Positions 1 to 64,000 of a DNA stretch of 64,000 bases are shown piece by piece; position 1 is the stretch's first letter, and each line of letters opens with the position of its first letter. The translations under genes and the position numbers were made by a program. The notes under the pieces are model-generated. The model worked only from the letters and a program-made list of their open reading frames with translations, was not told where the DNA came from and searched no databases. This stretch comes from Rhodospirillaceae bacterium. Its GTDB lineage: Bacteria; Pseudomonadota; Alphaproteobacteria; Rhodospirillales; Rhodospirillaceae. The stretch spans positions 248,001 through 312,000 of the forward strand of contig JAQWRV010000006.1 of the NCBI GenBank assembly GCA_029243545.1, in the 5' to 3' direction.

Positions 1-123
1 GCTAAGGCCGGTTTTGAATTATTTAACCAATCTTACGCTGCAAGTTCTGTCCTTCCACAATATATGACAGTGTTTAAGCAGTTGGTCGAAGAGGCCAAGC
101 TTCCGTCTGCCCCCACGCAATAG
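1..123 (+). CDS. C-terminal end of a protein, possibly a glycosyltransferase (5' truncated by the window)
   Basis: Frame 1 is open from the window edge to a TAG at 121-123, giving the last 40 residues of a protein. The tail contains 'SSVLPQYMTVFKQLV', which resembles the C-terminal helix of GT4-type glycosyltransferases, where a '...LPQYL.LY..L' pattern is common. The next gene starts 15 bases later on the same strand and is an asparagine synthase of the kind found in surface-polysaccharide loci, which fits a glycosyltransferase but does not prove it. No catalytic part is visible, so the family assignment is a guess from a short helix. Confidence 0.4.
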   Translation, partial: AKAGFELFNQSYAASSVLPQYMTVFKQLVEEAKLPSAPTQ

Positions 124-138
124 AATCCGACAGAACGC

Positions 139-1896
139 ATGTGTGGTATCGCAGGAGGGATGATAAAGACGGGCCAGCCTCCGCCTGAAACGATTTTGAT
201 GGCCCTTCAAGCTGCGCTTCATCATAGAGGGCCAGATGGCGCTGGACGGCATGTTTCTGGTTCAGTTGGGCTGGTTCATACCCGTCTCGCTATTGTTGAC
301 CCAAACCACGGCAAGCAACCTTTTGTAGACACCGACGGCGTTGTATTAGTAGCGAATGGCGAGATCTATAATGATCTTACCATCAGGGCCGAGTTAAGCG
401 AAGCGCGATACCAAACCGGAAGCGATAATGAATCTGCGCTTCATATTTATAAGAAATATGGGCTCGACTTTGCACGCCACTTGCGTGGTATGTATGCGCT
501 CGCGCTCTACGATCCGATACAGAAACAATTGGTGCTCGCGCGTGATCCCTTTGGAATAAAGCCGCTTTACTATTTGGAAACGCAAGAAGCGTTCTGGTTT
601 GCATCAGAGCCGCAGGCATTGACGAAAGCAGGTCTTGCATCTCCTTCTGAAAATTCCAACGTCAGAAACCAGTTGCTTGGCCTCCAATACACATGTGGGC
701 GTCAAACGATTTTTAACGGCATTCAACGCCTCGAACCCGGAGAAGTCGTGGTTGTAAAGGCAAACAGTGCCATTGACCGCGTACGCTTCGACCCTTGGGT
801 AGGATATTCTGATGAGTCCCCGGCGTCGGTTTCCGAGTTTGATCGCTTTTGGATGAACGCTGTTGATCTACATCGTCGCTCAGATGTGCCGTACGGCGTA
901 TTTCTTTCGAGCGGAACAGACTCTGCTGCTGTTTTGTCCGCCATGGCGCGCCTTGAAGAACGGCCGGTTGTGGCCTTCACGGCTGGTTTCACGGGGAGTA
1001 CTGTTCGTGATGAACGTGAGCAGGCGGCGCGCCTCGCTGCTGTCGTTGGCGCGGATCACAGAGCAATAGAAATTCAACCCAGCGATTTCTGGGAGACACT
1101 CCCTGCCATTACCGCTGCACTTGACGACCCGGTTGCCGACTATGCGATTGTACCGACCTACCTCCTGGCCAAAGAAGCCGCGCAATCAGTCAAAGTTGTA
1201 CTCACCGGTGAAGGTGGTGACGAGATTTTCGCTGGCTATGGGCGCTATCGTGGTGGCCGGCGGCCTTGGCCACTCCGCAAGAAACCATGGTCTCGTCACC
1301 TATTGGATAGGGCGGGGGTCTTTCGCGAGGACTCCACGCGTTGGAGAACTGAGTTAGATGCCACAGAGGCCAAGCTTGATGGTTCAAGCCTCTCCGCGCT
1401 CCAAAAACTGCAGGCTTTGGATATTGCCCACTGGCTACCCAACGACCTTCTTACAAAAGTGGACCGATGTCTCATGGCCCATGGTGTTGAGGGGCGCGTG
1501 CCGTTTCTTGATGGCCCCTTGGCATCGTATGGCTTTCATTTGCCGGACCGCGACAAAATTCAAGGGCGTCTCGGCAAGTTCTTGATGCGGCGCTGGTTAA
1601 AGGAACACTGCCCTGAATCACTGCCGTTCGAGCGCAAGAGGGGTTTTTCTGTTCCTGTTGGAGAATGGATCGCCGCAGAAGGCACGCGATTGGCGCCATT
1701 GGTGGCCAACCAGCCTGGTGTTGCTGCATGCTGCAAACCATTGGCTGTGGAAAATCTGTTCAAGAATGCGGCTGCAGATAAGGCATTACCCGCTTGGCTT
1801 TTGTTATTCTATGCTTTGTGGCATCAATTTCATATGCGGGGTATTGATCCTACTGGTACAGTTTTCGATGTTCTTGCCGAAAGGAATGCTGGGTAA
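139..1896 (+). CDS. asnB: Asparagine synthase (glutamine-hydrolysing), exopolysaccharide-locus type
   Basis: The 585-residue protein transfers ammonia from glutamine to an acyl-adenylate, classically aspartate to asparagine. The N-terminal class II glutaminase domain begins MCGIAGG, with Cys2 as the expected nucleophile, followed by the 'HHRGPDG' and 'GEIYN' motifs. The C-terminal synthetase domain has its pyrophosphate loop near residue 256, reading SSGTDS instead of the usual SGGxDS. A later 'GEGGDEIFAGYGRY' motif is intact. The gene follows a possible glycosyltransferase and its stop codon overlaps the start of the dihydroorotase gene by one base (TAATG), so the two are probably co-transcribed. 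Paralogues of this type in polysaccharide clusters may amidate something other than free aspartate. The family call is secure and the substrate is not. Confidence 0.9.
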   Translation: MCGIAGGMIKTGQPPPETILMALQAALHHRGPDGAGRHVSGSVGLVHTRLAIVDPNHGKQPFVDTDGVVLVANGEIYNDLTIRAELSEARYQTGSDNESALHIYKKYGLDFARHLRGMYALALYDPIQKQLVLARDPFGIKPLYYLETQEAFWFASEPQALTKAGLASPSENSNVRNQLLGLQYTCGRQTIFNGIQRLEPGEVVVVKANSAIDRVRFDPWVGYSDESPASVSEFDRFWMNAVDLHRRSDVPYGVFLSSGTDSAAVLSAMARLEERPVVAFTAGFTGSTVRDEREQAARLAAVVGADHRAIEIQPSDFWETLPAITAALDDPVADYAIVPTYLLAKEAAQSVKVVLTGEGGDEIFAGYGRYRGGRRPWPLRKKPWSRHLLDRAGVFREDSTRWRTELDATEAKLDGSSLSALQKLQALDIAHWLPNDLLTKVDRCLMAHGVEGRVPFLDGPLASYGFHLPDRDKIQGRLGKFLMRRWLKEHCPESLPFERKRGFSVPVGEWIAAEGTRLAPLVANQPGVAACCKPLAVENLFKNAAADKALPAWLLLFYALWHQFHMRGIDPTGTVFDVLAERNAG

Positions 1897-3221
1897 TGGT
1901 TTCATTTAATCGCGTGTTTACAGGCGGCACCGTTTGGACCGCAAACGGACCAATAGAAACTGATCTTGGTGTTCGAAAAGGGCGCGTCGCAGCGTTTGGC
2001 CACCTTCGTGACTCTGCCGCAGATGTTGTTGACGTTAAAGGGTTAACCATACTGCCAGGTGTGATTGATAGTCAGGTTCATTTTCGTGAACCAGGCCTGG
2101 AACACAAAGAAGATTTGGAATCTGGCACACGTGGCGCAGTGCTTGGTGGTGTCACCTCCGTTTTTGAAATGCCGAACACGGACCCTCCTACAACAACGGA
2201 AGAGGCCATCAACGATAAAATCGGACGTGCATTAAACCGGTCATGGACGGATTTTGCTTTCTTCGCAGGTGCCAGCCCCGAAAACGTTGCCGATCTCAAA
2301 TCTCTTGAGCAACTGCCCGGGGTGAGTGGCGTAAAAATGTTCATGGGGTCGTCAACCGGCTCGCTGCTGGTTTCTGATGACAAAGATGTCCTGCGCGTAC
2401 TCAAGAGCGGGAATCGTCGCGTCGCTGTCCACTGTGAAGATGAAGGCAGACTTAGAGAACGAATATCTATGGTGAGTGACGGTGCACCGGTTGCAATGCA
2501 CGCGGAATGGCGTGATGCGGAAACCGCGCTTAGGGCAACCACACGATTGTTACGCTTTGCGCGTGAAGCCAAACGCCGGGTTCACACCTTGCATATTTCG
2601 ACCGCCGACGAAATGGTATTGCTCAGGGACAACCGCGATATCGCGACTGTAGAGGTTTTGCCACAGCATCTCACTCTGTCAGCGCCTGAGGCCTACGAGC
2701 GGTTAGGCACGCTTGCTCAGCAGAATCCTCCCATCCGTACCGCTAGTCATCGTGACGCGTTGTGGCAGGCTGTGCGTGACGGTGTCGTGGATTGCATTGG
2801 CTCGGACCATGCCCCCCATACTTTGGAGGAAAAACAAAAACCTTATCCCCAAAGTCCTTCGGGATTAACGGGTGTGCAGACCCTCGTGCCGATCATGCTC
2901 GATCATGTCAATGCGGGCCGCTTGACCTTGCAGAGGTTGGTGGACCTTACAAGCGCCGGCCCTTCGCGTATCTATGGTGTGGCCGGAAAAGGGCGGATTT
3001 CTGCTGGATATGACGCAGATTTAACCATTGTCGATCTCAAAGCGAGAAGAACTATTTCCAACGATTGGATTGCGTCAAAGTCGGGGTGGACCGCGTATGA
3101 CGGACAAACCGTAACAGGATGGCCTGTGTTCACCGTTATACGCGGGCAAATTGTCATGCGAGACGACGAAGTAGTGGGAAATCCGATCGGGTCACCAGTT
3201 CGGTTTAGCGAAACACTCTAA
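1896..3221 (+). CDS. pyrC: Dihydroorotase (class I, cyclic amidohydrolase family)
   Basis: This 441-residue protein should interconvert carbamoyl-aspartate and dihydroorotate in pyrimidine synthesis. The amidohydrolase barrel is complete: 'DSQVHFREPG' near residue 58, 'GVKMFMGSSTG' with the lysine expected to be carboxylated near 144, metal histidines in 'VHCEDE' and 'LHIST', and the catalytic Asp in 'GSDHAPHT' near 303. The first metal position, normally H-x-H, reads Q-V-H. As I recall, a Q here occurs in a recognised alphaproteobacterial and Bacteroidetes branch annotated as dihydroorotase. The ATG at 1896 overlaps the asnB stop and is preceded by AAGGAA. The 3' end overlaps the convergent hydrolase gene by 4 bases. 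Hydantoinase or allantoinase activity is an alternative. Confidence 0.85.
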   Translation: MVSFNRVFTGGTVWTANGPIETDLGVRKGRVAAFGHLRDSAADVVDVKGLTILPGVIDSQVHFREPGLEHKEDLESGTRGAVLGGVTSVFEMPNTDPPTTTEEAINDKIGRALNRSWTDFAFFAGASPENVADLKSLEQLPGVSGVKMFMGSSTGSLLVSDDKDVLRVLKSGNRRVAVHCEDEGRLRERISMVSDGAPVAMHAEWRDAETALRATTRLLRFAREAKRRVHTLHISTADEMVLLRDNRDIATVEVLPQHLTLSAPEAYERLGTLAQQNPPIRTASHRDALWQAVRDGVVDCIGSDHAPHTLEEKQKPYPQSPSGLTGVQTLVPIMLDHVNAGRLTLQRLVDLTSAGPSRIYGVAGKGRISAGYDADLTIVDLKARRTISNDWIASKSGWTAYDGQTVTGWPVFTVIRGQIVMRDDEVVGNPIGSPVRFSETL

Positions 3222-5335
3222 CGTTGGGCCAAATAGGCGCAGCTTTCATCGTTTGGCGTGTGTGTCATAACTTGGTCAAATCTAAAGCCGGCTCGCTCGA
3301 TCATTGGGTTGATGTCTATACCCAGGATCATCTCTCTATTGGCAAGATCGAGTGTCGCTTCCGCAAATGATTCCAAATAATCCGCTCTAGAAATATAACG
3401 CTCTGTGATGGCCGGTCGTGGGTCTGCGCGGTCCGTCCGTTCAGGAATTGTCCGAGCGAACGGAATGAAGCTGCCAAACCACCGTGATAATCGGTCTGGC
3501 GCGCCGGTTGCTGCGTTCTGAGGGTTCCAGCCGGTATACGTGCCGAGCGGGAATTTGATATCGGGCATTCTGATGCCCGCTTGGTCTAAGCCATCCTCAT
3601 CAGGAGCGGGAATGAGCGTTATATAGGCGGCCTCGCGCTTCGGTGGCACCTGATCAGCAATCCCTTCGGTTTCAAACCGCGGACCGTAATCAAGCCGCGG
3701 CGGTTGCAGATACCCGTCGGGAGTCCTGAGGAAAGGAGCATCTGGAAACTGCGCCTGATAATCTTCGATACTAACCAGTGTACCGTCATTAATCCGCGGG
3801 TATGCGCTTTGTGGCGGGTTGCGATCCAACGTAATCCAGGCATCTAAATGAGAGAGTAGGGCGCGAAGAACTGGTCGATAATCAAGCGGATTACGGCAAT
3901 GAACCAGCGTCCCACGCGTATCCGGAACACCAATGACATGTTGTCCGCCTGCAACCATGTAAATGCGAACGGACTCATCTGGTTCAACATCGATCGAGCC
4001 GTCAGTCTCAGTGTGAGTAAGCGAACCAGACCGCGTCCAGTATTCAGTCGAAGTGTTTACAATGAAAAGCCGCGGAATTGCTCGAAGCGCACGCGCTTGG
4101 TCAAACAGACTACCTTGGACTTTTTTATCACTATCGGTTTGTGAGCTTGTCGAAAAGGGAAAAAAGTCGGTCGCAAAGTCCAAGTCTAAGTCGTGGCTAA
4201 AATGACGGGAAGTTTGCGCAAAACGGTAATTGAATCCCCCTTTACCGGCGCCCGCGATATCGATCATGGCGCCATCAAACACCATGCGTCCCGCTTCATC
4301 TACATGCAAGCCGTACCAAATTAACGTATTAAGTACGCGTCCAGACTGAGATGCGCCGTAGGCGATGGTTGCTCTTGGCAGTTCAGCGCCGTTCTCCAAG
4401 AGAGGATTTTGATTGCCCGTCGAATCTCTTGTATTGAACCTAAAGAAAGAAAGCGCGTCGCGTATGGCAGCGAGTCCCAGCCCAACGACCCGAGGATTTC
4501 TAGCCTGGTAAATGAGCCGGTACACAGACCCGGATTCAAATCCGCTATCCAGAGTGATCCATTTAGGATCGCTTAGGCTTATTTGGGCTGATAAAATATC
4601 CACCGGTCGGCCAAACCGCCATGAATCTCGTGTAAATGTCGTGTACGATTCTTGCCCAACTGCGCGGACAGACAGTTGGGCGTTTCGGCTATCCATATCG
4701 GTCGGTGAGTACCCAATTGAAGATGCAGGAATATGCCGCGTAGATGATGCCGTTTCAGTAAGTGCAACCTCACTGATGACGCGGCCAGAAATGTAGCCCC
4801 CGTCCTTTTGGCGGGCTATGGGCAAGTCAATCGTTAGTGTGTGTGTGTTGGGCTCAACGTCCCAATTCCATCCGGTCCAAAGAAGGGAATACCCTTGCTC
4901 AAAAAGAAAGCCGTTTCCTAGATCTGCGGCGGAGCGTGCGCCATCCCGCCCGGTTCCATCATTGAACCGACTGAGGGCAACCATGCCTCCCCGATTCGTC
5001 ACATCATAGATGAGTCGGCCATTGCCGCGTTCAGGGTCTAGGGGCATCAGCAAAACGAAGTCGCCGCTGAATTGGACCCGGTCGCGGCTATCTACAGGAG
5101 CTAATGAAAGGTCAGAAATTGCTATGTTGTACTCTGACTCTGGGTCGACTGAATAATGTAAGCGGCCAGAAATACGAATATAGGCACCGACATTACCAAA
5201 TGCCTTACCAGCGGAGAACAGAGTTCTTTCTTGGACCTCGACGCGCTCTACAGCTGCCTGAGCTGGAGCGATGCTCGTCCATATCGTCACAATGGTCGCA
5301 GCATACAACAGGCGATGAAATGTCAGGCCAATCAC
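3218..5335 (-). CDS. Secreted alpha/beta-hydrolase domain protein (Abhydrolase_10-like)
   Basis: The 705-residue protein starts with a Sec signal peptide: a hydrophobic stretch ends in 'APAQAA' near residue 27, so it should be periplasmic or secreted. The nucleophile elbow reads 'GASQSG' (G-x-S-x-G) near residue 330, preceded by a long beta-rich region and followed by 'MIDIAGAGKGGFNYRFA'. The length and the layout match a family of large alpha/beta-hydrolase-domain proteins of unknown substrate that are frequent in soil and marine alphaproteobacteria. It is monocistronic, convergent with pyrC and divergent from the GST gene, with about 85 bases between the two starts. Esterase or amide-hydrolase activity is plausible, but the substrate cannot be read from the sequence. 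Confidence 0.75.
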   Translation of the reverse strand: MIGLTFHRLLYAATIVTIWTSIAPAQAAVERVEVQERTLFSAGKAFGNVGAYIRISGRLHYSVDPESEYNIAISDLSLAPVDSRDRVQFSGDFVLLMPLDPERGNGRLIYDVTNRGGMVALSRFNDGTGRDGARSAADLGNGFLFEQGYSLLWTGWNWDVEPNTHTLTIDLPIARQKDGGYISGRVISEVALTETASSTRHIPASSIGYSPTDMDSRNAQLSVRAVGQESYTTFTRDSWRFGRPVDILSAQISLSDPKWITLDSGFESGSVYRLIYQARNPRVVGLGLAAIRDALSFFRFNTRDSTGNQNPLLENGAELPRATIAYGASQSGRVLNTLIWYGLHVDEAGRMVFDGAMIDIAGAGKGGFNYRFAQTSRHFSHDLDLDFATDFFPFSTSSQTDSDKKVQGSLFDQARALRAIPRLFIVNTSTEYWTRSGSLTHTETDGSIDVEPDESVRIYMVAGGQHVIGVPDTRGTLVHCRNPLDYRPVLRALLSHLDAWITLDRNPPQSAYPRINDGTLVSIEDYQAQFPDAPFLRTPDGYLQPPRLDYGPRFETEGIADQVPPKREAAYITLIPAPDEDGLDQAGIRMPDIKFPLGTYTGWNPQNAATGAPDRLSRWFGSFIPFARTIPERTDRADPRPAITERYISRADYLESFAEATLDLANREMILGIDINPMIERAGFRFDQVMTHTPNDESCAYLAQR

Positions 5336-5421
5336 AAAGGTCTCCTAAGCGTCTCAAACATAGAATATGCTCTATAGTCTCTTTTCCAGCTACACCTATC
5401 GACGCTTCAAACGGAATTTCA

Positions 5422-6054
5422 ATGATTGATCTTTATAGCGTTCCCACTGCCAACGGCCAGCGCGTCCACATTATGCTTGAGGAAACAGGGCTTCCCTACG
5501 AGCCGCATTTCGTGAATCTCCGTGGCGGCGAGCATTTGGAAAAATCATTCCTCGACAAGAATCCTTTTGGCCGGGTGCCTGCCATCGTCGATAACGACGG
5601 GCCGAACGGTGAGCCTATTTCGATTTTTGAGGGGCACGCCATATTGGCTTACTTAGCGGAAAAGTCTGGTCAGCTTTATCCGGATGATTTAGGTGTGCGC
5701 ACTCAAATTAACATATGGATGAGCGCAGTGTCGGCGAATTTGGGTCCTGCGTTTGCCGCGCAGTTTTGGTTTACCACCCTGGCACCTGAACGTAGCGACA
5801 TGGCCATTGAACGCTATATTTCGGAAGCGCATCGTGGACTTCGTGCGTTGGATTTGCTGCTTTCTAACCAGGACTACATCGCAGGTAGTGAATATACGAT
5901 CGCCGATATTCACGCATATCCCGTTGCGGCAACGTCGGGTGCGCGATTGGATGGCGCGCTAACGCCTTATCCAAACATACGCGGCTGGTCAGAGACAATC
6001 AGAAAACGAGAGGCGGTCAAACGGGGAATGGTTCTATTCACCGACGCTGGATGA
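5422..6054 (+). CDS. Glutathione S-transferase family protein
   Basis: I place the start at ATG 5422 (210 residues), although the frame is open from 5104, because the family N-terminus 'MIDLYSVPTANGQRVHIMLEE' begins exactly there. The upstream part runs through the divergent hydrolase gene. The thioredoxin-like domain has 'NPFGRVPAIVD' (cis-Pro loop) and 'EGHAILAYLAE', and the alpha-helical domain includes 'YTIADIHAYP', a typical GST N-capping segment. The 'TANGQ' start resembles the YghU/YfcG (Nu) group, which uses Thr and Asn near the glutathione thiol and often acts as a disulfide-bond reductase. It is the first gene of the rightward block that precedes the beta-oxidation operon. Confidence 0.85.
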   Translation: MIDLYSVPTANGQRVHIMLEETGLPYEPHFVNLRGGEHLEKSFLDKNPFGRVPAIVDNDGPNGEPISIFEGHAILAYLAEKSGQLYPDDLGVRTQINIWMSAVSANLGPAFAAQFWFTTLAPERSDMAIERYISEAHRGLRALDLLLSNQDYIAGSEYTIADIHAYPVAATSGARLDGALTPYPNIRGWSETIRKREAVKRGMVLFTDAG

Positions 6055-6180
6055 ATAGAATCTTAAGTTTCTGGTAGAATCGTTTTACCGCACGTCTCAT
6101 AAACTTGCCGCTTTCTTTTGCTTTCCTCGGTCACTATCTGATTAACAGCATACCCTCAGTACACAAGTATCGATTGATCC

Positions 6181-8304
6181 ATGACAAACCTTCTTAAAAA
6201 GACCGCTTCGAACGGGGTGGTGACACTTACGATTAACAATCCGCCGGTCAATGCGCTGTCTTTTGTTGTCCGCCAGGCTCTGTTGGATGCAGTTAATGAC
6301 GCGGAAGCTGATTCTAACGTGCGGGCTATTGTGATCGGTAGCACAGGCAGGTTGTTCAGCGGCGGCGCAGATATTCGTGAGTTTGACGCACCTATTATTG
6401 AGCCCGGCCTTCCTGGGCTAATCGACCGTATTGAAGCCTGTACCAAGCCGGTCGTTATCGCGCTGTTTGGCACTACCCTCGGCGGTGGATTTGAACTGGC
6501 CATGGGGTGTCATTATCGCATCGCCTCTCCCGGATCATTTGTCGGCCTGCCAGAGGTTCATCTAGGGCTCATTCCGGGCGCTGGAGGGACGCAACGGTTA
6601 CCACGTTTGATCGGTGCCGAGGCGGCGATTGAAGCCATCACCACGGGCCGCCACATTCCTGGCGAAGAAGCCGTCGCGCTCGGGGCGCTTGATAAAATTG
6701 CAGACGGAGACATTATTGCAGCCGCTCAAGCAGCTGCGGTTCGTATGAGTCAGGGCGGCGAACGTTTGCCGCGAACATGTGATCGAACCGTTGACGTCGC
6801 AAGCGTAACAGAAGGCCTGTTTGATTCAGCCAAAGCAAAACTGAGTAAACGACGCCGTGGATTTGAAGCGCCACCTGCTGCTGTAAACGCTATCTCATGG
6901 TCAGTGACTGAGTCTTGCCCAGAAGGCCTAACCAAAGAACGTACGCTTTCTGCAAAACTCAAGGCTTCTATTCAGTCAAAGGCGCAACGGCATTTGTTCT
7001 TTGCCGAGCGCATGGCATTAAAAATTCCAGACATTCCCAGAAATACGCCGTTGCGGGACGTTCGATCGGCGGGTGTGATCGGTGCAGGCACCATGGGTAT
7101 CGGGATTACGTTGTCTCTTCTCAGAGCGGGTATTCCAGTGACCCTCGTTGAAACCGAACAGGACGCATTGGAGCGGGGGTTTGGGCGCCTTCGCAAAACT
7201 CTTGATCGGGATGTAGAGCGCGGTCGGTTGTCAGCAGAAAAACGTGACGAACGAATAGAGAGTTTGTCAGGCGGCTTAAAACTGGAAGCACTCTCTGGCG
7301 CCGACTTTGTTATCGAAGCGGCTTTTGAGTCTCTTGAACTCAAGAAAGACATTTTCTCTAAATTGGACAAGATCACACGCGATACGGCCATCTTGGCCTC
7401 TAATACGTCCACGCTTGACCTGGATGACATTGCGCAGAGTACGTCCCGTCCTGAACGGGTCATCGGCACCCATTTTTTCTCGCCCGCTAATATTATGCGC
7501 CTACTGGAGGTCGTGCGAGGAGAGCGGACCGCGAAGGACGTCGTTGCGACTACAATGAGTCTTGGAAAGCGGATCGGAAAAGTGCCCGCATTGTCCGGCG
7601 TCGGATATGGCTTCATCGGCAATCGTATGCTTGAGGATTACGTCCGGGAGTCTCAAATGCTTTTGCTTGAGGGGGCAACGCCGGCCCAAGTAGATGGTGT
7701 GTTAGAGAAATGGGGCATGGCCATGGGCCCCTGTGCAGTCATGGATTTGGCCGGTCAGGACGTTAGCTTTCTTACCCGGGATCAGAATCGTCATTTACTC
7801 CCGGATGACCCTCGTTATTGTGTGCCGGGTGACTTGATGAACGCTCTGGGGTGGTTTGGACAGAAAACGAGAAGAGGGTTTTATCAATACCCCGACGGGC
7901 GTACTCGGAAGAATGATCCCGAAGTAGTCACCCTCATCAAGAAGGCCGCAATGGATCTCGGTGTTCGTCAGAGAAATGATATTTCAGATGAAGAGATCTT
8001 TAGCCGGTGTATACACGCGCTTGTAAATCGCGGGGCTCAGCTGTTGGATGACGGTATAGCACTGCGGGCAAGTGATATCGATGTCATTTGGTCAGCTGGT
8101 TACGGATTTCCAGCTTACCGCGGTGGCCCAATGTTTTTCGGCAGCACAATTGGCCTAAGCGCTGCTGTAGACGCATTCAAAGACCACGAAAAGAACCTTA
8201 GCAACGACTTTGGCTATTGGACTCCAGCACCATTGCTCGTCAAGCTGGCATCGGAGAATAAAACATTCGCGGACTTCGACGCGGATCGCCGGGGAGGCGC
8301 CTAG
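6181..8304 (+). CDS. Bifunctional enoyl-CoA hydratase / 3-hydroxyacyl-CoA dehydrogenase
   Basis: The 707-residue protein hydrates trans-2-enoyl-CoA and oxidises the 3-hydroxyacyl-CoA with NAD+. The crotonase domain fills roughly residues 1-190, with the oxyanion-hole segments 'SGGADIREF' and 'GTTLGGGFELAMG' and the 'IPGAGGTQRLPR' motif. The dehydrogenase Rossmann fold starts near residue 298 with 'GVIGAGTMGIGI'. Two C-terminal 3HCDH domains follow, including 'GNRMLEDYVRE' and 'AYRGGPMFFG'. The size and order match the FadJ and peroxisomal bifunctional-enzyme type. It is followed 2 bases later by an SDR gene and then an acyl-CoA dehydrogenase gene, forming a beta-oxidation operon. Its length class does not indicate chain-length preference. 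Confidence 0.93.
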   Translation: MTNLLKKTASNGVVTLTINNPPVNALSFVVRQALLDAVNDAEADSNVRAIVIGSTGRLFSGGADIREFDAPIIEPGLPGLIDRIEACTKPVVIALFGTTLGGGFELAMGCHYRIASPGSFVGLPEVHLGLIPGAGGTQRLPRLIGAEAAIEAITTGRHIPGEEAVALGALDKIADGDIIAAAQAAAVRMSQGGERLPRTCDRTVDVASVTEGLFDSAKAKLSKRRRGFEAPPAAVNAISWSVTESCPEGLTKERTLSAKLKASIQSKAQRHLFFAERMALKIPDIPRNTPLRDVRSAGVIGAGTMGIGITLSLLRAGIPVTLVETEQDALERGFGRLRKTLDRDVERGRLSAEKRDERIESLSGGLKLEALSGADFVIEAAFESLELKKDIFSKLDKITRDTAILASNTSTLDLDDIAQSTSRPERVIGTHFFSPANIMRLLEVVRGERTAKDVVATTMSLGKRIGKVPALSGVGYGFIGNRMLEDYVRESQMLLLEGATPAQVDGVLEKWGMAMGPCAVMDLAGQDVSFLTRDQNRHLLPDDPRYCVPGDLMNALGWFGQKTRRGFYQYPDGRTRKNDPEVVTLIKKAAMDLGVRQRNDISDEEIFSRCIHALVNRGAQLLDDGIALRASDIDVIWSAGYGFPAYRGGPMFFGSTIGLSAAVDAFKDHEKNLSNDFGYWTPAPLLVKLASENKTFADFDADRRGGA

Positions 8305-8306
8305 GC

Positions 8307-9074
8307 ATGGATCTTTTCGACCTATCAGGAAAAGTGGCTGTTGTGACTGGATCGTCGCGAGGGATCGGCCGGTCAATTGCACGTCTCTTGGCAGAAGCAG
8401 GTGCGAAGGTCACCGTGACGAGCCGCAAAGCTGAAGCCTGTGAGGCAGTCGCCCGTGAAATTGCATCAGATGGCGGGCAAGCTATTGCAGTTGCCTGTAA
8501 TGTCTCAGACAAGGTTCAGGTCTCAAATCTGATCAAAGAAACCCATTCGCAATTAGGACCCGTTGATATCTTGGTCTGCAATGCCGCGACCAATCCCTCT
8601 TTTGGTCCAATGGCAGATCTCGAAGACCGGGTGGTTGAGAAAATCTTCACCACCAATGTTCAGGGGCCGGCGTGGCTCATCAATCTGGTCGCACCTCAAA
8701 TGGCAGAGGCTGGTGGCGGAGCAGTCATCTTGTTGTCGTCGGTTGCTGGTATGACTGGAAGCAAGAACATTGGCGCTTATGCTGTGTCGAAAGCGGCAGA
8801 TGCTCAACTGGCGCGCAACTATGCGGTGGAATTAGGTCCGAGCAATATTCGGGTCAATGCCATCGCGCCTGGTCTGGTAAAAACAGATTTTGCCCGCGCT
8901 TTGTGGGAGGGTGAAGAAGGCGAGGCTTTTGCTGCCAAGACGCCTTTGGGCCGTTTAGGTGAACCCGAAGATATTGCCGGCGTTGCCCTTTTTCTGGCCT
9001 CGGATGCGGCAAAGTTTATCACCGGTCAGGTTATTGTGGCCGACGGCGGTATCCTCATCGCCGACCCGTTTTAG
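8307..9074 (+). CDS. Short-chain dehydrogenase/reductase (SDR)
   Basis: A classical 255-residue SDR. The coenzyme motif 'TGSSRGIG' starts near residue 16, 'CNAATN' takes the place of NNAG, and the catalytic 'YAVSKAA' near residue 157 supplies Tyr and Lys, with the active-site Ser in 'LLSSVAG'. The C-terminus 'TGQVIVADGGILIADPF' is typical of the FabG-like and DHRS4-like group. It begins 2 bases after the hydratase/dehydrogenase stop and ends 12 bases before the acyl-CoA dehydrogenase start, so it belongs to the same transcript. It probably oxidises a hydroxyacyl-type substrate in the same pathway, which is inferred from context. Confidence 0.9.
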   Translation: MDLFDLSGKVAVVTGSSRGIGRSIARLLAEAGAKVTVTSRKAEACEAVAREIASDGGQAIAVACNVSDKVQVSNLIKETHSQLGPVDILVCNAATNPSFGPMADLEDRVVEKIFTTNVQGPAWLINLVAPQMAEAGGGAVILLSSVAGMTGSKNIGAYAVSKAADAQLARNYAVELGPSNIRVNAIAPGLVKTDFARALWEGEEGEAFAAKTPLGRLGEPEDIAGVALFLASDAAKFITGQVIVADGGILIADPF

Positions 9075-9086
9075 ATCACCGCGCCA

Positions 9087-10886
9087 ATGTCTGACAGCCT
9101 AATTCCGCGGCGCGACCTTGCGTTTTTACTATACGAAGTGTTGAATGTTGAGGCGCTCACGTCTTCGCCCCGCTATGCTGATCATGACCGCACGGTCTTC
9201 GATTCGGTTCTCGACACCGCTGAAGCAATTGCGCGAGATCATTTCGCTCCTCATGCAGCGGCTGCCGACGAAAATGAACCTCGATTTGACGGTAGCGCTG
9301 TGTCGATCATTCCTGAGGTTAAAAAGGCATTGGATGTATATGTCGATGCTGGCCTTATGGGTGCAACCTTCGACGAGGATAGGGGTGGCCTTCAGCTTCC
9401 CATCACTATAGGGCAGGCCTGTCAGGCTCTCTTTTCATCTGCCAATATTTCCACCACCGCTTATCCCTTTCTTACGATCGGCGCAGGCAACCTGCTCGCG
9501 ACGTTCGGCTCCAATTGGCAAAAATCCAACTTTCTCGCGCCCATGGTCGGGGGGCGCTTCTTTGGCACCATGTGCCTCTCTGAGCCTCAAGCTGGGTCTT
9601 CTCTCACCGATATAACTACCCGGGCAGAGCCGTCAGATGATGGGCATTATTCCATTACCGGTTCGAAAATGTGGATCTCGGGCGGTGGGCATGATCTGGC
9701 GGAAAATATCATCCATCTGGTTCTGGCTAAAATTCCCGGCGGGCCGCCAGGCGTGAAAGGTATTTCTCTTTTTGCGGTTCCCAAAACCCGGGTAAATGAA
9801 GATGGCTCTTTAGGAGAAGGCAACCATGTGGTCTTGGCCGGCCTTAATCACAAGATGGGATATCGTGGTACAGTTAACGCGTTGCTCAACTTTGGAGAAT
9901 CAGGGGAGTCTCATGGATACCTGATCGGCGAACCGCACAATGGTTTGTCCTACATGTTCCACATGATGAATGAAGCCCGGATCGGTGTCGGTCTCGGTGC
10001 AACAGCGTTGGGGTATGCCGGCTATCAATCTAGTCTTGCTTACGCCAAAGAACGGCCTCAGGGGCGCCATCCTGATGTTAAAGACGCTGAAAGCGCTCCC
10101 GTTGCTATCGTTGAGCATGCAGATGTGAAGCGCCTTCTTCTTTCGCAAAAGGTGGCGGTTGAAGGGGCGCTCGCCTTAGTTCTGTATTGCGCCCATCTAG
10201 TCGATCAACAAAAAGTCGCGTCAGATGACGCCGAACTCAGACGCGTCACGCTGTTGCTCGACATTCTCACACCTATTGCTAAGTCATGGCCCTCCGAGTT
10301 TTGTCTCGAAGCCAACAAGCACGCTATTCAGGTATTGGGTGGCTATGGCTATACGCGGGATTATCCCGTTGAACGTCTCTATCGCGACAACCGTCTCAAT
10401 GCCATTCACGAAGGTACACATGGAATACAAGGGTTGGACCTACTAGGCCGCAAGGTCGTCTTCGACGACGGTGCCGCATTTACCGAACTAGAGCGTCAAA
10501 TCCGAAACACCATTGAGCACGCGCGCAATATCGACGCTATCGGGTCCTTCGCTAACGATCTATTAGTTGCATTTGATCGGGTAAAAATTACGACCCAGAC
10601 ATTGATTGCGGCGCGCACGGATGACCTGCGATTGGCGTTGGCCGACGCGACGCTCTACTTGGATACCCTTGGTCATCTTGTTATTGGGTGGATGTGGCTC
10701 AAGCAAGCTCTCGCAGCTAACGCGGCCACTCTAGAAGATAGCACGCCAGGCTCTGCATTCTATACTGGGAAATTGGCGGCTTGTCAGTTCTTCTTCCGCC
10801 GTGAAATACCTAAAGTGCATGCGCAGTCTGACTTACTAGAGCGTCTGGATGACACGTCTATTTCAACGCCGGTGGACGCGCTCTAA
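9087..10886 (+). CDS. Acyl-CoA dehydrogenase, large form with extra C-terminal domain
   Basis: This 599-residue flavoprotein should introduce the 2,3-double bond into an acyl-CoA, passing electrons to ETF. The middle domain has 'MCLSEPQAGSSLTDI' and 'YSITGSKMWISGGGHD', and the C-terminal helical domain has 'QVLGGYGYTRDYPVERLYRDNR' around residue 415. The final ~130 residues form the additional domain seen in the roughly 600-residue acyl-CoA dehydrogenases (DmdC-like and related). DmdC-type members act on 3-methylmercaptopropionyl-CoA in marine bacteria, so that role is possible, but no other DMSP-demethylation gene is in view. It is the last gene of the operon and is followed by a long non-coding gap. 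Confidence 0.9.
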   Translation: MSDSLIPRRDLAFLLYEVLNVEALTSSPRYADHDRTVFDSVLDTAEAIARDHFAPHAAAADENEPRFDGSAVSIIPEVKKALDVYVDAGLMGATFDEDRGGLQLPITIGQACQALFSSANISTTAYPFLTIGAGNLLATFGSNWQKSNFLAPMVGGRFFGTMCLSEPQAGSSLTDITTRAEPSDDGHYSITGSKMWISGGGHDLAENIIHLVLAKIPGGPPGVKGISLFAVPKTRVNEDGSLGEGNHVVLAGLNHKMGYRGTVNALLNFGESGESHGYLIGEPHNGLSYMFHMMNEARIGVGLGATALGYAGYQSSLAYAKERPQGRHPDVKDAESAPVAIVEHADVKRLLLSQKVAVEGALALVLYCAHLVDQQKVASDDAELRRVTLLLDILTPIAKSWPSEFCLEANKHAIQVLGGYGYTRDYPVERLYRDNRLNAIHEGTHGIQGLDLLGRKVVFDDGAAFTELERQIRNTIEHARNIDAIGSFANDLLVAFDRVKITTQTLIAARTDDLRLALADATLYLDTLGHLVIGWMWLKQALAANAATLEDSTPGSAFYTGKLAACQFFFRREIPKVHAQSDLLERLDDTSISTPVDAL

Positions 10887-10944
10887 GGTTTTTCCATAAC
10901 CAGATGTTCATACTAGCCTTACTTCGCACCGTAGGAGGTATTGC

Positions 10945-11134
10945 TTGACCATCACACTTCGCGTTCTGTTTCTAATCGTCGCAGTATTTGCCACTAGCAT
11001 TGCGGGGTCCGGCGCTTCCATGGCCATCGCCCGTAAAAGATGATCAAGAGAGGAAAGATTGGGAAGAACAAGATAGGAAGTACGAGGAGCACTTACGCGA
11101 ACAAAGGGAAAAGAAACTGGATCTAGATCATTAG
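10945..11134 (+). pseudogene. Small exported protein, reading frame apparently broken by a one-base shift
   Basis: A perfect AGGAGGT (10933-10939) lies 5 bases before a TTG at 10945. This frame encodes 32 residues, almost all of them a signal peptide ('LRVLFLIVAVFATSIAGSG'), and then stops at TGA 11041-11043. The neighbouring frame (+1), open across the join, continues with a strongly charged tail ('KDDQERKDWEEQDRKYEE' and onwards) up to TAG 11132-11134. Skipping one base near 11020-11024 would fuse the two into a protein of about 62 residues with a signal peptide and a Glu/Arg/Lys-rich mature part. I therefore read it as one small exported protein with a frameshift, although a real 32-residue peptide is possible. 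No family is recognised. Confidence 0.45.
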
Positions 11135-11264
11135 AGTAATGAGAAGTTTGACTATTGCCGGTCTACCTGGACCCAAGGAAAGCAATTCCGTTCCTCTTGC
11201 AAATACTTCTTGATAAGTCCCATCGGCATTGTCAGAGCATAGTGTCGAGAAAAATTTTTTAGAA

Positions 11265-11498
11265 TTATCTTCTTCTTGAAGTCTCAAAAAGCAACATACC
11301 CATTTGTCTATTTAATTCCCTAAGTTGGTCAAATGAACGGAGGTCAAAAACATCCAAATTTGAAGTTAACGACCCAAAATTCGTATATCCAACACACTTA
11401 TCTTGGAACTCGCTGCAAAGTGTAAATTTTTGAACACCTCGATTGCCAAACTGTGCTTCAGCAGGCGTTGTTATATTCTGAGCAACAAGTGCCACCAT
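11265..11498 (-). CDS. Small putative exported protein, unknown function
   Basis: From ATG 11498 the ORF gives 77 residues with 'AEAQFGN' (a likely signal-peptidase site near residue 16) and two cysteines in 'TLCSEFQDKCVG'. The frame stays open upstream to a stop at 11577-11579. The upstream codons read '...KIDLYTKSILTIIAVA', which would complete a normal signal peptide of about 30 residues. No ATG, GTG or TTG occurs there, but an AGGAG lies at 11558-11562. So either the protein starts on a rare codon (ATA 11541-11543 or similar) or it uses the internal ATG with a very short leader. The surroundings are very AT-rich compared with the rest of the window. No family is recognised. Confidence 0.45.
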   Translation of the reverse strand: MVALVAQNITTPAEAQFGNRGVQKFTLCSEFQDKCVGYTNFGSLTSNLDVFDLRSFDQLRELNRQMGMLLFETSRRR

Positions 11499-11743
11499 TG
11501 CTACGGCAATAATTGTTAGTATTGATTTTGTATATAAATCTATTTTTAATTTTATTACTCCTAATTTTATAAAATACTACCCCATTAGGGTAATGCGCAA
11601 AATTGTTTGGTGTAAAGGCTCAAGACCTTTAATGAGGGATATACAAGGCTTCCCCATCACCAGCATTTAAGACTCGACTTAAAACCCTGTAGCTATGTCG
11701 TTACTCGCGGGACATCTCCATTAAACTCCCATTTCTAAGATGA

Positions 11744-12199
11744 ATGATGCTTTTTGAATAAGGCAAGATCACGCTAACCGACCCTGTTTCAAAATTAATC
11801 CCGGCTATGGGCGACATGAAGGTGTGTGCGAGTGGGGAAGGTGAGGCTATGGAATTGGCGGAGCAAGAACCGGCAATGACCATCTGTCACCTCTTAACAA
11901 ACACGTTGAGTATCCCGTACCAAGGAGGCCCCACACCTGCCCATAAAATGTACAGCGGCATGGGTGCTACATCCGGTCGCTAGAGTTTTGTTGATGAGCT
12001 GACGACCAAACCGCTGATATTTCAGCCTAGAACCCGCTGGATGTAAGGCATGTCGACGGATATACTGGGCTATGTCTTTGAAGTTGTTTACGGAAAGCCG
12101 TTCCAAGATTTTCTGGTTGAGAGGATTACCGGACAGCTAGGCATGGGCTTGTTGCAGACAGAAACGGGCCTAGCCAAGCGAGCAGCACAAAGTCTTTAA
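11744..12199 (+). pseudogene. Decayed serine hydrolase (class C beta-lactamase/esterase family), in-frame stops
   Basis: One frame read through its stops gives a clear serine-hydrolase middle section: 'GKITLTDPVSKLIPAM', 'SGEGEAMELAEQEPAMTI', 'HLLTNT' (family: HLLTHTSGL), 'KPLIFQPRTRW' (family: PLLFQPGTRW), 'GMSTDILGYVFEVV', 'FLVERITGQLGM'. Stops interrupt it at 11759-11761 (TAA), 11981-11983 (TAG) and 12044-12046 (TAA), all in the same frame. The last stop falls exactly where the family has the Tyr of W-x-Y-S-x-STD. A further TGA at 11741-11743 precedes the conserved part. The upstream SxxK segment and everything after 'LGM' are missing. It is therefore a remnant, not a working enzyme. It fills most of the gap downstream of the beta-oxidation operon. 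Confidence 0.8.
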
Positions 12200-12362
12200 A
12201 CCCACAAAAGCGATGCTGACTGGCCACTGAGTGGTCTCCCTGTCATCTGAATTCCGCACCAAACGCTAGACAATTCCAGAACCACGGTAAAGCCGGTCAT
12301 ACTCGGCGCCGGCCCTTGAAATCGCCAAGATTTACTCAGTTTTGAAAGGAATAGCTTAGACC

Positions 12363-13712
12363 ATGGAGATAGTTGTGAGTTTCAAGAAACGCATTCTGTG
12401 TTTCATCGTTGGCATTGCATTGGTGATCCTGACTTTTAACGTTTTGTTTCCTGCCTCGGCGCAGGAGCCAGGTGAGAACGAGCGCATCCTCGCTTCCCTC
12501 AAGAGTTGGATAGACGGACGTTACGACAGCTCTGAACAGGCTGAACGCGACATCGCAAACGACGTGCCTGACAATCTTCAGCACCGTCTTATGTATCAGG
12601 TCTTTGTTCCTGTAGAGGTGCCTTTCTTAGACGGTGTTGTTGTTTATCAACAGGCCTCTATCGATGGGTCCGATGACCCCGAATGGGTCGTGCGCAGAGG
12701 GCTTCTTCATTTCTTTGTCAGTCCAGAGACAGGAATGGTGCACCAACGCGAGCTTGATTTTAAAACCCCCGAAGCGGTTGTTAACGTTCATCTCGACCGG
12801 TCTCAACTTGATGGACTAACACTCGATGACTTCACCTGGAGTGAAGACTGCGATTTCAAATTACGCATGGAGCCGGACGGCCGAGCCGTTTCTGGTCCAA
12901 TGGATTTCGGTCCTTGCCAAAGATTTAATGATGGTACGGGCGAGTACATGACCGCAGAGGATGAAATCCGCATTACGCCCGATGAGTTTTGGTTTCTCGG
13001 CCGTTACCTAGACAAAGATGGCAAGGTTATGTGGGGAACCGAGAGCGACGAGATGAATAAGTTAAAACGGGTGAGTGCGTTAGACACGCCTGGCATTCTT
13101 GTATTCGGTGGGACCCGCGGCACGGGGTTGGAGGTTGTCAAAATTCTGGCCGGGCGGGGAGACCAGGTTACTGCTTTCGTGCGGCCAACCTCGGACGTAA
13201 CACAACTTGAAGCATTAGGCGTCACATTGGTTGAGGGTGATGCGCTTGATGCGGACTCAGTTCGAAGCGCGTTTGAATCCGGTACATTTAAGGCTGTTAT
13301 CAGTTCTTTGGGCGGCGGCCGTAACAGCCAGGTCGACGATATAGGCACGATTAACGTGGCCGAGGGTGCCAAGGCTACGGGTGTGGATCGTTTTGTTATG
13401 GTGAGTTCCATCGGCGCTGGTGAAAGCAAAGCTGCAATCCCATTTTTTGTGCGATGGATTTTAGGACCCGCCTTGGAACGCAAAACAACGGCGGAAAATC
13501 ATCTAGCGTACAGCGGTCTAAGTTACACCATCGTTAGACCCGGAGGATTAGGTGATGGGCCTGCCACCGGCACCGGAGTTTTGTCTGATGATCAGCAAAG
13601 TTTTGGATGGGGCCGGATACCGCGCGCTGAGGTGGCACGGCTTTTGGTCCAGGCATTTGATGATCCCGGTTCCGTTAATACCGCTTACCATGCTTTTCCT
13701 GGTGAAGACTAA
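12363..13712 (+). CDS. Exported fusion protein: CpcT/CpeT-like domain plus NAD(P)-binding NmrA/SDR-like domain
   Basis: The 449-residue protein has a signal peptide or N-terminal anchor (hydrophobic run ending 'FPASAQ', about residue 36). Residues ~40-235 resemble the CpcT/CpeT family: 'SLKSWIDGRYDSSEQAERD', then a Cys-containing 'SEDCDFKLRM', 'GPCQRF', and 'EIRITPDEFWFLGRYLDKDG'. Residues ~245-449 form an atypical SDR: 'ILVFGGTRGTGLEVVKILAGRG' (GxxGxxG), 'LVEGDALDADSV', 'FVMVSSIGAG', 'YTIVRPGGL'. The start could also be GTG 12375. Nothing suggests phycobilins here, so bilin lyase activity should not be assumed. It faces the convergent thiolase gene. Domain calls: NmrA-like sure, CpcT-like likely. 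Confidence 0.65.
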   Translation: MEIVVSFKKRILCFIVGIALVILTFNVLFPASAQEPGENERILASLKSWIDGRYDSSEQAERDIANDVPDNLQHRLMYQVFVPVEVPFLDGVVVYQQASIDGSDDPEWVVRRGLLHFFVSPETGMVHQRELDFKTPEAVVNVHLDRSQLDGLTLDDFTWSEDCDFKLRMEPDGRAVSGPMDFGPCQRFNDGTGEYMTAEDEIRITPDEFWFLGRYLDKDGKVMWGTESDEMNKLKRVSALDTPGILVFGGTRGTGLEVVKILAGRGDQVTAFVRPTSDVTQLEALGVTLVEGDALDADSVRSAFESGTFKAVISSLGGGRNSQVDDIGTINVAEGAKATGVDRFVMVSSIGAGESKAAIPFFVRWILGPALERKTTAENHLAYSGLSYTIVRPGGLGDGPATGTGVLSDDQQSFGWGRIPRAEVARLLVQAFDDPGSVNTAYHAFPGED

Positions 13713-13770
13713 GGCTGTATTCAATGACAGTTGCCCCAGCGTCGGAAACACCATTGGGTGTTGGCCGTTC

Positions 13771-14964
13771 TTACAAGTCGAGATTCTCAATAATGCCGGC
13801 AATGCCTTGTCCACCGCCGATGCACATGGTGATCAAGGCATAACGTCCATTGGTACGATGCAACTCATAGAGTGCTTTGACGGTCAGAATGGCGCCGGTC
13901 GCGCCAACAGGGTGGCCGAGTGCAATAGCGCCTCCATTGGGGTTGGTTTTTTTACTTGGCAAATTGAGGTCATGAGCTACTGCACAAGCTTGGGCGGCAA
14001 AGGCTTCATTGGATTCAATAATGTCCAAGTCGTCGACCGATAGGCCGGTCTTTTCAAATAGCCGGCGGACGGCGGGCACAGGGCCTATACCCATTTCCGA
14101 TGGGTCAACGGCAGCGTGCGCATAGCCAACCAGCCTTGCCATCGGTTTGACTTTTGCCTTCTCCGCGGCGTCACGGTCCATCATCACCAGCGCGGCTGCG
14201 CCGTCGTTGATACCGGACGCATTGCCTGGCGTCACAACACCATCTTTTTTAAACGCAGGGCGCAATCCTTCGAGGCTCTTAAGGGTGATATCTTCTCTGA
14301 TGTGTTCATCCTGACTAAACGAAATAGTTTCGCGTTTCTGCTTTACATCGATGGGAACAATCTGGTCATCAAACTTGCCTTCAGTCCGAGCTGTTGCAGC
14401 ACGACGATGGCTTTCTATTGCAAATTGGTCTTGGGTTTTCCGGTCGATATTCCATTTTTCCGCGATATTCTCGGCTGTAATACCCATATGGCCGTTGCCA
14501 AAAGGATCGTTGAGTGTGCCTAGGAGAGTATCTACCATTGCTGCATCGCCAATTTTTTGCCCCCAACGGTGCGCGGGAACTAGGTATGGAGCGCGGCTCA
14601 TGCTCTCCGCCCCACCGGCAATGGCGGCATCAACGTCGCCTAACAGAATCTGTTGTGCTGCAGATACGATGGCTTGAAAGCCGCTGCCGCAGAGGCGATT
14701 TACGGTGACAGCTGGGGTATCTATGGAAAGCCCGCCTTCAACGGCTGCAACACGTGCGAGATAAGGGTCGCGTGTATCCGTCTGACTGACGTTACCCATT
14801 ACACAGGACCCAATTCCGTCGGCTCTGATCTCTGCACGCTTAACAGCTTCGCGTACAACGATTGCTCCAAGCTCAGTTGGAGAGTGGTTCTTCAGGCTTC
14901 CGCCAAACGTGCCTATCGCTGTGCGAACTCCGGAAACAATGACAACGTCGCGTCCATTAACCAT
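13771..14964 (-). CDS. Acetyl-CoA C-acetyltransferase (thiolase)
   Basis: I choose ATG 14964 (397 residues) because GGAG sits 7 bases upstream and the family N-terminus 'DVVIVSGVRTAIGTFGG' follows. The frame itself opens at 14997. The thiolase has the acylated Cys in 'NRLCGSGFQAIV' near residue 90, 'GGAESMSRAPY', the His in 'NPNGGAIALGHPVGATGA' and the second Cys in 'ITMCIGGGQGIAGI'. It condenses two acetyl-CoA or cleaves acetoacetyl-CoA and longer 3-ketoacyl-CoAs. It could supply the thiolytic step missing from the operon at 6-11 kb or serve polyhydroxybutyrate synthesis, but no other PHB gene is in view. It is transcribed alone, downstream of the tRNA-Asp terminator. Confidence 0.93.
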   Translation of the reverse strand: MVNGRDVVIVSGVRTAIGTFGGSLKNHSPTELGAIVVREAVKRAEIRADGIGSCVMGNVSQTDTRDPYLARVAAVEGGLSIDTPAVTVNRLCGSGFQAIVSAAQQILLGDVDAAIAGGAESMSRAPYLVPAHRWGQKIGDAAMVDTLLGTLNDPFGNGHMGITAENIAEKWNIDRKTQDQFAIESHRRAATARTEGKFDDQIVPIDVKQKRETISFSQDEHIREDITLKSLEGLRPAFKKDGVVTPGNASGINDGAAALVMMDRDAAEKAKVKPMARLVGYAHAAVDPSEMGIGPVPAVRRLFEKTGLSVDDLDIIESNEAFAAQACAVAHDLNLPSKKTNPNGGAIALGHPVGATGAILTVKALYELHRTNGRYALITMCIGGGQGIAGIIENLDL

Positions 14965-14997
14965 GACAATTCTCCAGTGCGAAAACCATAAGGCCAT

Positions 14998-15029
14998 AAA
15001 AAAAGGCTCGAGTACCTTAACTCAAGCCT
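14998..15029 (-). terminator. Rho-independent terminator of tRNA-Asp
   Basis: Read on the minus strand, AGGCTTGAG and CTCGAGCCT form a 9-bp stem (one G-T wobble) around an 8-base loop, followed directly by a run of Ts. It sits about 10 bases after the CCA end of tRNA-Asp. Confidence 0.85.
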
Positions 15030-15038
15030 AATCGGACG

Positions 15039-15115
<77 letters not shown>

Positions 15116-15255
15116 GCGGGTGTACGACCGCGTACACGACCGAAAAGGGCGGCGTTCTGCGGAAGGAGCGGGGTTGTAACAGGCCTGATCACCGCGTGCA
15201 AGAGGCCGGAATCGGCGGTTCAGCCCATATAGCTGCGAGAGCAGCATGAACAGTT

Positions 15256-15609
15256 CTAGGATTGATTTGGGCTTCTCCGCTGTCGCCACAGTCGAATGGC
15301 AACGACACCAAAAAAAGCGCCGATCGCATCTGCTAAAGCATCAAAGGGATCAGCGTAGCGGCCGGGCGAAAATAACTGTGCGAATTCGATTACGACGCCA
15401 TAACCAGTCGCTACTAACCATATTTTTAGGTCCGTTCGGGCCAATCGGCCTAAGCCCATCAGCGCGTATAGGACGAAAAAGGCCAACCCATGCTCGAGTT
15501 TGTCCCAAAGACTGCTAGTTATCGCCGCCTGCGCAGGGAGAAGGGATAGAATGGCGATCATCCCTGCCCAAATAGCCGTTAATACACTGAAAATAATGTT
15601 CTTTTTCAC
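15256..15609 (-). CDS. VanZ-like membrane protein
   Basis: A 117-residue protein with four hydrophobic segments: near residues 5-25, 43-58, 66-82 and 93-110. The conserved pattern 'WDKLEHGLAFFVLYALMGL' and 'VVIEFAQLFSPGRYADPFDALADAIGAFFG' identifies the VanZ-like family, whose glycopeptide-resistance member gave the name. Most relatives have no known role, so no resistance should be inferred. The gene lies upstream of tRNA-Asp on the same strand and next to a structured, gene-free stretch. Confidence 0.8.
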   Translation of the reverse strand: MKKNIIFSVLTAIWAGMIAILSLLPAQAAITSSLWDKLEHGLAFFVLYALMGLGRLARTDLKIWLVATGYGVVIEFAQLFSPGRYADPFDALADAIGAFFGVVAIRLWRQRRSPNQS

Positions 15610-15782
15610 TTTAAACTGGATCTGATTGCGAGGAGATCAATTCTCAAAATAACGCGGCAGAATTGCCTATTAAACGGTTAAATTTAGTATTCGTAAGGAC
15701 AAACTTATGGGTGGACGTGGTCTAAGACATTATTCATTCTGAGTCCAAACTAATAAATATGCGCGTACCCGGGGATAGGCTT

Positions 15783-15851
15783 TGGCAGCATGCTACCAGA
15801 TACAAAAATAAAACAAACGCGCGTCTCTCACAGTATGGGAGGCAACGCGCG
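15783..15851. other. Two inverted repeats in the gap between vanZ-like and the two-helix membrane protein
   Basis: A 16-base near-palindrome TGGCAGCATGCTACCA lies at 15783-15798. A strong hairpin follows at 15818-15851: CGCGCGT plus CTCTCA pair with TGGGAG plus ACGCGCG, with loop CAGTA and a GCA bulge. No T-run follows. The hairpin ends 54 bases before the GTG of the next gene. The rest of the 296-base gap (15610-15905) shows nothing else. It may be a leader structure or part of a small RNA, and I could not match it to a known RNA family. Confidence 0.5.
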
Positions 15852-15905
15852 CATCCTGCCGTCTGCCTGGGACGTTCCTAAAAATCAAATGGCGAGGGTG
15901 TCGGT

Positions 15906-16520
15906 GTGACTGCCCCCTCTGCACCTCAGGTCAATTCGGCATATTTAATCTGGGAAGACGCTGATCACGAGACGTGGTGGCTCGCAAGGAGTCATGACGA
16001 AGACGTTAACTATGTGGTGGCACGAGACTCGATTACGGCGCATGTGCTTGTCCTGCGTCAGAAAGGCATCAATAAATCGTACAAAGTGATTGCAACGATT
16101 CCTATGAAGGCGGGAGATAGCCTCGAAAGCGCGATTGCAGAAGCAAAACGACTCGGCATTAAATGGATTGGGAGCCCACAAACGTCTGCGATCAAACAAT
16201 CCGTAAATCGATGGCGTTTTGTGAGGTGGGGTAGAATCGCAGTTCGAGAGGTGCCGCTTGCCATCGTTTCATTGTGCGTCGGCATCGTTCTGGCACTCAT
16301 CGTATCTGCTTTTTTCATTGCGACCGATATGACTGGTTGGACGATGGTTGTCGTGGGGACCGTATTTGGCACCTTTTTTGGCTGGGTGTTGAAGTGGGTT
16401 GCTGACCATAAACTAGCAAGCCTTACCGGTGCGATCGGTCGTTTCATAACGGTAACGGGAGGCGCCACACTGGGCGCAATGTTTACGGTGCTTCTTTTTT
16501 TGATCCTATTCAGGGCTTAG
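15906..16520 (+). CDS. Membrane protein of unknown function, two predicted helices
   Basis: A 204-residue protein from GTG 15906. The N-terminal ~110 residues are soluble and rich in charged and aromatic residues ('[20 protein letters not shown]'). Two long hydrophobic segments follow, near residues 117-141 and 145-163, and a third near 178-203 that includes Gly- and Thr-rich small-residue motifs and ends 'LLFLILFRA'. I do not recognise the family. It is convergent with metH, whose stop overlaps its own by 4 bases. Possible roles such as an envelope sensor or channel are not supported by any visible motif. Confidence 0.65.
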
Positions 16521-19180
16521 TGTGCAGGCGTATAATTCAAATTCGGTGCCAGCCAGCGTTCAACTGTTTTGAGATCCATACCCTTGCGTTGCGCATAGTC
16601 CTGTACTTGATCTTTTTCAATTTTACCAACCCCGAAGTAGCGGCTTTCAGGATGACTAAAATAGAGTCCTGAAACGGACGAGGCCGGCCACATCGCGAAG
16701 CTTTCGGTAAGTGATACGCCAGTATTCTGTTCAGCCTTGAGTAAGTCCCAAATCAAACCCTTCTCGGTGTGGTCTGGACAAGCTGGATACCCCGGGGCAG
16801 GACGAATCCCTTGGTAGGACTCAGAAACAAGTGCCTCGTTATCGAGGTCCTCATTCGGGACATATCCCCAAATATCTTTTCGTGTCCGTTCATGCAGGCG
16901 TTCCGCAAAAGCTTCGGCTAACCGGTCCGCAACGGCCTTAAGCATAATGGAACTGTAGTCATCGTGATCATCTTCAAACGCTTTGACATGCTCTTCAATG
17001 CAAAGTCCGGTCGTTACGACAAAGGCGCCGATCGTGTCTTGCAAGCCACTTGTCTTTGGAGCGAGAAAATCGGCCAATGCAAAGTTAGCGCGCGAATTGT
17101 CTTTGCGTGTCATTTGCTGGCGGAGTGTATGAAGTGTTGAAATTACGTTTTTACGCTTCGCATCTTCGTAAAGTTCGATATCGTCTCCGACGGAATTCGC
17201 AGGCCATAATCCAACGACCGCGTTCGCTTTCAGCCATTGTTCTCCGATGACGCGCTGCAACATGGCAAGCGCATCGTTATGCAAGGACTTTGCTGTTTCT
17301 CCTACCACCCGATCACTGAGAATACCTGGGTATTTGCCCTTCAGCTCCCACGTCGTAAAGAATGGGGTCCAGTCGATGCGCGATGTTAGTTCAGCGAGAT
17401 CGTATTCCTCAAACACGGTTATTCCGTATTCAGAAGGAATGGGAGGCTCATAAGACGTCCAGTCAATCTTAAATAGGTTAGCGCGCGCGCTTGCGAGGGG
17501 AAAACGCTTCTTGTCTTTTTGGCCGCGTTCATGGGCTTCGCGCACAGCTGCGTAGTCTTTATGCACGCCCGCGACAAAGGGCGCACGTTTTGTCTTGGAT
17601 AAGAGCTTGCTGGCCACACCGACAGCCCGAGAGGCATCAGTGACATAGATCACGCCGTTGTCATATTGAGGTGCGATTTTCACAGCTGTATGAACTTTCG
17701 ACGTGGTCGCGCCGCCGATCAAAAGTGGTACGTTGTAGTCCTGACGCTTCATTTCGCTGGCGACATACACCATTTCCTCAAGGCTTGGCGTTATTAGACC
17801 TGACAGCCCAATAATATCGGCATTTTCATTCTTAGCCGTCTCGAGAATTTTCTCGCAGGGCACCATGACGCCAAGATCAACGATGTCAAAGTTATTACAC
17901 TGAAGTACGACACCAACGATATTTTTGCCGATGTCATGAACATCGCCCTTGACCGTCGCTAAAACAATCTTTCCTTTTGAGCCGCTGTCTGCGTCCGGGT
18001 TTTCCGCTTTCTCTTTTTCAATGAACGGGATCAGGTGCGCTACGGCCTTTTTCATAACGCGAGCGCTCTTGACAACCTGAGGTAGGAACATTTTGCCTTC
18101 GCCAAACAAGTCGCCCACAACGTTCATGCCATCCATGAGCGGGCCTTCGATGACCGATAACGGTCTGTCGGCGTTTACACGTGCAGCTTCCGTATCTTCG
18201 TCTATAAAATCGGCAATGCCGTTGACAAGGGCATGGGTGAGCCGCTCATTGATCGATTTTTCCCGCCACGAAAGGTCGACTACACGTTTCTTGCCATCAC
18301 CGCGGTACTGGTCGGCCACTTCAAGGAGGCGGTCAGTGGCATCCTCTCGTCGATTGAGCATGACATCTTCAACCCTTTCGCGCAGGTCGTCCGGGATATC
18401 GGCATAAACAGCTAATTGCCCAGCGTTCACAATACCCATATCCATACCCGCCTTGATGGCGTGATACAGAAAGACAGAATGCATCGCTTCGCGCAGCAGC
18501 TCGTTGCCACGAAACGAGAATGAAATATTCGAAACGCCGCCTGAAATATGACAATACGGCAATGTCTCTTTGATTCGCCGGGTTGCCTCAATGAACTCTA
18601 AAGCGTAGCTGTTGTGCTCTTCAATTCCAGTCGCGACCGCAAAGACATTCGGATCAAAGATGATATCTTCCGGTGGAAAGCCGATCTCTTCAGTGAGCAC
18701 TTTGTATGAGCGGGTGCAAATTTCGACTTTGCGGTCGGCTGTTTCGGCCTGCCCACCTTCGTCAAACGCCATTACGACAACTGCCGCTCCATAACGCTTT
18801 AGCTTCTTAGCTTGCTCCAAGAAGGGACCTTTCCCTTCTTTTAGGCTGATGGAATTGACGATGGGCTTGCCCTGGACGCATTTCAATCCAGCTTCGATGA
18901 CCGACCATTTAGATGAATCAATCATAATTGGAACGCGGCTGATATCGGGTTCAGAGGCAACGAGATTTAAGAAGCGGGTCATAGCCGCTTCGGAATCCAG
19001 CATGGCCTCGTCCATGTTTATGTCGATGATTTGAGCGCCGTTCTCGACCTGCTGGCGTGCGACATCAAGCGCCGCCTCAAAATCATTGTTCAGAATGAGA
19101 TTCTTGAACTTTGCTGAGCCGGTGACGTTGGTGCGTTCGCCAATGTTGACAAACATGGAAGACGCAGCTTTTTCTGTCAT
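16517..19180 (-). CDS. metH: Methionine synthase, C-terminal polypeptide (methyl-THF, B12 and reactivation domains)
   Basis: This 887-residue chain carries everything in MetH except the homocysteine domain. The pterin-binding barrel starts at once ('[20 protein letters not shown]'). A cap and cobalamin domain follow with '[14 protein letters not shown]' (D-x-H-x-x-G, His as cobalt ligand) near residue 410 and '[13 protein letters not shown]'. The C-terminal reactivation domain contains '[15 protein letters not shown]', which binds S-adenosylmethionine. Its ATG overlaps the stop of the upstream homocysteine-domain gene (ATGA at 19177-19180), so the two parts are translationally coupled and presumably assemble. 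Split MetH of this kind is known in alphaproteobacteria. No riboswitch was recognised upstream of the pair. Confidence 0.93.
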
Positions 19181-20247
19181 GACGCGAGGGCAAACGGCTC
19201 TAGGCCTGAAAGGCGAAGTTTACGTTCAACTTCGGGGATTGGCCTTGGCGCTTTGTTGGCAATTGCTTCTGCAATAGCGTGAATATGATCTGGCGTCGTG
19301 CCGCAGCATCCGCCGACAACATTGACGAGTCCATCCTTGGCCCATTCACCGATTAGCTCGCCCATCTCTTCGGGTGTTTGATCGTACTCACCGAATTCGT
19401 TGGGGAGGCCGGCGTTAGGGTATGCGCAGAGATTGGTATCGCTCAGTCGGGCTAACTCGGCAACATAAGGACGCAATTGTTCCGCTCCGAGGGCACAGTT
19501 AAGTCCAACCGTAAATGGATCCACATGACGTACCGAATTCCAAAATGCTTCAGCAGTTTGGCCTGATAATGTTCTGCCAGACTGATCCGTTATGGTGCCA
19601 GAGATCATAATAGGTAGGCGTTCACCGACCTGTTCAAAAACATCCTCAACAGCGAAGAGTGCCGCTTTGGCGTTAAGCGTATCGAATATAGTTTCAACAA
19701 GTATTAGGTCCACGCCGCCTTCGATCAGGCCTTCGATAGCCTCGTGATAAGATACCCTCAATTCATCAAACGATGTATTGCGCTTACCTGGGTCATTTAC
19801 GTCAGGAGAAATGGATGCCGTGCGGTTGGTTGGACCCAAGGCGCCGGCGACAAAGCAGGTCCGGCCCGGCGTTTCAGCCTCCGCTTCCGCACTGGCCTGT
19901 CTGGCAATGCGGGCCGATTCAATATTCATTTCTTTGGCGAGGGCCTCCATGCCATAGTCGGCTTGAGCAATCGTCGTCGAACTAAAGGTATTGGTTTCAA
20001 GAATGTCGGCGCCGGCGGCCAAATAGGCCTTGTGAATTTCTAGCAATATGTCCGGCTGAGACAGACAGAGAATATCGTTGTTTCCTTTGATATCCCGACC
20101 CCAATCTTTGAATCGTTCGCCCCGGTAGCCTGCCTCGTCCAACTTATAAGACTGGACCATTGTTCCCATGGCGCCATCGAGCACAAGAATACGTGCTGAA
20201 ATCGCATCCGACAGCTGCTCAAGCCTGGTCTTTCTATCGGTGGTCAT
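19177..20247 (-). CDS. metH: Methionine synthase, homocysteine S-methyltransferase polypeptide
   Basis: The frame is open from 20373, but the family N-terminus ('[19 protein letters not shown]') points to ATG 20247 (356 residues), preceded by AAGAAGA. This zinc-dependent barrel activates homocysteine for methylation. The metal ligands are the Cys in 'GLNCALGAE' near 245 and the adjacent pair in '[11 protein letters not shown]' near 315. On its own it would resemble a BHMT-type enzyme, but the 4-base overlap with the pterin/B12 chain downstream shows it is the first half of a split MetH. The C-terminal extension is short and ends 'GLEPFALAS', as in the MetH domain boundary. Confidence 0.92.
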
Positions 20248-20300
20248 GACGTCGGTCTTCTTTTGAAAAAGTGGCCAAATTTGTAACAGATTCAGATTGG

Positions 20301-20327
20301 TGTATAGAAATCCAACTTTCGATGCAA
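20301..20327 (-). promoter_or_regulatory. Candidate promoter of the split metH pair
   Basis: On the minus strand TTGCAT (20322-20327) is separated by 15 bases from TATACA (20301-20306), about 54 bases before the chosen metH start. The spacing is shorter than ideal, so this is only a candidate. Confidence 0.3.
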
Positions 20328-20356
20328 ACAGCCCTTTTTTGGCTCTAGTGTGGCGT

Positions 20357-20788
20357 CTAGTTGGGGTCGGCAAGCGTAGATTTAAGGAGGCTAAGCCAGG
20401 CCGTGATTCGCCGCTTGTTGGTACCTATATCGTAATAGCCATACTGGGAGCGGCTATACATGGCTAAAGTGGATCGGTTCTCATCTAACCCAATAAACTC
20501 GATCGTTATAATATCGGGATAGCCCATCAAAGCCGTCCTCTGAACGTAGCTAAGTTGCGCGGTATTGCCGCTATTTACGGTTATCTCGGTTACGCGTGGC
20601 ATAGACTGGACGATATTCACCAAGGTGTCGATTAATACGGCCAGTGGCTTGTTAAAGATTGGTGCTTTCAGGTCTGCTTCTGCAGCGCTAAAACCAGCAG
20701 GGCAAACAAAATAGATATTCGGAGAGGATGGACGGGCAAATGTTTTGAAATCAATCGGCGCAATTGGTTTCAACTTAAATAGAGCCAT
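20357..20788 (-). CDS. DUF1499 family protein
   Basis: A 143-residue protein. The C-terminal pattern '[28 protein letters not shown]' matches the DUF1499 signature (RSASRvGysDlGvNrrRi). The N-terminal part '[11 protein letters not shown]' corresponds to the family's conserved Cys-Pro region. No signal peptide is visible, although some family members are exported. The function is unknown. It sits just upstream of metH on the same strand, and the space between them is enough for a separate promoter. It is divergent from the AhpD-like gene at 20839. Confidence 0.75.
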
Positions 20789-20838
20789 TCATTGAGCCTT
20801 TCAGTAATCGCGCGCATAGAGACGCCAGGAGAAATAAC

Positions 20839-21423
20839 ATGCCACAGCCATCCCACGTAATGGCGCTTAAGACGCCTACGTCAGAAGAAATAGAAACCAC
20901 ACTTGATGATCGGATGAAAAAGTATCTTCAGATCTGTAAGAAAAAGCTCGGTATTGTTCCGAACGTCCTGCTGTCTTATGCCTCTCGGCCGAAAAAGCTC
21001 AAGACCTTTGTTTCCTTTTACAACGAACTGATGCTTGGAGAGAGCGGTCTATCAAAGCTTGAGCGCGAAATGATTGCTGTTGTCGTTTCGTCGATAAATC
21101 ACTGTTTCTACTGTGTGGTAGCGCACGGACAGGCTGTGCGTGAGCTGTCTAGCGATCCCGAGCTTGGAGAAATGCTGGCAATAAATTACCGCGTCGCGGA
21201 ATTGGAACCGCGGCATCGGGCAATGCTTGACTTCGTCTATAAGCTGACCGTCACGCCAAGTACGGTTGATGATGCTGACCGCCAAAGTCTTCGCGACGTT
21301 GGGTTCGTTGATGAAGATATTTTTGATGTCGCTGACACAGCAGGTTTTTACAACATGTCAAATCGTGTTGCGATCGGCGTTGATATGATGCCGAACCAGG
21401 AATACCACGGTCGCAATCGATAA
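20839..21423 (+). CDS. Peroxidase-related protein, AhpD/carboxymuconolactone decarboxylase-like
   Basis: A 194-residue protein with an AGGAGA ribosome-binding site. The redox motif 'NHCFYCVVAHGQAVRELS' near residue 91 is the CxxC...H of AhpD-like alkylhydroperoxidases, and the layout fits the 'uncharacterised peroxidase-related' subfamily. It probably reduces peroxides through the Cys pair, which is inferred from the family. It is followed 46 bases later by a semialdehyde dehydrogenase on the same strand, so the two may share a transcript. Confidence 0.82.
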   Translation: MPQPSHVMALKTPTSEEIETTLDDRMKKYLQICKKKLGIVPNVLLSYASRPKKLKTFVSFYNELMLGESGLSKLEREMIAVVVSSINHCFYCVVAHGQAVRELSSDPELGEMLAINYRVAELEPRHRAMLDFVYKLTVTPSTVDDADRQSLRDVGFVDEDIFDVADTAGFYNMSNRVAIGVDMMPNQEYHGRNR

Positions 21424-21469
21424 GGGCTAACCGTACCGCCAAGTGGCTTTTTTCAAAAGGAAACCAAAC

Positions 21470-22927
21470 ATGAAACTCAGCGATCCAAACCTGCTGCGTG
21501 ACCAATCTTATATTGATGGGCAATGGGCCTCTGGAACGTCGGATAGCGTTTTCGACGTTCTCAATCCAGCCACGGGCGAGGTAATCGCTGCGGTGTCTGA
21601 TTGTGGTTCAGATGATGCGACCAACGCTGTTGAAGCGGCTGAAAACGCTTTGCCGGATTGGCGCGGGCGAACCGCGAAAGAACGTGCGGCTATTCTACGT
21701 CGCTGGTTCGATCTGATCATGGCCAACCAGGAAGACCTAGCTGTCCTTATGACTGCGGAGCAGGGTAAGCCGCTCAATGAATCAAGAGGCGAAATAGCAT
21801 ACGGCGGGAGCTTCATTGAATGGTTTGCGGAGGAGGGGAAGCGCACCTATGGCGATGTGATCCCTTCGCACCAAGCCGGCAAACGCATTATTGTGATCAA
21901 ACAACCTGTCGGCGTTGTTGGAGCCATTACTCCCTGGAACTTCCCCAACGCCATGATAGCGAGAAAGGCTGGTCCTGCTTTGGCGGCGGGGTGCACGTTT
22001 GTTGTCAAACCCGCTGCCCTTACACCGTTATCTGCCCTAGCGCTCGCTGAGTTGGGTGAGCGAGCTGGTATACCAGCCGGAGTTCTCAATATCGTTCCAT
22101 CCAAGCGGGCCGCGCATATTGGTGACGTATTAACCAGCCATCCTGCAGTCCGAAAATTCACATTTACCGGTTCCACCGAAGTAGGCAAACGCCTCATGGC
22201 CCAATGTGCAACTACGGTGAAGAAAGTATCGTTGGAGCTCGGTGGCAACGCTCCCTTTATCGTTTTTGATGATGCAGATCTGGACGCTGCGGTTGCCGGT
22301 GCTATGGCTTCTAAATATCGTAATACCGGTCAAACCTGCGTATGTGCCAATCGTTTTCTCGTCCAAGACAGTGTTTACGACGCCTTTGCCGCAAAACTGG
22401 CTAAGGCAGTTGCAGGTCTCAAAGTGGGTAATGGCCTTGAGGGCGATGTCGATCAGGGACCTCTTATCAACGATGCCGCGGTAGAGAAAGTGGAAGAGCT
22501 TGTAGCAAACGCGACTTCTCTGGGTGCTAGGGTCATGTCCGGAGGCGCCCGGCATGACCTTGGCCGGACCTACTTTCAACCGACTTTGCTGACTGAAGTA
22601 ACAACGGATATGGATATGGCGCGGGAGGAAATCTTTGGCCCGGTCGCCCCGCTTTTCCGTTTTTCGACCGAAGAGGAGGCTGTGGCCATGGCCAACGACA
22701 CAGAATACGGCCTAGCGGCCTACTTTTATGGCCGGGATATCGGGAGAATATGGCGTGTCGCTGAGTCGCTGGAGTACGGTATGGTCGGCATAAACGAGGG
22801 TATTATATCCACTGAAGTGGCGCCATTCGGTGGCGTTAAAGAATCTGGCGTCGGCAGAGAAGGGTCTCGCTACGGAATAGAAGAATATATGGAAATCAAG
22901 TACTTGCTAATGGGTGGGCTCTCTTAA
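21470..22927 (+). CDS. gabD: NAD(P)-dependent succinate-semialdehyde dehydrogenase
   Basis: I choose ATG 21470 (485 residues), preceded by AAGGA. A GTG at 21443 is in frame but gives a non-family leader. Aldehyde dehydrogenase motifs are complete: 'ITPWNFPNAMIARK' near residue 145, 'FTGSTEVGKRLM', the catalytic Glu in 'LELGGNAPFIVFDDADLD' near 255 and the nucleophile in 'NTGQTCVCANR' near 288. The second Cys two residues on is typical of the GabD group, which oxidises succinate semialdehyde from 4-aminobutyrate to succinate. No 4-aminobutyrate transaminase gene is nearby, so glutarate or other semialdehydes remain possible. Confidence 0.85.
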   Translation: MKLSDPNLLRDQSYIDGQWASGTSDSVFDVLNPATGEVIAAVSDCGSDDATNAVEAAENALPDWRGRTAKERAAILRRWFDLIMANQEDLAVLMTAEQGKPLNESRGEIAYGGSFIEWFAEEGKRTYGDVIPSHQAGKRIIVIKQPVGVVGAITPWNFPNAMIARKAGPALAAGCTFVVKPAALTPLSALALAELGERAGIPAGVLNIVPSKRAAHIGDVLTSHPAVRKFTFTGSTEVGKRLMAQCATTVKKVSLELGGNAPFIVFDDADLDAAVAGAMASKYRNTGQTCVCANRFLVQDSVYDAFAAKLAKAVAGLKVGNGLEGDVDQGPLINDAAVEKVEELVANATSLGARVMSGGARHDLGRTYFQPTLLTEVTTDMDMAREEIFGPVAPLFRFSTEEEAVAMANDTEYGLAAYFYGRDIGRIWRVAESLEYGMVGINEGIISTEVAPFGGVKESGVGREGSRYGIEEYMEIKYLLMGGLS

Positions 22928-23016
22928 CCCGATTGGGCCGGCTCCTTGCGCTCGCAGCGCCCCTTATGTCACAAGCAGCGCTGGTATTTAGACGGTTACT
23001 GTAGAGGCATAATATA

Positions 23017-24903
23017 GTGCGGACGGCGCAAGGCCCCCTCCCTGACGATAACGTACGCCGGCGCAGTGATTTTCACGTTCTGCGGTCCTTGTTACCGTTT
23101 CTTTGGCCCAAGCACGATTGGGAGATCAAGACGCGAGTTGTTTTCGCCCTGTTAGCGATTATAGCTGCCAAGGTAGCCACGGTATTCGTGCCCTATTTTC
23201 TCAAATTGGCTGTGGATGCGCTGGAAGGTGACCTGATGGCACTTCCTTTGTGGATCATTCTTTCCTATGGCGGTGCCCGGCTTTTATCCCTTGTGTTTGG
23301 CCAGGTGCGTGACGCGATCTTTGCCAAAGTCGGTGTCCGGGCCATTCGAAAATCTGCCCTCGCCATCCTAGAGCATCTGCATCGTCTGTCTTTGCGGTTT
23401 CATTTACAGCGGCAGACGGGCGGACTATCGCGTTCCATCGAACGTGGCACCATTGCAATCCAGAGCCTTCTCTCCATCACGCTCTTCAACCTGTTTCCTA
23501 CATTGTTTGAAGTGGGATTGGTGACGGCCATTTTATGGGGAGCTTTCGACGGCTGGTATGCGTTGGTAACGTTCGCGACAGTCCTGACCTATGTTGTGTT
23601 CACGGCAGTCACAACGGAATGGCGGTTAAAATTTCGTCGTGAGATGAACCAACTCGACAATCGAGCCAATACGCGTGCGATCGATAGCTTGCTGAACTAC
23701 GAAACCGTCAAAGCCTTTGGCAATGAGAATCTGGAGACCCAGGAATATGACGCCGTTATGGGTGAGTATGAACACGCGGCCGTGCGTACACAGGTATCGC
23801 TTGCATTAATGAATGTTGGCCAGTCGGCCATCATTTCAATTGGTGTGACTGCGCTGATGGTGATGGCGGGTTTCGGTGTCATGAACGGCACAATGAGCCA
23901 GGGCGACTTCGTCATGGTCAACACCTACATGCTGCAGCTCGCGCAGCCCCTCAATTTCTTTGGGTTCGTGTACCGCAACATCAAACAGGCGCTGGTTGAC
24001 CTTGAAAAAATGTTCGACCTTCTAGATGAAGTTCCAGACATTCAGGACAAAGAGGGGGCGGTGTCTCTGTCTGTCACAGACGGCGCCATCAAATTTGAAA
24101 ATGTCACGTTTAATTATGATCCGCGGAGACAGATTCTAAAAGGCGTGTCATTTGAGGTGCCGGCTGGGAAAACTGTGGCCATTGTTGGGCCGACGGGTTC
24201 AGGCAAGTCTACCATCGGCCGCCTGCTGTTCCGTATGTACGATGTTACGGGTGGTCGTATCACCATCGACGGCCAAGATATTGCTGATGTCACTCAGCAA
24301 AGCTTGCGCGGTGCGATCGGTATTGTGCCTCAGGATACGGTCCTCTTTAACAACACCGTTGGCTATAATCTGGCTTATGCTAAATCAGGATCTGATCAGG
24401 ATGCAATTGAGAATTGTGCCCGCATGGCCCATGTCCATGATTTCATTGCCTCGCTACCAGACGGGTATAAAACGCTAGTTGGAGAGCGGGGTTTAAAACT
24501 TTCGGGTGGCGAGAAGCAGCGTGTCGCCATAGCGCGGGTCATCCTTAAAGGATCACCGATTTTGATATTTGATGAAGCGACATCGGCGCTCGACACTCAT
24601 ACTGAGAAAGAAATCCAGTCCAATCTTTCAGAAGTCAGCGAAGGGCGGTCGACCGTGATGATCGCTCACCGCCTGTCCACCATCATCGATGCTGACGAAA
24701 TCCTCGTATTGGAAGATGGTGAAGTGGTCGAACGCGGAACACATGCGGACCTGCTCGAAAAAGAAGGAAGCTATGCCTCTGCCTGGCGCCGGCAACAGAA
24801 GTCCTTCGCGGAGGCGGCTACAGACGACCCCATGGCGATCGAATACAAAGAAGGTTTTGGCACGAGCGATAAAGCGCTTTTCGACGAACCAAAACCGGCT
24901 TAG
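23017..24903 (+). CDS. Atm1-type ABC exporter (ABCB7/HMT1 family)
   Basis: A 628-residue half-transporter from GTG 23017. Six hydrophobic segments occupy residues ~40-320. The nucleotide-binding domain has Walker A 'GPTGSGKST' near 392, signature 'LSGGEKQRVAIAR' near 494 and Walker B 'ILIFDEATSALD' near 515. The N-terminal motif 'LRSLLPFLWPKHDWEIKTRVV' and the middle-domain wording 'NYETVKAFGNENLE' and 'LNFFGFVYRNIKQALVDLEKMF' are hallmarks of Atm1-like exporters. In alphaproteobacteria these export glutathione conjugates, including metallated or polysulfide forms, and relate to mitochondrial Fe-S biogenesis. The glutathione-linked genes elsewhere in the window fit that role. Confidence 0.9.
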   Translation: MRTAQGPLPDDNVRRRSDFHVLRSLLPFLWPKHDWEIKTRVVFALLAIIAAKVATVFVPYFLKLAVDALEGDLMALPLWIILSYGGARLLSLVFGQVRDAIFAKVGVRAIRKSALAILEHLHRLSLRFHLQRQTGGLSRSIERGTIAIQSLLSITLFNLFPTLFEVGLVTAILWGAFDGWYALVTFATVLTYVVFTAVTTEWRLKFRREMNQLDNRANTRAIDSLLNYETVKAFGNENLETQEYDAVMGEYEHAAVRTQVSLALMNVGQSAIISIGVTALMVMAGFGVMNGTMSQGDFVMVNTYMLQLAQPLNFFGFVYRNIKQALVDLEKMFDLLDEVPDIQDKEGAVSLSVTDGAIKFENVTFNYDPRRQILKGVSFEVPAGKTVAIVGPTGSGKSTIGRLLFRMYDVTGGRITIDGQDIADVTQQSLRGAIGIVPQDTVLFNNTVGYNLAYAKSGSDQDAIENCARMAHVHDFIASLPDGYKTLVGERGLKLSGGEKQRVAIARVILKGSPILIFDEATSALDTHTEKEIQSNLSEVSEGRSTVMIAHRLSTIIDADEILVLEDGEVVERGTHADLLEKEGSYASAWRRQQKSFAEAATDDPMAIEYKEGFGTSDKALFDEPKPA

Positions 24904-25016
24904 GTTCGCCAAAAGGATGATGTGCAAAACAAACTCGTCAACCATTATCGGTAAATCATACACGGATGTGTCGGCATCTGGTCTCATTAGGGGATACAAA
25001 GCGGAGGAGAATGATC

Positions 25017-25349
25017 ATGTCGGTAGATGACTTAAGAAAAAATGCAAAAGTCGAAATAAAGGGTCGCAACCCTCACTTTTATGATGATCCAAATACAGAC
25101 CGTCTTTTGACTATGGTTATGGAACTGGCTTCAGAAGTGTCTGTCTTACGCGACCGTCTTGATACCCATGAACGAGTAGCCAGCCAAAAAGGTTTGTATA
25201 CCGAAGACGATATTGAAGAGTTTCAGCCGTCAGATGAGGAGGCTGCGGCTCGATCAAAATGGCGCAGTCGATTCCTCGATCGGCTATTGAAGGGTTTATA
25301 CGCTCGCTATGACAGCGGTCCCGCCAGCGACGACAAATCAAATATTTAG
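25017..25349 (+). CDS. Conserved hypothetical protein, probable coiled coil
   Basis: The start is ATG 25017 (110 residues), because GGAGGA (25003-25008) lies 8 bases before it and only 2 before the ATG at 25011. It begins 'MSVDDLRKNAKVEIKGRNPHFYDDPNTDRLLTMV'. Residues ~30-55 form a helix with heptad-like Leu/Val spacing ('LLTMVMELASEVSVLRDRL'). The tail is acidic and then basic. No transmembrane segment or catalytic motif is visible. It looks like a small soluble protein of the alphaproteobacteria, and I know no function for it. It lies after the ABC exporter and converges on the S24 repressor. Confidence 0.6.
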   Translation: MSVDDLRKNAKVEIKGRNPHFYDDPNTDRLLTMVMELASEVSVLRDRLDTHERVASQKGLYTEDDIEEFQPSDEEAAARSKWRSRFLDRLLKGLYARYDSGPASDDKSNI

Positions 25350-25440
25350 CCAGGAATGTCTTCTGACCCACCGTTCCGCTGCCAATGGTGCGTGCAGTAT
25401 TTTTGACCCGCTCGCGTATAATTTTCTGCTCTCGGCAGTC

Positions 25441-26187
25441 TTAGCCAATACTGCGACTAAGCCAGACCACACGGCCTTCAATGAATAAGCCATCATCCTG
25501 AACGCTGGTTTGACAAGGGTAATTGGGATTGTCACTCTTAACGGTGAGCAGTTCTGAACTGGGTTGCCGGATCAGCCGCTTGACCACTAATTCATCACCA
25601 TCGCTATAGCGTAGGACATATAAGCCGTCTCGGTTGCAGCGGGTTATTGCGCGATCAACCAGAATAAAATCACCGTCCTGTAGGGTATCCCACATAGAAT
25701 CGTCGGCAATCCGTATAACGGCCAGTTGGTCAGCTTGCGATGCGGTTAAAGTCTTAAGCTGATCTTGCCGAAAAACGTTGTGATAGAGCGGTTGCGGCGT
25801 GTCCGCATTGAGCGCGCCCGGTCCAGCGGAAGCGCGTGCATCATAGACCGGCACGAGAGCGAAACTCTGCCCGTTGAGCTCAAAGTATGCTTTTCCCCCA
25901 TCGTCACCGGCAACCATATTGATTTCCGGCTCAAAGGCCCATGCGGGCGACATATCGTCTCGGCTAGTCGTCGGCCGTGACAAATGGACTCGCCCTTTGC
26001 CATGCCGCAGCCAATCAAGAGGCACGTTCAAGGTCTCCGATAGTTCAACGATATAACGGGGCCAGCGTACTTTGCCTGATTCTAGTTGATCGATGGATTG
26101 CTGCTTGACGCCAATCCGGCTCGCTAGATCTGTCTGGCTCCAGGATAAAGCCAGCCGACACTGTCTTACGCGGGCTCCAAGTGTCAT
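25441..26187 (-). CDS. XRE-type repressor with S24 autoprotease domain (LexA/CI-like)
   Basis: The 248-residue protein has an N-terminal helix-turn-helix ('LSWSQTDLASRIGVKQQSIDQLESGK', residues ~13-38) and a C-terminal S24 peptidase fold. The autocleavage site is probably the Ala-Gly in 'ARASAGPGAL' near residue 126. The catalytic Ser is in 'IADDSMWDTLQDGDFILVD' near residue 168 and the Lys in 'DELVVKRLIR' near 212. Repressors of this build lose activity by RecA-stimulated self-cleavage. No phage genes lie nearby, so it is probably a chromosomal stress regulator. Two palindromes upstream (26285-26317) are candidate operators. Confidence 0.85.
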   Translation of the reverse strand: MTLGARVRQCRLALSWSQTDLASRIGVKQQSIDQLESGKVRWPRYIVELSETLNVPLDWLRHGKGRVHLSRPTTSRDDMSPAWAFEPEINMVAGDDGGKAYFELNGQSFALVPVYDARASAGPGALNADTPQPLYHNVFRQDQLKTLTASQADQLAVIRIADDSMWDTLQDGDFILVDRAITRCNRDGLYVLRYSDGDELVVKRLIRQPSSELLTVKSDNPNYPCQTSVQDDGLFIEGRVVWLSRSIG

Positions 26188-26284
26188 TTTTCACCACCCC
26201 TTTCGGCCACATTGCATCACAAAAAATAGAAAACCCGATTGCTCTGCCCCTGAGGAAGACTTTGCTAATCGTTTTTGGATGACC

Positions 26285-26317
26285 CTACTCTGAGAGTAGA
26301 GGGTTGTTCTTTAACAA
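26285..26317. promoter_or_regulatory. Two adjacent palindromes, candidate operators or terminator
   Basis: CTACTCTGAGAGTAG (26285-26299) is a perfect 7+1+7 palindrome. TTGTTCTTTAACAA (26304-26317) has 5-base arms around CTTT. They lie 98-130 bases upstream of the S24 repressor start and downstream of the tlpA stop, in a 256-base gap with no convincing gene. Autoregulation by the repressor is one reading. A terminator for the tlpA transcript is the other, but no clean T-run supports it. Confidence 0.4.
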
Positions 26318-26443
26318 TAAAACAGCCGAACATAGTTAAAAACGCACGCACAGGCGCGGGGAAAACCCGTGCACCATCAGGTTTGTCTGGTCCATCGAAC
26401 GCGGGTAAGGTAACGGGAAAGGGAGACGCATTGCCGCCCAATC

Positions 26444-27034
26444 CTAAGGCACCTGAGCCGGCCCCGCACCTGAACCTACCAAGGCTCCGGAAGGGTCGCC
26501 CTCGTCGATCAATTTCTCAAGCACGGATCTCACCTCTGTAGAATCCCACTCTGCTGTTCCCTGTAGGCGGGCTACCTCACGGCCTTGTTTATCGATTATC
26601 AAGGTTGTAGGCAGACCTTTCACCTCTGCTGCGCGCGCGAACGCAAGGTTGGGTGCAACATAGAGGTCCAGATTCGACCATTCATTTTTTTTCATGAATG
26701 GTCTGGCGATAGGCTCGCCCTCCCGGTCCTGTGACATGGCGATAACATGGAGATCGTCCCCACCCAATTCGGATTGCAATGTGTCGAGCGTCGGCATTTC
26801 ACGGATACACGGTGCACACCAAGTGGCCCAAAGGTTAACCACCACCACTTTCCCATGGTAATCAGCGAGCGTGATGGCATCTCCCCTGCCGTTCTGAAAG
26901 GGAACATCCGTCGCAGGTTGGGGGCTTTCGCTCCAGGTTAATTTCTCAATACCGCTGGTTACGGCTCCGATGGGCGCCGTAACCAGAAACAGGGCTGCAA
27001 CCGCCCAGAAAACGCTTCTTATAAGAATGGGCAA
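26444..27034 (-). CDS. TlpA-like thioredoxin, membrane-anchored or periplasmic
   Basis: A 196-residue protein with an N-terminal hydrophobic signal or anchor (residues ~8-26) and a thioredoxin fold. 'VVVNLWATWCAPCIREMPTLD' carries the active site Cys-Ala-Pro-Cys near residues 71-76, 'VIAMSQDREGE' follows, and the cis-Pro lies in 'KGLPTTLIID'. These are hallmarks of TlpA/ResA-type reductases that hand electrons to periplasmic thiols, for example in cytochrome oxidase or cytochrome c maturation. The start codon lies inside the end of the upstream gene (16-base overlap), so it is translationally coupled to the exported AhpD-like protein. The two may form an envelope peroxide or thiol pair. Confidence 0.85.
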   Translation of the reverse strand: MPILIRSVFWAVAALFLVTAPIGAVTSGIEKLTWSESPQPATDVPFQNGRGDAITLADYHGKVVVVNLWATWCAPCIREMPTLDTLQSELGGDDLHVIAMSQDREGEPIARPFMKKNEWSNLDLYVAPNLAFARAAEVKGLPTTLIIDKQGREVARLQGTAEWDSTEVRSVLEKLIDEGDPSGALVGSGAGPAQVP

Positions 27035-27735
27035 TAGTCTTCCTTCTCTACTAAGTCGTATGCAAATAAGAATTTAGCCATACCGCAAAGCACGGCCATG
27101 TTGACGCCAAGTTCCATCAATTGACCATCAGTAAAGTGAACGCGGGCTCGATCATATATTCTTTGAGTCAGCATGCCTTTGGGGTTGGTCAGCGCCATGA
27201 CATCGGCCAAGGCGAGGGCTGCCTTTTCCTGATCTGAAAAGGGGCCACTCTCATAGTCCTCAAGCTGCTCGATCTGTTCTTCAGGAACGCCGGCTTCGCG
27301 CGCGGCAATCTTGTCGCCTCGGTTGCAAAATGCGCAGCCGTGAATATTGGCGAGACGCAAGCGAACCAGTTGCATAACCCGATCGTCTATCCGTCCCGAA
27401 TGGAAAACCTTCTTGTAGTAGTCGTTGTTGTACCAATCATAAATTTCCGGTGCGTTGCCGAACGTCTCAACATATGTTGTGTCGCCATGCAGCTCATTGG
27501 CACGGTCCCAAGACCGCTGCATATTGGGTGGCAACTCGCCACGGGACTTCCGTTTTATTGGTGTCGCCGGCATGGTGCCAAAGGCCGCCGCTTCACCGGT
27601 TGCATTTTCTTCGGTAGCATCAGCGCTGGAACTTGCAGTTAACGATGCTGCGGTCGCTCCGGTGAGGAATGATAGAAAGTGTCGTTTTGATACAGCCTGA
27701 CGAATGAAACTTGAGACTTTACTGAGGTCACCCAT
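27019..27735 (-). CDS. Exported carboxymuconolactone decarboxylase/AhpD-family protein
   Basis: The 238-residue protein has the CMD/AhpD fold: 'MQLVRLRLANIHGCAFCNRGDKIAAREAGV', with the CxxC near residues 134-137. Its N-terminus 'SKRHFLSFLTGATAASLTASSSADA' looks like a signal of twin-arginine type with a Lys-Arg pair, unusual for this mostly cytoplasmic family. The gene overlaps tlpA by 16 bases, so a TlpA-type thioredoxin could re-reduce its Cys pair in the periplasm. That partnership is inferred from the overlap. It is the leftmost-directed first gene of the pair and has a GGAGGAG-like site before its ATG. Confidence 0.75.
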   Translation of the reverse strand: MGDLSKVSSFIRQAVSKRHFLSFLTGATAASLTASSSADATEENATGEAAAFGTMPATPIKRKSRGELPPNMQRSWDRANELHGDTTYVETFGNAPEIYDWYNNDYYKKVFHSGRIDDRVMQLVRLRLANIHGCAFCNRGDKIAAREAGVPEEQIEQLEDYESGPFSDQEKAALALADVMALTNPKGMLTQRIYDRARVHFTDGQLMELGVNMAVLCGMAKFLFAYDLVEKEDYCPFL

Positions 27736-27937
27736 GGTAACTCCTCCTATGCTAAAGCATGCTTGTTAAATAGGTAGCCCCAACGCCCTCAAAATAAGGC
27801 CTAGATGAAACCCAATGTTACACTTGGTATTGGCCGCATTCAATCTCCGCATATGAAACCGCATTAGGCTTGAACGCTAAATGCAGCAGCGCATTGAACT
27901 GGTTTCATTATTTGCGGTTGTGGGGCACTTGGAGGGA

Positions 27938-28012
27938 TGGTGGGCGATACTGGGATTGAACCAGTGACCTCTCGCGTGTGAAGCGAGCGCTCTCCCGCTG
28001 AGCTAATCGCCC
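27938..28012 (-). tRNA. tRNA-Val (anticodon CAC)
   Basis: A 75-base cloverleaf on the minus strand. The acceptor stem is GGGCGAT/ATCGCCC, the D-arm is AGCTCAGCGGGAGAGC, the anticodon stem is CTCGC/GCGAG with loop TTCACAC (anticodon CAC), the T-arm is CTGGTTCAATCCCAG, the discriminator is A and CCA is encoded. No clear terminator follows. Confidence 0.97.
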
Positions 28013-28234
28013 GCACCGGAAGGAAGGCTGTATACGAGGCGCACCTAGACCCGTCAAGCTAACCCGTACACGTGCAAAACGGGCGGTCAGGGCATTCTCG
28101 TAGAAACATTTCGATCCTGACATCCTCCATTCTTTGCCTTTATTGCGCCGGAACCCCGTGGCATTGTGGGCTGGCTTTGAAACAGCGCTAAGTCCTTTGT
28201 CCGTCTAAATTAATATGATCGTGGTATCCCCAGC

Positions 28235-29608
28235 ATGACCTCTGCCGAGACCTTCGCAATCATTCTGGCCGCCGGCATGGGAACCCGAATGCATTCGGAA
28301 ACGCCCAAGGTAATGCACCAAGTCGCCGGGCGCCCAGCGGTTGATCATGTCTTGGCGGGTTTGAATGATGCGGGTGTTACTCAATCGGTTGTCGTTATCG
28401 GGCCCGAGTTGGAATCACAGTCCGGCCGTTTTGCACCGCATCCCACTGCCGTTCAAAGAGATCGTTTGGGCACGGGCCATGCTGTAAAAATTGCCCTCGA
28501 TGAGACTGATATTTCCAGTAACACCGTTCTTATTGTATATGGCGATACGCCGTTGTTAACGTCGGCAACTATTGAAAGATTAGTCGAATTGCAACGGTCT
28601 GGTGCCGGTATATGCCTCCTAGCGTTTCGTCCCAAAAACCCCGCTGCTTATGGTCGTCTGATTGTTGAAGGTGATCAGGTTGATCGCATCGTAGAAGCTG
28701 CCGATGCTTCGCCCGAAGAACTGTTGGTTACTTTATGCAATTCCGGCGTCATGGCCGTTTCTGGAGATAAGCTGGCAACATGGGTTAGGTCGCTGAAAAA
28801 CGACAACGCTAAGAAAGAGTATTACCTCACAGATATTGTCGCATTGGCGCGCGCCGATGGCGCAAGCTGTACTTTTGTTGAGGGGTCAGAAGATGAGCTG
28901 GCCGGCATCAATACTAGGGCCGATTTGGCCGAAGCGGAACGCATTCTGCAGGTCCGATATCGTACAGCGGCGATGGAAGGTGGCGTAACCCTGCGTGACC
29001 CAGAAAGCGTTTACTTGTCATTCGATACAGAATTCGGAACCGACATCGAGGTGGGCCCGTTCACCGTATTCGGGCCGGGCGTTTCGGTTGCCGACAACGT
29101 CATCATCAAAGGGTTCTGTCATTTCGAAAATGCCGTGATCGGGCGGGATGCTGTTGTCGGACCCTATGCCCGGCTCCGTCCTGGCGCGGCGGTCGACGCG
29201 GAAGCCCATATCGGTAACTTCGTAGAAATAAAAAATGCCCGCATAGAAGAAGGTGCCAAAGTTAATCACCTCACTTACATAGGCGACGCCCGTGTAGGTA
29301 AAGGGGCCAATGTTGGCGCAGGTACCATCACCGCTAATTATGACGGCTTTAACAAATCTTTCACCGATATCGGAGAAAACGCTTCTATCGGGTCGAATTC
29401 GGTTTTGGTGGCTCCGGTTGCGATCGGCGATGGTGCGATTACGGGAGCAGGCGCTGTGGTCCGCAAAGACGTTCCGGCTGACGCAATTGCCATAACTGTG
29501 GCGCCCCAGGACAATCGGGAAAACACGGCGAAACGCTACAAAGAAGCCCGCGCGACCTTAGCTGCTAAGAAAAAAGCCGCCCCAAAGAATACCGACAAGG
29601 GGTCATAG
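28235..29608 (+). CDS. glmU: Bifunctional N-acetylglucosamine-1-P uridyltransferase / glucosamine-1-P acetyltransferase
   Basis: The 457-residue protein makes UDP-GlcNAc for peptidoglycan and lipopolysaccharide. The N-terminal nucleotidyltransferase begins 'IILAAGMGTRMHSETPKVMHQVAG', with 'VYGDTPLL' near residue 105. The C-terminal left-handed beta-helix shows hexapeptide repeats from about residue 250 and the acetyltransferase His/Tyr region 'HLTYIGDARVGKGANVGAGTITANYDG'. It ends 4 bases before glmS, so the two consecutive steps of amino-sugar supply form one operon. The length matches the family. Confidence 0.97.
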   Translation: MTSAETFAIILAAGMGTRMHSETPKVMHQVAGRPAVDHVLAGLNDAGVTQSVVVIGPELESQSGRFAPHPTAVQRDRLGTGHAVKIALDETDISSNTVLIVYGDTPLLTSATIERLVELQRSGAGICLLAFRPKNPAAYGRLIVEGDQVDRIVEAADASPEELLVTLCNSGVMAVSGDKLATWVRSLKNDNAKKEYYLTDIVALARADGASCTFVEGSEDELAGINTRADLAEAERILQVRYRTAAMEGGVTLRDPESVYLSFDTEFGTDIEVGPFTVFGPGVSVADNVIIKGFCHFENAVIGRDAVVGPYARLRPGAAVDAEAHIGNFVEIKNARIEEGAKVNHLTYIGDARVGKGANVGAGTITANYDGFNKSFTDIGENASIGSNSVLVAPVAIGDGAITGAGAVVRKDVPADAIAITVAPQDNRENTAKRYKEARATLAAKKKAAPKNTDKGS

Positions 29609-29612
29609 ACGT

Positions 29613-31436
29613 ATGTGCGGAATAATCGGCGTGGTCGGTGACAGTAATGTTGCCCTCCGTTTGCTCGACGGCCTTCGGCGGTTGGAATACCGGGGCTATG
29701 ATTCAGCAGGTATCGCGACGGTCGAGAGTTCAGCAATCCACCGCCGCCGCGCCGAAGGGAAGATTGTAAATCTTGAACAACGGATGGAAGTCGAACCCTT
29801 AGCGGGAGATATAGGCATTGCGCACACCCGCTGGGCCACCCATGGCGCAGCGAACGAAACCAACGCTCACCCGCACTCAGACGGGCATGTTGCCATCGTT
29901 CACAACGGGATTATTGAAAATTTTCAGGCACTGCGCGCGCGGCTGGAAGAGCAGGGCCACAAGTTTGAGACGGAAACGGATTCCGAAGTCATTGTGCATT
30001 TGATTTCTTCCTATCGGCAAACCGGCCTAGATCATACGGCGGCGGCGCATGCGGCCATTAAAGATCTGCAGGGCGCATATGCACTGGCAATTTTGTTCGC
30101 CGATCAAGACAATCTTTTGGTGGGTGCGCGTAAGGGCAGTCCGTTAGCGGTCGGTGTCGGTGAAGGAGAAATGTTTCTCGGTTCAGATGCTTTGGCACTC
30201 GCCCCTCTAACGCAGCAAATCTGTTATTTGGAGGAAGGCGACTGGGTCGTGCTGACCCGCGATAGCATGCAGGTCTACAACGTCGATGGTGCGGCACAGG
30301 AGCGCGAAGTCAAACAAACTGCGCTCACTGGAGCCCTCGTCGGAAAAGGAAATCATCGCCATTTCATGATCAAGGAAATTTACGAGCAGCCCCAAGTGAT
30401 TGGCGACACCTTGCACGTACTTCTCAACGCCAATACGCGAACCGCGGCTATGCCGGAGTTTCCGTTTTCTCTTGCGGATATTCCTCAGGTGACGATTGTA
30501 GCCTGCGGCACGTCATATTTGGCTGGTCTGGTAACCAAGTATTGGATCGAGCAGTTGGCGCGTGTTCCGGTCGATGTGGATATCGGCTCTGAATTTCGCT
30601 ATCGCGAACCGCCACTTCCCAAGGGCGGGCTCGCTATTTTCATTTCTCAGTCTGGTGAGACTGCAGATACTTTGGCACCGTTGCACTACTGCAAGAAACA
30701 GGGTCAGCATATTCTGTCGGTAGTCAATGTTGCCGAGAGCGAAATGGCCCGGGTGTCAGATGCCGTGCTCCTGACCAAAGCGGGGCCCGAAGTCGGCGTC
30801 GCCTCGACCAAAGCATTCACCACTCAGTTGTCTGTGCTGGCTGCTTTTGCGATTGCGCTCGCGCGTGCCAAAGGGGCCATCGACCTGGAGCGGGAACAAA
30901 GCCTCATGATGGCTCTGACGGAGGTGCCGGCTAAAGTTTCGGACGTTCTGGATCATGAAAAGGCCATTGAAGGCATTGCTGCAGGTCTACAGGATGCTAA
31001 AAGTGTCCTCTATCTAGCCCGCGGCCAAAACTTCCCCATCGCTATGGAAGGGGCCCTAAAGCTCAAGGAAATTTCCTATATCCACGCAGAAGGCTATGCC
31101 GCCGGTGAAATGAAACACGGGCCGATCGCATTAATCGATGAGCATATGCCGGTGATCGTTATTGCACCGTCGGACTCAGTATTCGACAAAACCCTGTCCA
31201 ACATCGAGCAGGTTGTTGCGCGCAAAGGCAAAGTGATTGCATTAACCGACAAAGCCGGGGCTGCCCGGATTGGCTCGAACGCTGTTGAAACTGTGATTGT
31301 TCCGGACTCTGATCCGTTCGTGGCCCCTATTCTCTACACCATCCCGGTCCAGCTCTTGGCCTATCACACGGCTGTTCTCAAAGGCACGGACGTGGACCAG
31401 CCACGTAATCTTGCCAAGAGCGTGACCGTAGAGTGA
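29613..31436 (+). CDS. glmS: Glutamine-fructose-6-phosphate aminotransferase (isomerizing)
   Basis: The 607-residue protein makes glucosamine-6-phosphate from fructose-6-phosphate and glutamine. The class II glutaminase domain starts MCGIIGVVG (Cys2 nucleophile) with 'RLEYRGYDSAGI' and 'HTRWATHG'. Two SIS domains follow, with sugar-phosphate motifs 'ACGTSYLAG', 'ISQSGETADTLA' and 'ASTKAFTTQL', and the C-terminus 'DQPRNLAKSVTVE' is the expected one. It is the second gene of glmU-glmS. A T8 run at 31452-31459 follows a weak GC-rich stem and may help end the transcript. No glmS ribozyme was seen in the 4-base intergenic space. Confidence 0.97.
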   Translation: MCGIIGVVGDSNVALRLLDGLRRLEYRGYDSAGIATVESSAIHRRRAEGKIVNLEQRMEVEPLAGDIGIAHTRWATHGAANETNAHPHSDGHVAIVHNGIIENFQALRARLEEQGHKFETETDSEVIVHLISSYRQTGLDHTAAAHAAIKDLQGAYALAILFADQDNLLVGARKGSPLAVGVGEGEMFLGSDALALAPLTQQICYLEEGDWVVLTRDSMQVYNVDGAAQEREVKQTALTGALVGKGNHRHFMIKEIYEQPQVIGDTLHVLLNANTRTAAMPEFPFSLADIPQVTIVACGTSYLAGLVTKYWIEQLARVPVDVDIGSEFRYREPPLPKGGLAIFISQSGETADTLAPLHYCKKQGQHILSVVNVAESEMARVSDAVLLTKAGPEVGVASTKAFTTQLSVLAAFAIALARAKGAIDLEREQSLMMALTEVPAKVSDVLDHEKAIEGIAAGLQDAKSVLYLARGQNFPIAMEGALKLKEISYIHAEGYAAGEMKHGPIALIDEHMPVIVIAPSDSVFDKTLSNIEQVVARKGKVIALTDKAGAARIGSNAVETVIVPDSDPFVAPILYTIPVQLLAYHTAVLKGTDVDQPRNLAKSVTVE

Positions 31437-31462
31437 GGTGGGCAAACACGGGCGCCTTTTTT

Positions 31463-32161
31463 TTAAGATGATAAAAGTCGTTCGACGTCATCATTGAAAT
31501 ATTGGTGCTGGTTCATGCGAATTTTCTTCGCTGGCACACCGGCAACAACTTCAAGTTCGTTTACGTTCTTAGTAACGACTGCGCCGGCACCAACAAAAGC
31601 ACCTTCACCGATTGTAATATTTGGAAGTATCGTCGCGTTTGTTCCGATAGTTGCGTAGTCCTTGATGGTAACCTGACCAGCTAAGGATGCGCTTCCCATA
31701 ATGTGAACGCCATTACCGATAAGACAATCATGGTCTACTGTCGCGCCGGTGTTTAGAACTACAAAATCACCCAGTGTAGTAAAAGAATTGACTGTAGTAG
31801 ATGGCATGATCTGCACACCTTTGCCAACTTCTACGCTATCACAAATGAATGATTGAGCGCTTCTGAATTCGATTGCCTGTAAACCCAATTGCTCTAGTGC
31901 TTCGCTAATTTTCGTTCTTGCAAATCCATGTTCTCCGCCAACACATACAGCAAAATGAGATAAGGAGTTTATTTTGCTATTCAATTTATCAATGGCTTTT
32001 ATGTGTTCTCCAAGAAATGGGTAATCAATATCATCTATGTTTGAATCAAATATGGTGGTGCGATGCTCATCCACAATGTCTTTGAGCATGTGAAGTAGTA
32101 TTCTTGATTTTCCAGTTCCGCCCCATAGCAGAACCTTAGAGTGAGCGCTGAGAGAATCCAT
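31463..32161 (-). CDS. NeuD/PglD-like sugar O- or N-acetyltransferase
   Basis: A 232-residue protein. The N-terminal Rossmann-like part reads 'VLLWGGTGKSRILLHMLKD', normally a UDP-sugar-binding subdomain in PglD and NeuD. The C-terminal left-handed beta-helix has 'NTGATVDHDCLIGNGVHIMGSASLAGQVTI' and 'GTNATILPNITIGEGAFVGAGAVVTKNV'. The His in 'TVDHDC' is the likely catalytic base. It acetylates a nucleotide-linked or capsular sugar. The coding sequence is visibly more AT-rich than its neighbours and lies opposite glmU-glmS, suggesting acquisition by transfer. No other glycan gene is adjacent, so the sugar is unknown. Confidence 0.8.
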   Translation of the reverse strand: MDSLSAHSKVLLWGGTGKSRILLHMLKDIVDEHRTTIFDSNIDDIDYPFLGEHIKAIDKLNSKINSLSHFAVCVGGEHGFARTKISEALEQLGLQAIEFRSAQSFICDSVEVGKGVQIMPSTTVNSFTTLGDFVVLNTGATVDHDCLIGNGVHIMGSASLAGQVTIKDYATIGTNATILPNITIGEGAFVGAGAVVTKNVNELEVVAGVPAKKIRMNQHQYFNDDVERLLSS

Positions 32162-32413
32162 TATTGATCTCGCAAATTATCCATCAACCCCTTGAGAAGC
32201 TGGTTAATGGGGTGTCTTCCTTAAATCGCATTACAGCCGCATACGTCACTTTTTCGAGAGCTGAAGAATGCGGATATCACAATTGCAGAATATCCGCCAG
32301 GAATCTTGCGCGCCTTCCGCCGTTGACCAATTAAGCCTTCCGCGTATGACCTCCAGCGCGATCCGTGCAAGAGCAATTGCGCGATCCGCGTAGTAGGGTA
32401 AGTTACCGCCACC

Positions 32414-33778
32414 ATGCCCAAGTTTGATTTTGACCTGATCACCATCGGGGCAGGCTCTGGTGGCGTTCGCGCCAGCCGCTTGTCAGCAGGCTACGGCGGT
32501 CGCGTTGCCCTTATTGAAGAAAGCCGCGTCGGCGGAACCTGTGTGTTTCGTGGCTGCGTACCCAAGAAGCTTCTCGTATACGGCGCACATTTCGCTGAGC
32601 ATATCGAAGATGCGGCTGGCTTTGGCTGGACCGTTGGCGATGTCAGCCATGATTGGGGCGCTCTTGTTGCAGCAAAAGATACCGAGCTAGACCGCCTCGA
32701 AAAAGTCTATCACCGCATGCTGCATGATGCAGGTGTCTCCATGGTCGATGGGCATGGCGTGTTGACCGACTCTAATACGGTGGAAGTCGACGGCAAATCC
32801 ATGACGGCGGAAAGGATTCTCATTGGTGTCGGCGGCTGGCCGTTCATTCCGGAGATTCCCGGCCGTGAGCATGTCATCACTTCCAATGAAGCGCTGGATC
32901 TTAAAGAATTACCAAAACGAATCCTCATCGTCGGCGGCGGATATATTGCACTTGAATTTGCTGGTATTTTCAATGCGCTTGGATCTCACGTTGATGTTGT
33001 GATCCGTGCTGGTTCCGTTCTGCGGGGCTTTGACGATGACGTCCGTAATGCCGTTGCGGAAGCACTGGAGAAGAAGGGAATCCATATTCATCGTGAGTGC
33101 GTGGTCCGATCCATAGAAAAAACAGACAACGGGTTCTCCGTGATGGTCGACCGCGGCGAGGAAATGCTGGTGGATCAGGTTATGTACGCCACCGGGCGCG
33201 CGCCCAACACCAAAAACATCGGATTAGAGGAAGCTGGAGTTAATCTCGGCAAAAAGGGTGAAGTGATCGTCGACGAGTGGAACCGCTCGTCCGTCGAAAA
33301 TATTTTTGCCGTTGGTGATGTAACGGACCGGGTCAATCTCACGCCTGTTGCTATCAATGAAGGCCGGGTGTTTGCTGAGACCTTCTTCAACGATAACCCG
33401 CTGACTCTGGACTACGAGAACATCGCGTCAGCGGTCTTTACCCAGCCCGCTGTCGGTTCGGTCGGCTTAACCGAAGAGCAAGCTCGCGAGAAACATAACG
33501 TGCGTGTTTATCTGTCGCGTTTCAAACATATGAAGCACACCTTAAGCGGCCGTGACGAACGCATCCTGATGAAACTCATCGTTGATAAAGAAACGGACCG
33601 CGTGCTCGGCTGTCATATGGTTGGCGACGACGGGCCTGAAATTATTCAAGGTCTGGCTGTCGCGTTGAAATGCGGCGCCACCAAAGCGCAGTTTGACGCG
33701 ACCGTTGGCATTCACCCGACGGCCGCGGAAGAATTCGTCACCATGCGTGATGCCGTGCCCGTTTCGGTAAGTCGTTGA
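32414..33778 (+). CDS. gor: Glutathione-disulfide reductase
   Basis: The 454-residue flavoprotein reduces glutathione disulfide with NADPH. It begins 'FDLITIGAGSGGVRASRLSAGYG' (FAD), the redox-active pair is in 'GGTCVFRGCVPKKLLVY' near residues 44-49, the NAD(P)H site is 'ILIVGGGYIALEFAGIFNALG' near 175, and the C-terminal interface has 'GIHPTAAEEFVTMR' with the catalytic His-Glu. The plant and alphaproteobacterial wording of the Cys motif argues for glutathione rather than lipoamide or mercuric substrates. The gene is monocistronic and is followed by a repeat-rich gap. Confidence 0.94.
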   Translation: MPKFDFDLITIGAGSGGVRASRLSAGYGGRVALIEESRVGGTCVFRGCVPKKLLVYGAHFAEHIEDAAGFGWTVGDVSHDWGALVAAKDTELDRLEKVYHRMLHDAGVSMVDGHGVLTDSNTVEVDGKSMTAERILIGVGGWPFIPEIPGREHVITSNEALDLKELPKRILIVGGGYIALEFAGIFNALGSHVDVVIRAGSVLRGFDDDVRNAVAEALEKKGIHIHRECVVRSIEKTDNGFSVMVDRGEEMLVDQVMYATGRAPNTKNIGLEEAGVNLGKKGEVIVDEWNRSSVENIFAVGDVTDRVNLTPVAINEGRVFAETFFNDNPLTLDYENIASAVFTQPAVGSVGLTEEQAREKHNVRVYLSRFKHMKHTLSGRDERILMKLIVDKETDRVLGCHMVGDDGPEIIQGLAVALKCGATKAQFDATVGIHPTAAEEFVTMRDAVPVSVSR

Positions 33779-33824
33779 AATTGCAGAAGAGTGGGGTGAC
33801 GGCGGTCTGTGGCGGCGCGCAAAA

Positions 33825-33997
33825 GTGTAAAGAATTCTGACACCGAGAGCCCTATATAAGACAGTCTATACGAGAGTTTTCTTGATAAGCATCTGATTTA
33901 AATGCGGATTATTTGCGATAGTTTGCATTCAAAATAGTGTAAAGAATCCTGACACTTTTTCCGAAAAGGGCCGAAAAGTGTAAAGTCAGCGTTACAC
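33825..33997. repeat. Cluster of related inverted repeats upstream of the DAHP synthase gene
   Basis: In the 335-base gap 33779-34113 the motif GTGTAAAGAATYCTGACAC occurs twice, at 33825-33843 (T) and 33937-33955 (C). The second copy runs into an inverted repeat ACACTTTT ... AAAAGTGT (33952-33959 and 33974-33981), which runs into AGTGTAA-AGTCAGCG-TTACACT (33977-33998). So three GTGTAAAG starts and two overlapping hairpins lie 116-290 bases before the DAHP synthase start. They could be operators, a small dispersed repeat or a leader structure. No gene was seen in the gap. Confidence 0.65.
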
Positions 33998-34113
33998 TCG
34001 GGTTTATTGGCTGCCTTTCTGGGCCATCCAAAATCCCCCAAACCCCTGGCAATTCAAAGCTTAAGCCTCTATATCGCACCCTCAATTCATGACTTCTGGA
34101 TACTGAGGACACC

Positions 34114-35496
34114 ATGACTTCCGCATGGACCCGAGAAAGCTGGCGCACCAAGCCTGTTGTGCAGCTGCCCGAATACCGCGATCAGGATGCGCTCAAGAGC
34201 GCTGAGCAGCGTCTTAGTGCGTTTCCACCCCTGGTGTTTGCCGGTGAAGCCCGTTCGCTGAAAAAGACGCTTGGTGATGTGGCTGGTGGTCGCGGTTTCC
34301 TCCTTCAGGGCGGCGACTGCGCCGAAAGCTTTGCCGAGTTTCACCCTGATAATATCCGCGACACCTTCCGAGTGATGCTGCAGATGGCGGTGGTGCTGAC
34401 CTTTGGTGCGGCTGTGCCCATCGTTAAGCTGGGCCGCATGGCTGGGCAGTTCGCGAAGCCGCGCTCAGCATCGACCGAAACCATCGATGGTGTCGAACTG
34501 CCGTCTTACCGCGGCGACATGGTCAATGGCATGGCGTTTACGCCGGAAGAACGCGAGCCCGATCCCGAGCGTTTGATTCAGGCCTACAATCAGTCTGCGG
34601 CGACACTGAACCTGCTGCGTGCGTTTTCTCAGGGCGGCTATGCTGATCTGCAAAAGGTCCACCAGTGGACACTCGGCTTCGTTGGCGACAGCGCCCAGGC
34701 GGAACGGTACAAGGACGTCGCCGACCGTATTCAAGAAGCCCTAGCCTTCATGGAAGCCTGCGGCATCACCGGTGCGGTTGTCCCGAGCATGCGTGAGACC
34801 GATTTCTACACGTCTCATGAATCACTATTGTTGCCCTACGAAGAGTCACTAACCCGAATGGATTCCACCTCCGGGCGCTGGTACGCCTGCTCGGCCCATA
34901 TGCTGTGGATTGGCGAGCGCACTCGCCAGCTTGATCATGCCCACGTGGAGTTCCTGAGCGGTGTTGATAATCCCATCGGTTTCAAGGCCGGTCCGACCAT
35001 CGACCCAGATGACCTGCTGAAGCTAATCGACACGCTTAACCCCAACAACGAAGCGGGCCGCATCACCGTCATTACCCGTATGGGCGCGAATAAACTGCAA
35101 GACCATCTGCCTAAGCTCATCCAAGCGGTTGAGCGGGAGGGGCGTACGGTCGTGTGGTCGTGCGATCCCATGCACGCCAACACGGTTAAGAGTGACTCTG
35201 GCTACAAGACCCGCCGTTTCGATGCGATTTTAGAAGAGGTGCGGGCTTTCTTCGCCGTCCATCGCGGCGAGGGCACCCATGCCGGCGGTGTGCACTTCGA
35301 AATGACCGGGCAGGACGTCACCGAATGTGTCGGTGGGGCGCAAGCCATCACCGATGCTAGCCTTGGTGACCGCTATCACACCCATTGTGATCCCCGTCTT
35401 AACGCCAGTCAGGCTTTGGAACTAGCCTTCCTGGTTTCGGAAATGCTCAAACAGGAACGCAACGCAGCCTTCACAGCAGCGGCCGCGGCGTCTTAA
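34114..35496 (+). CDS. aroG: 3-deoxy-7-phosphoheptulonate synthase, class II (plant type)
   Basis: The 460-residue enzyme condenses phosphoenolpyruvate and erythrose-4-phosphate, the first step of the shikimate pathway. '[16 protein letters not shown]' near residue 66 holds a metal-ligand Cys, and '[14 protein letters not shown]', '[14 protein letters not shown]', '[12 protein letters not shown]' and '[18 protein letters not shown]' are class II signatures. The size fits class II and not the 350-residue class I enzymes. The gene lies ahead of nadE, gltX and trmJ on the same strand. Its upstream region carries the inverted-repeat cluster, which is a candidate site for control. Confidence 0.95.
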
Positions 35497-35502
35497 TCAA
35501 CA

Positions 35503-35520
35503 CCAGCCTGTATAGGCTGG
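35503..35520 (+). other. Hairpin between the DAHP synthase gene and nadE
   Basis: CCAGCCT-GTAT-AGGCTGG is a perfect 7-bp stem with a 4-base loop, 7 bases after the aroG stop and 18 before nadE. No T-run follows, so it is more likely an RNA-processing or stability element than a terminator. Confidence 0.55.
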
Positions 35521-35538
35521 AGAGAGTGCGTCTCATCC

Positions 35539-37212
35539 ATGACTGACAGCCTGACTATCGCTCTGGCACAGACCAACCCGACGGTCGGCGGCGTGACGGC
35601 CAATGCGGACCTCGTTCGTACGGTCCGGGCCGAATCCGCGAAGGCCGGTGCTGATGTGGTGGTGTTTTCGGAACTGAATATCAGCGGTTATCCGCCGGAA
35701 GATTTGGTGTTCCGGCCGTCGTTTCTCGATGCCGTAGAAGAAGAAGTAAACAAACTCGCCGCGGAAACCGCAGACGGTGGCCCTGCGCTGATCATCGGTG
35801 CGCCGTGGCGGGATGGCGAGGCCTGTTACAACGCCGTTTTGGCGCTCGATGGTGGCGAGATCAAAGGTGCACGGTTCAAGCATCATTTGCCTAATTACGG
35901 CGTGTTTGATGAAAAGCGGGTGTTTGCCTCGGGTCCTTTGGCCGGCCCCGTCGTGGTGCGCGGGGTGCGTCTCGGTCTGATGGTCTGTGAAGACATGTGG
36001 TTTGAAGACAGCGCCGAGACTTTGTCCGAAACCGGTGCGGAAATCCTTATTGTCCCGAACGGTTCACCGTTTGAGTTGGACAAAGACGATGTACGCCTCA
36101 GCCATGCCGTTGCCCGCGTTTCTGAAAGCGGATTGCCTTTGGTTTACGTCAATCAAGTTGGCGGTCAGGATGACCTCGCCTTTGATGGCGGCTCCTTCGT
36201 GCTCAATGCAAGCCGTGTCCTCGCTGTTCAGGCCAAGTGGTGGCAAACCGAAACAGTTCTTACGTCATGGACGAAGAACGGTGATGCTTGGACGTCCGCT
36301 GAAGGGGAGCGTGCCGCGCCGCCGGACCGGCTGGACAATATTTACCAGGCCATGATGCTGGGGCTGCGCGACTACGTCGTCAAAAACAGATTTCCAGGCG
36401 TTGTTCTTGGACTCTCCGGCGGGATTGATAGCGCCATCAGCGCCGTTGTCGCGGCCGACGCGCTGGGCCCGGATAAAGTCCACTGTGTCATGATGCCTTC
36501 GCCGTATACGTCGCAGGACAGCCTCGATGATGCGACTGCCTTGGCCGAGAACCTCGGCGTCAAGTTAGACAGCATCAACATTGGTTATGCCATGGAGGCG
36601 TTCGGCGGTATGCTCGCGCCACACTTCAGCGGCACGACGCCCGACACCACAGAAGAAAACATTCAATCGCGGATTCGTGGCCTGACGCTCATGGCCTTGT
36701 CCAACAAGTTTGGCAGCATGGTGTTGTCCACGGGCAATAAGTCGGAAGTCAGCGTTGGTTACGCCACCCTCTACGGCGACATGTGCGGCGGCTTTAACGT
36801 GCTGAAAGACGTCTATAAGACGACGGTCACAGCTTTGAGTGATTGGCGCAATAAACACAAACCTGAAGGGGCGCTTGGTCCCGAAGGGGCGGTGATGCCC
36901 GAACGCATTATCACCAAACCACCGACAGCTGAATTACGGCCTGACCAGAAGGATGAAGACTCTTTGCCGCCCTATGCAGAGTTGGATGCCATCCTCAAAG
37001 GCTTTATCGAAAACGAGCGCAGTATTTCCGACATGATCGCCGATAGTTATGAAGACGACACGGTGCGCCGGATTTGGCGTCTTTTGCGTATCGCGGAATA
37101 CAAACGCCGCCAGGCCTCCCCAGGTGTTAAAATTAGTCATCTGTCCTTTGGCCGTGACCATCGTTATCCCATCACCAACGCCTTCGACGGCGATGCCCCG
37201 AAGAACGTGTGA
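35539..37212 (+). CDS. nadE: NAD+ synthase, glutamine-dependent
   Basis: The 557-residue protein completes NAD synthesis by amidating nicotinic acid adenine dinucleotide with glutamine nitrogen. The N-terminal nitrilase-type glutaminase has the catalytic Glu in 'VVFSELNISGYPPEDL', the Lys in 'KHHLPNYGVFDEKRVF' and the Cys in 'LGLMVCEDMWFED' near residue 153. The C-terminal synthetase has the ATP loop 'VLGLSGGIDSAISA' near residue 290 and 'LSTGNKSEVSVGYATLYGDMCGG'. The two-domain length matches the family. The gene is 42 bases after aroG and 3 bases before gltX. Confidence 0.96.
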   Translation: MTDSLTIALAQTNPTVGGVTANADLVRTVRAESAKAGADVVVFSELNISGYPPEDLVFRPSFLDAVEEEVNKLAAETADGGPALIIGAPWRDGEACYNAVLALDGGEIKGARFKHHLPNYGVFDEKRVFASGPLAGPVVVRGVRLGLMVCEDMWFEDSAETLSETGAEILIVPNGSPFELDKDDVRLSHAVARVSESGLPLVYVNQVGGQDDLAFDGGSFVLNASRVLAVQAKWWQTETVLTSWTKNGDAWTSAEGERAAPPDRLDNIYQAMMLGLRDYVVKNRFPGVVLGLSGGIDSAISAVVAADALGPDKVHCVMMPSPYTSQDSLDDATALAENLGVKLDSINIGYAMEAFGGMLAPHFSGTTPDTTEENIQSRIRGLTLMALSNKFGSMVLSTGNKSEVSVGYATLYGDMCGGFNVLKDVYKTTVTALSDWRNKHKPEGALGPEGAVMPERIITKPPTAELRPDQKDEDSLPPYAELDAILKGFIENERSISDMIADSYEDDTVRRIWRLLRIAEYKRRQASPGVKISHLSFGRDHRYPITNAFDGDAPKNV

Positions 37213-37215
37213 TCT

Positions 37216-38574
37216 ATGAGTACTGTTGTCCGTTTTGCCCCAAGTCCCACCGGCAAATTGCATGTGGGTAATGTGCGTCTAGCGCTTATCAATTGGCTCT
37301 ATGCCCGTAAAGCCGGCGGGGAATTTATTCTCCGTTTCGATGATACCGATGCCGCGCGCAGCAAGGAAGAATACGTCGAGGGCATCCGCCGCGACCTTAC
37401 TTGGATTGGCATCGACTGGGACCGGGAAGAACGCCAGTCCACCCGCATGGATCAGTATGTTGCTGCAGCGGACAAGCTTAAGGCAGAAGGGCGCATTTAT
37501 CCCTGCTACGACACGTCTGAAGAATTGGATTTCAAACGCAAACGACTACGCGCCCAGCACAAACCGCCGATCTATGATCGCAGCGCTCTGGATCTTTCCG
37601 ACCAAGACCGCGCCAAATTGGAAGCGGAAGGCCGCAAGCCTCATTGGCGCTTCAAGCTTAACCACGGCGACGTGGTCTGGACCGATTTAGTGCGCGGTGA
37701 CTGTCGCTACAACACCGCGAACATCAGTGACCCGGTGGTCATCCGTGAAGACGGCACCTTTCTCTATTTGTTGCCGTCTGTGGTCGACGATCTTGATTAC
37801 GGTGTGACCCATATCATTCGTGGTGAGGATCACGCCACCAACGGCGCCGTCCAGTTGGAAATGTTAGAAGCGGTGTCACCGGGCGCCACTGTTACGTTTG
37901 CCCATGTGTCTTTGCTAGCCGGTGCCAGTGGTGAGGGGCTGTCCAAACGCGCTGGTTCTCTTGGCCTGGAAGATCTGCGCGATGAGGGCCTGGAGCCCAT
38001 AGCTGTTGCCAGCCTACTGGCCCACCTCGGCAGTTCCGAGGCTGTAGAGGTTTTCGCCGGCATGAATGCAGTCGTTGAGGATTTCAATATCGGGAATTTC
38101 AGCCGGTCGACAGCGAAGTTCGATGCCCACGATCTCGAGTTCCTCAACGCCAAGGTGTTGCACGATATGCCCTACGCGGAGGCGGAACCGCGTCTTAAGG
38201 CGCTCGGCTTGGACGAGGCGGTTCTGGCCGAAAAAGGCGAGGCGTTTTGGATGGCCGTGCGCGGAAACCTCAAACTGTTTAAAGACGCCGCGAATTGGTG
38301 GACCATCTGTTTCGATGCCCATGCCCCGTCTATTGAGGACACTGACTTTATGGCTGAGGCTGCCGCTCTTTTACCCGAGGAGCCCTGGGGGGGCGACACC
38401 TGGAGCCAATGGACCGGTGCCGTCAAGGAAACCACCGGCCGCAAGGGCAAAGGGTTATTTCTGCCGCTGCGCATGGCGTTGACCGGTTTGGGTCATGGCC
38501 CTGAACTCAAGCTGTTGTTGCCTCTCATGGGCCGTGACCGTGCGCTTAAGCGTGTCCAAGGCCTAACAGCCTGA
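37216..38574 (+). CDS. gltX: Glutamate-tRNA ligase
   Basis: The 452-residue class I synthetase has the HIGH-type motif as 'SPTGKLHVGNVRLALINW' near residue 9 and the KMSKS equivalent as 'GLSKRAGSLGLEDLRDEG' near residue 237. The anticodon-binding part ends 'LGHGPELKLLLPLMGRDRALKRVQG'. Many alphaproteobacteria carry two GltX paralogues, one of which charges tRNA-Gln with glutamate for later amidation, and I cannot tell which one this is. It follows nadE by 3 bases and precedes trmJ by 14 bases in one operon. Confidence 0.94.
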   Translation: MSTVVRFAPSPTGKLHVGNVRLALINWLYARKAGGEFILRFDDTDAARSKEEYVEGIRRDLTWIGIDWDREERQSTRMDQYVAAADKLKAEGRIYPCYDTSEELDFKRKRLRAQHKPPIYDRSALDLSDQDRAKLEAEGRKPHWRFKLNHGDVVWTDLVRGDCRYNTANISDPVVIREDGTFLYLLPSVVDDLDYGVTHIIRGEDHATNGAVQLEMLEAVSPGATVTFAHVSLLAGASGEGLSKRAGSLGLEDLRDEGLEPIAVASLLAHLGSSEAVEVFAGMNAVVEDFNIGNFSRSTAKFDAHDLEFLNAKVLHDMPYAEAEPRLKALGLDEAVLAEKGEAFWMAVRGNLKLFKDAANWWTICFDAHAPSIEDTDFMAEAAALLPEEPWGGDTWSQWTGAVKETTGRKGKGLFLPLRMALTGLGHGPELKLLLPLMGRDRALKRVQGLTA

Positions 38575-38588
38575 GCTGAGGTCGGACG

Positions 38589-39392
38589 ATGACAGGCACT
38601 GACAGCACCCAGAACCCCGTCACGCCAGCCGGAGGTCCGGCAATTATCCTCGTGGAGACCCAGTTGGCCGAGAACATCGGGACAACCTCACGGGCCATGT
38701 ACAATTGCGGCCTTACCGACCTGCGTTTGGTAAAACCGCGTCAGAATTGGTTATCTCCTCGGGCACTCGCTGCTTCCTCTGGCGCGGTCAACGTTTTGGA
38801 AGCCGCGCAGGTCTACGAAAGCACGGAAGAGGCCGTTGCCGACCTGGAGTTTGTTGCGGCGACGACGGCGCGTCCACGTGACAATGTGAAACCCGTCTGG
38901 ACCCCGCGTCACGCCGGTGGCGAATTCGCCGCCCGTGCTGCATCGAACATGAAGCTCGGCATTCTATACGGGCGCGAGAAGTCCGGTTTGAAAAATGAAG
39001 ATGTCAGCTTGGCTGATGTCATTATCGAAGTGCCGCTGAATCCTGCCTATTCCTCACTCAATCTGGCTCAGGCGGTCTTGGTTGTCGCCTATGAGTGGTT
39101 CCAGGCCACGCAATCCAGTGAAGCCGTGACCATGCCCTATCGCGAGACCCGCCCGGCCACTAAGGATGAACTCACCACGCTCTTTGATCACCTTGAACAC
39201 GAGCTCGATGAGAGCGGATTCCTCCGGGTTAAAGAAAAGCGCCCTAGTATGATCTTGGCGTTACGCGCGCTTCTGCAACGTGCGTCCCTGACAGAACAGG
39301 AAGTGCGCACGCTGCATGGCGTTGTTACGGAATTGCGCTACGGCAACCGGGAAGACTTCCTTCGCAAATACGAGTGGAAACGCAAGGAGTAG
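38589..39392 (+). CDS. trmJ: tRNA (cytidine/uridine-2'-O)-methyltransferase TrmJ-like
   Basis: A 267-residue SPOUT-fold enzyme. 'PAIILVETQLAENIGTTSRAMYNCGL' at the N-terminus, 'LGILYGREKSGLKNEDVSLAD' near residue 125 and 'VPLNPAYSSLNLAQAVLVVAYEW' near 148 are the three conserved motifs that form the knotted S-adenosylmethionine site. The C-terminal extension of about 90 residues is the TrmJ type, which methylates the ribose at tRNA position 32. It follows gltX at once, which fits a role in tRNA maturation. Confidence 0.88.
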   Translation: MTGTDSTQNPVTPAGGPAIILVETQLAENIGTTSRAMYNCGLTDLRLVKPRQNWLSPRALAASSGAVNVLEAAQVYESTEEAVADLEFVAATTARPRDNVKPVWTPRHAGGEFAARAASNMKLGILYGREKSGLKNEDVSLADVIIEVPLNPAYSSLNLAQAVLVVAYEWFQATQSSEAVTMPYRETRPATKDELTTLFDHLEHELDESGFLRVKEKRPSMILALRALLQRASLTEQEVRTLHGVVTELRYGNREDFLRKYEWKRKE

Positions 39393-39809
39393 TGCGTCGC
39401 TCCAAGTGCCGGCCCAAGTGGTTGCGAAGACTTATGCGGTTGCGCTGCGTTTCGACAGTGTGCGCTATTTTGTCATTACGGAGCGGGTGACCGGGTACCA
39501 GGCGCCTTTCGGTATTATTCGCTTTCATGAGCTTGGTTTGGCGGATTAGTGGCCCCTAAGGAGGCAGGGGGGGGGCCCTCAAAGGCCAAAAAGATTGTTG
39601 CTTAACTGCATCGGTCTGGGACTGATCTGTGATCCTTCCGCCAGGCAGGCGTGTTTGCCGCCTCAAATCGTTGACTTCCTTGGTTTTTTCCCGTAACCCG
39701 AAAGTCTATTCCCGGGAATGTGGGTGGTGCATAACCCCGCTGGTTGGCAATTGCAGATTGAGCTTCCAGACTACCGGGACAAAAAGAGATAAAAAACAGC
39801 GAGTTACAC
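39393..39809. other. 417-base gap between trmJ and rpsD; candidate rpsD leader
   Basis: No convincing gene. Short ORFs on both strands here lack codon structure or ribosome-binding sites. It holds a run of nine Gs near 39567-39576 and a candidate promoter at 39671-39699. Ribosomal protein S4 regulates its own mRNA in enterobacteria, but I found no matching structure. Confidence 0.5.
39671..39699 (+). promoter_or_regulatory. Candidate rpsD promoter
   Basis: TTGACT (39671-39676) and TAACCC (39694-39699) are 17 bases apart, about 110 bases before the rpsD start. The -35 box is good and the -10 box is poor. Confidence 0.35.
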
Positions 39810-40424
39810 ATGACTAATCGTATTTCGTCGAAATACAAAATCGACCGCCGTCTCGGCGTGAACCTTTGGGGACGGCCAAAAAGCCCCATAAATAAACGCG
39901 ATTACGGCCCTGGCCAGCATGGTCAGCGCCGGCGCAAGCCGTCTGATTACGGCATTCAGCTCATGGCCAAGCAAAAGCTTAAGGGCTATTACGGCAATAT
40001 CTCGGAAAAGCAGTTCCGGCGCTACTACAAGGAAGCCGTTCGGCGCACAGGCGACACCTCGGAAAACCTCATTGGAATTCTTGAGTGCCGCTTGGATGCT
40101 CTGGTCTACCGCATGAAGTTTGTGCCGACCGTGTTCTCCGCCCGCCAATTCGTCAGCCACGGCCATGTGAAGGTCAACGGCGTCAAGGTGACAATCCCAT
40201 CCTATATGGTGAAGATCGGCGATAAGATCGAACTGCGCGATAAAGCCAAGACCATGGGTCTGGTGCTGGATGCCATGGAATCGGTGGAACGCGATATTCC
40301 AGATTACGTGGACGTGGATCACAACATTGGCAAAGGCAGCATGACCCGTGTGCCTTCGCTGGCCGACGTGCCTTACCCGGTACAAATGGAACCTAATCTG
40401 GTGGTAGAATATTACTCGCGTTAG
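39810..40424 (+). CDS. rpsD: 30S ribosomal protein S4
   Basis: The 204-residue primary rRNA-binding protein of the small subunit. It starts '[26 protein letters not shown]', has the C-minus layout of alphaproteobacterial S4 ('[16 protein letters not shown]'), and the S4 RNA-binding domain '[33 protein letters not shown]' lies around residues 92-125. It ends in TAG, showing that TAG works as a stop in an essential gene here. It stands alone with a strong terminator downstream. Confidence 0.97.
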
Positions 40425-40496
40425 ATACGAGTATTACAGCCGGTAACGGTCCTTAGAATTGGTTGATCACCGGTTCGCAGAATAGAGTTTCAAGAA

Positions 40497-40523
40497 AGGC
40501 CCCATCGTAAGGCGGGGTCTTTT
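40497..40523 (+). terminator. Rho-independent terminator of rpsD
   Basis: AGGCCCC and GGGGTCT pair (one G-T) around a 10-base loop, followed by TTT, 73 bases after the rpsD stop. The remaining gap to 40739 shows no gene. Confidence 0.75.
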
Positions 40524-40739
40524 CCTTATCAGGGGTTTATTCCTTCGGCGCTTAAGTTATTCTGTGCCGGTCCGTCTTACTCCCATTCGACAACGCCATA
40601 ATAGGCGGTGACTTCTCCCGCGCTTCCTTAAGAATTGTTATTCAAAAAATAAAATCCGACTGCGTAAATTCTTGATTTTGCGGAGGTCTGGTTCTTATTT
40701 CCAATATACAGGCTCGGTTTTGGCCATTATGGGTAAGCT

Positions 40740-41501
40740 ATGAATTCACAGTCACCCGATACCGCTGCTCTTTTCGGCGATCCGACGTCTATGACCGTCG
40801 AGTCAGGGGCAGGAAACATCACCGTTTTGTTCCCCGACGTGGGCAATACGCGCAGGCATGTCCAACGCATACTCACGGGATTGGATTATAGCGTTCTGCC
40901 CATAGAGGGGTACACCGCGGACACCATCGTTGATATCGGCGCCAACATCGGTGGGTTTGCGCTTTACATGAATCAGCAGTTTCCCGACGCCCGGTGCGTT
41001 TGCTTTGAGCCATCACCCGGCGCGTTCAACTACTTGGCTGAGAACACCAAAGACATTCCTAATATTACGGCCCACCACTTGGGGCTGTTCTCACACGATT
41101 CCGAGATGACCTTGTTCGACGGTGCGTCACAGGGGCTGCAAAGTTCTCTCTATGCCAGCGCTGAAACCTCACAGTCCGGCACCACCGTGACCCTGCGCCA
41201 CGCCGAGCGGGCTCTGGAAGAATTCGGTCCCAAGCACATATCCATTCTAAAAGTCGATACGGAAGGCGCAGAAATGCCCATTCTGTCGACCCTGGCCATT
41301 CGGCTTGGCGATGTTGATCAGATTTATCTTGAATATCATTCGGAACAAGACCGCCGCGAGATCGATACGCTTTTAGTTGAGACACATGTGCTGGCCGGCG
41401 CTTCGGCCAAGGCGGTCCATCGTGGCACCAACCACTACCTCAACAAAGCGTTGTTAGAGGCGTATCCGGATCTCAATGTCTTGAAGATTGCACGGACGTA
41501 G
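40740..41501 (+). CDS. FkbM family methyltransferase
   Basis: A 253-residue SAM-dependent methyltransferase. Motif I reads 'TIVDIGANIGGFALYMNQ' near residue 62, followed by the acidic 'VCFEPSPGAFNYL' near 87, and the FkbM signature 'ISILKVDTEGAEMPIL' near 170 with 'IYLEYHSEQD' after it. The family O-methylates sugars, polyketides or lipids, so the substrate here is open. The upstream 'GYTADTIVDIGA' region and the length are normal. It precedes the Tat-export cluster by 134 bases but has no export signal, so it may belong to a separate unit. Confidence 0.85.
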   Translation: MNSQSPDTAALFGDPTSMTVESGAGNITVLFPDVGNTRRHVQRILTGLDYSVLPIEGYTADTIVDIGANIGGFALYMNQQFPDARCVCFEPSPGAFNYLAENTKDIPNITAHHLGLFSHDSEMTLFDGASQGLQSSLYASAETSQSGTTVTLRHAERALEEFGPKHISILKVDTEGAEMPILSTLAIRLGDVDQIYLEYHSEQDRREIDTLLVETHVLAGASAKAVHRGTNHYLNKALLEAYPDLNVLKIART

Positions 41502-41635
41502 TCCGTATGGACTGAATCTGACCCTTTCTGACCAACCTGTGCACGTCTTACCAAGTTTTGTATTGCTTGCTTCAGCCTATCCCACTAGCCATATGCTCAT
41601 AAGCGCCCAATACGCCCTAAACGCAGGAATTCCTG

Positions 41636-43942
41636 ATGAAATTGTCCCGCCGCAGCATGATTGTCTCAGGAATCGCAGCCGGGGGTGGCCTGGCCGTCGC
41701 CTATGGCCTTGAAACCCTTAAGGATGGCGAGTCCCGGCCCAAATTCGCGGCGTCGACGCCAGAATCCTTCGTTCTCCACGCCTATGTGAAAATCCGCCCC
41801 GACGGTAAAATCAGCGTCGCCGTGCCCCAGGCCGAGCTCGGGCAGGGGGTCACCACCGCAATTCCCATGATGGCGGCTGAAGAGCTGGATGCCGACTGGA
41901 ATGACGTCAGCTATGAACTGGCGCCGTTGGACAAAGATTACGGCTCCTACGCCATCGCCGAGGCGGTGCCGATCATTTTTATGGAGCCCGGCACCACGGC
42001 CGATCTCACCCGCGCCGCGCTCTACAAAATTACGCCGCTCATCGGCATGACCATGACCGGCGGGTCTTCGACCGTGCTCGGTAACTACACCTATGTGCGC
42101 ACCGCCGGTGCGGCGGCTCGTCAGATGCTGCTTCAGGCAGCGGCGGAGCGCCTTGACGTTCCCCATAGCGAGTTGACCACGTCCAAAAGTAAAGTCATCC
42201 ACGCCGCCTCTAATCGCACTCTTACTTACGGCGAGCTTGCTGAAGCCGCTGCTGCGTTTGAACCCGGCGACGGTGAAAACTGGAAAGATGAGGCTGATTT
42301 CTCCATCCTTGGTTATCCACTCACTCGTTTGGATACGCCGGAGAAAGTCGACGGCTCGGCCACGTATGGGATTGATGTGCAATTGCCCGGCATGAAGTTC
42401 GCCGCCATTCGTCACAGCCCCGCGTTCGGTGGCACCCTCAAATCCTACGATGCCGACAGGGCCATGGCCCATAAAGGTGTTATCGCTGTGGTGCCGGTGC
42501 AAGATAACGCCGTCGCCGTGGTTGCCGGTAATACGTGGACGGCGCAGAAGGCCCTCAACGACATGCCGGTGGAGTGGACCCCGCCTGAAGGTGAACTCTT
42601 CAGCACCGGCAAGGCCCTCAAAGAATACGCCTCGCTGTTTGATGCCCAAGGCGCCAACGTGCTCACGGAAGACGAAGCCTTCGCCGCAGCCTGGGAAACC
42701 AATACCACCACCATCGAAGCGGTCTACGAAACGCCCTATCTCGCCCACGTCTGTATGGAACCCATGGGCGCCACGGCGCTTTATGAAGGGTCGACCACCG
42801 ACGATCCCGAAGATGGGTCCATCACCGTATGGTCGCCGAGCCAGTCCATGAGCCAGACCGCCACCCAGGCGCAGCGCATCACCGGCGTCAAAAAAGAGAA
42901 CGTTGACGTGCACGCCACCCTCATGGGCGGTGGATTTGGCCGCCGTGCCGATATGGATTTCGTCCGCCAGGTGTCCGATATCGCCCGGCAAATGCCTGGC
43001 ACGCCTATTAAGCTCACCTGGAGCCGTGAAGAAGACGTCCAGCAGGATACTTATCGTCCGGCCACAGCAGCGCGTTTCCGCGCCGGGCTTGACGCCGACG
43101 GCACTATGACGGCGCTCGATTTTGTCATCGTCGGTAAGCCGGTGGGTGCCGACTTCAACACCCGCAACGGTAGCTTTGTGCCCATGGCACCGGAAAATGA
43201 CGTCAGCATGGTCTCGCCCATGAGCAATTCACCCTATGCTTTTCCTGCTGTGCGCTTAGCCCTCAACGCGCAGAGCAATCCGGTGCCCAACGGCAACTGG
43301 CGCAGTGTGTCCATGTCCCACAACGCCTTCTATCAGGAAGCCTTTATGAACGAGGTTGCCGAAGCGGCGGGGAAAGATCCCATCGTTTTCCGCCGCGAGC
43401 TATTGAGACACAAACCCGAGTTCGTGGCCGTACTGGACACGTTGGAAGAAAAGAGTGACTGGCATACCCCGCTCGCGCCAGGGCCCGACGGCTCAAAACG
43501 GGGCCGCGGTGTGGCTTTCCTCGAGGCATTCGCGTCCATCGTCGGTCAGGTTGTCGAGGTAACTGTGGCCGCTAACGGTGACCTCACCATTGACCGCGTA
43601 GTCAGTGTGGTTGACCCGCATACCATTGTTAATCCGAACATTGTCGAAGCGCAGGTTGAAGGCGCGGTCATCGACGGCCTCTCCACTGCGCTCTACGGCC
43701 AGATCGATGTGGAAGACGGCCGAGTGCAGCAATCCAATTTCGACAGCTACCGCATGATGAAAATGGTTGAAGCGCCGCCACTGATCGAAACCCATGTTAT
43801 GCCCCAGGGCGGCCATCCCGGCGGCATGGGTGAGGTCGGTCTGCCCGGCGTGGCCCCGGCTCTGACTGCTGCGATCTATAACGCCACCGGCCAGCGTATC
43901 CGCCAATTGCCGATCGCCATTTCCGGCCAGATTTCGGTTTAG
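41636..43942 (+). CDS. Tat-exported molybdenum hydroxylase large subunit (IorB/xanthine dehydrogenase family)
   Basis: The 768-residue protein starts at ATG 41636 after AGGAA. Its N-terminus 'KLSRRSMIVSGIAAGGGLAVAYG' is a twin-arginine signal, so it should be exported folded with its cofactor. The body matches the isoquinoline 1-oxidoreductase beta-type subunit that binds molybdopterin: 'PQAELGQGVTTAIPMMAAEELDADW', 'ATLMGGGFGRRADMDF' near residue 428, and the catalytic Glu region 'GMGEVGLPGVAPAL' near 730. Such subunits hydroxylate N-heterocycles or oxidise aldehydes and need a small 2Fe-2S partner. None is adjacent on either side, so electron transfer must come from elsewhere. Coding sequence here is more GC-rich than in neighbouring regions. 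Confidence 0.88.
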   Translation: MKLSRRSMIVSGIAAGGGLAVAYGLETLKDGESRPKFAASTPESFVLHAYVKIRPDGKISVAVPQAELGQGVTTAIPMMAAEELDADWNDVSYELAPLDKDYGSYAIAEAVPIIFMEPGTTADLTRAALYKITPLIGMTMTGGSSTVLGNYTYVRTAGAAARQMLLQAAAERLDVPHSELTTSKSKVIHAASNRTLTYGELAEAAAAFEPGDGENWKDEADFSILGYPLTRLDTPEKVDGSATYGIDVQLPGMKFAAIRHSPAFGGTLKSYDADRAMAHKGVIAVVPVQDNAVAVVAGNTWTAQKALNDMPVEWTPPEGELFSTGKALKEYASLFDAQGANVLTEDEAFAAAWETNTTTIEAVYETPYLAHVCMEPMGATALYEGSTTDDPEDGSITVWSPSQSMSQTATQAQRITGVKKENVDVHATLMGGGFGRRADMDFVRQVSDIARQMPGTPIKLTWSREEDVQQDTYRPATAARFRAGLDADGTMTALDFVIVGKPVGADFNTRNGSFVPMAPENDVSMVSPMSNSPYAFPAVRLALNAQSNPVPNGNWRSVSMSHNAFYQEAFMNEVAEAAGKDPIVFRRELLRHKPEFVAVLDTLEEKSDWHTPLAPGPDGSKRGRGVAFLEAFASIVGQVVEVTVAANGDLTIDRVVSVVDPHTIVNPNIVEAQVEGAVIDGLSTALYGQIDVEDGRVQQSNFDSYRMMKMVEAPPLIETHVMPQGGHPGGMGEVGLPGVAPALTAAIYNATGQRIRQLPIAISGQISV

Positions 43943-44133
43943 AAACTCCTATTGTCACCATCGTATTTATTGCCAGGGTTCAGGGTATTCTGCACAGCTT
44001 ATGATGCTAGCTCTGGGTCTTCGGAATGAGTCCAAAGATGACTAACTTATAAAGAACCCTCTTACTCCAGTGACTGACGCTGGGGTGAGGCGCTAATATC
44101 ATCCGTGGTTCACTGAGTTGAAGGGATGCATTC

Positions 44134-45147
44134 ATGCAACGTCGGCACCTCATAAAAGGCATTTCGGCACTGGCAGCAGCGGGCGCCGCTGGGCTGTCTC
44201 GCAGCGCTCAAGCGCAAACTCAGGAAACTGAGTCCGTCGCGTGCTATCCCGCGGCCGTCATGCGCATCCCGGTCCTGGTGCCGCTTAGCGCCGATGCCTT
44301 GGAAGATGTGCGCCGGCGCAATGCCGAAGCCATGGTCGACGCCATTGAAAACATGATGCGGGCGGAGACCGTGAAACCCCGCATCGTTGTCTTTCCAGTG
44401 CTTCAATACACCTCGGCGCGCCGCGCCGTGTCGGGGGTACCCATGACCGCCGTTGCCGTTGATCTGGTGACGGAACATTTGGATCAGGGCATTTTCGCAC
44501 CGGTGATAGAGGCCTGCCGCCGTCACAACTGTTATGTGGCCACCAGCACCCAGGAAAAGGTGGCCAAACTTCCCGGCACCTATTTCCACACCGGTTTTAT
44601 TATGGGGCCCGAAGGGCTGGTTCTGCGTTCGCCCAAAGCCCAGGCCCAAAGTGCGCCGTCGGTCAGTTATCTGCGCGACATCAAAGACGATTACCTCAAG
44701 GCGTTTGGTCCTGACTCAATCATGCCGGTGGTGAAAACCCCGCTGGGCACCCTTGCCTGCTTCGTCGAAGGGGAAGCGGAAGTGCTGGAGGCCTCGCGGT
44801 TGCTGGCCTCCAAAGGGGCGGAAGTCATTTTGCACACCAGTATGGAGAGCGATGAAATTCCGTGGCAGGCGCTTAAGCAGGCCATCGGATTTCAAACCCA
44901 CGTGTATCTGCTGACCGGGGCGACGTCGCGCATCATCATGGCCGACGATTCTGCCGGGGAATGGATGGGTGGCGCCTCCACCATCGTCAGGCCGGACGGG
45001 GGCATTCTCGCATCTATCGGCGGACGCGACGAAGGCTACGCCGTGGCCGACGTTAATCTCGCCGCTATCGTTGAAGCCAAAAAGAAATTCGCCCGCAACA
45101 CAGTCCCAGCCTGGCACCTCTACTCCGACCTTTACACGGAAAAGTAA
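44134..45147 (+). CDS. Tat-exported nitrilase-fold protein, probable catalytic Glu missing
   Basis: A 337-residue protein with a twin-arginine signal ('QRRHLIKGISALAAAGAAGLSRSAQAQ'). The remainder follows the carbon-nitrogen hydrolase fold: 'RIVVFPVLQY' near residue 84-92, 'RSPKAQAQ' (candidate Lys168) and 'GTLACFVEGEAEVLEASRLLASKGAEVIL', with Cys209 at the nucleophile position. In active nitrilases the first strand ends P-E with the general base Glu. Here it reads P-V. Cys and a Lys are present, so the enzyme may be inactive, use another base or have a new reaction. It is 191 bases after the molybdenum hydroxylase gene and 218 before the amidohydrolase. Confidence 0.7.
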   Translation: MQRRHLIKGISALAAAGAAGLSRSAQAQTQETESVACYPAAVMRIPVLVPLSADALEDVRRRNAEAMVDAIENMMRAETVKPRIVVFPVLQYTSARRAVSGVPMTAVAVDLVTEHLDQGIFAPVIEACRRHNCYVATSTQEKVAKLPGTYFHTGFIMGPEGLVLRSPKAQAQSAPSVSYLRDIKDDYLKAFGPDSIMPVVKTPLGTLACFVEGEAEVLEASRLLASKGAEVILHTSMESDEIPWQALKQAIGFQTHVYLLTGATSRIIMADDSAGEWMGGASTIVRPDGGILASIGGRDEGYAVADVNLAAIVEAKKKFARNTVPAWHLYSDLYTEK

Positions 45148-45365
45148 CGTCACCCGCGGACGTGTTCCGGGGGCAGGACAGTTTCAAACAATAGGGGTTG
45201 TTTCCTGAAAAACTGGGGGTCAGAAAGTTAATCCGTTGAAAACAAACAAAAGCCGTTCTGTCGCACGCCTTGTATCTATTGTGGCGCCGCCTCTGGCGAG
45301 TCCGGGCATCCAGGGTAGTATGAAAATCTACTAGACTGCGGGTAGGAACGAAAAAGGGGACCGCT

Positions 45366-47024
45366 ATGACAACGCATAACCAAGATCATTCAGGACATAA
45401 TCATTCAGGGCCCAATCATTCAGGGCCCAATCATTCAGAACATGTTCTATCCGGCTACGAGGGATCCTGCTTTATTTGTGCAGGAACGGAAGGGGCCGTG
45501 CCTGAACCTTCAGCGTCGCGGCGCGGCTTCATGCAGGCGGCGGCGCTGTCAGCGGTTGCGGCAACCGCCCCTCTCAGCAAAGCCAAAGCACAAATGCCCC
45601 GGCTGCCGTTTGGTCCTGAAGACGACTTCATCATCGATGCTGGCTGGGTGCTGATTGAAACAGACGGCGAGCTTGATCTCCTGCGCGACGGACATGTGCT
45701 GGTGCGCGGCGGGGTCATCGAAGATGTGCGCGCCGAGCCTTTCGCCGACAACCTGCCGAATCTCGCACTGCCCTATGACCTGCTGGCGCCGGGGTTCATT
45801 TCCGGGCACACCCATTGCTGCTCGGCCACACCCACACGGGGCATCATAGAAGGGCCACGTTCCTATCAGCGTCCCCTCGAAATTGTCGAGATGCTGTCCG
45901 ACGATGAGATTGATGCACTGACCGCGCTGAACCTTGCCGAGCTGTTGCGCTCCGGCAGCACCACCCATGTAGAAATGAGCCTCACACTGCGTCAGGCCGA
46001 AAGCTACGTGCGCCTGGCCGAGCGCTGGGGCGTGCGCGGATTCCCGGGTTCGATGATTCCCAACACGGAGCGTCTGTTTGACATCTGGTTTAGGCCCAAC
46101 GATCAAGTGCTATTCGATGCGGAAGAAGATACCCTCAGGGAAGTCGCCGCTAATCTTGCCTTTGGCAAGAAGCATATGGGCAAGGGTGACGGCCGCATTC
46201 TGCCCATGATGTCACCCCATGCCTGCGATACCCACACACCCGCGACCATGCAGGCCACGGCCGATGCCGCCAAAGAGCTCGGCACTGGTTTGCACATTCA
46301 TTTGTCGCAAGGATCGCGTGAGACGGAAGAGGTGAAACGCCTCTGGGGTATGTCCCCTGCTCAGTGGGTCGAGAGTTTCGGCTTCTTTGCCAACGGCCCG
46401 GTGTTCGGTGCGCATATGACCGGTCTCGATTGGGAGACCGATCCTGACGTGTTTAATCGCGGCGGCGGAGTTTACGCCCACTGTCCCTCCGGCGGCGGCG
46501 CGGGCAACGGCACCCAGCCTTATCCGGAAGCACTGGCGGCGGGTATGAACGTCAACATCGGCATCGATACGCATTCCAACGATTACCTGGAAGACCTCAA
46601 GCTGGCGGTGATCTACGGCCAAGCGCGCTGGGACCTCAAACGCCGGCTCGACCCTGACGGTGTGCCGGTTCAGCGCCCGACGGTATGGGATGCAGTCGAC
46701 GGCGCCACGCGCGTTGCAGCCAAGGGCCTCCGCCGCGATGATCTCGGCGTCATCAAGCCGGACGCCAAAGCGGATATGATTTCTATAGATGTGTCGGGCA
46801 TGCTGGTGGGGTCAGGGGCGCTGCCGCCCGAACCGCTCAATAATCTGTTATACGCCAACGGCAGGATGGTGCGCACAGCCATGACCGAAGGCCGCCTGCA
46901 AGTGCACGACTTCCGTTTTGTCGCCGACGACGAAGACGCTGTGCTCCGCGCCGGCGGACAGGTCGTTGAAAAAATCTGGGCGCAGTTGGCTGACGAAGGC
47001 TGGTTTACGGAAACGGCCCGGTAA
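45366..47024 (+). CDS. Tat-exported amidohydrolase with His-rich tandem-repeat leader
   Basis: The 552-residue protein has an unusual leader. Residues ~7-26 are four near-identical units of NHSGP or DHSGH type, then 'GSCFICAGTEG' (CxxC), then a twin-arginine signal 'SASRRGFMQAAALSAVAATA' at about residue 43. The amidohydrolase barrel begins near residue 70: 'GFISGHTHCCS' (H-x-H, near residue 143), 'LHIHLSQGSRETEE' (His near 318), 'GAHMTGLDW' (His) and 'IGIDTHSNDY' (Asp). These are the metal-site marks of the cytosine-deaminase and AtzA-like branch, acting on ring C-N or C-halide bonds. It is the third of four exported proteins in this cluster. Substrate unknown. Confidence 0.85.
   Translation: MTTHNQDHSGHNHSGPNHSGPNHSEHVLSGYEGSCFICAGTEGAVPEPSASRRGFMQAAALSAVAATAPLSKAKAQMPRLPFGPEDDFIIDAGWVLIETDGELDLLRDGHVLVRGGVIEDVRAEPFADNLPNLALPYDLLAPGFISGHTHCCSATPTRGIIEGPRSYQRPLEIVEMLSDDEIDALTALNLAELLRSGSTTHVEMSLTLRQAESYVRLAERWGVRGFPGSMIPNTERLFDIWFRPNDQVLFDAEEDTLREVAANLAFGKKHMGKGDGRILPMMSPHACDTHTPATMQATADAAKELGTGLHIHLSQGSRETEEVKRLWGMSPAQWVESFGFFANGPVFGAHMTGLDWETDPDVFNRGGGVYAHCPSGGGAGNGTQPYPEALAAGMNVNIGIDTHSNDYLEDLKLAVIYGQARWDLKRRLDPDGVPVQRPTVWDAVDGATRVAAKGLRRDDLGVIKPDAKADMISIDVSGMLVGSGALPPEPLNNLLYANGRMVRTAMTEGRLQVHDFRFVADDEDAVLRAGGQVVEKIWAQLADEGWFTETAR
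45384..45443 (+). repeat. Four tandem 15-bp units in the amidohydrolase leader
   Basis: Units GATCATTCAGGACAT (45384-45398), AATCATTCAGGGCCC (45399-45413 and 45414-45428, identical) and AATCATTCAGAACAT (45429-45443) encode (D/N)-H-S-G/E-H/P repeats. Copy number could change without shifting the frame. Confidence 0.95.
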
Positions 47025-47049
47025 ACCTCTCGATTGTCTCTGTCAGGCT

Positions 47050-47916
47050 CTAAATCTCAAACGGAATGGGGCGGTCAAACTCACCCCAGCGCGGCTCCAG
47101 CAATTCTGGATACTCGCGTTCCATGCGATCAAGAATCTCACGAGGCATTTCGGAGGGCCCGTTTATTTTCTTGCCGTCCCAAAAGCCGGTCATGTGCCCA
47201 TTGCCCTCAGGCATTTTAATCCAAGCAGGGTATTCAAAGGCATAATGCCCGCAAAATTTAACAGGAAGGGACGTGATCTCTTCATTATCGAAGAGGTCCT
47301 TTTCCACCCATTGGCATGAGTTTTCGATGTGTGTTGCCGGCCAGTCCGGCGGTGCGCTGCGCACGCTGTCGAGTTTGATCAAATTGTCTTCTCTGCGAAA
47401 CTGGCGGTAGACATCCTGTGGTGTGCCATCCCCATTAAGGTTACGAAACCCAACCGGCCCGGCAATGGTACCCGGGTCATGCAGCAGCAGTGAGACCGGT
47501 GTTTCCACTTGTTCACCTGTAATGGGATTCATAATCGTATCTGTGAATGCGTTTGTCTTGAGGTCACGCGGGAATGAAATGTTGTGGGCATGAATGCGGT
47601 AGTTGTTATTACCGAGGTGGCGGAAATAACTGTATTCGATGCCTTCATAGCGCATCACCGGCTCAGGTCGGCGGCCACCGGGAATGACAAAGAGCATCCA
47701 ATTGTACCAGGTCAGTGCTGTGCCCTGAGTTTCCGGGAGGTCGCGTTCAATGCGCATGTGCGCACGGAATTCTTCTACTGGATCATCGTAATATAGGAAT
47801 TCAGAGACGGTCTGGCCGACCGGAGGGTTTGGCGACTGGGCCTGCGCCGCTTTGCTACTCAGCAATGAGCCCGTCGCTCCGGCCGCCGTAGATACAAAGG
47901 TCCGTCGAGTAACCAT
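47050..47916 (-). CDS. Tat-exported DUF1838 family protein
   Basis: A 288-residue protein with a twin-arginine signal 'MVTRRTFVSTAAGATGSLLSSKAAQAQ'. The mature part starts 'DPVEEFRAHMRIERDL' and includes 'RYEGIEYSYFRHLGNNNYRIHAHNISFPRD' and 'DTIMNPITGEQVETP', the pattern I associate with DUF1838. The family has no known biochemical role. It is convergent with the amidohydrolase gene (25 bases apart), the fourth exported protein in a row, and divergent from nothing. The strand switch means it is not in the same operon. Confidence 0.7.
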   Translation of the reverse strand: MVTRRTFVSTAAGATGSLLSSKAAQAQSPNPPVGQTVSEFLYYDDPVEEFRAHMRIERDLPETQGTALTWYNWMLFVIPGGRRPEPVMRYEGIEYSYFRHLGNNNYRIHAHNISFPRDLKTNAFTDTIMNPITGEQVETPVSLLLHDPGTIAGPVGFRNLNGDGTPQDVYRQFRREDNLIKLDSVRSAPPDWPATHIENSCQWVEKDLFDNEEITSLPVKFCGHYAFEYPAWIKMPEGNGHMTGFWDGKKINGPSEMPREILDRMEREYPELLEPRWGEFDRPIPFEI

Positions 47917-48042
47917 AAACTTCGTCTCCCAAGCTCAAGCGTGTACAGCAGTTTAACGGCAGTAGGCAACCGCCACACCGATGTTCATAGAGAAGGGAGA
48001 ACAATATGCGCCGCCATTCTTGAAGAGAATGACGGGGGAATG

Positions 48043-48375
48043 CTACGCCGTCGCGACTTCTTTGTCTTTGAACAGGTCTTCGAGCTCACCACTCTCGGCC
48101 ATTTCTCGCACGATGTCGCAGCCGCCGACGAATTCGCCCTTCACATAAAGTTGGGGAACGGTTGGCCAGTTGCTGAATTCTTTGACGCCTTGGCGCACGG
48201 TGTCGTCCGCCAGCACATCAACCCCTTTGAACTTAACCTCAAGCTGGCTGAGAATTTGCACCACAGCGGCAGAGAAGCCGCACTGGGGAAACATCGGTGA
48301 GCCCTTCATGAACAGCACAACATCGTTGGCTTCCACGTCGGCCTTGATTTGAGTAATAGCAGGATTGTCGGTCAT
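48043..48375 (-). CDS. grxD: Monothiol glutaredoxin
   Basis: A 110-residue glutaredoxin with the monothiol active site '[15 protein letters not shown]' (CGFS near residue 33) and the glutathione-binding '[23 protein letters not shown]'. CGFS glutaredoxins carry 2Fe-2S clusters with BolA proteins, and the bolA gene lies just upstream on the same strand, 98 bases away. The pair sits at the end of the purine block, a common alphaproteobacterial arrangement. Confidence 0.95.
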
Positions 48376-48473
48376 GGGAGGTCGCTCCGATTATCTGATC
48401 AGGCCGAGTGCCTGAATGAACGCATGAGGAGGGATATAAGCCTTCCGGCGGCCTTGGCAAGTAAAACCGGGCT

Positions 48474-48713
48474 TTAAGACGCCTCGGGAAGGGCTGTCTG
48501 GAGCGCCAGGGCGTGAAGCTGGCCGCCCATCTTGCCTTGGAGGGCGTCATAGACCATCTGGTGCTGTTGCACCCGGCTCTTATCCTCAAATGCTGAGGAA
48601 ACAACCAAGGCCGCGTAATGATCCCCGTCGCCCCGTAAATCCTCGATGGTGACTTCCGCATCGGGCAGGGCTTCTTTGATCATGTCGTTAATTTCTGCGG
48701 CGGTCATCGCCAT
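48474..48713 (-). CDS. bolA: BolA family protein
   Basis: A 79-residue BolA/IbaG-type protein. 'IKEALPDAEVTIEDLRGDGDHYAALVVSSAF' and 'RVQQHQMVYDALQGKMGGQLHALALQT' contain the Cys/His loop and the conserved 'H-A-L' end that binds glutaredoxin-bound Fe-S clusters. No Cys is present, so cluster ligation should come from the His residues, as in the H-type BolAs. It lies between purL and grxD and probably acts with GrxD in Fe-S transfer or iron sensing. Confidence 0.9.
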   Translation of the reverse strand: MAMTAAEINDMIKEALPDAEVTIEDLRGDGDHYAALVVSSAFEDKSRVQQHQMVYDALQGKMGGQLHALALQTALPEAS

Positions 48714-48751
48714 GCAGTGTCTCCTAGGGAATGTAGGGTCGGTCTCATGTA

Positions 48752-50962
48752 CTAAGCAGCCATATAGTCAGGAAACCAGCCCTCATGAAAATCACGTAGG
48801 GTTGAAAGGCCGATCGAAGCATCGCCAGTGAATGAGATACTATCTCCGCCCGTAGTGCCAATCTGACGAACTAAAATGCCCTCATTCTCAAAAGTGCTTG
48901 TGACTGTCGTTAATCGGTCCGCAATACAGGTGATGATGTAGCGGCCTTGGTCTTCACCAAACAACCAGGGTGCTGACACGTCAGCGCCAATATCAATCGT
49001 CACACCAATATCACCAGAAAGCGCCATTTCAGTGAGTGCAATCGCAACACCACCATCAGACACATCGTGGCAGGTGTCGATATCTCCATTCTGAATTAGG
49101 CCACGCACAGCATCGCCGACTTTGCGTTCTTGGAAGAGATCTACCGGCGGAGGCGCACCCATTTCGACGCCATGCAATTCACGCAGGTATAAGGACTGCC
49201 CGAGCCAGCCGCCAGAGATGTCGTCTGGGCCGCCAACCAGTAGAACCGCATCCCCGTCACCCTTGAAGGCTACCGTGGCTGTGTTGTCGAGAGAGTCGAT
49301 GATGCCGATTGCGCCGATGGTTGGTGTCGGCAAGATCGGTTGGCCGTCGGTTTCGTTGTAAAGCGAGACGTTGCCTGAGACGACGGGTGTATCTAGCGCG
49401 GTACAGGCTGCGCCGATGCCTTTCACCGCCTCCACCAGTTGACCCATGATCGGTGGCTTTTCAGGGTTACCGAAATTGAGATTATCGGTTACCGCAAGAG
49501 GGCGTGCGCCGGTAGCTGTCAGATTGCGGAAGGTCTCAGCAACCGCCTGCTTGCCGCCCTCAAACGGATCGGCTTTGACATAGCGCGGCGTGCAGTCAGA
49601 CGTGATCGCCAAACCTCTCTCAGAGCCATGAATACGCACCACGGCCGCGTCGCCGCCTGGGCGCTGCACCGTGTCGCCCATGACCATGTGGTCATACTGC
49701 TCCCACACCCAACGGCGGCTGGCCAAATCCGGTGCCCCGATGAGTTTCTTGAGGGACTCTGTCCAATCGCCGTGTTTGACGCTGTCAGAGGGAACAACCT
49801 CAGCCTTCTCTGTCGGCACCCAGGGACGGTCGTATTCCGGCGAGGCTTCTGCCAGCGGATCGATCGGCATGTCGGCGACGGATGCGCCGCCTTTCTTCAG
49901 CACCATGCGGCCTGTGTCGGTCACGTGACCGACGATCGCAAAGTCTAGTTCCCATTTCTCGAAGATCGCTTGGGCGATGTGTTCCTTGCCCGGCTGCAGT
50001 ACCATCAGCATCCGCTCTTGGCTTTCCGACAGCATGATTTCGTAGGGCGTCATGCCTTCTTCACGAATGGGTACAGCGTCGAGATCAAGCTCAATGCCGG
50101 TGCCGCCTTTGGAGCACATCTCGAAGGATGAGCAGGTGAGACCGGCGGCGCCCATATCCTGAATTGCGACAATGGTGTCGGTTGCCATGAGTTCTAGACA
50201 AGCTTCAATCAGAAGCTTTTCCGTGAACGGGTCACCAACCTGAACGGTGGGGCGCTTTTCCTCTGTATCTTCGTCAAACTCTGCCGAGGCCATGGTCGCG
50301 CCGTGAATGCCGTCGCGGCCTGTCTTGGAGCCCACATAGATCACCGGATTGCCTGGGCCAGACGCTGCGGAATAGAAAATCCGGTTTTGATCGGCCAGTC
50401 CAACCGTCATCGCATTGACTAAAATGTTGCCGTTGTAGGCGGGGTCAAAATTAACCTCGCCACCGACGGTCGGCACGCCGACGCAGTTGCCGTAGCTGCC
50501 GATTCCACCGACGACGCCAGCCACGAGATGCTTAGTCTTGGGATGGTCAATAGCGCCGAAGCGCAGCGCATTCAGATTCGCCACCGGCCGCGCGCCCATC
50601 GTGAATACATCGCGGAGGATGCCGCCAACGCCCGTCGCGGCCCCCTGGAAGGGTTCGATGAAAGAGGGGTGGTTGTGGCTTTCCATCTTGAAGATGGCAG
50701 CCAGGCCGTAGCCAATATCGACCACGCCGGCGTTCTCGCCCGGGCCGCATATCACCCACGGCGCTTCCGTCGGGAGGGTTTTGAGCCACTTCTTTGAGGA
50801 TTTGTAAGAACAGTGCTCCGACCACATCACCGAGAAGATACCTAGTTCGACCATGTTGGGTTCACGGCCGCCCAGGATATCCAAGGCAAGCTGATACTCG
50901 TCTTCGGTTAATCCGTGAGAGGCAATGTCGTCTGCAGTAATTGAAGCGTTCTCAATAGTCAC
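48752..50962 (-). CDS. purL: Phosphoribosylformylglycinamidine synthase, large subunit
   Basis: The 736-residue small-type PurL makes FGAM from FGAR, ATP and ammonia delivered by PurQ, with PurS bridging. '[24 protein letters not shown]' near residue 40, '[34 protein letters not shown]' near 92 and '[14 protein letters not shown]' are family motifs of the ATP/FGAR site. The stop of purQ and the start of purL overlap by 4 bases (50959-50962), typical of coupled translation. The gene follows the order purC-purS-purQ-purL. Confidence 0.97.
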
Positions 50963-51651
50963 GACAACTGCTCCAGCAGGCTTTCAAACATCGGCACACC
51001 GTCTTGGCCGCCGAGTCGTTCGTCAGCCAGGCGTTCGGGGTGCGGCATCAGGCCCAACACCGTGCGGGTTTCGTTGAATACACCAGCAATGTTGCGGGCC
51101 GACCCGTTGGGATTGGCCTCGTCTGCCACTTTACCGTTGTCATTGCAGTAGCGAAAGGCGACGTGACCGTTGCTTTCCAGACGGTCCAGGGTTTCGTTAT
51201 CAGCGAAGTAGTTGCCGTCATGATGCGCCACTGGAATCCGGATGACCTGACCGCCGGTATATTTTCCAGTAAACGCCGTGTCGGTCCGCTCGACCGATAA
51301 ATTCACATCCCGGCAGACAAATTTAAGATCCCGGTTACGGATGAGGGCGCCCGGCAGCAAGCCGCATTCAGTCAACACCTGAAAGCCGTTGCAAATACCC
51401 AGAGTCAGCACGCCGGCCTCCGCTTTTTTCTTCACATCGGCGATGATCGGTGAATTGGCTGCCATTGCGCCAGAACGCAAATAATCACCGTAGGAAAAAC
51501 CACCCGGGACGGCGATCAGGCCGAGGCCTTCGGGAAGCGTTGAGTCCCGGTGCCAGACCATCGCCGGGGCCTGCCCGGTGACCTTCTCCAGTGTGACGGC
51601 AATGTCGCGGTCGCAGTTTGATCCGGGGAAAACGATAACGGCGGATTTCAT
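50959..51651 (-). CDS. purQ: Phosphoribosylformylglycinamidine synthase, glutaminase subunit
   Basis: A 230-residue class I glutamine amidotransferase. The nucleophile Cys lies in '[23 protein letters not shown]' near residue 87, and the His-Glu pair in '[16 protein letters not shown]' near residue 205. It starts '[18 protein letters not shown]', the standard PurQ N-terminus. It overlaps purL by 4 bases and lies 26 bases after purS. It supplies ammonia to PurL. Confidence 0.97.
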
Positions 51652-51677
51652 GTCTTACTCGTATACCCCATAATATC

Positions 51678-51923
51678 TCACTCGGATACTTCGATCCGGT
51701 AAGTCTCAATCACGGTATTGGCGAGCAGCTTTTCGCACATATCTGTCACGGCTGACTGTGTTTTTTCCGAATCTGTCTCGGCCAAATCTAGTTCGATGTA
51801 TTTACCTTGCCGGACACCGTTGATTCCAGAAAATCCAAGGGTCTCAAGCGCATGCTGAATCGCTTTGCCTTGAGGATCGAGAACGCCGTTCTTAAGTGTT
51901 ACGTGAACCGTCGCTTTAGCCAT
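51678..51923 (-). CDS. purS: Phosphoribosylformylglycinamidine synthase subunit PurS
   Basis: An 81-residue protein matching PurS: 'KATVHVTLKNGVLDPQGKAIQHALETLGF' and 'VRQGKYIELDLAETD' near the N-terminus and middle, and 'CEKLLANTVIETYRIEVSE' at the end. It bridges PurL and PurQ in the FGAM synthase complex and is required when PurL is of the small type, as here. Confidence 0.96.
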   Translation of the reverse strand: MAKATVHVTLKNGVLDPQGKAIQHALETLGFSGINGVRQGKYIELDLAETDSEKTQSAVTDMCEKLLANTVIETYRIEVSE

Positions 51924-51949
51924 GTGTTTTTAAACAACCTTCGTTTCTT

Positions 51950-52717
51950 TTATTGCAGCGTATCCGGTCCCTGAATATCGCCTGGTCCGCTCTCTGGCAG
52001 AATTCCCAAGCGTCGCGCCACTTCTTGATAGGCTTCCTCGATATTACCGAGGTCACGGCGGAAGCGGTCTTTATCCATTTTCTCGTTGGTATTCACGTCC
52101 CACAACCGGCAATTATCCGGCGATAGCTCGTCGGCCAGAACCAGCTGTATCTCACCGTTGTCGTGATACAGCCGTCCATATTCCAGTTTAAAATCAACCA
52201 ACCGAATACCGATGCCGAGGAAGAGGCCCATTAGGAAATCATTGATGCGCAAAGACGTGTTGAGTATCTCGTCGATCTCATGAATGGAGGCCCAGCCGAA
52301 CCCGGTGATGTGCTCTTCGGAAATCGGTGGGTCATCTAGCTCATCGCTCTTGTAATAGTATTCAACGATGGAGCGGGGCAGGCGGGTGCCTTCGGGGATA
52401 GAGAACTTCTCAGAGATTGACCCAGCCGCAATATTCCGGACGACAACCTCAATGGGCACGATCTCAACTTCGCGGACCAGCTGCTCACGCATGTTTAGCC
52501 GGCGGATGAAATGCGTTGCAATTCCGATCTCCTCAAGCTGCTGCATGAGATATTCGGAGATGCGATTATTGAGCACGCCCTTGCCGGTAATAGTGCCCTT
52601 CTTCTTGTTGTTGAACGCGGTCGCATCGTCCTTGAAGTACTGAACAATGGTCCCTGGCTCAGGTCCTTGATAAAGGATCTTGGCCTTGCCTTCGTATATT
52701 TGTTTACGCCTGGGCAT
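51950..52717 (-). CDS. purC: SAICAR synthetase
   Basis: A 255-residue enzyme that joins aspartate to CAIR in purine synthesis. The start '[22 protein letters not shown]' is the usual N-terminus, and signatures '[16 protein letters not shown]' near residue 84 and '[13 protein letters not shown]' near residue 174 are present. The gene opens the purC-purS-purQ-purL-bolA-grxD transcript, which runs leftward from here. The upstream gap to 52863 is 146 bases with no gene. Confidence 0.97.
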
Positions 52718-52863
52718 GGTGTGGGGGTGTACCGGTTATTAAAGAGCCACACAGAGAGTGTTCTGGGGCAGGTGAATGCGTCCGCCGGATATAGCAGGCC
52801 CCGCAGCGCCTCTCAATTGCTCAATTGGATCCAGTCCAAATTGAATCTTATCCACAGCCAGAA

Positions 52864-53637
52864 CTAAAGGGCTACGGGTTTAAAGGAGGCCGAGTCGGGC
52901 GGTCCTTCAGCGAATAGCCATTGTTTGCGCGCTGGCGGGCTATGGAAGGTGCTGTCTATGGAGGGTAGCGCCACAAGGGCGCTGGAAGAGGTGCCGAAAC
53001 CAGTCTCCGTGCAAAAACACATTGCAGTGCTGGGAGAGCCCCCGGCTGAACCCCCGTCTGACCTCGAACCCATAAGATTAGGCCAGATTGACCAGTCGTC
53101 CGAGGCCGGATCTGGTGCGGGTGCCGCCTCGAATTGAGGCAAGAACGTCTGGATTCGAAGGCTAGTGGGGTCGTTTAGGTCTGCCGCAGTCAGCATGGAG
53201 AATCCAGCTGGAATCTCGTTTACCTCTATATCCTTTGACCGCGTCTCATCTAACCGTAGCCAATAGGCGTCTCGGTTATCGGCGACAATCAAATTGAAAT
53301 CCCGGAATGCATTGCCGTCCAGGTGCGATAAAGACTCAATCGCGGCGGCGGCGTCTTCATAGTCGAGCGCATCTAGCACGATTTCGCCGCGGCTGCGTTT
53401 GCCGTCCTGCGGGCCGAGGGTGCCGCGCCGGTTCAAAATACAGGCAACGACGCCCAAATCGTTGAGGCCCATCCATGAACCGCGGCCCAGTTCGTCCAGC
53501 CCGGCGACCACATCCGGGCGGTCCGGCCAGTGCCGCGCTGGCGCCTTCCAAGGCCGTGAAAGCTGCTCGTCCCGATTTGCCGCCAGAATGAATGGCCAGT
53601 CATGATCAGGCCGGCGGAGTATGACGACGGTACACAT
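52864..53637 (-). CDS. NRDE/TANGO2-family protein
   Basis: I choose ATG 53637 (257 residues), because the conserved N-terminus 'MCTVVILRRPDHDWPFILAANRDEQLSRPW' starts there, while the frame opens at 53688. The NRDE motif lies near residue 21, followed by 'GSWMGLNDLGVVACILNRRG'. Human TANGO2 belongs here. The biochemical role is unclear, with links proposed to heme or acyl-lipid handling. It is transcribed leftward, towards purC, and diverges from the F1-ATPase inhibitor gene. Confidence 0.85.
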   Translation of the reverse strand: MCTVVILRRPDHDWPFILAANRDEQLSRPWKAPARHWPDRPDVVAGLDELGRGSWMGLNDLGVVACILNRRGTLGPQDGKRSRGEIVLDALDYEDAAAAIESLSHLDGNAFRDFNLIVADNRDAYWLRLDETRSKDIEVNEIPAGFSMLTAADLNDPTSLRIQTFLPQFEAAPAPDPASDDWSIWPNLMGSRSDGGSAGGSPSTAMCFCTETGFGTSSSALVALPSIDSTFHSPPARKQWLFAEGPPDSASFKPVAL

Positions 53638-53767
53638 GATGGCTGTGTCGCAGAAACGCTCCCGTTTGGCAATTGCGCCACTGCCCAAGGGGCATTATAT
53701 GAGGCGCAACACATGACGTTCGGGTGCCGACGAGGCGCCCTACAAAAAAAGAGGGACGACACGCGCT

Positions 53768-54046
53768 ATTGCTGGCACATTTCAAGATCGTGAAAAAGGC
53801 TTCGAACGGAAGTATCAGATGGACCAGGATATGGAATTCCGGGTTCATGCACGCCGCGACAAGCTTTTGGGTTTATGGCTGGCGGAGCATTTCGGTCTCA
53901 GTGGAGATGATGCCAAGGCCTACGCAATTGAAGTTGTCGATTCTAATTTCGAAAAGCCGGGTGATGAAGACCTGATTGAAAAAGTCATGGGCGACATTGC
54001 GGAAAAGAATGCCGCTATAGATGAAAAAGAACTACGGGCTAAGTAG
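53768..54046 (+). CDS. ATPase inhibitor zeta subunit (DUF1476), no canonical start and in-frame stop before tail
   Basis: Alphaproteobacterial zeta inhibitors bind F1-ATPase and block ATP hydrolysis. From ATG 53819 the ORF has 75 residues, starting at 'MDQDMEFRVHARRDKLLGLWLAEHFGL'. The frame upstream still reads family sequence, 'AGTFQDREKGFERKYQ' (family: TFDDREKAFE), preceded by ATT 53768-53770. No ATG, GTG, TTG or CTG occurs between the stop at 53714-53716 and 53819. Initiation at AUU would give 92 residues. At the other end TAG 54044-54046 is followed in frame by 'AALLHEAYDQINTG' and TAA 54089-54091, which matches the family C-terminal tail. The inhibitory N-terminus and the tail are thus both in doubt. 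Confidence 0.7.
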   Translation: MAGTFQDREKGFERKYQMDQDMEFRVHARRDKLLGLWLAEHFGLSGDDAKAYAIEVVDSNFEKPGDEDLIEKVMGDIAEKNAAIDEKELRAK

Positions 54047-54106
54047 GCCGCGCTCTTGCACGAGGCTTACGATCAGATCAATACCGGTTAAGCGCCAAAC
54101 CATCGG

Positions 54107-55405
54107 TTAGGCTTCGCCAAACACACGCTCGAAAATCGTATCGACGTGTTTGGTATGGTATTCCATCGCGAAAAGTTCGCTCAGGTCCACTGCTGATATA
54201 TGTGCGGTGACTTCATCGTCTTGCTTGAGTCTCGAGAGCAGATCGCCTTTACCGTCCCAAACGTCCATGGCGTTGCGTTGGACCAGCCGGTAGGAGTCCT
54301 CGCGGCTGACTCCGGCCTGGGTCAAGGCCAGTAGAACGCGCTGTGAAAATACCAGGCCGCCCATACCGTTAAGATTCTTCTCAATGGCGTGGGGGTAAAG
54401 CACCAGCTTGTCGATGACACCGGTTAGGCGGGCCAGGGCAAAGTCCAGGGTCACTGTGGCGTCTGGGCCAATCATCCGCTCGACGGAAGAATGTGAAATA
54501 TCCCGCTCGTGCCACAGGGCGACATTCTCCATTGCAGGTATCGTGAACCCACGGACGAGGCGGGCCAGACCAGTCAGGTTCTCGGTCAAGATAGGGTTGC
54601 GTTTGTGGGGCATCGCCGACGAGCCTTTTTGACCCGGCGAGAAATACTCTTCGACTTCGCGGACTTCCGTGCGCTGGAGGTGGCGAATTTCGGTCGCGAT
54701 CCGTTCAATCGAGCTGGCAATCACACCCAGAGTCGCGAAATAGACGGCGTGCCGATCACGCGGAATGACTTGGGTGGAAATGGGTTCTGATTCGAGCCCG
54801 AGGGCTTTGGCCACATGCTCTTCGACTTTGGGGTCGATATTCGCAAAGGTGCCGACGGCGCCTGAAATCGCGCATGTGGCGATTTCTTTGCGGGCTGCCT
54901 GAAGGCGGGTCCGATTACGGTCGAATTCTGCATACATGCCGGCGAACTTAAGGCCCATGGTGATAGGTTCGGCGTGAATGCCGTGGCTGCGCCCCATGCA
55001 CACCGTCATCTTGTCTTCAAAGGCGCGCCGCTTAATCACATCCAGAAGGGCTTCGATGTCCGCTAAGAGAATATCCGTCGCCTGTACCAGTTGGACTGAC
55101 AGGCAGGTATCAAGCACATCAGATGAAGTCATGCCCTGGTGAACGAAACGGGCTTCCGGGCCTACGTGTTCGGCCAGGTTCGTCAGGAAAGCGATGACGT
55201 CGTGTTTGACTTCTCGCTCAATCTCATCAATGCGGTCGACTTCGAACTTGCCGTTTTTCCAAACCGCTTCGGCGGCACTCTTGGGAATAACGCCAAGCTC
55301 CGCCTGGGCGTCACAAGCGTGGGCTTCGATCTCGAACCAGATACGAAATTTATTCTCGGGCTCCCAGATTTTGACCATATCTGGGCGCGCATAGCGCGGA
55401 ATCAT
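54107..55405 (-). CDS. purB: Adenylosuccinate lyase
   Basis: The 432-residue enzyme cleaves SAICAR to AICAR and adenylosuccinate to AMP. The fumarase-superfamily signature 'GQKGSSAMPHKRNPILTEN' lies near residue 258, with 'GMTSSDVLDTCLSVQL' near 89 and 'GRSHGIHAEPITMGLKFAGMYAE' near 140 supplying the substrate and catalytic-His regions. Length is standard. It is separate from the other purine genes but only 1.4 kb from purC, on the same strand, with the ATPase inhibitor and NRDE genes between them. Confidence 0.97.
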   Translation of the reverse strand: MIPRYARPDMVKIWEPENKFRIWFEIEAHACDAQAELGVIPKSAAEAVWKNGKFEVDRIDEIEREVKHDVIAFLTNLAEHVGPEARFVHQGMTSSDVLDTCLSVQLVQATDILLADIEALLDVIKRRAFEDKMTVCMGRSHGIHAEPITMGLKFAGMYAEFDRNRTRLQAARKEIATCAISGAVGTFANIDPKVEEHVAKALGLESEPISTQVIPRDRHAVYFATLGVIASSIERIATEIRHLQRTEVREVEEYFSPGQKGSSAMPHKRNPILTENLTGLARLVRGFTIPAMENVALWHERDISHSSVERMIGPDATVTLDFALARLTGVIDKLVLYPHAIEKNLNGMGGLVFSQRVLLALTQAGVSREDSYRLVQRNAMDVWDGKGDLLSRLKQDDEVTAHISAVDLSELFAMEYHTKHVDTIFERVFGEA

Positions 55406-55575
55406 GAGGCAGTTCCTGAAACGGTGGTCTAAGCAGGATATATAGACAGTTCTGGGCTGGACTTCCAGCCACCCGAGTGTTGAAAGTTGCCACTGAGTGG
55501 ATGATTTTCGAGACCGTACTTGTGTGAAACGACCGGTCGCCTAGGGTTGCCTAAACTCAAACCAAGGAGGCCTTC

Positions 55576-55872
55576 GTGCCTGCAGACGAACCTAAAAGAC
55601 CAGATGAACCGGACCCGAGGTTCTATTACGACAACGTCGCCATCGACAACCTGACCACCGTCTGCCTCGAGTTGGGCGCCACCCTTTGGGTTAACCAGGA
55701 GCGGGTTCGCATGATGGAGAAAATCATGACCGAACAGGGCAAAGTGACCACCGAAATGATCGAGCAATATGTTCCATCAGCCGGAGAAGTTGCCGAACGC
55801 AAGGTGGCCCGGGATGCGTTTATCGGCAGAATTTATGGCGCCTTTGGCCGCATTCCAGCAGAGGACGCTTAG
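55576..55872 (+). CDS. Conserved small protein of unknown function
   Basis: A 98-residue protein from GTG 55576, preceded by a strong AAGGAGG at 55563-55569. It begins '[51 protein letters not shown]'. The rest is mostly helix, with no membrane segment and no catalytic motif visible. The good ribosome-binding site and clean codon structure argue for a real gene. It runs towards the broken radC and overlaps its last 4 bases. I do not recognise the family. Confidence 0.65.
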
Positions 55873-56644
55873 AGCCAGCCGTCTTGTTTGAAGGATAAAT
55901 GCTGCCCCGGCCAATGACCACGTGGTCATGGAGCGCGAGCCCGACGGCATCCAGCGTGTCTTTCACCTTGCCTGTCATTTGTTTGTCGGCCTGTGACGGC
56001 GTTGGGTCTCCTGGCGGGTGATTGTGCACTATGATTAGAGCGCTCGCATTCAACTCCAAAGCTCGTTTGACTACTTCACGCGAATAAACTGGGGTGTGAT
56101 CAACCATCCCTTTCTGCTGCGCTTCGTCGGCTATCAGCTTATTTTTCTTATCGAGAAAGAGAATGCAGAACTACTCTGTTTCTTCAAAAGCCATCTGTGC
56201 TGTGCAGTAGTCGATTAGCGCTTCCCATGATGAGACGACGGGACGTTCCATGACGCCGGCCCCTAACATCCTTACGGCACCGGCTTGTAAAGCCTATAAC
56301 CCGGCCACGGCACTGTCTCCCAAACCATCAATGGCAAGCAATTTGTTTTTGTCAGTCGCGACGACCTCGGCGAAAGAGCCAAATTGATTGATCAGTTTCT
56401 TGGCTAAAGGTTTAGTGTCTTTTCGCGGCAGGACGGTGAATAACAGAAGGTCCAAAAGTTCGTAATCTGCAAGGGCATCCGGCACTGCATTTAAAAATCG
56501 TGCGCGCAGGCAGGCGCGGTGTCCATGCTAGCCCTTTGATAATTTCTGACCCTGTTGGCCGGGGAAGGGTTCGGCGCCTGAAAACCCGGCTGCAGCGTCG
56601 TCGAAGGCCTCTGGGCCCTTTGACGCTATCGAGTTAGCTTTCAA
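55869..56644 (-). pseudogene. radC: radC, broken by three in-frame TAGs and a late frameshift
   Basis: Read through stops, one minus-strand frame gives a RadC/JAB-domain protein: '[30 protein letters not shown]', '[29 protein letters not shown]', 'VVSSWEALIDYCTAQMAFEE', '[21 protein letters not shown]' and the JAMM motif '[16 protein letters not shown]'. TAGs lie at 56528-56530, 56294-56296 and 56171-56173, at positions where the family has an aromatic, a Lys-type and a Gln residue. Near 55900 a one-base shift moves the correct C-terminus ('[10 protein letters not shown]') to the next frame, ending TAA 55869-55871. N-terminus is uncertain (TTG 56642-56644 is a candidate). It lies after map and sfsA, the usual neighbourhood. 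Confidence 0.85.
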
Positions 56645-57458
56645 ATGGTGGGCAGGTATAGCCTTTTGGGGACAGCGTAAAAATTTCAACGCCGTCGGCC
56701 GTGACGCCAATGGTGTGCTCGAATTGTGCAGATAATGATCTATCGCAGGTCACCGCTGTCCAGCCATCGTTTTTGAGAATTTTAGTTTCAAATCGACCGG
56801 CGTTGATCATTGGCTCAATGGTGAAGATCATTCCTTCCTCAAGCATCATGCCCGTGCCGGGCTGTCCGTAGTGCATGACGTTCGGCAATGTATGAAAAAT
56901 TTGTCCAGTGCCGTGTCCACAAAAATCGCGCACGACGGAAAAGCGCTGCCCTTCCGCATAGGATTGGATGGCGTGGCCGATATCGCCAAGTTTTGCGCCT
57001 GGCTTCACCGCCTCGATGCCTTTCATCATGGCGGTGTAGGTTACTTCACACAAACGGCGGGCTTTGAGTTTGACGTCGCCAGTATAGAACATCCGGCTGG
57101 TATCGCCGTACCACCCTTCCATGATCGGCGTTACGTCAATATTGATGATATCACCATCCTTGAGCACACGGTCTCCCGGAATGCCGTGGCAGACGACATG
57201 ATTGATGGATGTGCAAATCGACTTGGGAAAGCCGCGGTAACCCAGTGGGCCAGGCACGGTGTCGTGTTTGATCTGGAAGTCATGGCACAATTTGTCCAGC
57301 TCGTCTGTTGTCACGCCAGGCTTCACATGGGGTGTGATGAAATCGAGGACTTCCGCGGCAAAACGGCCGGATTTCCGCATCGCGACAAAGGCGTCAGGAC
57401 CATGCACAGTGACTTCGTTGGGGCGAGGGGCTTCTGACAGGTCCACAGCGAGATTCAT
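56634..57458 (-). CDS. map: Methionine aminopeptidase, type I
   Basis: The 274-residue metalloprotease removes the initiator methionine. The metal ligands are visible: Asp in 'IINIDVTPIMEGWYGDTSRMF' near residues 110 and 121, His in 'FSVVRDFCGHGTGQIFHTLPNVMHYG' near residue 184, Glu in 'MIFTIEPMINAG' near 217 and in the final 'SAQFEHTIGVTADG'. Length and start are normal. It lies between sfsA and the radC remnant and probably shares an operon with sfsA, which is upstream on the same strand. Confidence 0.96.
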   Translation of the reverse strand: MNLAVDLSEAPRPNEVTVHGPDAFVAMRKSGRFAAEVLDFITPHVKPGVTTDELDKLCHDFQIKHDTVPGPLGYRGFPKSICTSINHVVCHGIPGDRVLKDGDIINIDVTPIMEGWYGDTSRMFYTGDVKLKARRLCEVTYTAMMKGIEAVKPGAKLGDIGHAIQSYAEGQRFSVVRDFCGHGTGQIFHTLPNVMHYGQPGTGMMLEEGMIFTIEPMINAGRFETKILKNDGWTAVTCDRSLSAQFEHTIGVTADGVEIFTLSPKGYTCPPFES

Positions 57459-57513
57459 CCAATATCCAAAAGTTTCCGCATCAGTCTCAAATTCAGAGTG
57501 ACATATAGGGGTT

Positions 57514-58230
57514 TCAGCTGGGTAAATCCATGGGAACCGGCCCTAAAAGCGTTATATCCTGAGGTGTGACCTTGAATTGATAGCATAGCACCTCTACACC
57601 CGCTTTGCGTGCAGTGACGAGCCCTGTCTCATAATCGGGGTCAATATCCCCAGCGATTTTGAATAATGGGCAGTCATCACGCTGGACCAGATAAAACATC
57701 ACTGCCCGATGCCCTTCGGCCACCATGTCCGCCAGTTCGACTAAATGTTTGGCCCCCCGGGTGGTAACGGAATCTGGAAACTCAGCAAATCCATTGGGGC
57801 CCAGATCGCGCTTCATGGTGACGTTCTTTACTTCCACATAGCAGGGCGGTTTACCGCCTGACTCCAGGAGGATATCGATCCGAGAGTTTTTGCCGTATTT
57901 GACCTCGCGGCGCTGAGACTCGTAGCCAGCCAGTTCAGGGACGAGGCCCTCCGTAATTGCCTCAGCCACCAAGCGGTTTGGATGACCTGTGTTGATACCG
58001 ACGTTGGTGCCGTCAATCTCAATAATCTCCCAGGTATACTTAAGTTTGCGTTTTGGGTTGTCTGACGAAGAAATCCACACGGTTGCGCCTTCAGGTTTAA
58101 CCGACAACATAGAGCCAGAGTTAGCACAGTGGGCTATCACCACAGATCCATCTTCTAAGCTCACGTCAGTCAGAAAACGCTTATAGCGCCTTATCAATGT
58201 GCCTTTAATCAGTGGCGTTTCGAATTTCAT
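57514..58230 (-). CDS. sfsA: SfsA family protein (sugar fermentation stimulation)
   Basis: The 238-residue SfsA protein has 'MKFETPLIKGTLIRRYKRFLTDVSLEDG' at the N-terminus, 'VIAHCANSGSML' and the central nuclease-like motif 'YGKNSRIDILLESGGKPPCYVEVKNVTMKRD', which has the D-x(n)-E-x-K arrangement of an endonuclease fold. The E. coli protein binds DNA and affects maltose genes, and its true activity is unsettled. It is followed by map 55 bases later. Confidence 0.93.
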   Translation of the reverse strand: MKFETPLIKGTLIRRYKRFLTDVSLEDGSVVIAHCANSGSMLSVKPEGATVWISSSDNPKRKLKYTWEIIEIDGTNVGINTGHPNRLVAEAITEGLVPELAGYESQRREVKYGKNSRIDILLESGGKPPCYVEVKNVTMKRDLGPNGFAEFPDSVTTRGAKHLVELADMVAEGHRAVMFYLVQRDDCPLFKIAGDIDPDYETGLVTARKAGVEVLCYQFKVTPQDITLLGPVPMDLPS

Positions 58231-58260
58231 AGAGAGACATCCTAGGTGTCGGCTTTAGGG

Positions 58261-59166
58261 CTAAAATAGTTTTTCCTCGGTATCTAAAGCGTCAGACAGT
58301 CTCTGTTTGGCGCTGCCTGGGGCAAGGGGCTTCTGCTGGCTTTCGGACGGTGACCATCCAGTCAAAGTAATAATCTCAAAAGTGGCTTTGAGGTGCCCAG
58401 TCTTAGTGCTGTGCCGCTCTTTATAAATTTGCTCGGCTATTTCAAAGAGACGGGCAGTTGCCAGACCGTGAGGACGTTCCCTTACCGCATTGGTTTCGCC
58501 CATATTTTTTAGGTCATCAAATAATTCGGGCAGTGAGATGTATTCCCGGGCAACCGTGTCTGAATCCGCGACCGGCAATGCGAAACCCGCGCGGACCAAA
58601 AGATTGCCAGCATCGCGCACATCTACGAAAGGCGATACGCGGGGTGCAATACCACCTCTCAATTGTGTTTCCGCCTCAATCAAGGACTCACGCAATTCAT
58701 GCAGCGTTTGCCCACCATAGAGTGACGCAAGAAACAGGCCGTCGGGCTCCAAGCACCGCCGCAATTGAATCAGAGCGCCGGGCAGGTCATTAACCCAATG
58801 CAGGGCGCGCATGCTGATCACGAGATCAAAGATTTCGTTTTTGAAGGGCACCCATTCATCATCGTATATAATTCTGTTGTTGACTTTTGAAACGGCACCG
58901 TTGGCAGGCCCGTCCGGATCACTGAATTCACCCTCGAAAACAGTGTCCAAATTGTGTTTTTTCAGCAAGTCTTGGGCGAGGTGTGATGTCTCTGCACCAC
59001 AAACCAACGCTGATTTAAATGATCGCGTAACATCCAGTAGCCGATCTATGAGCTGAGCATCGGCATAGGTGCGAATGTCAGTGAAAGGATCGGTGACCCC
59101 AATCATTCTTGAGCGGTTCCGACGTACTGTCCGGCGGTCGAAGATGACGGGAGGCGTTTGCATCAT
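58261..59166 (-). CDS. SAM-dependent methyltransferase-like protein, NDUFAF5 (complex I assembly) type
   Basis: A 301-residue protein. It starts 'PPVIFDRRTVRRNRSRM', the N-terminal signature of the NDUFAF5 group. The Rossmann-like core has 'SALVCGAETSHLAQDLL' near residue 53, 'DLVISMRALHWVNDLPGALIQLRRCLEPDGLFLASLYGG' near 112 and 'LHELRESL'. The human relative hydroxylates an Arg of the complex I subunit NDUFS7, so a similar role in respiratory assembly is possible. The start region overlaps the divergent comF remnant. Confidence 0.85.
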   Translation of the reverse strand: MMQTPPVIFDRRTVRRNRSRMIGVTDPFTDIRTYADAQLIDRLLDVTRSFKSALVCGAETSHLAQDLLKKHNLDTVFEGEFSDPDGPANGAVSKVNNRIIYDDEWVPFKNEIFDLVISMRALHWVNDLPGALIQLRRCLEPDGLFLASLYGGQTLHELRESLIEAETQLRGGIAPRVSPFVDVRDAGNLLVRAGFALPVADSDTVAREYISLPELFDDLKNMGETNAVRERPHGLATARLFEIAEQIYKERHSTKTGHLKATFEIITLTGWSPSESQQKPLAPGSAKQRLSDALDTEEKLF

Positions 59167-59172
59167 AGGCTT

Positions 59173-59460
59173 ATGACACAGGCCTGGGTTGCCGGGAAAG
59201 GCCCGGACGATTTTGGCCTACGTAGCTGGCGAATAATAGAAGATGGAGAGGCCGTTCTGCTTGGTGTGAACGCAAACACGGTGCGGGATTTAGAATCACG
59301 GATGCTTGATGCCGTCATGCCCCCTCGATGTTTGAGGTGCAGCGCCATCGTCGCATATACGGGCGCCTTATTTGCTGACTGCTTCGATCAAATTTCTTTC
59401 ATTACAGCCCCTTTATGCATGGGCTACCATATTCTATTGCGCTTGAAGCGCGGTCCATAA
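59173..59460 (+). pseudogene. comF: comF remnant: Zn-finger N-terminus only, frameshifted, phosphoribosyltransferase domain lost
   Basis: From ATG 59173 (TTG 59158 is also in frame) the ORF encodes about 95 residues. 'LDAVMPPRCLRCSAIVAYTGALFADCFDQISFITAPLC' is the ComF zinc-finger region with its Cys pairs. After 'APLC' the frame gives an unrelated tail to TAA 59458-59460. The neighbouring frame carries the continuation 'HGLPYSIALEARS' (family: CGLPFEYAL) but then loses similarity. The phosphoribosyltransferase domain, normally ~150 residues, is absent, because grxC begins at 59507. ComF serves DNA uptake in competent bacteria, so this copy should be non-functional. Confidence 0.75.
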
Positions 59461-59506
59461 AGCCTAATATCACACTCAATGACATAGCAAGCAGAGTGCA
59501 CCAACT

Positions 59507-59779
59507 ATGGCTACCATCGAGATTTATTCGTCACCTTTTTGTGGTTTTTGTTACCGGGCTAAGAAACTCTTGGACGGGAAACAGGCTGACTACACAGAAT
59601 TCAACATTTTGATGAATTCGGCAAAGAGGGATGAAATGTTGAGCCGGGCCGGTGGCCGCAATACCGTGCCGCAAATCTTTATCAATGATGTGCACATCGG
59701 CGGGTGCGACGAATTGTATGCTCTTGAGCACGCTGGTGACTTAGACTCACTTCTCATTGAAGACGGTTTGGAGTCTTAA
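59507..59779 (+). CDS. grxC: Glutaredoxin 3-type protein with CGFC active site
   Basis: A 90-residue glutaredoxin. 'IEIYSSPFCGFCYRAKKLLDGKQADYTEFNI' has the active site C-G-F-C instead of the usual CPYC of class I dithiol glutaredoxins, and the glutathione-binding 'NTVPQIFINDVHIGGCDEL' follows near residue 51. It is the usual neighbour of comF and precedes a carbon-nitrogen hydrolase by 9 bases, so the two are probably co-transcribed. It reduces disulfides or glutathione adducts, with gor in this window recycling the glutathione. Confidence 0.92.
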   Translation: MATIEIYSSPFCGFCYRAKKLLDGKQADYTEFNILMNSAKRDEMLSRAGGRNTVPQIFINDVHIGGCDELYALEHAGDLDSLLIEDGLES

Positions 59780-59788
59780 ACTTCTGCC

Positions 59789-60652
59789 ATGAACTCACCG
59801 TCTCGTATCCTCCGCGTCTCATGCCTCCAGGTCACCGCAGGCAATGATCTAGATGAGAACGTTCAAGCTGCCCTTGAGCTTGTTGATCAATCTGTGGCGG
59901 CTGGAGCGAACTTCGTGTTGATGCCCGAAAACGTCACGATGATGGAGTGGGGTAGGAAGGCGATCATCGCAAAAGCTCAGCGCGAAACTGATCACAAGGG
60001 GCTCGCAGCTTTCCAGGAGTGCGCCCAGCGTCACGGCATTTGGATTCACACTGGGAGTTTGTCTATTAGTTTGGATGATGGCCGCGTGGCAAATCGGACC
60101 TATGTTCTCAACGACAAAGGTGAAGTCGCCGCTCAGTATGACAAGATTCATATGTTTGACGTCGATTTGGGGGGGGGTGAGCGGTATGCTGAAAGTTCTA
60201 CTTTTGCTCCTGGCGACAAAGCAGTTGTCGTTGACCTGCCGTGGGGACGTCTTGGCTTAACGATCTGTTATGATCTGCGTTTCCCAAGTCTTTACCGCAA
60301 CCTTAGCAAAGCAGGCGCCGAGATTATTGCTGTGCCGTCTGCATTTACGCAAGTGACGGGCGACGCGCATTGGCATGTTCTGTTGCGAGCAAGGGCGATC
60401 GAAACTGGGTCATTCATAGTAGCTCCAGCGCAAACCGGCTCTCACCCGGGAGATCGCAAGACCTTTGGTCACGCACTGATCATTGACCCTTGGGGGCGCG
60501 TCATTGCTGATGTAGGGACAGAACCTGGTTTCAAATCCGCAGAAATTGATTTGTCTCAAGTTGAGAAAGTCCGTAAGCGTATGCCTTCACTCAGCCATGA
60601 CCGCCAATTTGAGGCTCTGTCAGAGAAAATGACTTTAACGGCTGAAAAGTGA
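59789..60652 (+). CDS. Nit-type amidase (carbon-nitrogen hydrolase), possible deaminated glutathione amidase
   Basis: The 287-residue nitrilase-superfamily enzyme has the complete triad: Glu in 'FVLMPENVTMMEWGRKA' near residue 49, Lys in 'YDKIHMFDVDLGGGERYAES' near 119 and Cys in 'RLGLTICYDLRFPSLYRNL' near 160. The K-motif wording is that of Nit1/Nit2 relatives. Nit1 hydrolyses deaminated glutathione, a repair reaction, and Nit2 acts on 2-oxoglutaramate. Its coupling to grxC, 9 bases upstream, favours the glutathione-repair role. That reading is inference. A run of nine Gs at 60169-60177 lies in the coding frame. Confidence 0.85.
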   Translation: MNSPSRILRVSCLQVTAGNDLDENVQAALELVDQSVAAGANFVLMPENVTMMEWGRKAIIAKAQRETDHKGLAAFQECAQRHGIWIHTGSLSISLDDGRVANRTYVLNDKGEVAAQYDKIHMFDVDLGGGERYAESSTFAPGDKAVVVDLPWGRLGLTICYDLRFPSLYRNLSKAGAEIIAVPSAFTQVTGDAHWHVLLRARAIETGSFIVAPAQTGSHPGDRKTFGHALIIDPWGRVIADVGTEPGFKSAEIDLSQVEKVRKRMPSLSHDRQFEALSEKMTLTAEK

Positions 60653-60758
60653 GGATTTATCAAAAGTCGACTTCATTCAAAGGCTTCGGCAGTCTTAACA
60701 AGCTTGAAACTTTACCCGTTCATCCTTACTGGTGCAGAGCCACGCGGAATATAAATTC

Positions 60759-61232
60759 ATGATTCTTTACGATCTTATTTGCGATAACGAGCACGAGTTC
60801 GAGTCCTGGTTTAAATCGGGTTCGGCCTATGACGTTTTACTTAAGAGCAAAAGCATTTCATGCCCACTTTGTGAAACGGACAAAGTACGCAAAGCACCCA
60901 TGGCGCCTCGTATTTCAAAATCCGGTTTTGGCGAAGTTGAACACGTGCCCGCGGTAGTTGATTCAAAACCTGAACTGCCCGCAGAGACATCAGAAGATAT
61001 GACGGTTGCCATGAACAAAGCCGTCGAAGCCATCAAAGAATTACAGGCGAGGATAGAAAAGAAATTTGAGAATGTCGGAGAAAAATTTCCGGAAGAGGCG
61101 CGCAAGATTCATTATGGAGAAACAGATTCGCGCGGTATTTACGGAGAGGCCTCTTTTGAAGAAGCGCAGGACCTGATTGAGGAAGGCGTTGAAATTTCCG
61201 CTGTTCCTTGGCAGAAGCGCCGAACGTCATAA
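60759..61232 (+). CDS. DUF1178 family protein
   Basis: I choose ATG 60759 (157 residues), because the family N-terminus 'MILYDLICDNEHEFESWFKSG' starts there, although GTG 60732 opens the frame. A CxxC 'SCPLCETDKVRKAPMAPRIS' near residue 39 suggests a zinc-ribbon-like or rubredoxin-like binding site together with the first Cys near residue 8. The C-terminus 'YGETDSRGIYGEASFEEAQDLIEEGVEISAVPW' is the second conserved block. Function unknown. It follows the Nit-type amidase by about 100 bases. Confidence 0.85.
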   Translation: MILYDLICDNEHEFESWFKSGSAYDVLLKSKSISCPLCETDKVRKAPMAPRISKSGFGEVEHVPAVVDSKPELPAETSEDMTVAMNKAVEAIKELQARIEKKFENVGEKFPEEARKIHYGETDSRGIYGEASFEEAQDLIEEGVEISAVPWQKRRTS

Positions 61233-61234
61233 TT

Positions 61235-61435
61235 TTATTCGATTGGCGCCGCATCAATACCGTGTGTTTCAAAGAAAAATTTGATCCGTTTCTCAGTTCC
61301 AGCATGTGCAAACTGGTTGCACTGTAGGATCAGGCGGCTATCCGGAATAGAGGTCAGGCACTGGCTCCAGAGTGTAGTGGTATCTGGACTGATTTTGTTG
61401 ATCTTGTTCAAGCTGCCAAGGGTAATGAATCCTCT
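61235..61435 (-). pseudogene. Fragment of an O-GlcNAc transferase-like (GT41/SPINDLY) protein
   Basis: The last 66 residues of a minus-strand ORF read 'GFITLGSLNKINKISPDTTTLWSQCLTSIPDSRLILQ' and onwards to 'RIKFFFETHGID'. This matches the GT41 block 'tFGSFNN.aKisp.....W..iL...P.SrLlLk' followed by 'r..f...Gi'. The preceding residues of the ORF do not match. Both ends of the catalytic region are missing and nothing else of the enzyme is visible, so it is a scrap, possibly left by a lost glycosylation gene. The 168 bases between it and ubiG show only weak ORFs. Confidence 0.6.
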
Positions 61436-61603
61436 CTGCTGCGCGCAGCACCGAAATCTCCACAATCTCCAATAAGCCGCCCATGGCGCGCTCAGAATCT
61501 TTCTCTTCAATGAGCCGGATGCCAAGGTCTACCGCGGGCAGAGATGGCTTTGACTTGAAGAGAGTAGATAGACGTGTGCGCCAATTTATCAGACACGAAA
61601 GGA

Positions 61604-62371
61604 CTAAGCGGGAGTTGCAGAGAGAACGTAGTTGACGGATACGTCGCTCGAAACGTTCCATCCCCCAGTCGCCATATCGTAGGTCATGCCTTGAATGTCG
61701 ACGACACGTAAGCCGGCAGATCGTAGCATCTCCGATAGTTCACTCGGTCGAACAAACTTTTTCCAGTGATGGGTGCCTGGAGGTACCCATCTCAACACAT
61801 ACTCTGCAGCCCCTTTTGCAAAAACCAAACTCTTCAATGTCCGGTTTATGGTTGACATTATCAACAATCCTCCAGGTGAAAGGCGTTGTGCAAGTCCCGC
61901 AATGAAAACCTCCATATCCGCAACGTGTTCGATGACTTCAAGAGCAAGAACGACATCATTTGTGGCCAGATCCAAAAGAGTCTCTTCAGGTGCCCCAACT
62001 TGATAATTGATGGTGAGGCCAGCTTCTGTGGCATGGTTGCGCGCAATATTGATGCTCTCTTGAGAGGCGTCTAATCCTGATACTGAAAAACCTAGCCGCG
62101 CAAATGGCTCCGTCACCAATCCGCCACCACATCCGACGTCTGCTAACGCTAAGCCTTGGAAGGGATGATGATCTGCCAGGGATCGCTCATAATGGCGCGC
62201 AAGTATATCACTCATTATGCGGATTCTGGCCGGGTTCAATTGGTGCAAGGGAGCAAATGGCCCAACAGGGTCCCACCACGACCCGGCATGCGACGCGAAC
62301 CCCGCGATTTCCTGTTCGTCCCTTGACGATTGAGGCGGCCTAGTGGTCTGGTTATTGTTCATCAGAGACAA
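61604..62371 (-). CDS. ubiG: Ubiquinone biosynthesis O-methyltransferase
   Basis: The 255-residue enzyme performs both O-methylations of ubiquinone synthesis. The N-terminus 'FASHAGSWWDPVGPFAPLHQLNPARI' is the UbiG signature, followed by motif I 'ALADVGCGGGLVTEPFARLGFSVSGLDAS' near residue 74 and 'DVVLALEVIEHVADMEVFIAGLAQRLSPGGLLIMSTINRT'. It is divergent from lysC, with 193 bases between the two starts, a typical Rhodospirillales arrangement. Confidence 0.95.
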   Translation of the reverse strand: MSLMNNNQTTRPPQSSRDEQEIAGFASHAGSWWDPVGPFAPLHQLNPARIRIMSDILARHYERSLADHHPFQGLALADVGCGGGLVTEPFARLGFSVSGLDASQESINIARNHATEAGLTINYQVGAPEETLLDLATNDVVLALEVIEHVADMEVFIAGLAQRLSPGGLLIMSTINRTLKSLVFAKGAAEYVLRWVPPGTHHWKKFVRPSELSEMLRSAGLRVVDIQGMTYDMATGGWNVSSDVSVNYVLSATPA

Positions 62372-62564
62372 ATATTTGTTTTCACGGTTTTCTTGCCTGT
62401 TTTCAGGCCTTTGAGTATGTATACGCCGCCATTGGACTTGGCGCTGATAATTTTCTTTTAAGATGCGTCAGGCATCTAGTCCTGATTTTAGCAGTCTTTT
62501 TTGACGCACGAGGCCTTTAGACCTTTTCTACCTGTAGCGCGGCGTAAGCCGATTTGAGTGAAAT

Positions 62565-63776
62565 ATGCGCATTGTACAGAAATTCGGGGGGACTTCAGTC
62601 GCTAATGTCGAGCGTATTCAGGCGGTCGCTCTGCGCGTCAAAGGCGAGGTGGATGAAGGGCATCAGGTTGTTGTTGCCGTTTCAGCCATGGCTGGGGTAA
62701 CGAATCAGCTTATTGAGTACTGCAGCGCCGTCTCACCTCTGCATGATGCCCGGGAGCATGATGTCGTCGTTTCCACAGGAGAGCAGATCACCAGTGGTTT
62801 ATTGGCAATGGCACTGCAAGGTTTAGGCATTCAAGCACGGTCTTGGCAGGGGTGGCAGCTTCCAATCCGCACTGATGGTGTCCACGGTAAGGCGCGCATA
62901 CGTGACATCGACACGCAGGAATTGGAAAAGCGCCTTGAATCTGGGGAGGTTGCCGTTATTCCCGGTTTCCAGGGTCTTGGCGACGACAACCGAATTACGA
63001 CGTTAGGGCGGGGCGGAACAGATACAACGGCGGTGGCATTGGCTGCAGCGTTACACGCTGACCGTTGTGACATCTACACAGATGTGGAGGGTGTCTATAC
63101 AACAGATCCGCGCATAGTGCCGTCGGCGCGCAAGCTCGATAAGATTACTTATGAAGAAATGCTTGAAATGGCCTCATTGGGCGCAAGAGTGCTTCAAACG
63201 CGGTCAGTAGAATTGGCAATGAACCACCGTGTGCCGCTCCAAGTGTTGTCATCATTTTCCAACGCTTCAGGGACGCTAGTATGTGACGAGGATGAGATTG
63301 TGGAAAAAGAAATTGTAAGTGGTATTGCCTATAGCATGGATGAGGCCAAGGTCACGCTTGTCAAAGTCGAAGACCGTCCAGGAATTGCGGCTTCGATTTT
63401 TGGCCCGCTAGCGGATGCCAATATCAACGTCGATATGATTGTTCAGAATGTGTCTGAGGATGGCTCAACAGATGTCACGTTTACGGTGGGGCGTGTTGAC
63501 GTTGGGCGTGCAAAGGAAGCGGTTCAGAACGATGATTCTATTTCGTTTGAAAGCGTGATAACAGACGACGCCGTTGTAAAAGTATCTGTAATCGGCGTTG
63601 GTATGCGGTCGCACGTTGGTGTGGCTAAGACGATGTTTGAGGCTCTCGCAGAGAAAGGGATCAACATTCAAGTTATTTCTACTTCAGAGATCAAGGTGAG
63701 CGTCTTGATTTCGGAAGAATATACAGAATTGGCACTCCGGTCCTTGCATACAGCTTTTGATTTGGATGGTGAGTAA
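62565..63776 (+). CDS. lysC: Aspartate kinase
   Basis: The 403-residue enzyme phosphorylates aspartate, the first step towards lysine, methionine and threonine. 'IVQKFGGTSVANVERI' at the N-terminus, 'TLGRGGTDTTAVALAAALHADRCDIYTDVEGVYTTDPR' near residue 147 and 'ISTSEIKVSVLISEEYTELALRSLHTAFDL' at the end are family hallmarks. Two ACT domains after residue ~265, the first starting near 'VTLVKVEDRPGIAASIF', should bind feedback inhibitors. It is followed at once by the next gene on the same strand. Confidence 0.96.
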   Translation: MRIVQKFGGTSVANVERIQAVALRVKGEVDEGHQVVVAVSAMAGVTNQLIEYCSAVSPLHDAREHDVVVSTGEQITSGLLAMALQGLGIQARSWQGWQLPIRTDGVHGKARIRDIDTQELEKRLESGEVAVIPGFQGLGDDNRITTLGRGGTDTTAVALAAALHADRCDIYTDVEGVYTTDPRIVPSARKLDKITYEEMLEMASLGARVLQTRSVELAMNHRVPLQVLSSFSNASGTLVCDEDEIVEKEIVSGIAYSMDEAKVTLVKVEDRPGIAASIFGPLADANINVDMIVQNVSEDGSTDVTFTVGRVDVGRAKEAVQNDDSISFESVITDDAVVKVSVIGVGMRSHVGVAKTMFEALAEKGINIQVISTSEIKVSVLISEEYTELALRSLHTAFDLDGE

Positions 63777-64000
63777 GTGGAGCCTATTCGGATGAAGGAT
63801 GTGAACGGCGCATCCCAATTGGCTAAGCTCTGGTCCCGCGGCGCTGAGTTCTTGGGGTGTCCTCACGCAATCATGTGCGGCGCTATGACTTGGGTGTCTG
63901 AGCGCAATCTGGTTTCTGCTATATCTAATGCCGGTGGTTTTGGAGTCATTGCGTGCGGTTCGATGACGCCAGATCTTCTTGACGCAGAAATAAAGGCCAC
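63777..64000 (+). CDS. Nitronate monooxygenase / FabK-like flavoprotein, N-terminal part (truncated by window)
   Basis: The frame opens with GTG 63777, directly after the lysC TAA, and ATG 63792 is also possible. It stays open to the window edge. The visible 74 residues include 'HAIMCGAMTWVSERNLVSAISNAGGFGVIACG', the FMN-barrel start of the 2-nitropropane dioxygenase / enoyl-ACP reductase II group (family: piiqapM....spelaaAvs.aGglG.ia). The substrate-specific part lies beyond the window. Confidence 0.8.
   Translation, partial: MEPIRMKDVNGASQLAKLWSRGAEFLGCPHAIMCGAMTWVSERNLVSAISNAGGFGVIACGSMTPDLLDAEIKA

Follow-up and report, generated by a model that had tools for sequence, protein, structure and literature searches.

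The closest described counterparts of the locus analyzed here are IorAB-type molybdenum hydroxylases, amidases of the nitrilase superfamily, ATZ/TRZ-like amidohydrolases and DUF1838 proteins. A search for IorAB enzymes with a twin-arginine (Tat) signal led to oxiAB, to which one paper, from genome prediction, ascribes conversion of the terminal aldehyde of oligo-isoprenoids (PMC8538451). In the literature searched, DUF1838 appears in one paper, in a table row for ArtU of the aurantimycin cluster. Literature searches for nitrilase pseudoenzymes, for Tat-type nitrilases or amidohydrolases and for the Gluconobacter aldehyde dehydrogenase gave no match, and no description of a Tat signal with a CxxC-bearing n-region was found in them.

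We analyzed a window of 64,000 nucleotides (the whole stretch of Rhodospirillaceae bacterium DNA under study), in which four neighbouring genes lie between rpsD and grxD:

39810..40424, + strand: rpsD (ribosomal protein S4; Pfam Ribosomal_S4, S4), left border of the interval; ortholog in 13/14 genomes searched
40740..41501, + strand: FkbM-type methyltransferase (Pfam Methyltransf_21), an interval gene without Tat signal
41636-43942, + strand: MO, molybdenum hydroxylase large subunit, 768 aa (Pfam MoCoBD_1, MoCoBD_2)
44134-45147, + strand: NIT, nitrilase-like protein, 337 aa (Pfam CN_hydrolase)
45366-47024, + strand: AH, amidohydrolase, 552 aa (Pfam Amidohydro_1)
45366..45593, + strand: AH signal region, with His-rich leader, G-x-C-x-x-C (C35, C38), R52-R53 and hydrophobic stretch
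47050-47916, - strand: DUF, DUF1838 protein, 288 aa (Pfam DUF1838, below cut-off)
48043..48375, - strand: grxD (monothiol-type glutaredoxin; Pfam Glutaredoxin), right border; ortholog in 12/14 genomes searched
48752-50962: purL, beyond grxD

The order MO, NIT, AH, DUF is uninterrupted in the ORF list of the window, and the coordinates agree with the first-pass annotation, which had placed MO, NIT and AH on one strand and DUF convergent to them. That annotation also assigned Tat-type signals to all four proteins. Here it proved sound: each was flagged by a regular expression combined with hydrophobicity, and RR is invariant in the family alignments of relatives (9/9 rows for MO, 7/7 for NIT, 9/9 for AH and 11/11 for DUF). 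Its wording that all four begin with R-R stands in part. The pair is present in every protein, but in AH it comes only at residues 52-53, after the His-rich leader and CxxC rather than at the beginning. In one NIT ortholog whose start is unsure (L025), the initial 60 residues of the long ORF contain no RR; it was excluded from the NIT alignment (A2) and included in the counts of catalytic residues given below. A stricter Tat expression missed the AH of L122, L123 and L125 despite the presence of RR. Scored with the Pfam TAT_signal profile, NIT reached 15.5 bits versus a cut-off of 22.7, and no match was listed for MO, AH or DUF. Judging from these N-termini, all four proteins are predicted to be exported by the Tat route.

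When the whole window was scanned for Tat-like N-termini, MO, NIT, AH and DUF came out as four flagged genes in a row. The same scan flagged four more ORFs (19177, 32221, 39602 and 57514), which on inspection by eye look like small shadow ORFs or carry a charged segment behind RR. Organization of the four genes as one operon was considered and rejected, given the gaps within the locus (191 and 218 bp), the convergent DUF, and promoter-like and terminator-like sites at chance level (4 versus 4.3 expected and 10 versus 8.9 expected, respectively). GC3 is lower for DUF (58) than for NIT, MO and AH (67–70) and for flanking genes (64–68), in keeping with DUF as a newcomer; the NIT value (69.5) is the same as that of its neighbours, so composition shows no sign that NIT arrived recently.

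Among relatives, the interval is flanked by rpsD and grxD-purL-purQ-purC, and the gene content between differs from genome to genome (ORFs were the longest frames, and rpsD and grxD in these loci were placed by tblastn). Five genomes of a sister genus, g2, carry both MO and AH in the interval; wherever the two lie on one fetched stretch (5/5 g2 genomes), GNAT and aldehyde dehydrogenase genes separate them. A homology cluster of Tat-bearing dienelactone hydrolases is found in the g2 intervals of 7/7 genomes and an MFS transporter in 5/7, while kinase, phosphotransferase or fasciclin genes occur in single g2 genomes; these genes were grouped by homology cluster and named from Pfam on examples. 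The g2 core (dienelactone hydrolase, MO, GNAT, aldehyde dehydrogenase, AH) is steady, an observation that speaks against mere accretion and favours a real cluster.

Other relatives hold only part of this content. The interval has MO alone in G022 and G036 and AH alone in G005, G025, G061 and G062; by group, MO stands alone in g23 and AH in g6. In G024, AH shares the interval with one methyltransferase gene and one pseudouridine synthase gene, and the intervals of G002 and G018 contain no Tat-flagged gene. MO is kept in G001 without a close AH ortholog, and the AH of G096 is broken: its matched frame contains 5 stops. A tblastn search with the FkbM-type methyltransferase of the window showed no match in relatives' intervals. 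Neither NIT nor a window-type DUF was present in any other rpsD-grxD interval examined, g2 included: the NIT relatives found are on contigs other than that of the interval, and DUF relatives are located elsewhere than the interval. The full MO-NIT-AH-DUF set was seen in no other genome examined. In the AH tree, Halieaceae fall between the g1/g2 and g6 versions, so the interval slot may have been filled more than once. The cultured relative Chromatocurvus halotolerans has an AH that is 68% identical.

MO retains the residues expected of its family. Besides RR, Q403 and E733 are invariant in the nine alignment rows, and Glu733 is presumably the active-site Glu. The best solved match, 8gy3_C (E 2.4e-79), bears the name aldehyde dehydrogenase large subunit; the solved matches also include quinoline and nicotinate enzymes, as much weaker hits. 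Most likely, as far as sequence tells, MO is a periplasmic molybdenum hydroxylase of the IorB/aldehyde-dehydrogenase type. In the 14 MO-flanking regions covered, of which some are short, no ORF with an FeS motif, as expected for a [2Fe-2S] subunit, was found next to MO. An IorA-like protein, 78–92% identical, is encoded in 12/13 other MO-carrying genomes, on contigs other than that of MO, and the IorA-like gene of the window genome adjoins AAA, CoxE-like, XdhC and MobA-like genes. Since the gene also occurs in G002 (76%) and G018 (73%), which lack a close MO, and there are further FeS genes, a partner acting in trans is a candidate only. Among the four FeS genes of the window genome, C21 and C11 have neighbours sized like large and FAD subunits, and C26 has a neighbour sized like a FAD subunit only, a reading based on gene size and order rather than on a profile. 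C12, the fourth, was taken as the candidate partner of MO, C26 being another possible one.

AH likewise has an intact set of catalytic positions. H148, H150, H310/H312, H350 and D401 are invariant (9/9 alignment rows), and we take them to be the metal ligands. Its solved relatives are 3hpa, 3lnp, 7ww2 and 4f0r. Against curated NCBIfam models it reached no cut-off (best score 142.5 bits versus a cut-off of 416). AH is most likely an ATZ/TRZ-like metal-dependent hydrolase, with a periplasmic location predicted from its signal. The first-pass annotation had anticipated N-heterocycle chemistry for the locus; the best match of MO to an aldehyde dehydrogenase large subunit and the position of AH under every curated cut-off give no pointer to an N-heterocycle in particular.

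The segment ahead of the Tat motif in AH is itself conserved. G-x-C-x-x-C is invariant in the AH alignment (A1), and CxxC before RR occurs in 17/17 AH-family sequences with readable RR versus 0/99 other Tat-like ORFs, a contrast that is somewhat flattering, as many of the 99 control ORFs have short leaders hardly able to hold CxxC. In a wider AH set, CxxC was present in 30/51 (26/60 by a cruder count); of the 60 sequences, 3 lacked a usable anchor and, among the remaining 57, 6 showed no RR across the stretch where it was expected; these stayed out of the count. The leader is His-rich in the window, and His residues are also found in g2. While the motif is well supported, its function is a matter of conjecture. 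The n-region could bind metal or act in redox, loading metal or serving quality control so as to couple export to cofactor insertion, an idea that we put forward as doubtful.

NIT presents a different picture at its active site. It has Val89 in place of Glu, keeps Lys168, and has Glu212 in place of Cys. The same V/K/E combination occupies the Glu-Lys-Cys triad positions in 16/16 NIT orthologs, against Glu in 24/24 and Cys in 19/24 other nitrilase-like proteins. The nitrilase fold is present: the NIT model (mean pLDDT 62) superimposes on amidase 2plq with Z ∼20 over ∼240 residues and rmsd ∼3.3. The model is poor around the Cys position (pLDDT 33–41), so the residue argument draws on the alignment of sequences, which came out alike in two MAFFT modes. 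NIT is probably a pseudoenzyme or has an altered active site. An active amidase was considered and rejected on the absent Glu and Cys, and the earlier description of NIT as a nitrilase acting on amides is left without a known catalytic basis.

DUF is a distant member of its group. It scored 21.4 bits against Pfam DUF1838 (PF08894), under the cut-off of 25. Its model is beta-barrel-like (pLDDT 78), and structure searches gave mixed barrels only (best Z 8.9), within the families listed by Foldseek/VIA-align. The lineage has about 35 DUF1838 frames. At a paralogous locus, AH is paired with DUF1838 in 7/8 genomes, in a survey of AH loci that used two DUF1838 profiles, one built from six window-genome copies and the other from alignment A3. 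Together with MO+AH in the g2 interval, this makes two recurring pairs. Conserved co-occurrence of families was therefore found, and the outcome by which the first-pass annotation would have stood refuted did not arise.

These observations are, in our judgement, probably best explained by a variable site of accretion between rpsD and grxD that takes up genes of Tat-type proteins, MO and AH being the residents and NIT and DUF the newcomers. The hosts would be a group of Tat-protein-rich MAGs, mostly labelled Rhodospirillaceae or Alphaproteobacteria, in which the interval serves as the accretion site. MO and AH would be the resident pair in the window's interval, and NIT and DUF later arrivals from dispersed multi-copy families. 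MO would take its [2Fe-2S] subunit in trans from a gene elsewhere. MO and AH may share a compound class, through oxidation and then hydrolysis; NIT would probably not be a hydrolase, and DUF would be a beta-barrel-like exported protein. Positions, motifs, conserved residues and neighbourhoods are observed, whereas we infer export as such, the partner in trans, which genes resided first and which were inserted later, and how MO relates to AH. An independent link between MO and AH is seen in L207, a Gemmatimonadota-labelled contig with iorB-iorA-AH tightly packed head to tail. MO+AH synteny is limited to one sister genus, so common ancestry without function would also explain the pairing. In three Acidobacteria-labelled loci (L192, L196, L220), MO-like genes occur close to AH; at 27% identity they are too distant, and they lie on the opposite strand, so they were set aside as support.

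Tentatively, MO and AH could instead be what is left of an exported cluster for the catabolism of a single substrate, probably by way of an aldehyde or lactone, the window lineage having lost the other genes. The dienelactone hydrolase, GNAT, aldehyde dehydrogenase and MFS genes of g2 are what such a cluster would contain, and the L207 arrangement and the aldehyde dehydrogenase name of the solved MO relative agree with it. Yet further genes between vary by genome (kinase, phosphotransferase, methyltransferase, TPR protein), the two genes occur singly in g23 and g6, G001 has MO but no close AH ortholog, and the AH gene of G096 is broken. Pure chance, by which abundant Tat genes happened to fall side by side with no functional tie between any of the four, seems unlikely. 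The lineage has many exported-type paralogs, the DUF1838 frames being an example, and the interval takes in diverse genes, but both MO+AH and AH+DUF1838 recur in conserved neighbourhoods, and p is ∼1–2e-4 for four adjacent genes (if 4 of 50–60 genes are Tat, in random order, a figure that ignores clustering of related genes). Very improbable is the first-pass proposal of a single exported pathway that hydroxylates a nitrogenous ring and then opens it hydrolytically outside the cytoplasm. For all the shared signals, the catalytic residues of MO and AH and the recurring pairs, the set was found together in no other genome examined, does not look like an operon, has DUF on the opposite strand, includes a NIT devoid of Glu and Cys, and shows no specific sign of N-heterocycle chemistry. 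Within the flanks fetched, 0/59 named AH loci (39/59 of at least 15 kb) have any NIT-like gene.

An appealing pathway reading is thereby corrected: adjacency and common export signals are real, yet neighbourhoods and residues point to mixed origins. Two leads emerge, a CxxC ahead of the Tat motif that is conserved in one amidohydrolase family across several phyla, and a clade with up to about 35 copies of DUF1838, an uncharacterised and largely Tat-signalled family.

Set beside known systems, MO resembles IorAB and the aldehyde dehydrogenase 8gy3_C in its MoCo-binding domains, in an RR region that aligns with 8gy3_C and in a Glu near the C-terminus. It differs in that no [2Fe-2S] subunit gene was found next to it in the 14 neighbourhoods and the IorA-like gene lies elsewhere, whereas G007 has both side by side. 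NIT shares the fold and the triad Lys with the nitrilase superfamily (aliphatic amidases such as 2plq, formamidase 2dyu), from which the Glu-to-Val and Cys-to-Glu replacements and a Tat signal set it apart. DUF resembles DUF1838 by a weak profile match and by a Tat architecture like that of its paralogs, but scores as a divergent subfamily. AH matches the ATZ/TRZ-like amidohydrolases (3hpa, the 8-oxoguanine deaminase 7ww2 and the PRK06151 chlorohydrolase family of NCBIfam) in family and in its HxH, His, His and Asp; it differs in scoring below the curated models and in bearing a Tat signal with CxxC in front.

The window derives from contig C23 of a 3.48 Mb draft genome (G000), in which rpsD and grxD border the interval of interest:

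39810-40424: rpsD, left border of the interval
41636-43942, plus strand: molybdenum hydroxylase large subunit (MO), twin-arginine N-terminus
44134-45147, plus strand: nitrilase-like protein (NIT), twin-arginine N-terminus
45366-47024, plus strand: amidohydrolase (AH), twin-arginine N-terminus
47050-47916, minus strand: divergent DUF1838 protein (DUF), twin-arginine N-terminus
48043-48375: grxD, right border, with purL behind it
Between rpsD and grxD, besides these four: an FkbM-type methyltransferase gene

The first-pass annotation had described four neighbours with twin-arginine signals, three on one strand and DUF convergent. The strand layout is as described, with intergenic gaps of 191 bp (MO-NIT), 218 bp (NIT-AH) and 25 bp (AH-DUF). 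The signals are confirmed by conservation: R-R is invariant in the alignment rows of MO (9), NIT (7), AH (9) and DUF (11), and is present in 7 more full-length NIT orthologs outside those rows. One NIT ortholog (L025, start unsure) has no R-R within its first 60 residues, and a fragment (L236) could not show it.

Each protein was searched in 61 genomes (G000 and 60 relatives; counts include G000). Close relatives of MO (at least 57% identity) were found in 9, of NIT (at least 55%) in 8, of AH (at least 57%) in 7 and of the window-type DUF (at least 74%) in 4; across the family, an AH match at E 1e-60 was present in 15 of 73 genomes. MO occurs in all seven genomes of the sister genus. In five of these (G092, G093, G094, G095 and G096), AH lies beside grxD on MO's contig, and for three (G092, G094 and G095) the fetched stretch includes rpsD too. 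We grouped sister-genus interval genes by homology clusters and named them by Pfam on examples. A GNAT protein and an aldehyde dehydrogenase are encoded between MO and AH in all five linked genomes, and a Tat dienelactone hydrolase near MO in all seven; the remaining genes differ between genomes. In G023, one contig ends with MO next to rpsD and another with AH next to grxD, a layout that fits MO-AH linkage without proving it. G001 has MO on the grxD contig and no close AH ortholog. The AH copy of G096 (C25:3958-5565, L159) contains five in-frame stops over the matched part (four TGA, one TAA), which reflect either decay of the gene or an error in the assembly.

Other genera show simpler gene orders: rpsD-MO-grxD in g23 (G022, G036) and rpsD-AH-grxD in g6 (G005, G025, G061, G062). 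G024 has rpsD, a methyltransferase, a pseudouridine synthase, AH and grxD, and the intervals of G002 and G018 hold no Tat-flagged gene. Close NIT relatives were found in seven of eight further genomes searched, none on the interval's contig. An SBP_bac_5 gene adjoins NIT in G001 and G025, and window-type DUF genes sit in clusters of Tat-flagged genes. From these contents, MO and AH look like residents of the interval, which NIT and DUF joined in the window only, as far as examined and within the scope that draft contigs allow.

For NIT, the predicted structure (mean pLDDT 62) matches amidases and nitrilases with Z ∼20. We aligned 8 orthologs with 24 other nitrilase-like sequences, including 2 controls from the window. 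The nitrilase Glu position is V in 8/8 orthologs versus E in 24/24 others; the Cys position is E in 8/8 versus C in 19 of the 24 (S in 4, V in 1). The Lys is kept. V, K and E recur in 8 further orthologs (16/16 in total), making a classical hydrolase role unlikely on residue identity; NIT is a probable pseudoenzyme. Among the lineage's 24 aligned nitrilase-like paralogs (e.g. L026, L032, L036, L119), the triad Lys is replaced by Arg in 15 and the Cys by Ser in 4.

DUF scored under the DUF1838 cut-off. Its model (pLDDT 78) is tentatively beta-barrel-like, with a best Z of 8.9 among mixed barrels. G000 has 41 DUF1838 stretches, counted as ∼35 frames in 3.5 Mb. Many have Tat-type signals and lie in tandem (e.g. 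C3:5068-8579, C9:114553-116910, C23:123387-124992). Within the family, 19 of 73 genomes have any DUF1838, and these belong to just 6 of the 23 genera. We file DUF as a divergent member of this large Tat-signalled set.

Among solved structures, MO matches 8gy3_C best ('Large subunit of aldehyde dehydrogenase', E 2.4e-79), and E-values are far weaker for quinoline, nicotinate and other enzymes. Q403 and E733 do not vary across the alignment rows, and MO stays below every NCBIfam equivalog cut-off. No ORF with an iron-sulfur motif lies beside MO in 14 neighbourhoods, searched with a pattern that does detect such a gene at L207, a Gemmatimonadetes-labelled locus. G000 has four Fer2_2 genes, none on C23. 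One, an IorA-like [2Fe-2S] gene on C12 (L225, G000:C12:39001-50000), adjoins AAA, CoxE-like, XdhC and MobA-like genes, with no large subunit there. Of the 13 further genomes that carry MO, 12 have its ortholog (78-92%). The exception, G096, is 83% complete and holds just a 47% relative. The ortholog also occurs in G002 and G018, neither of which has a close MO, and in G061 and G062, for both of which the MO search covered less than the whole genome. G007 has an IorA-like gene immediately ahead of an MO relative. We infer that MO's iron-sulfur partner is encoded in trans. Separately, an MO paralog with a Tat-type signal adjoins sulfatase-modifying-factor-type genes (typed by Pfam for one L226 gene, the others by look) at L226 (G000:C28) and L228 (G005:C7); these have a D-C-x-x-C motif near the N-terminus.

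In AH, the metal ligands expected of an amidohydrolase-superfamily member show no variation over 9 rows, and G-x-C-x-x-C precedes R-R in all 9 (window 45366-45593); the window's copy has an expanded His-rich leader. Among named-locus sequences with readable R-R, CxxC within the 40 preceding residues occurs in 17/17 from the family, 4/5 other Alphaproteobacteria, 7/8 Binatota or Desulfurellaceae-labelled, 1/3 Acidobacteria and 1/2 Actinobacteria, and in 0/12 Gemmatimonadota, 0/3 Halieaceae and 0/1 unspecified. Of 99 other Tat-like ORFs, none has it. In the midpoint-rooted tree, the window groups with the sister genus and next with Halieaceae, suggesting transfer between classes. The Halieaceae proteins (NOR5-3, Chromatocurvus halotolerans; L168, L169, position ∼10000) are 68-71% identical to the window's AH, nearer than the g6, g3 and g17 copies.

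Pairings were also examined elsewhere. A paralogous AH (58% identical) on C9 of G000 has two DUF1838 genes ∼3-4 kb away, an arrangement shared by 6/7 sister-genus genomes (7/8 genomes overall) and absent from G001 within the fetched stretch. At 59 named loci with AH relatives (39 at least 15 kb long), the fetched flanks contain an MO-like gene at 9, a DUF1838 gene at 6 and a NIT-like gene at none. The nine comprise five sister-genus genomes, three Acidobacteria-labelled loci (distant, 27% matches) and L207, where iorB-type, iorA-type [2Fe-2S] and AH genes run head to tail with overlapping ends (starts unsure). The flanks (several of them short) of the other Gemmatimonadota-labelled loci lack an MO-like gene. 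L207, a single case, is the best independent hint that MO and AH belong together.

The proposal that the four genes form a periplasmic N-heterocycle pathway is not supported: as far as examined, NIT and DUF accompany MO and AH in the window only, and the NIT triad reads V/K/E. We read the locus as a variable site of gene accretion in which MO and AH would be resident, MO presumably drawing on its iron-sulfur partner in trans, with NIT, a probable pseudoenzyme, and DUF, a divergent DUF1838 member, as the other members. The resident pair is perhaps the remainder of a catabolic cluster of the kind seen in the sister genus.
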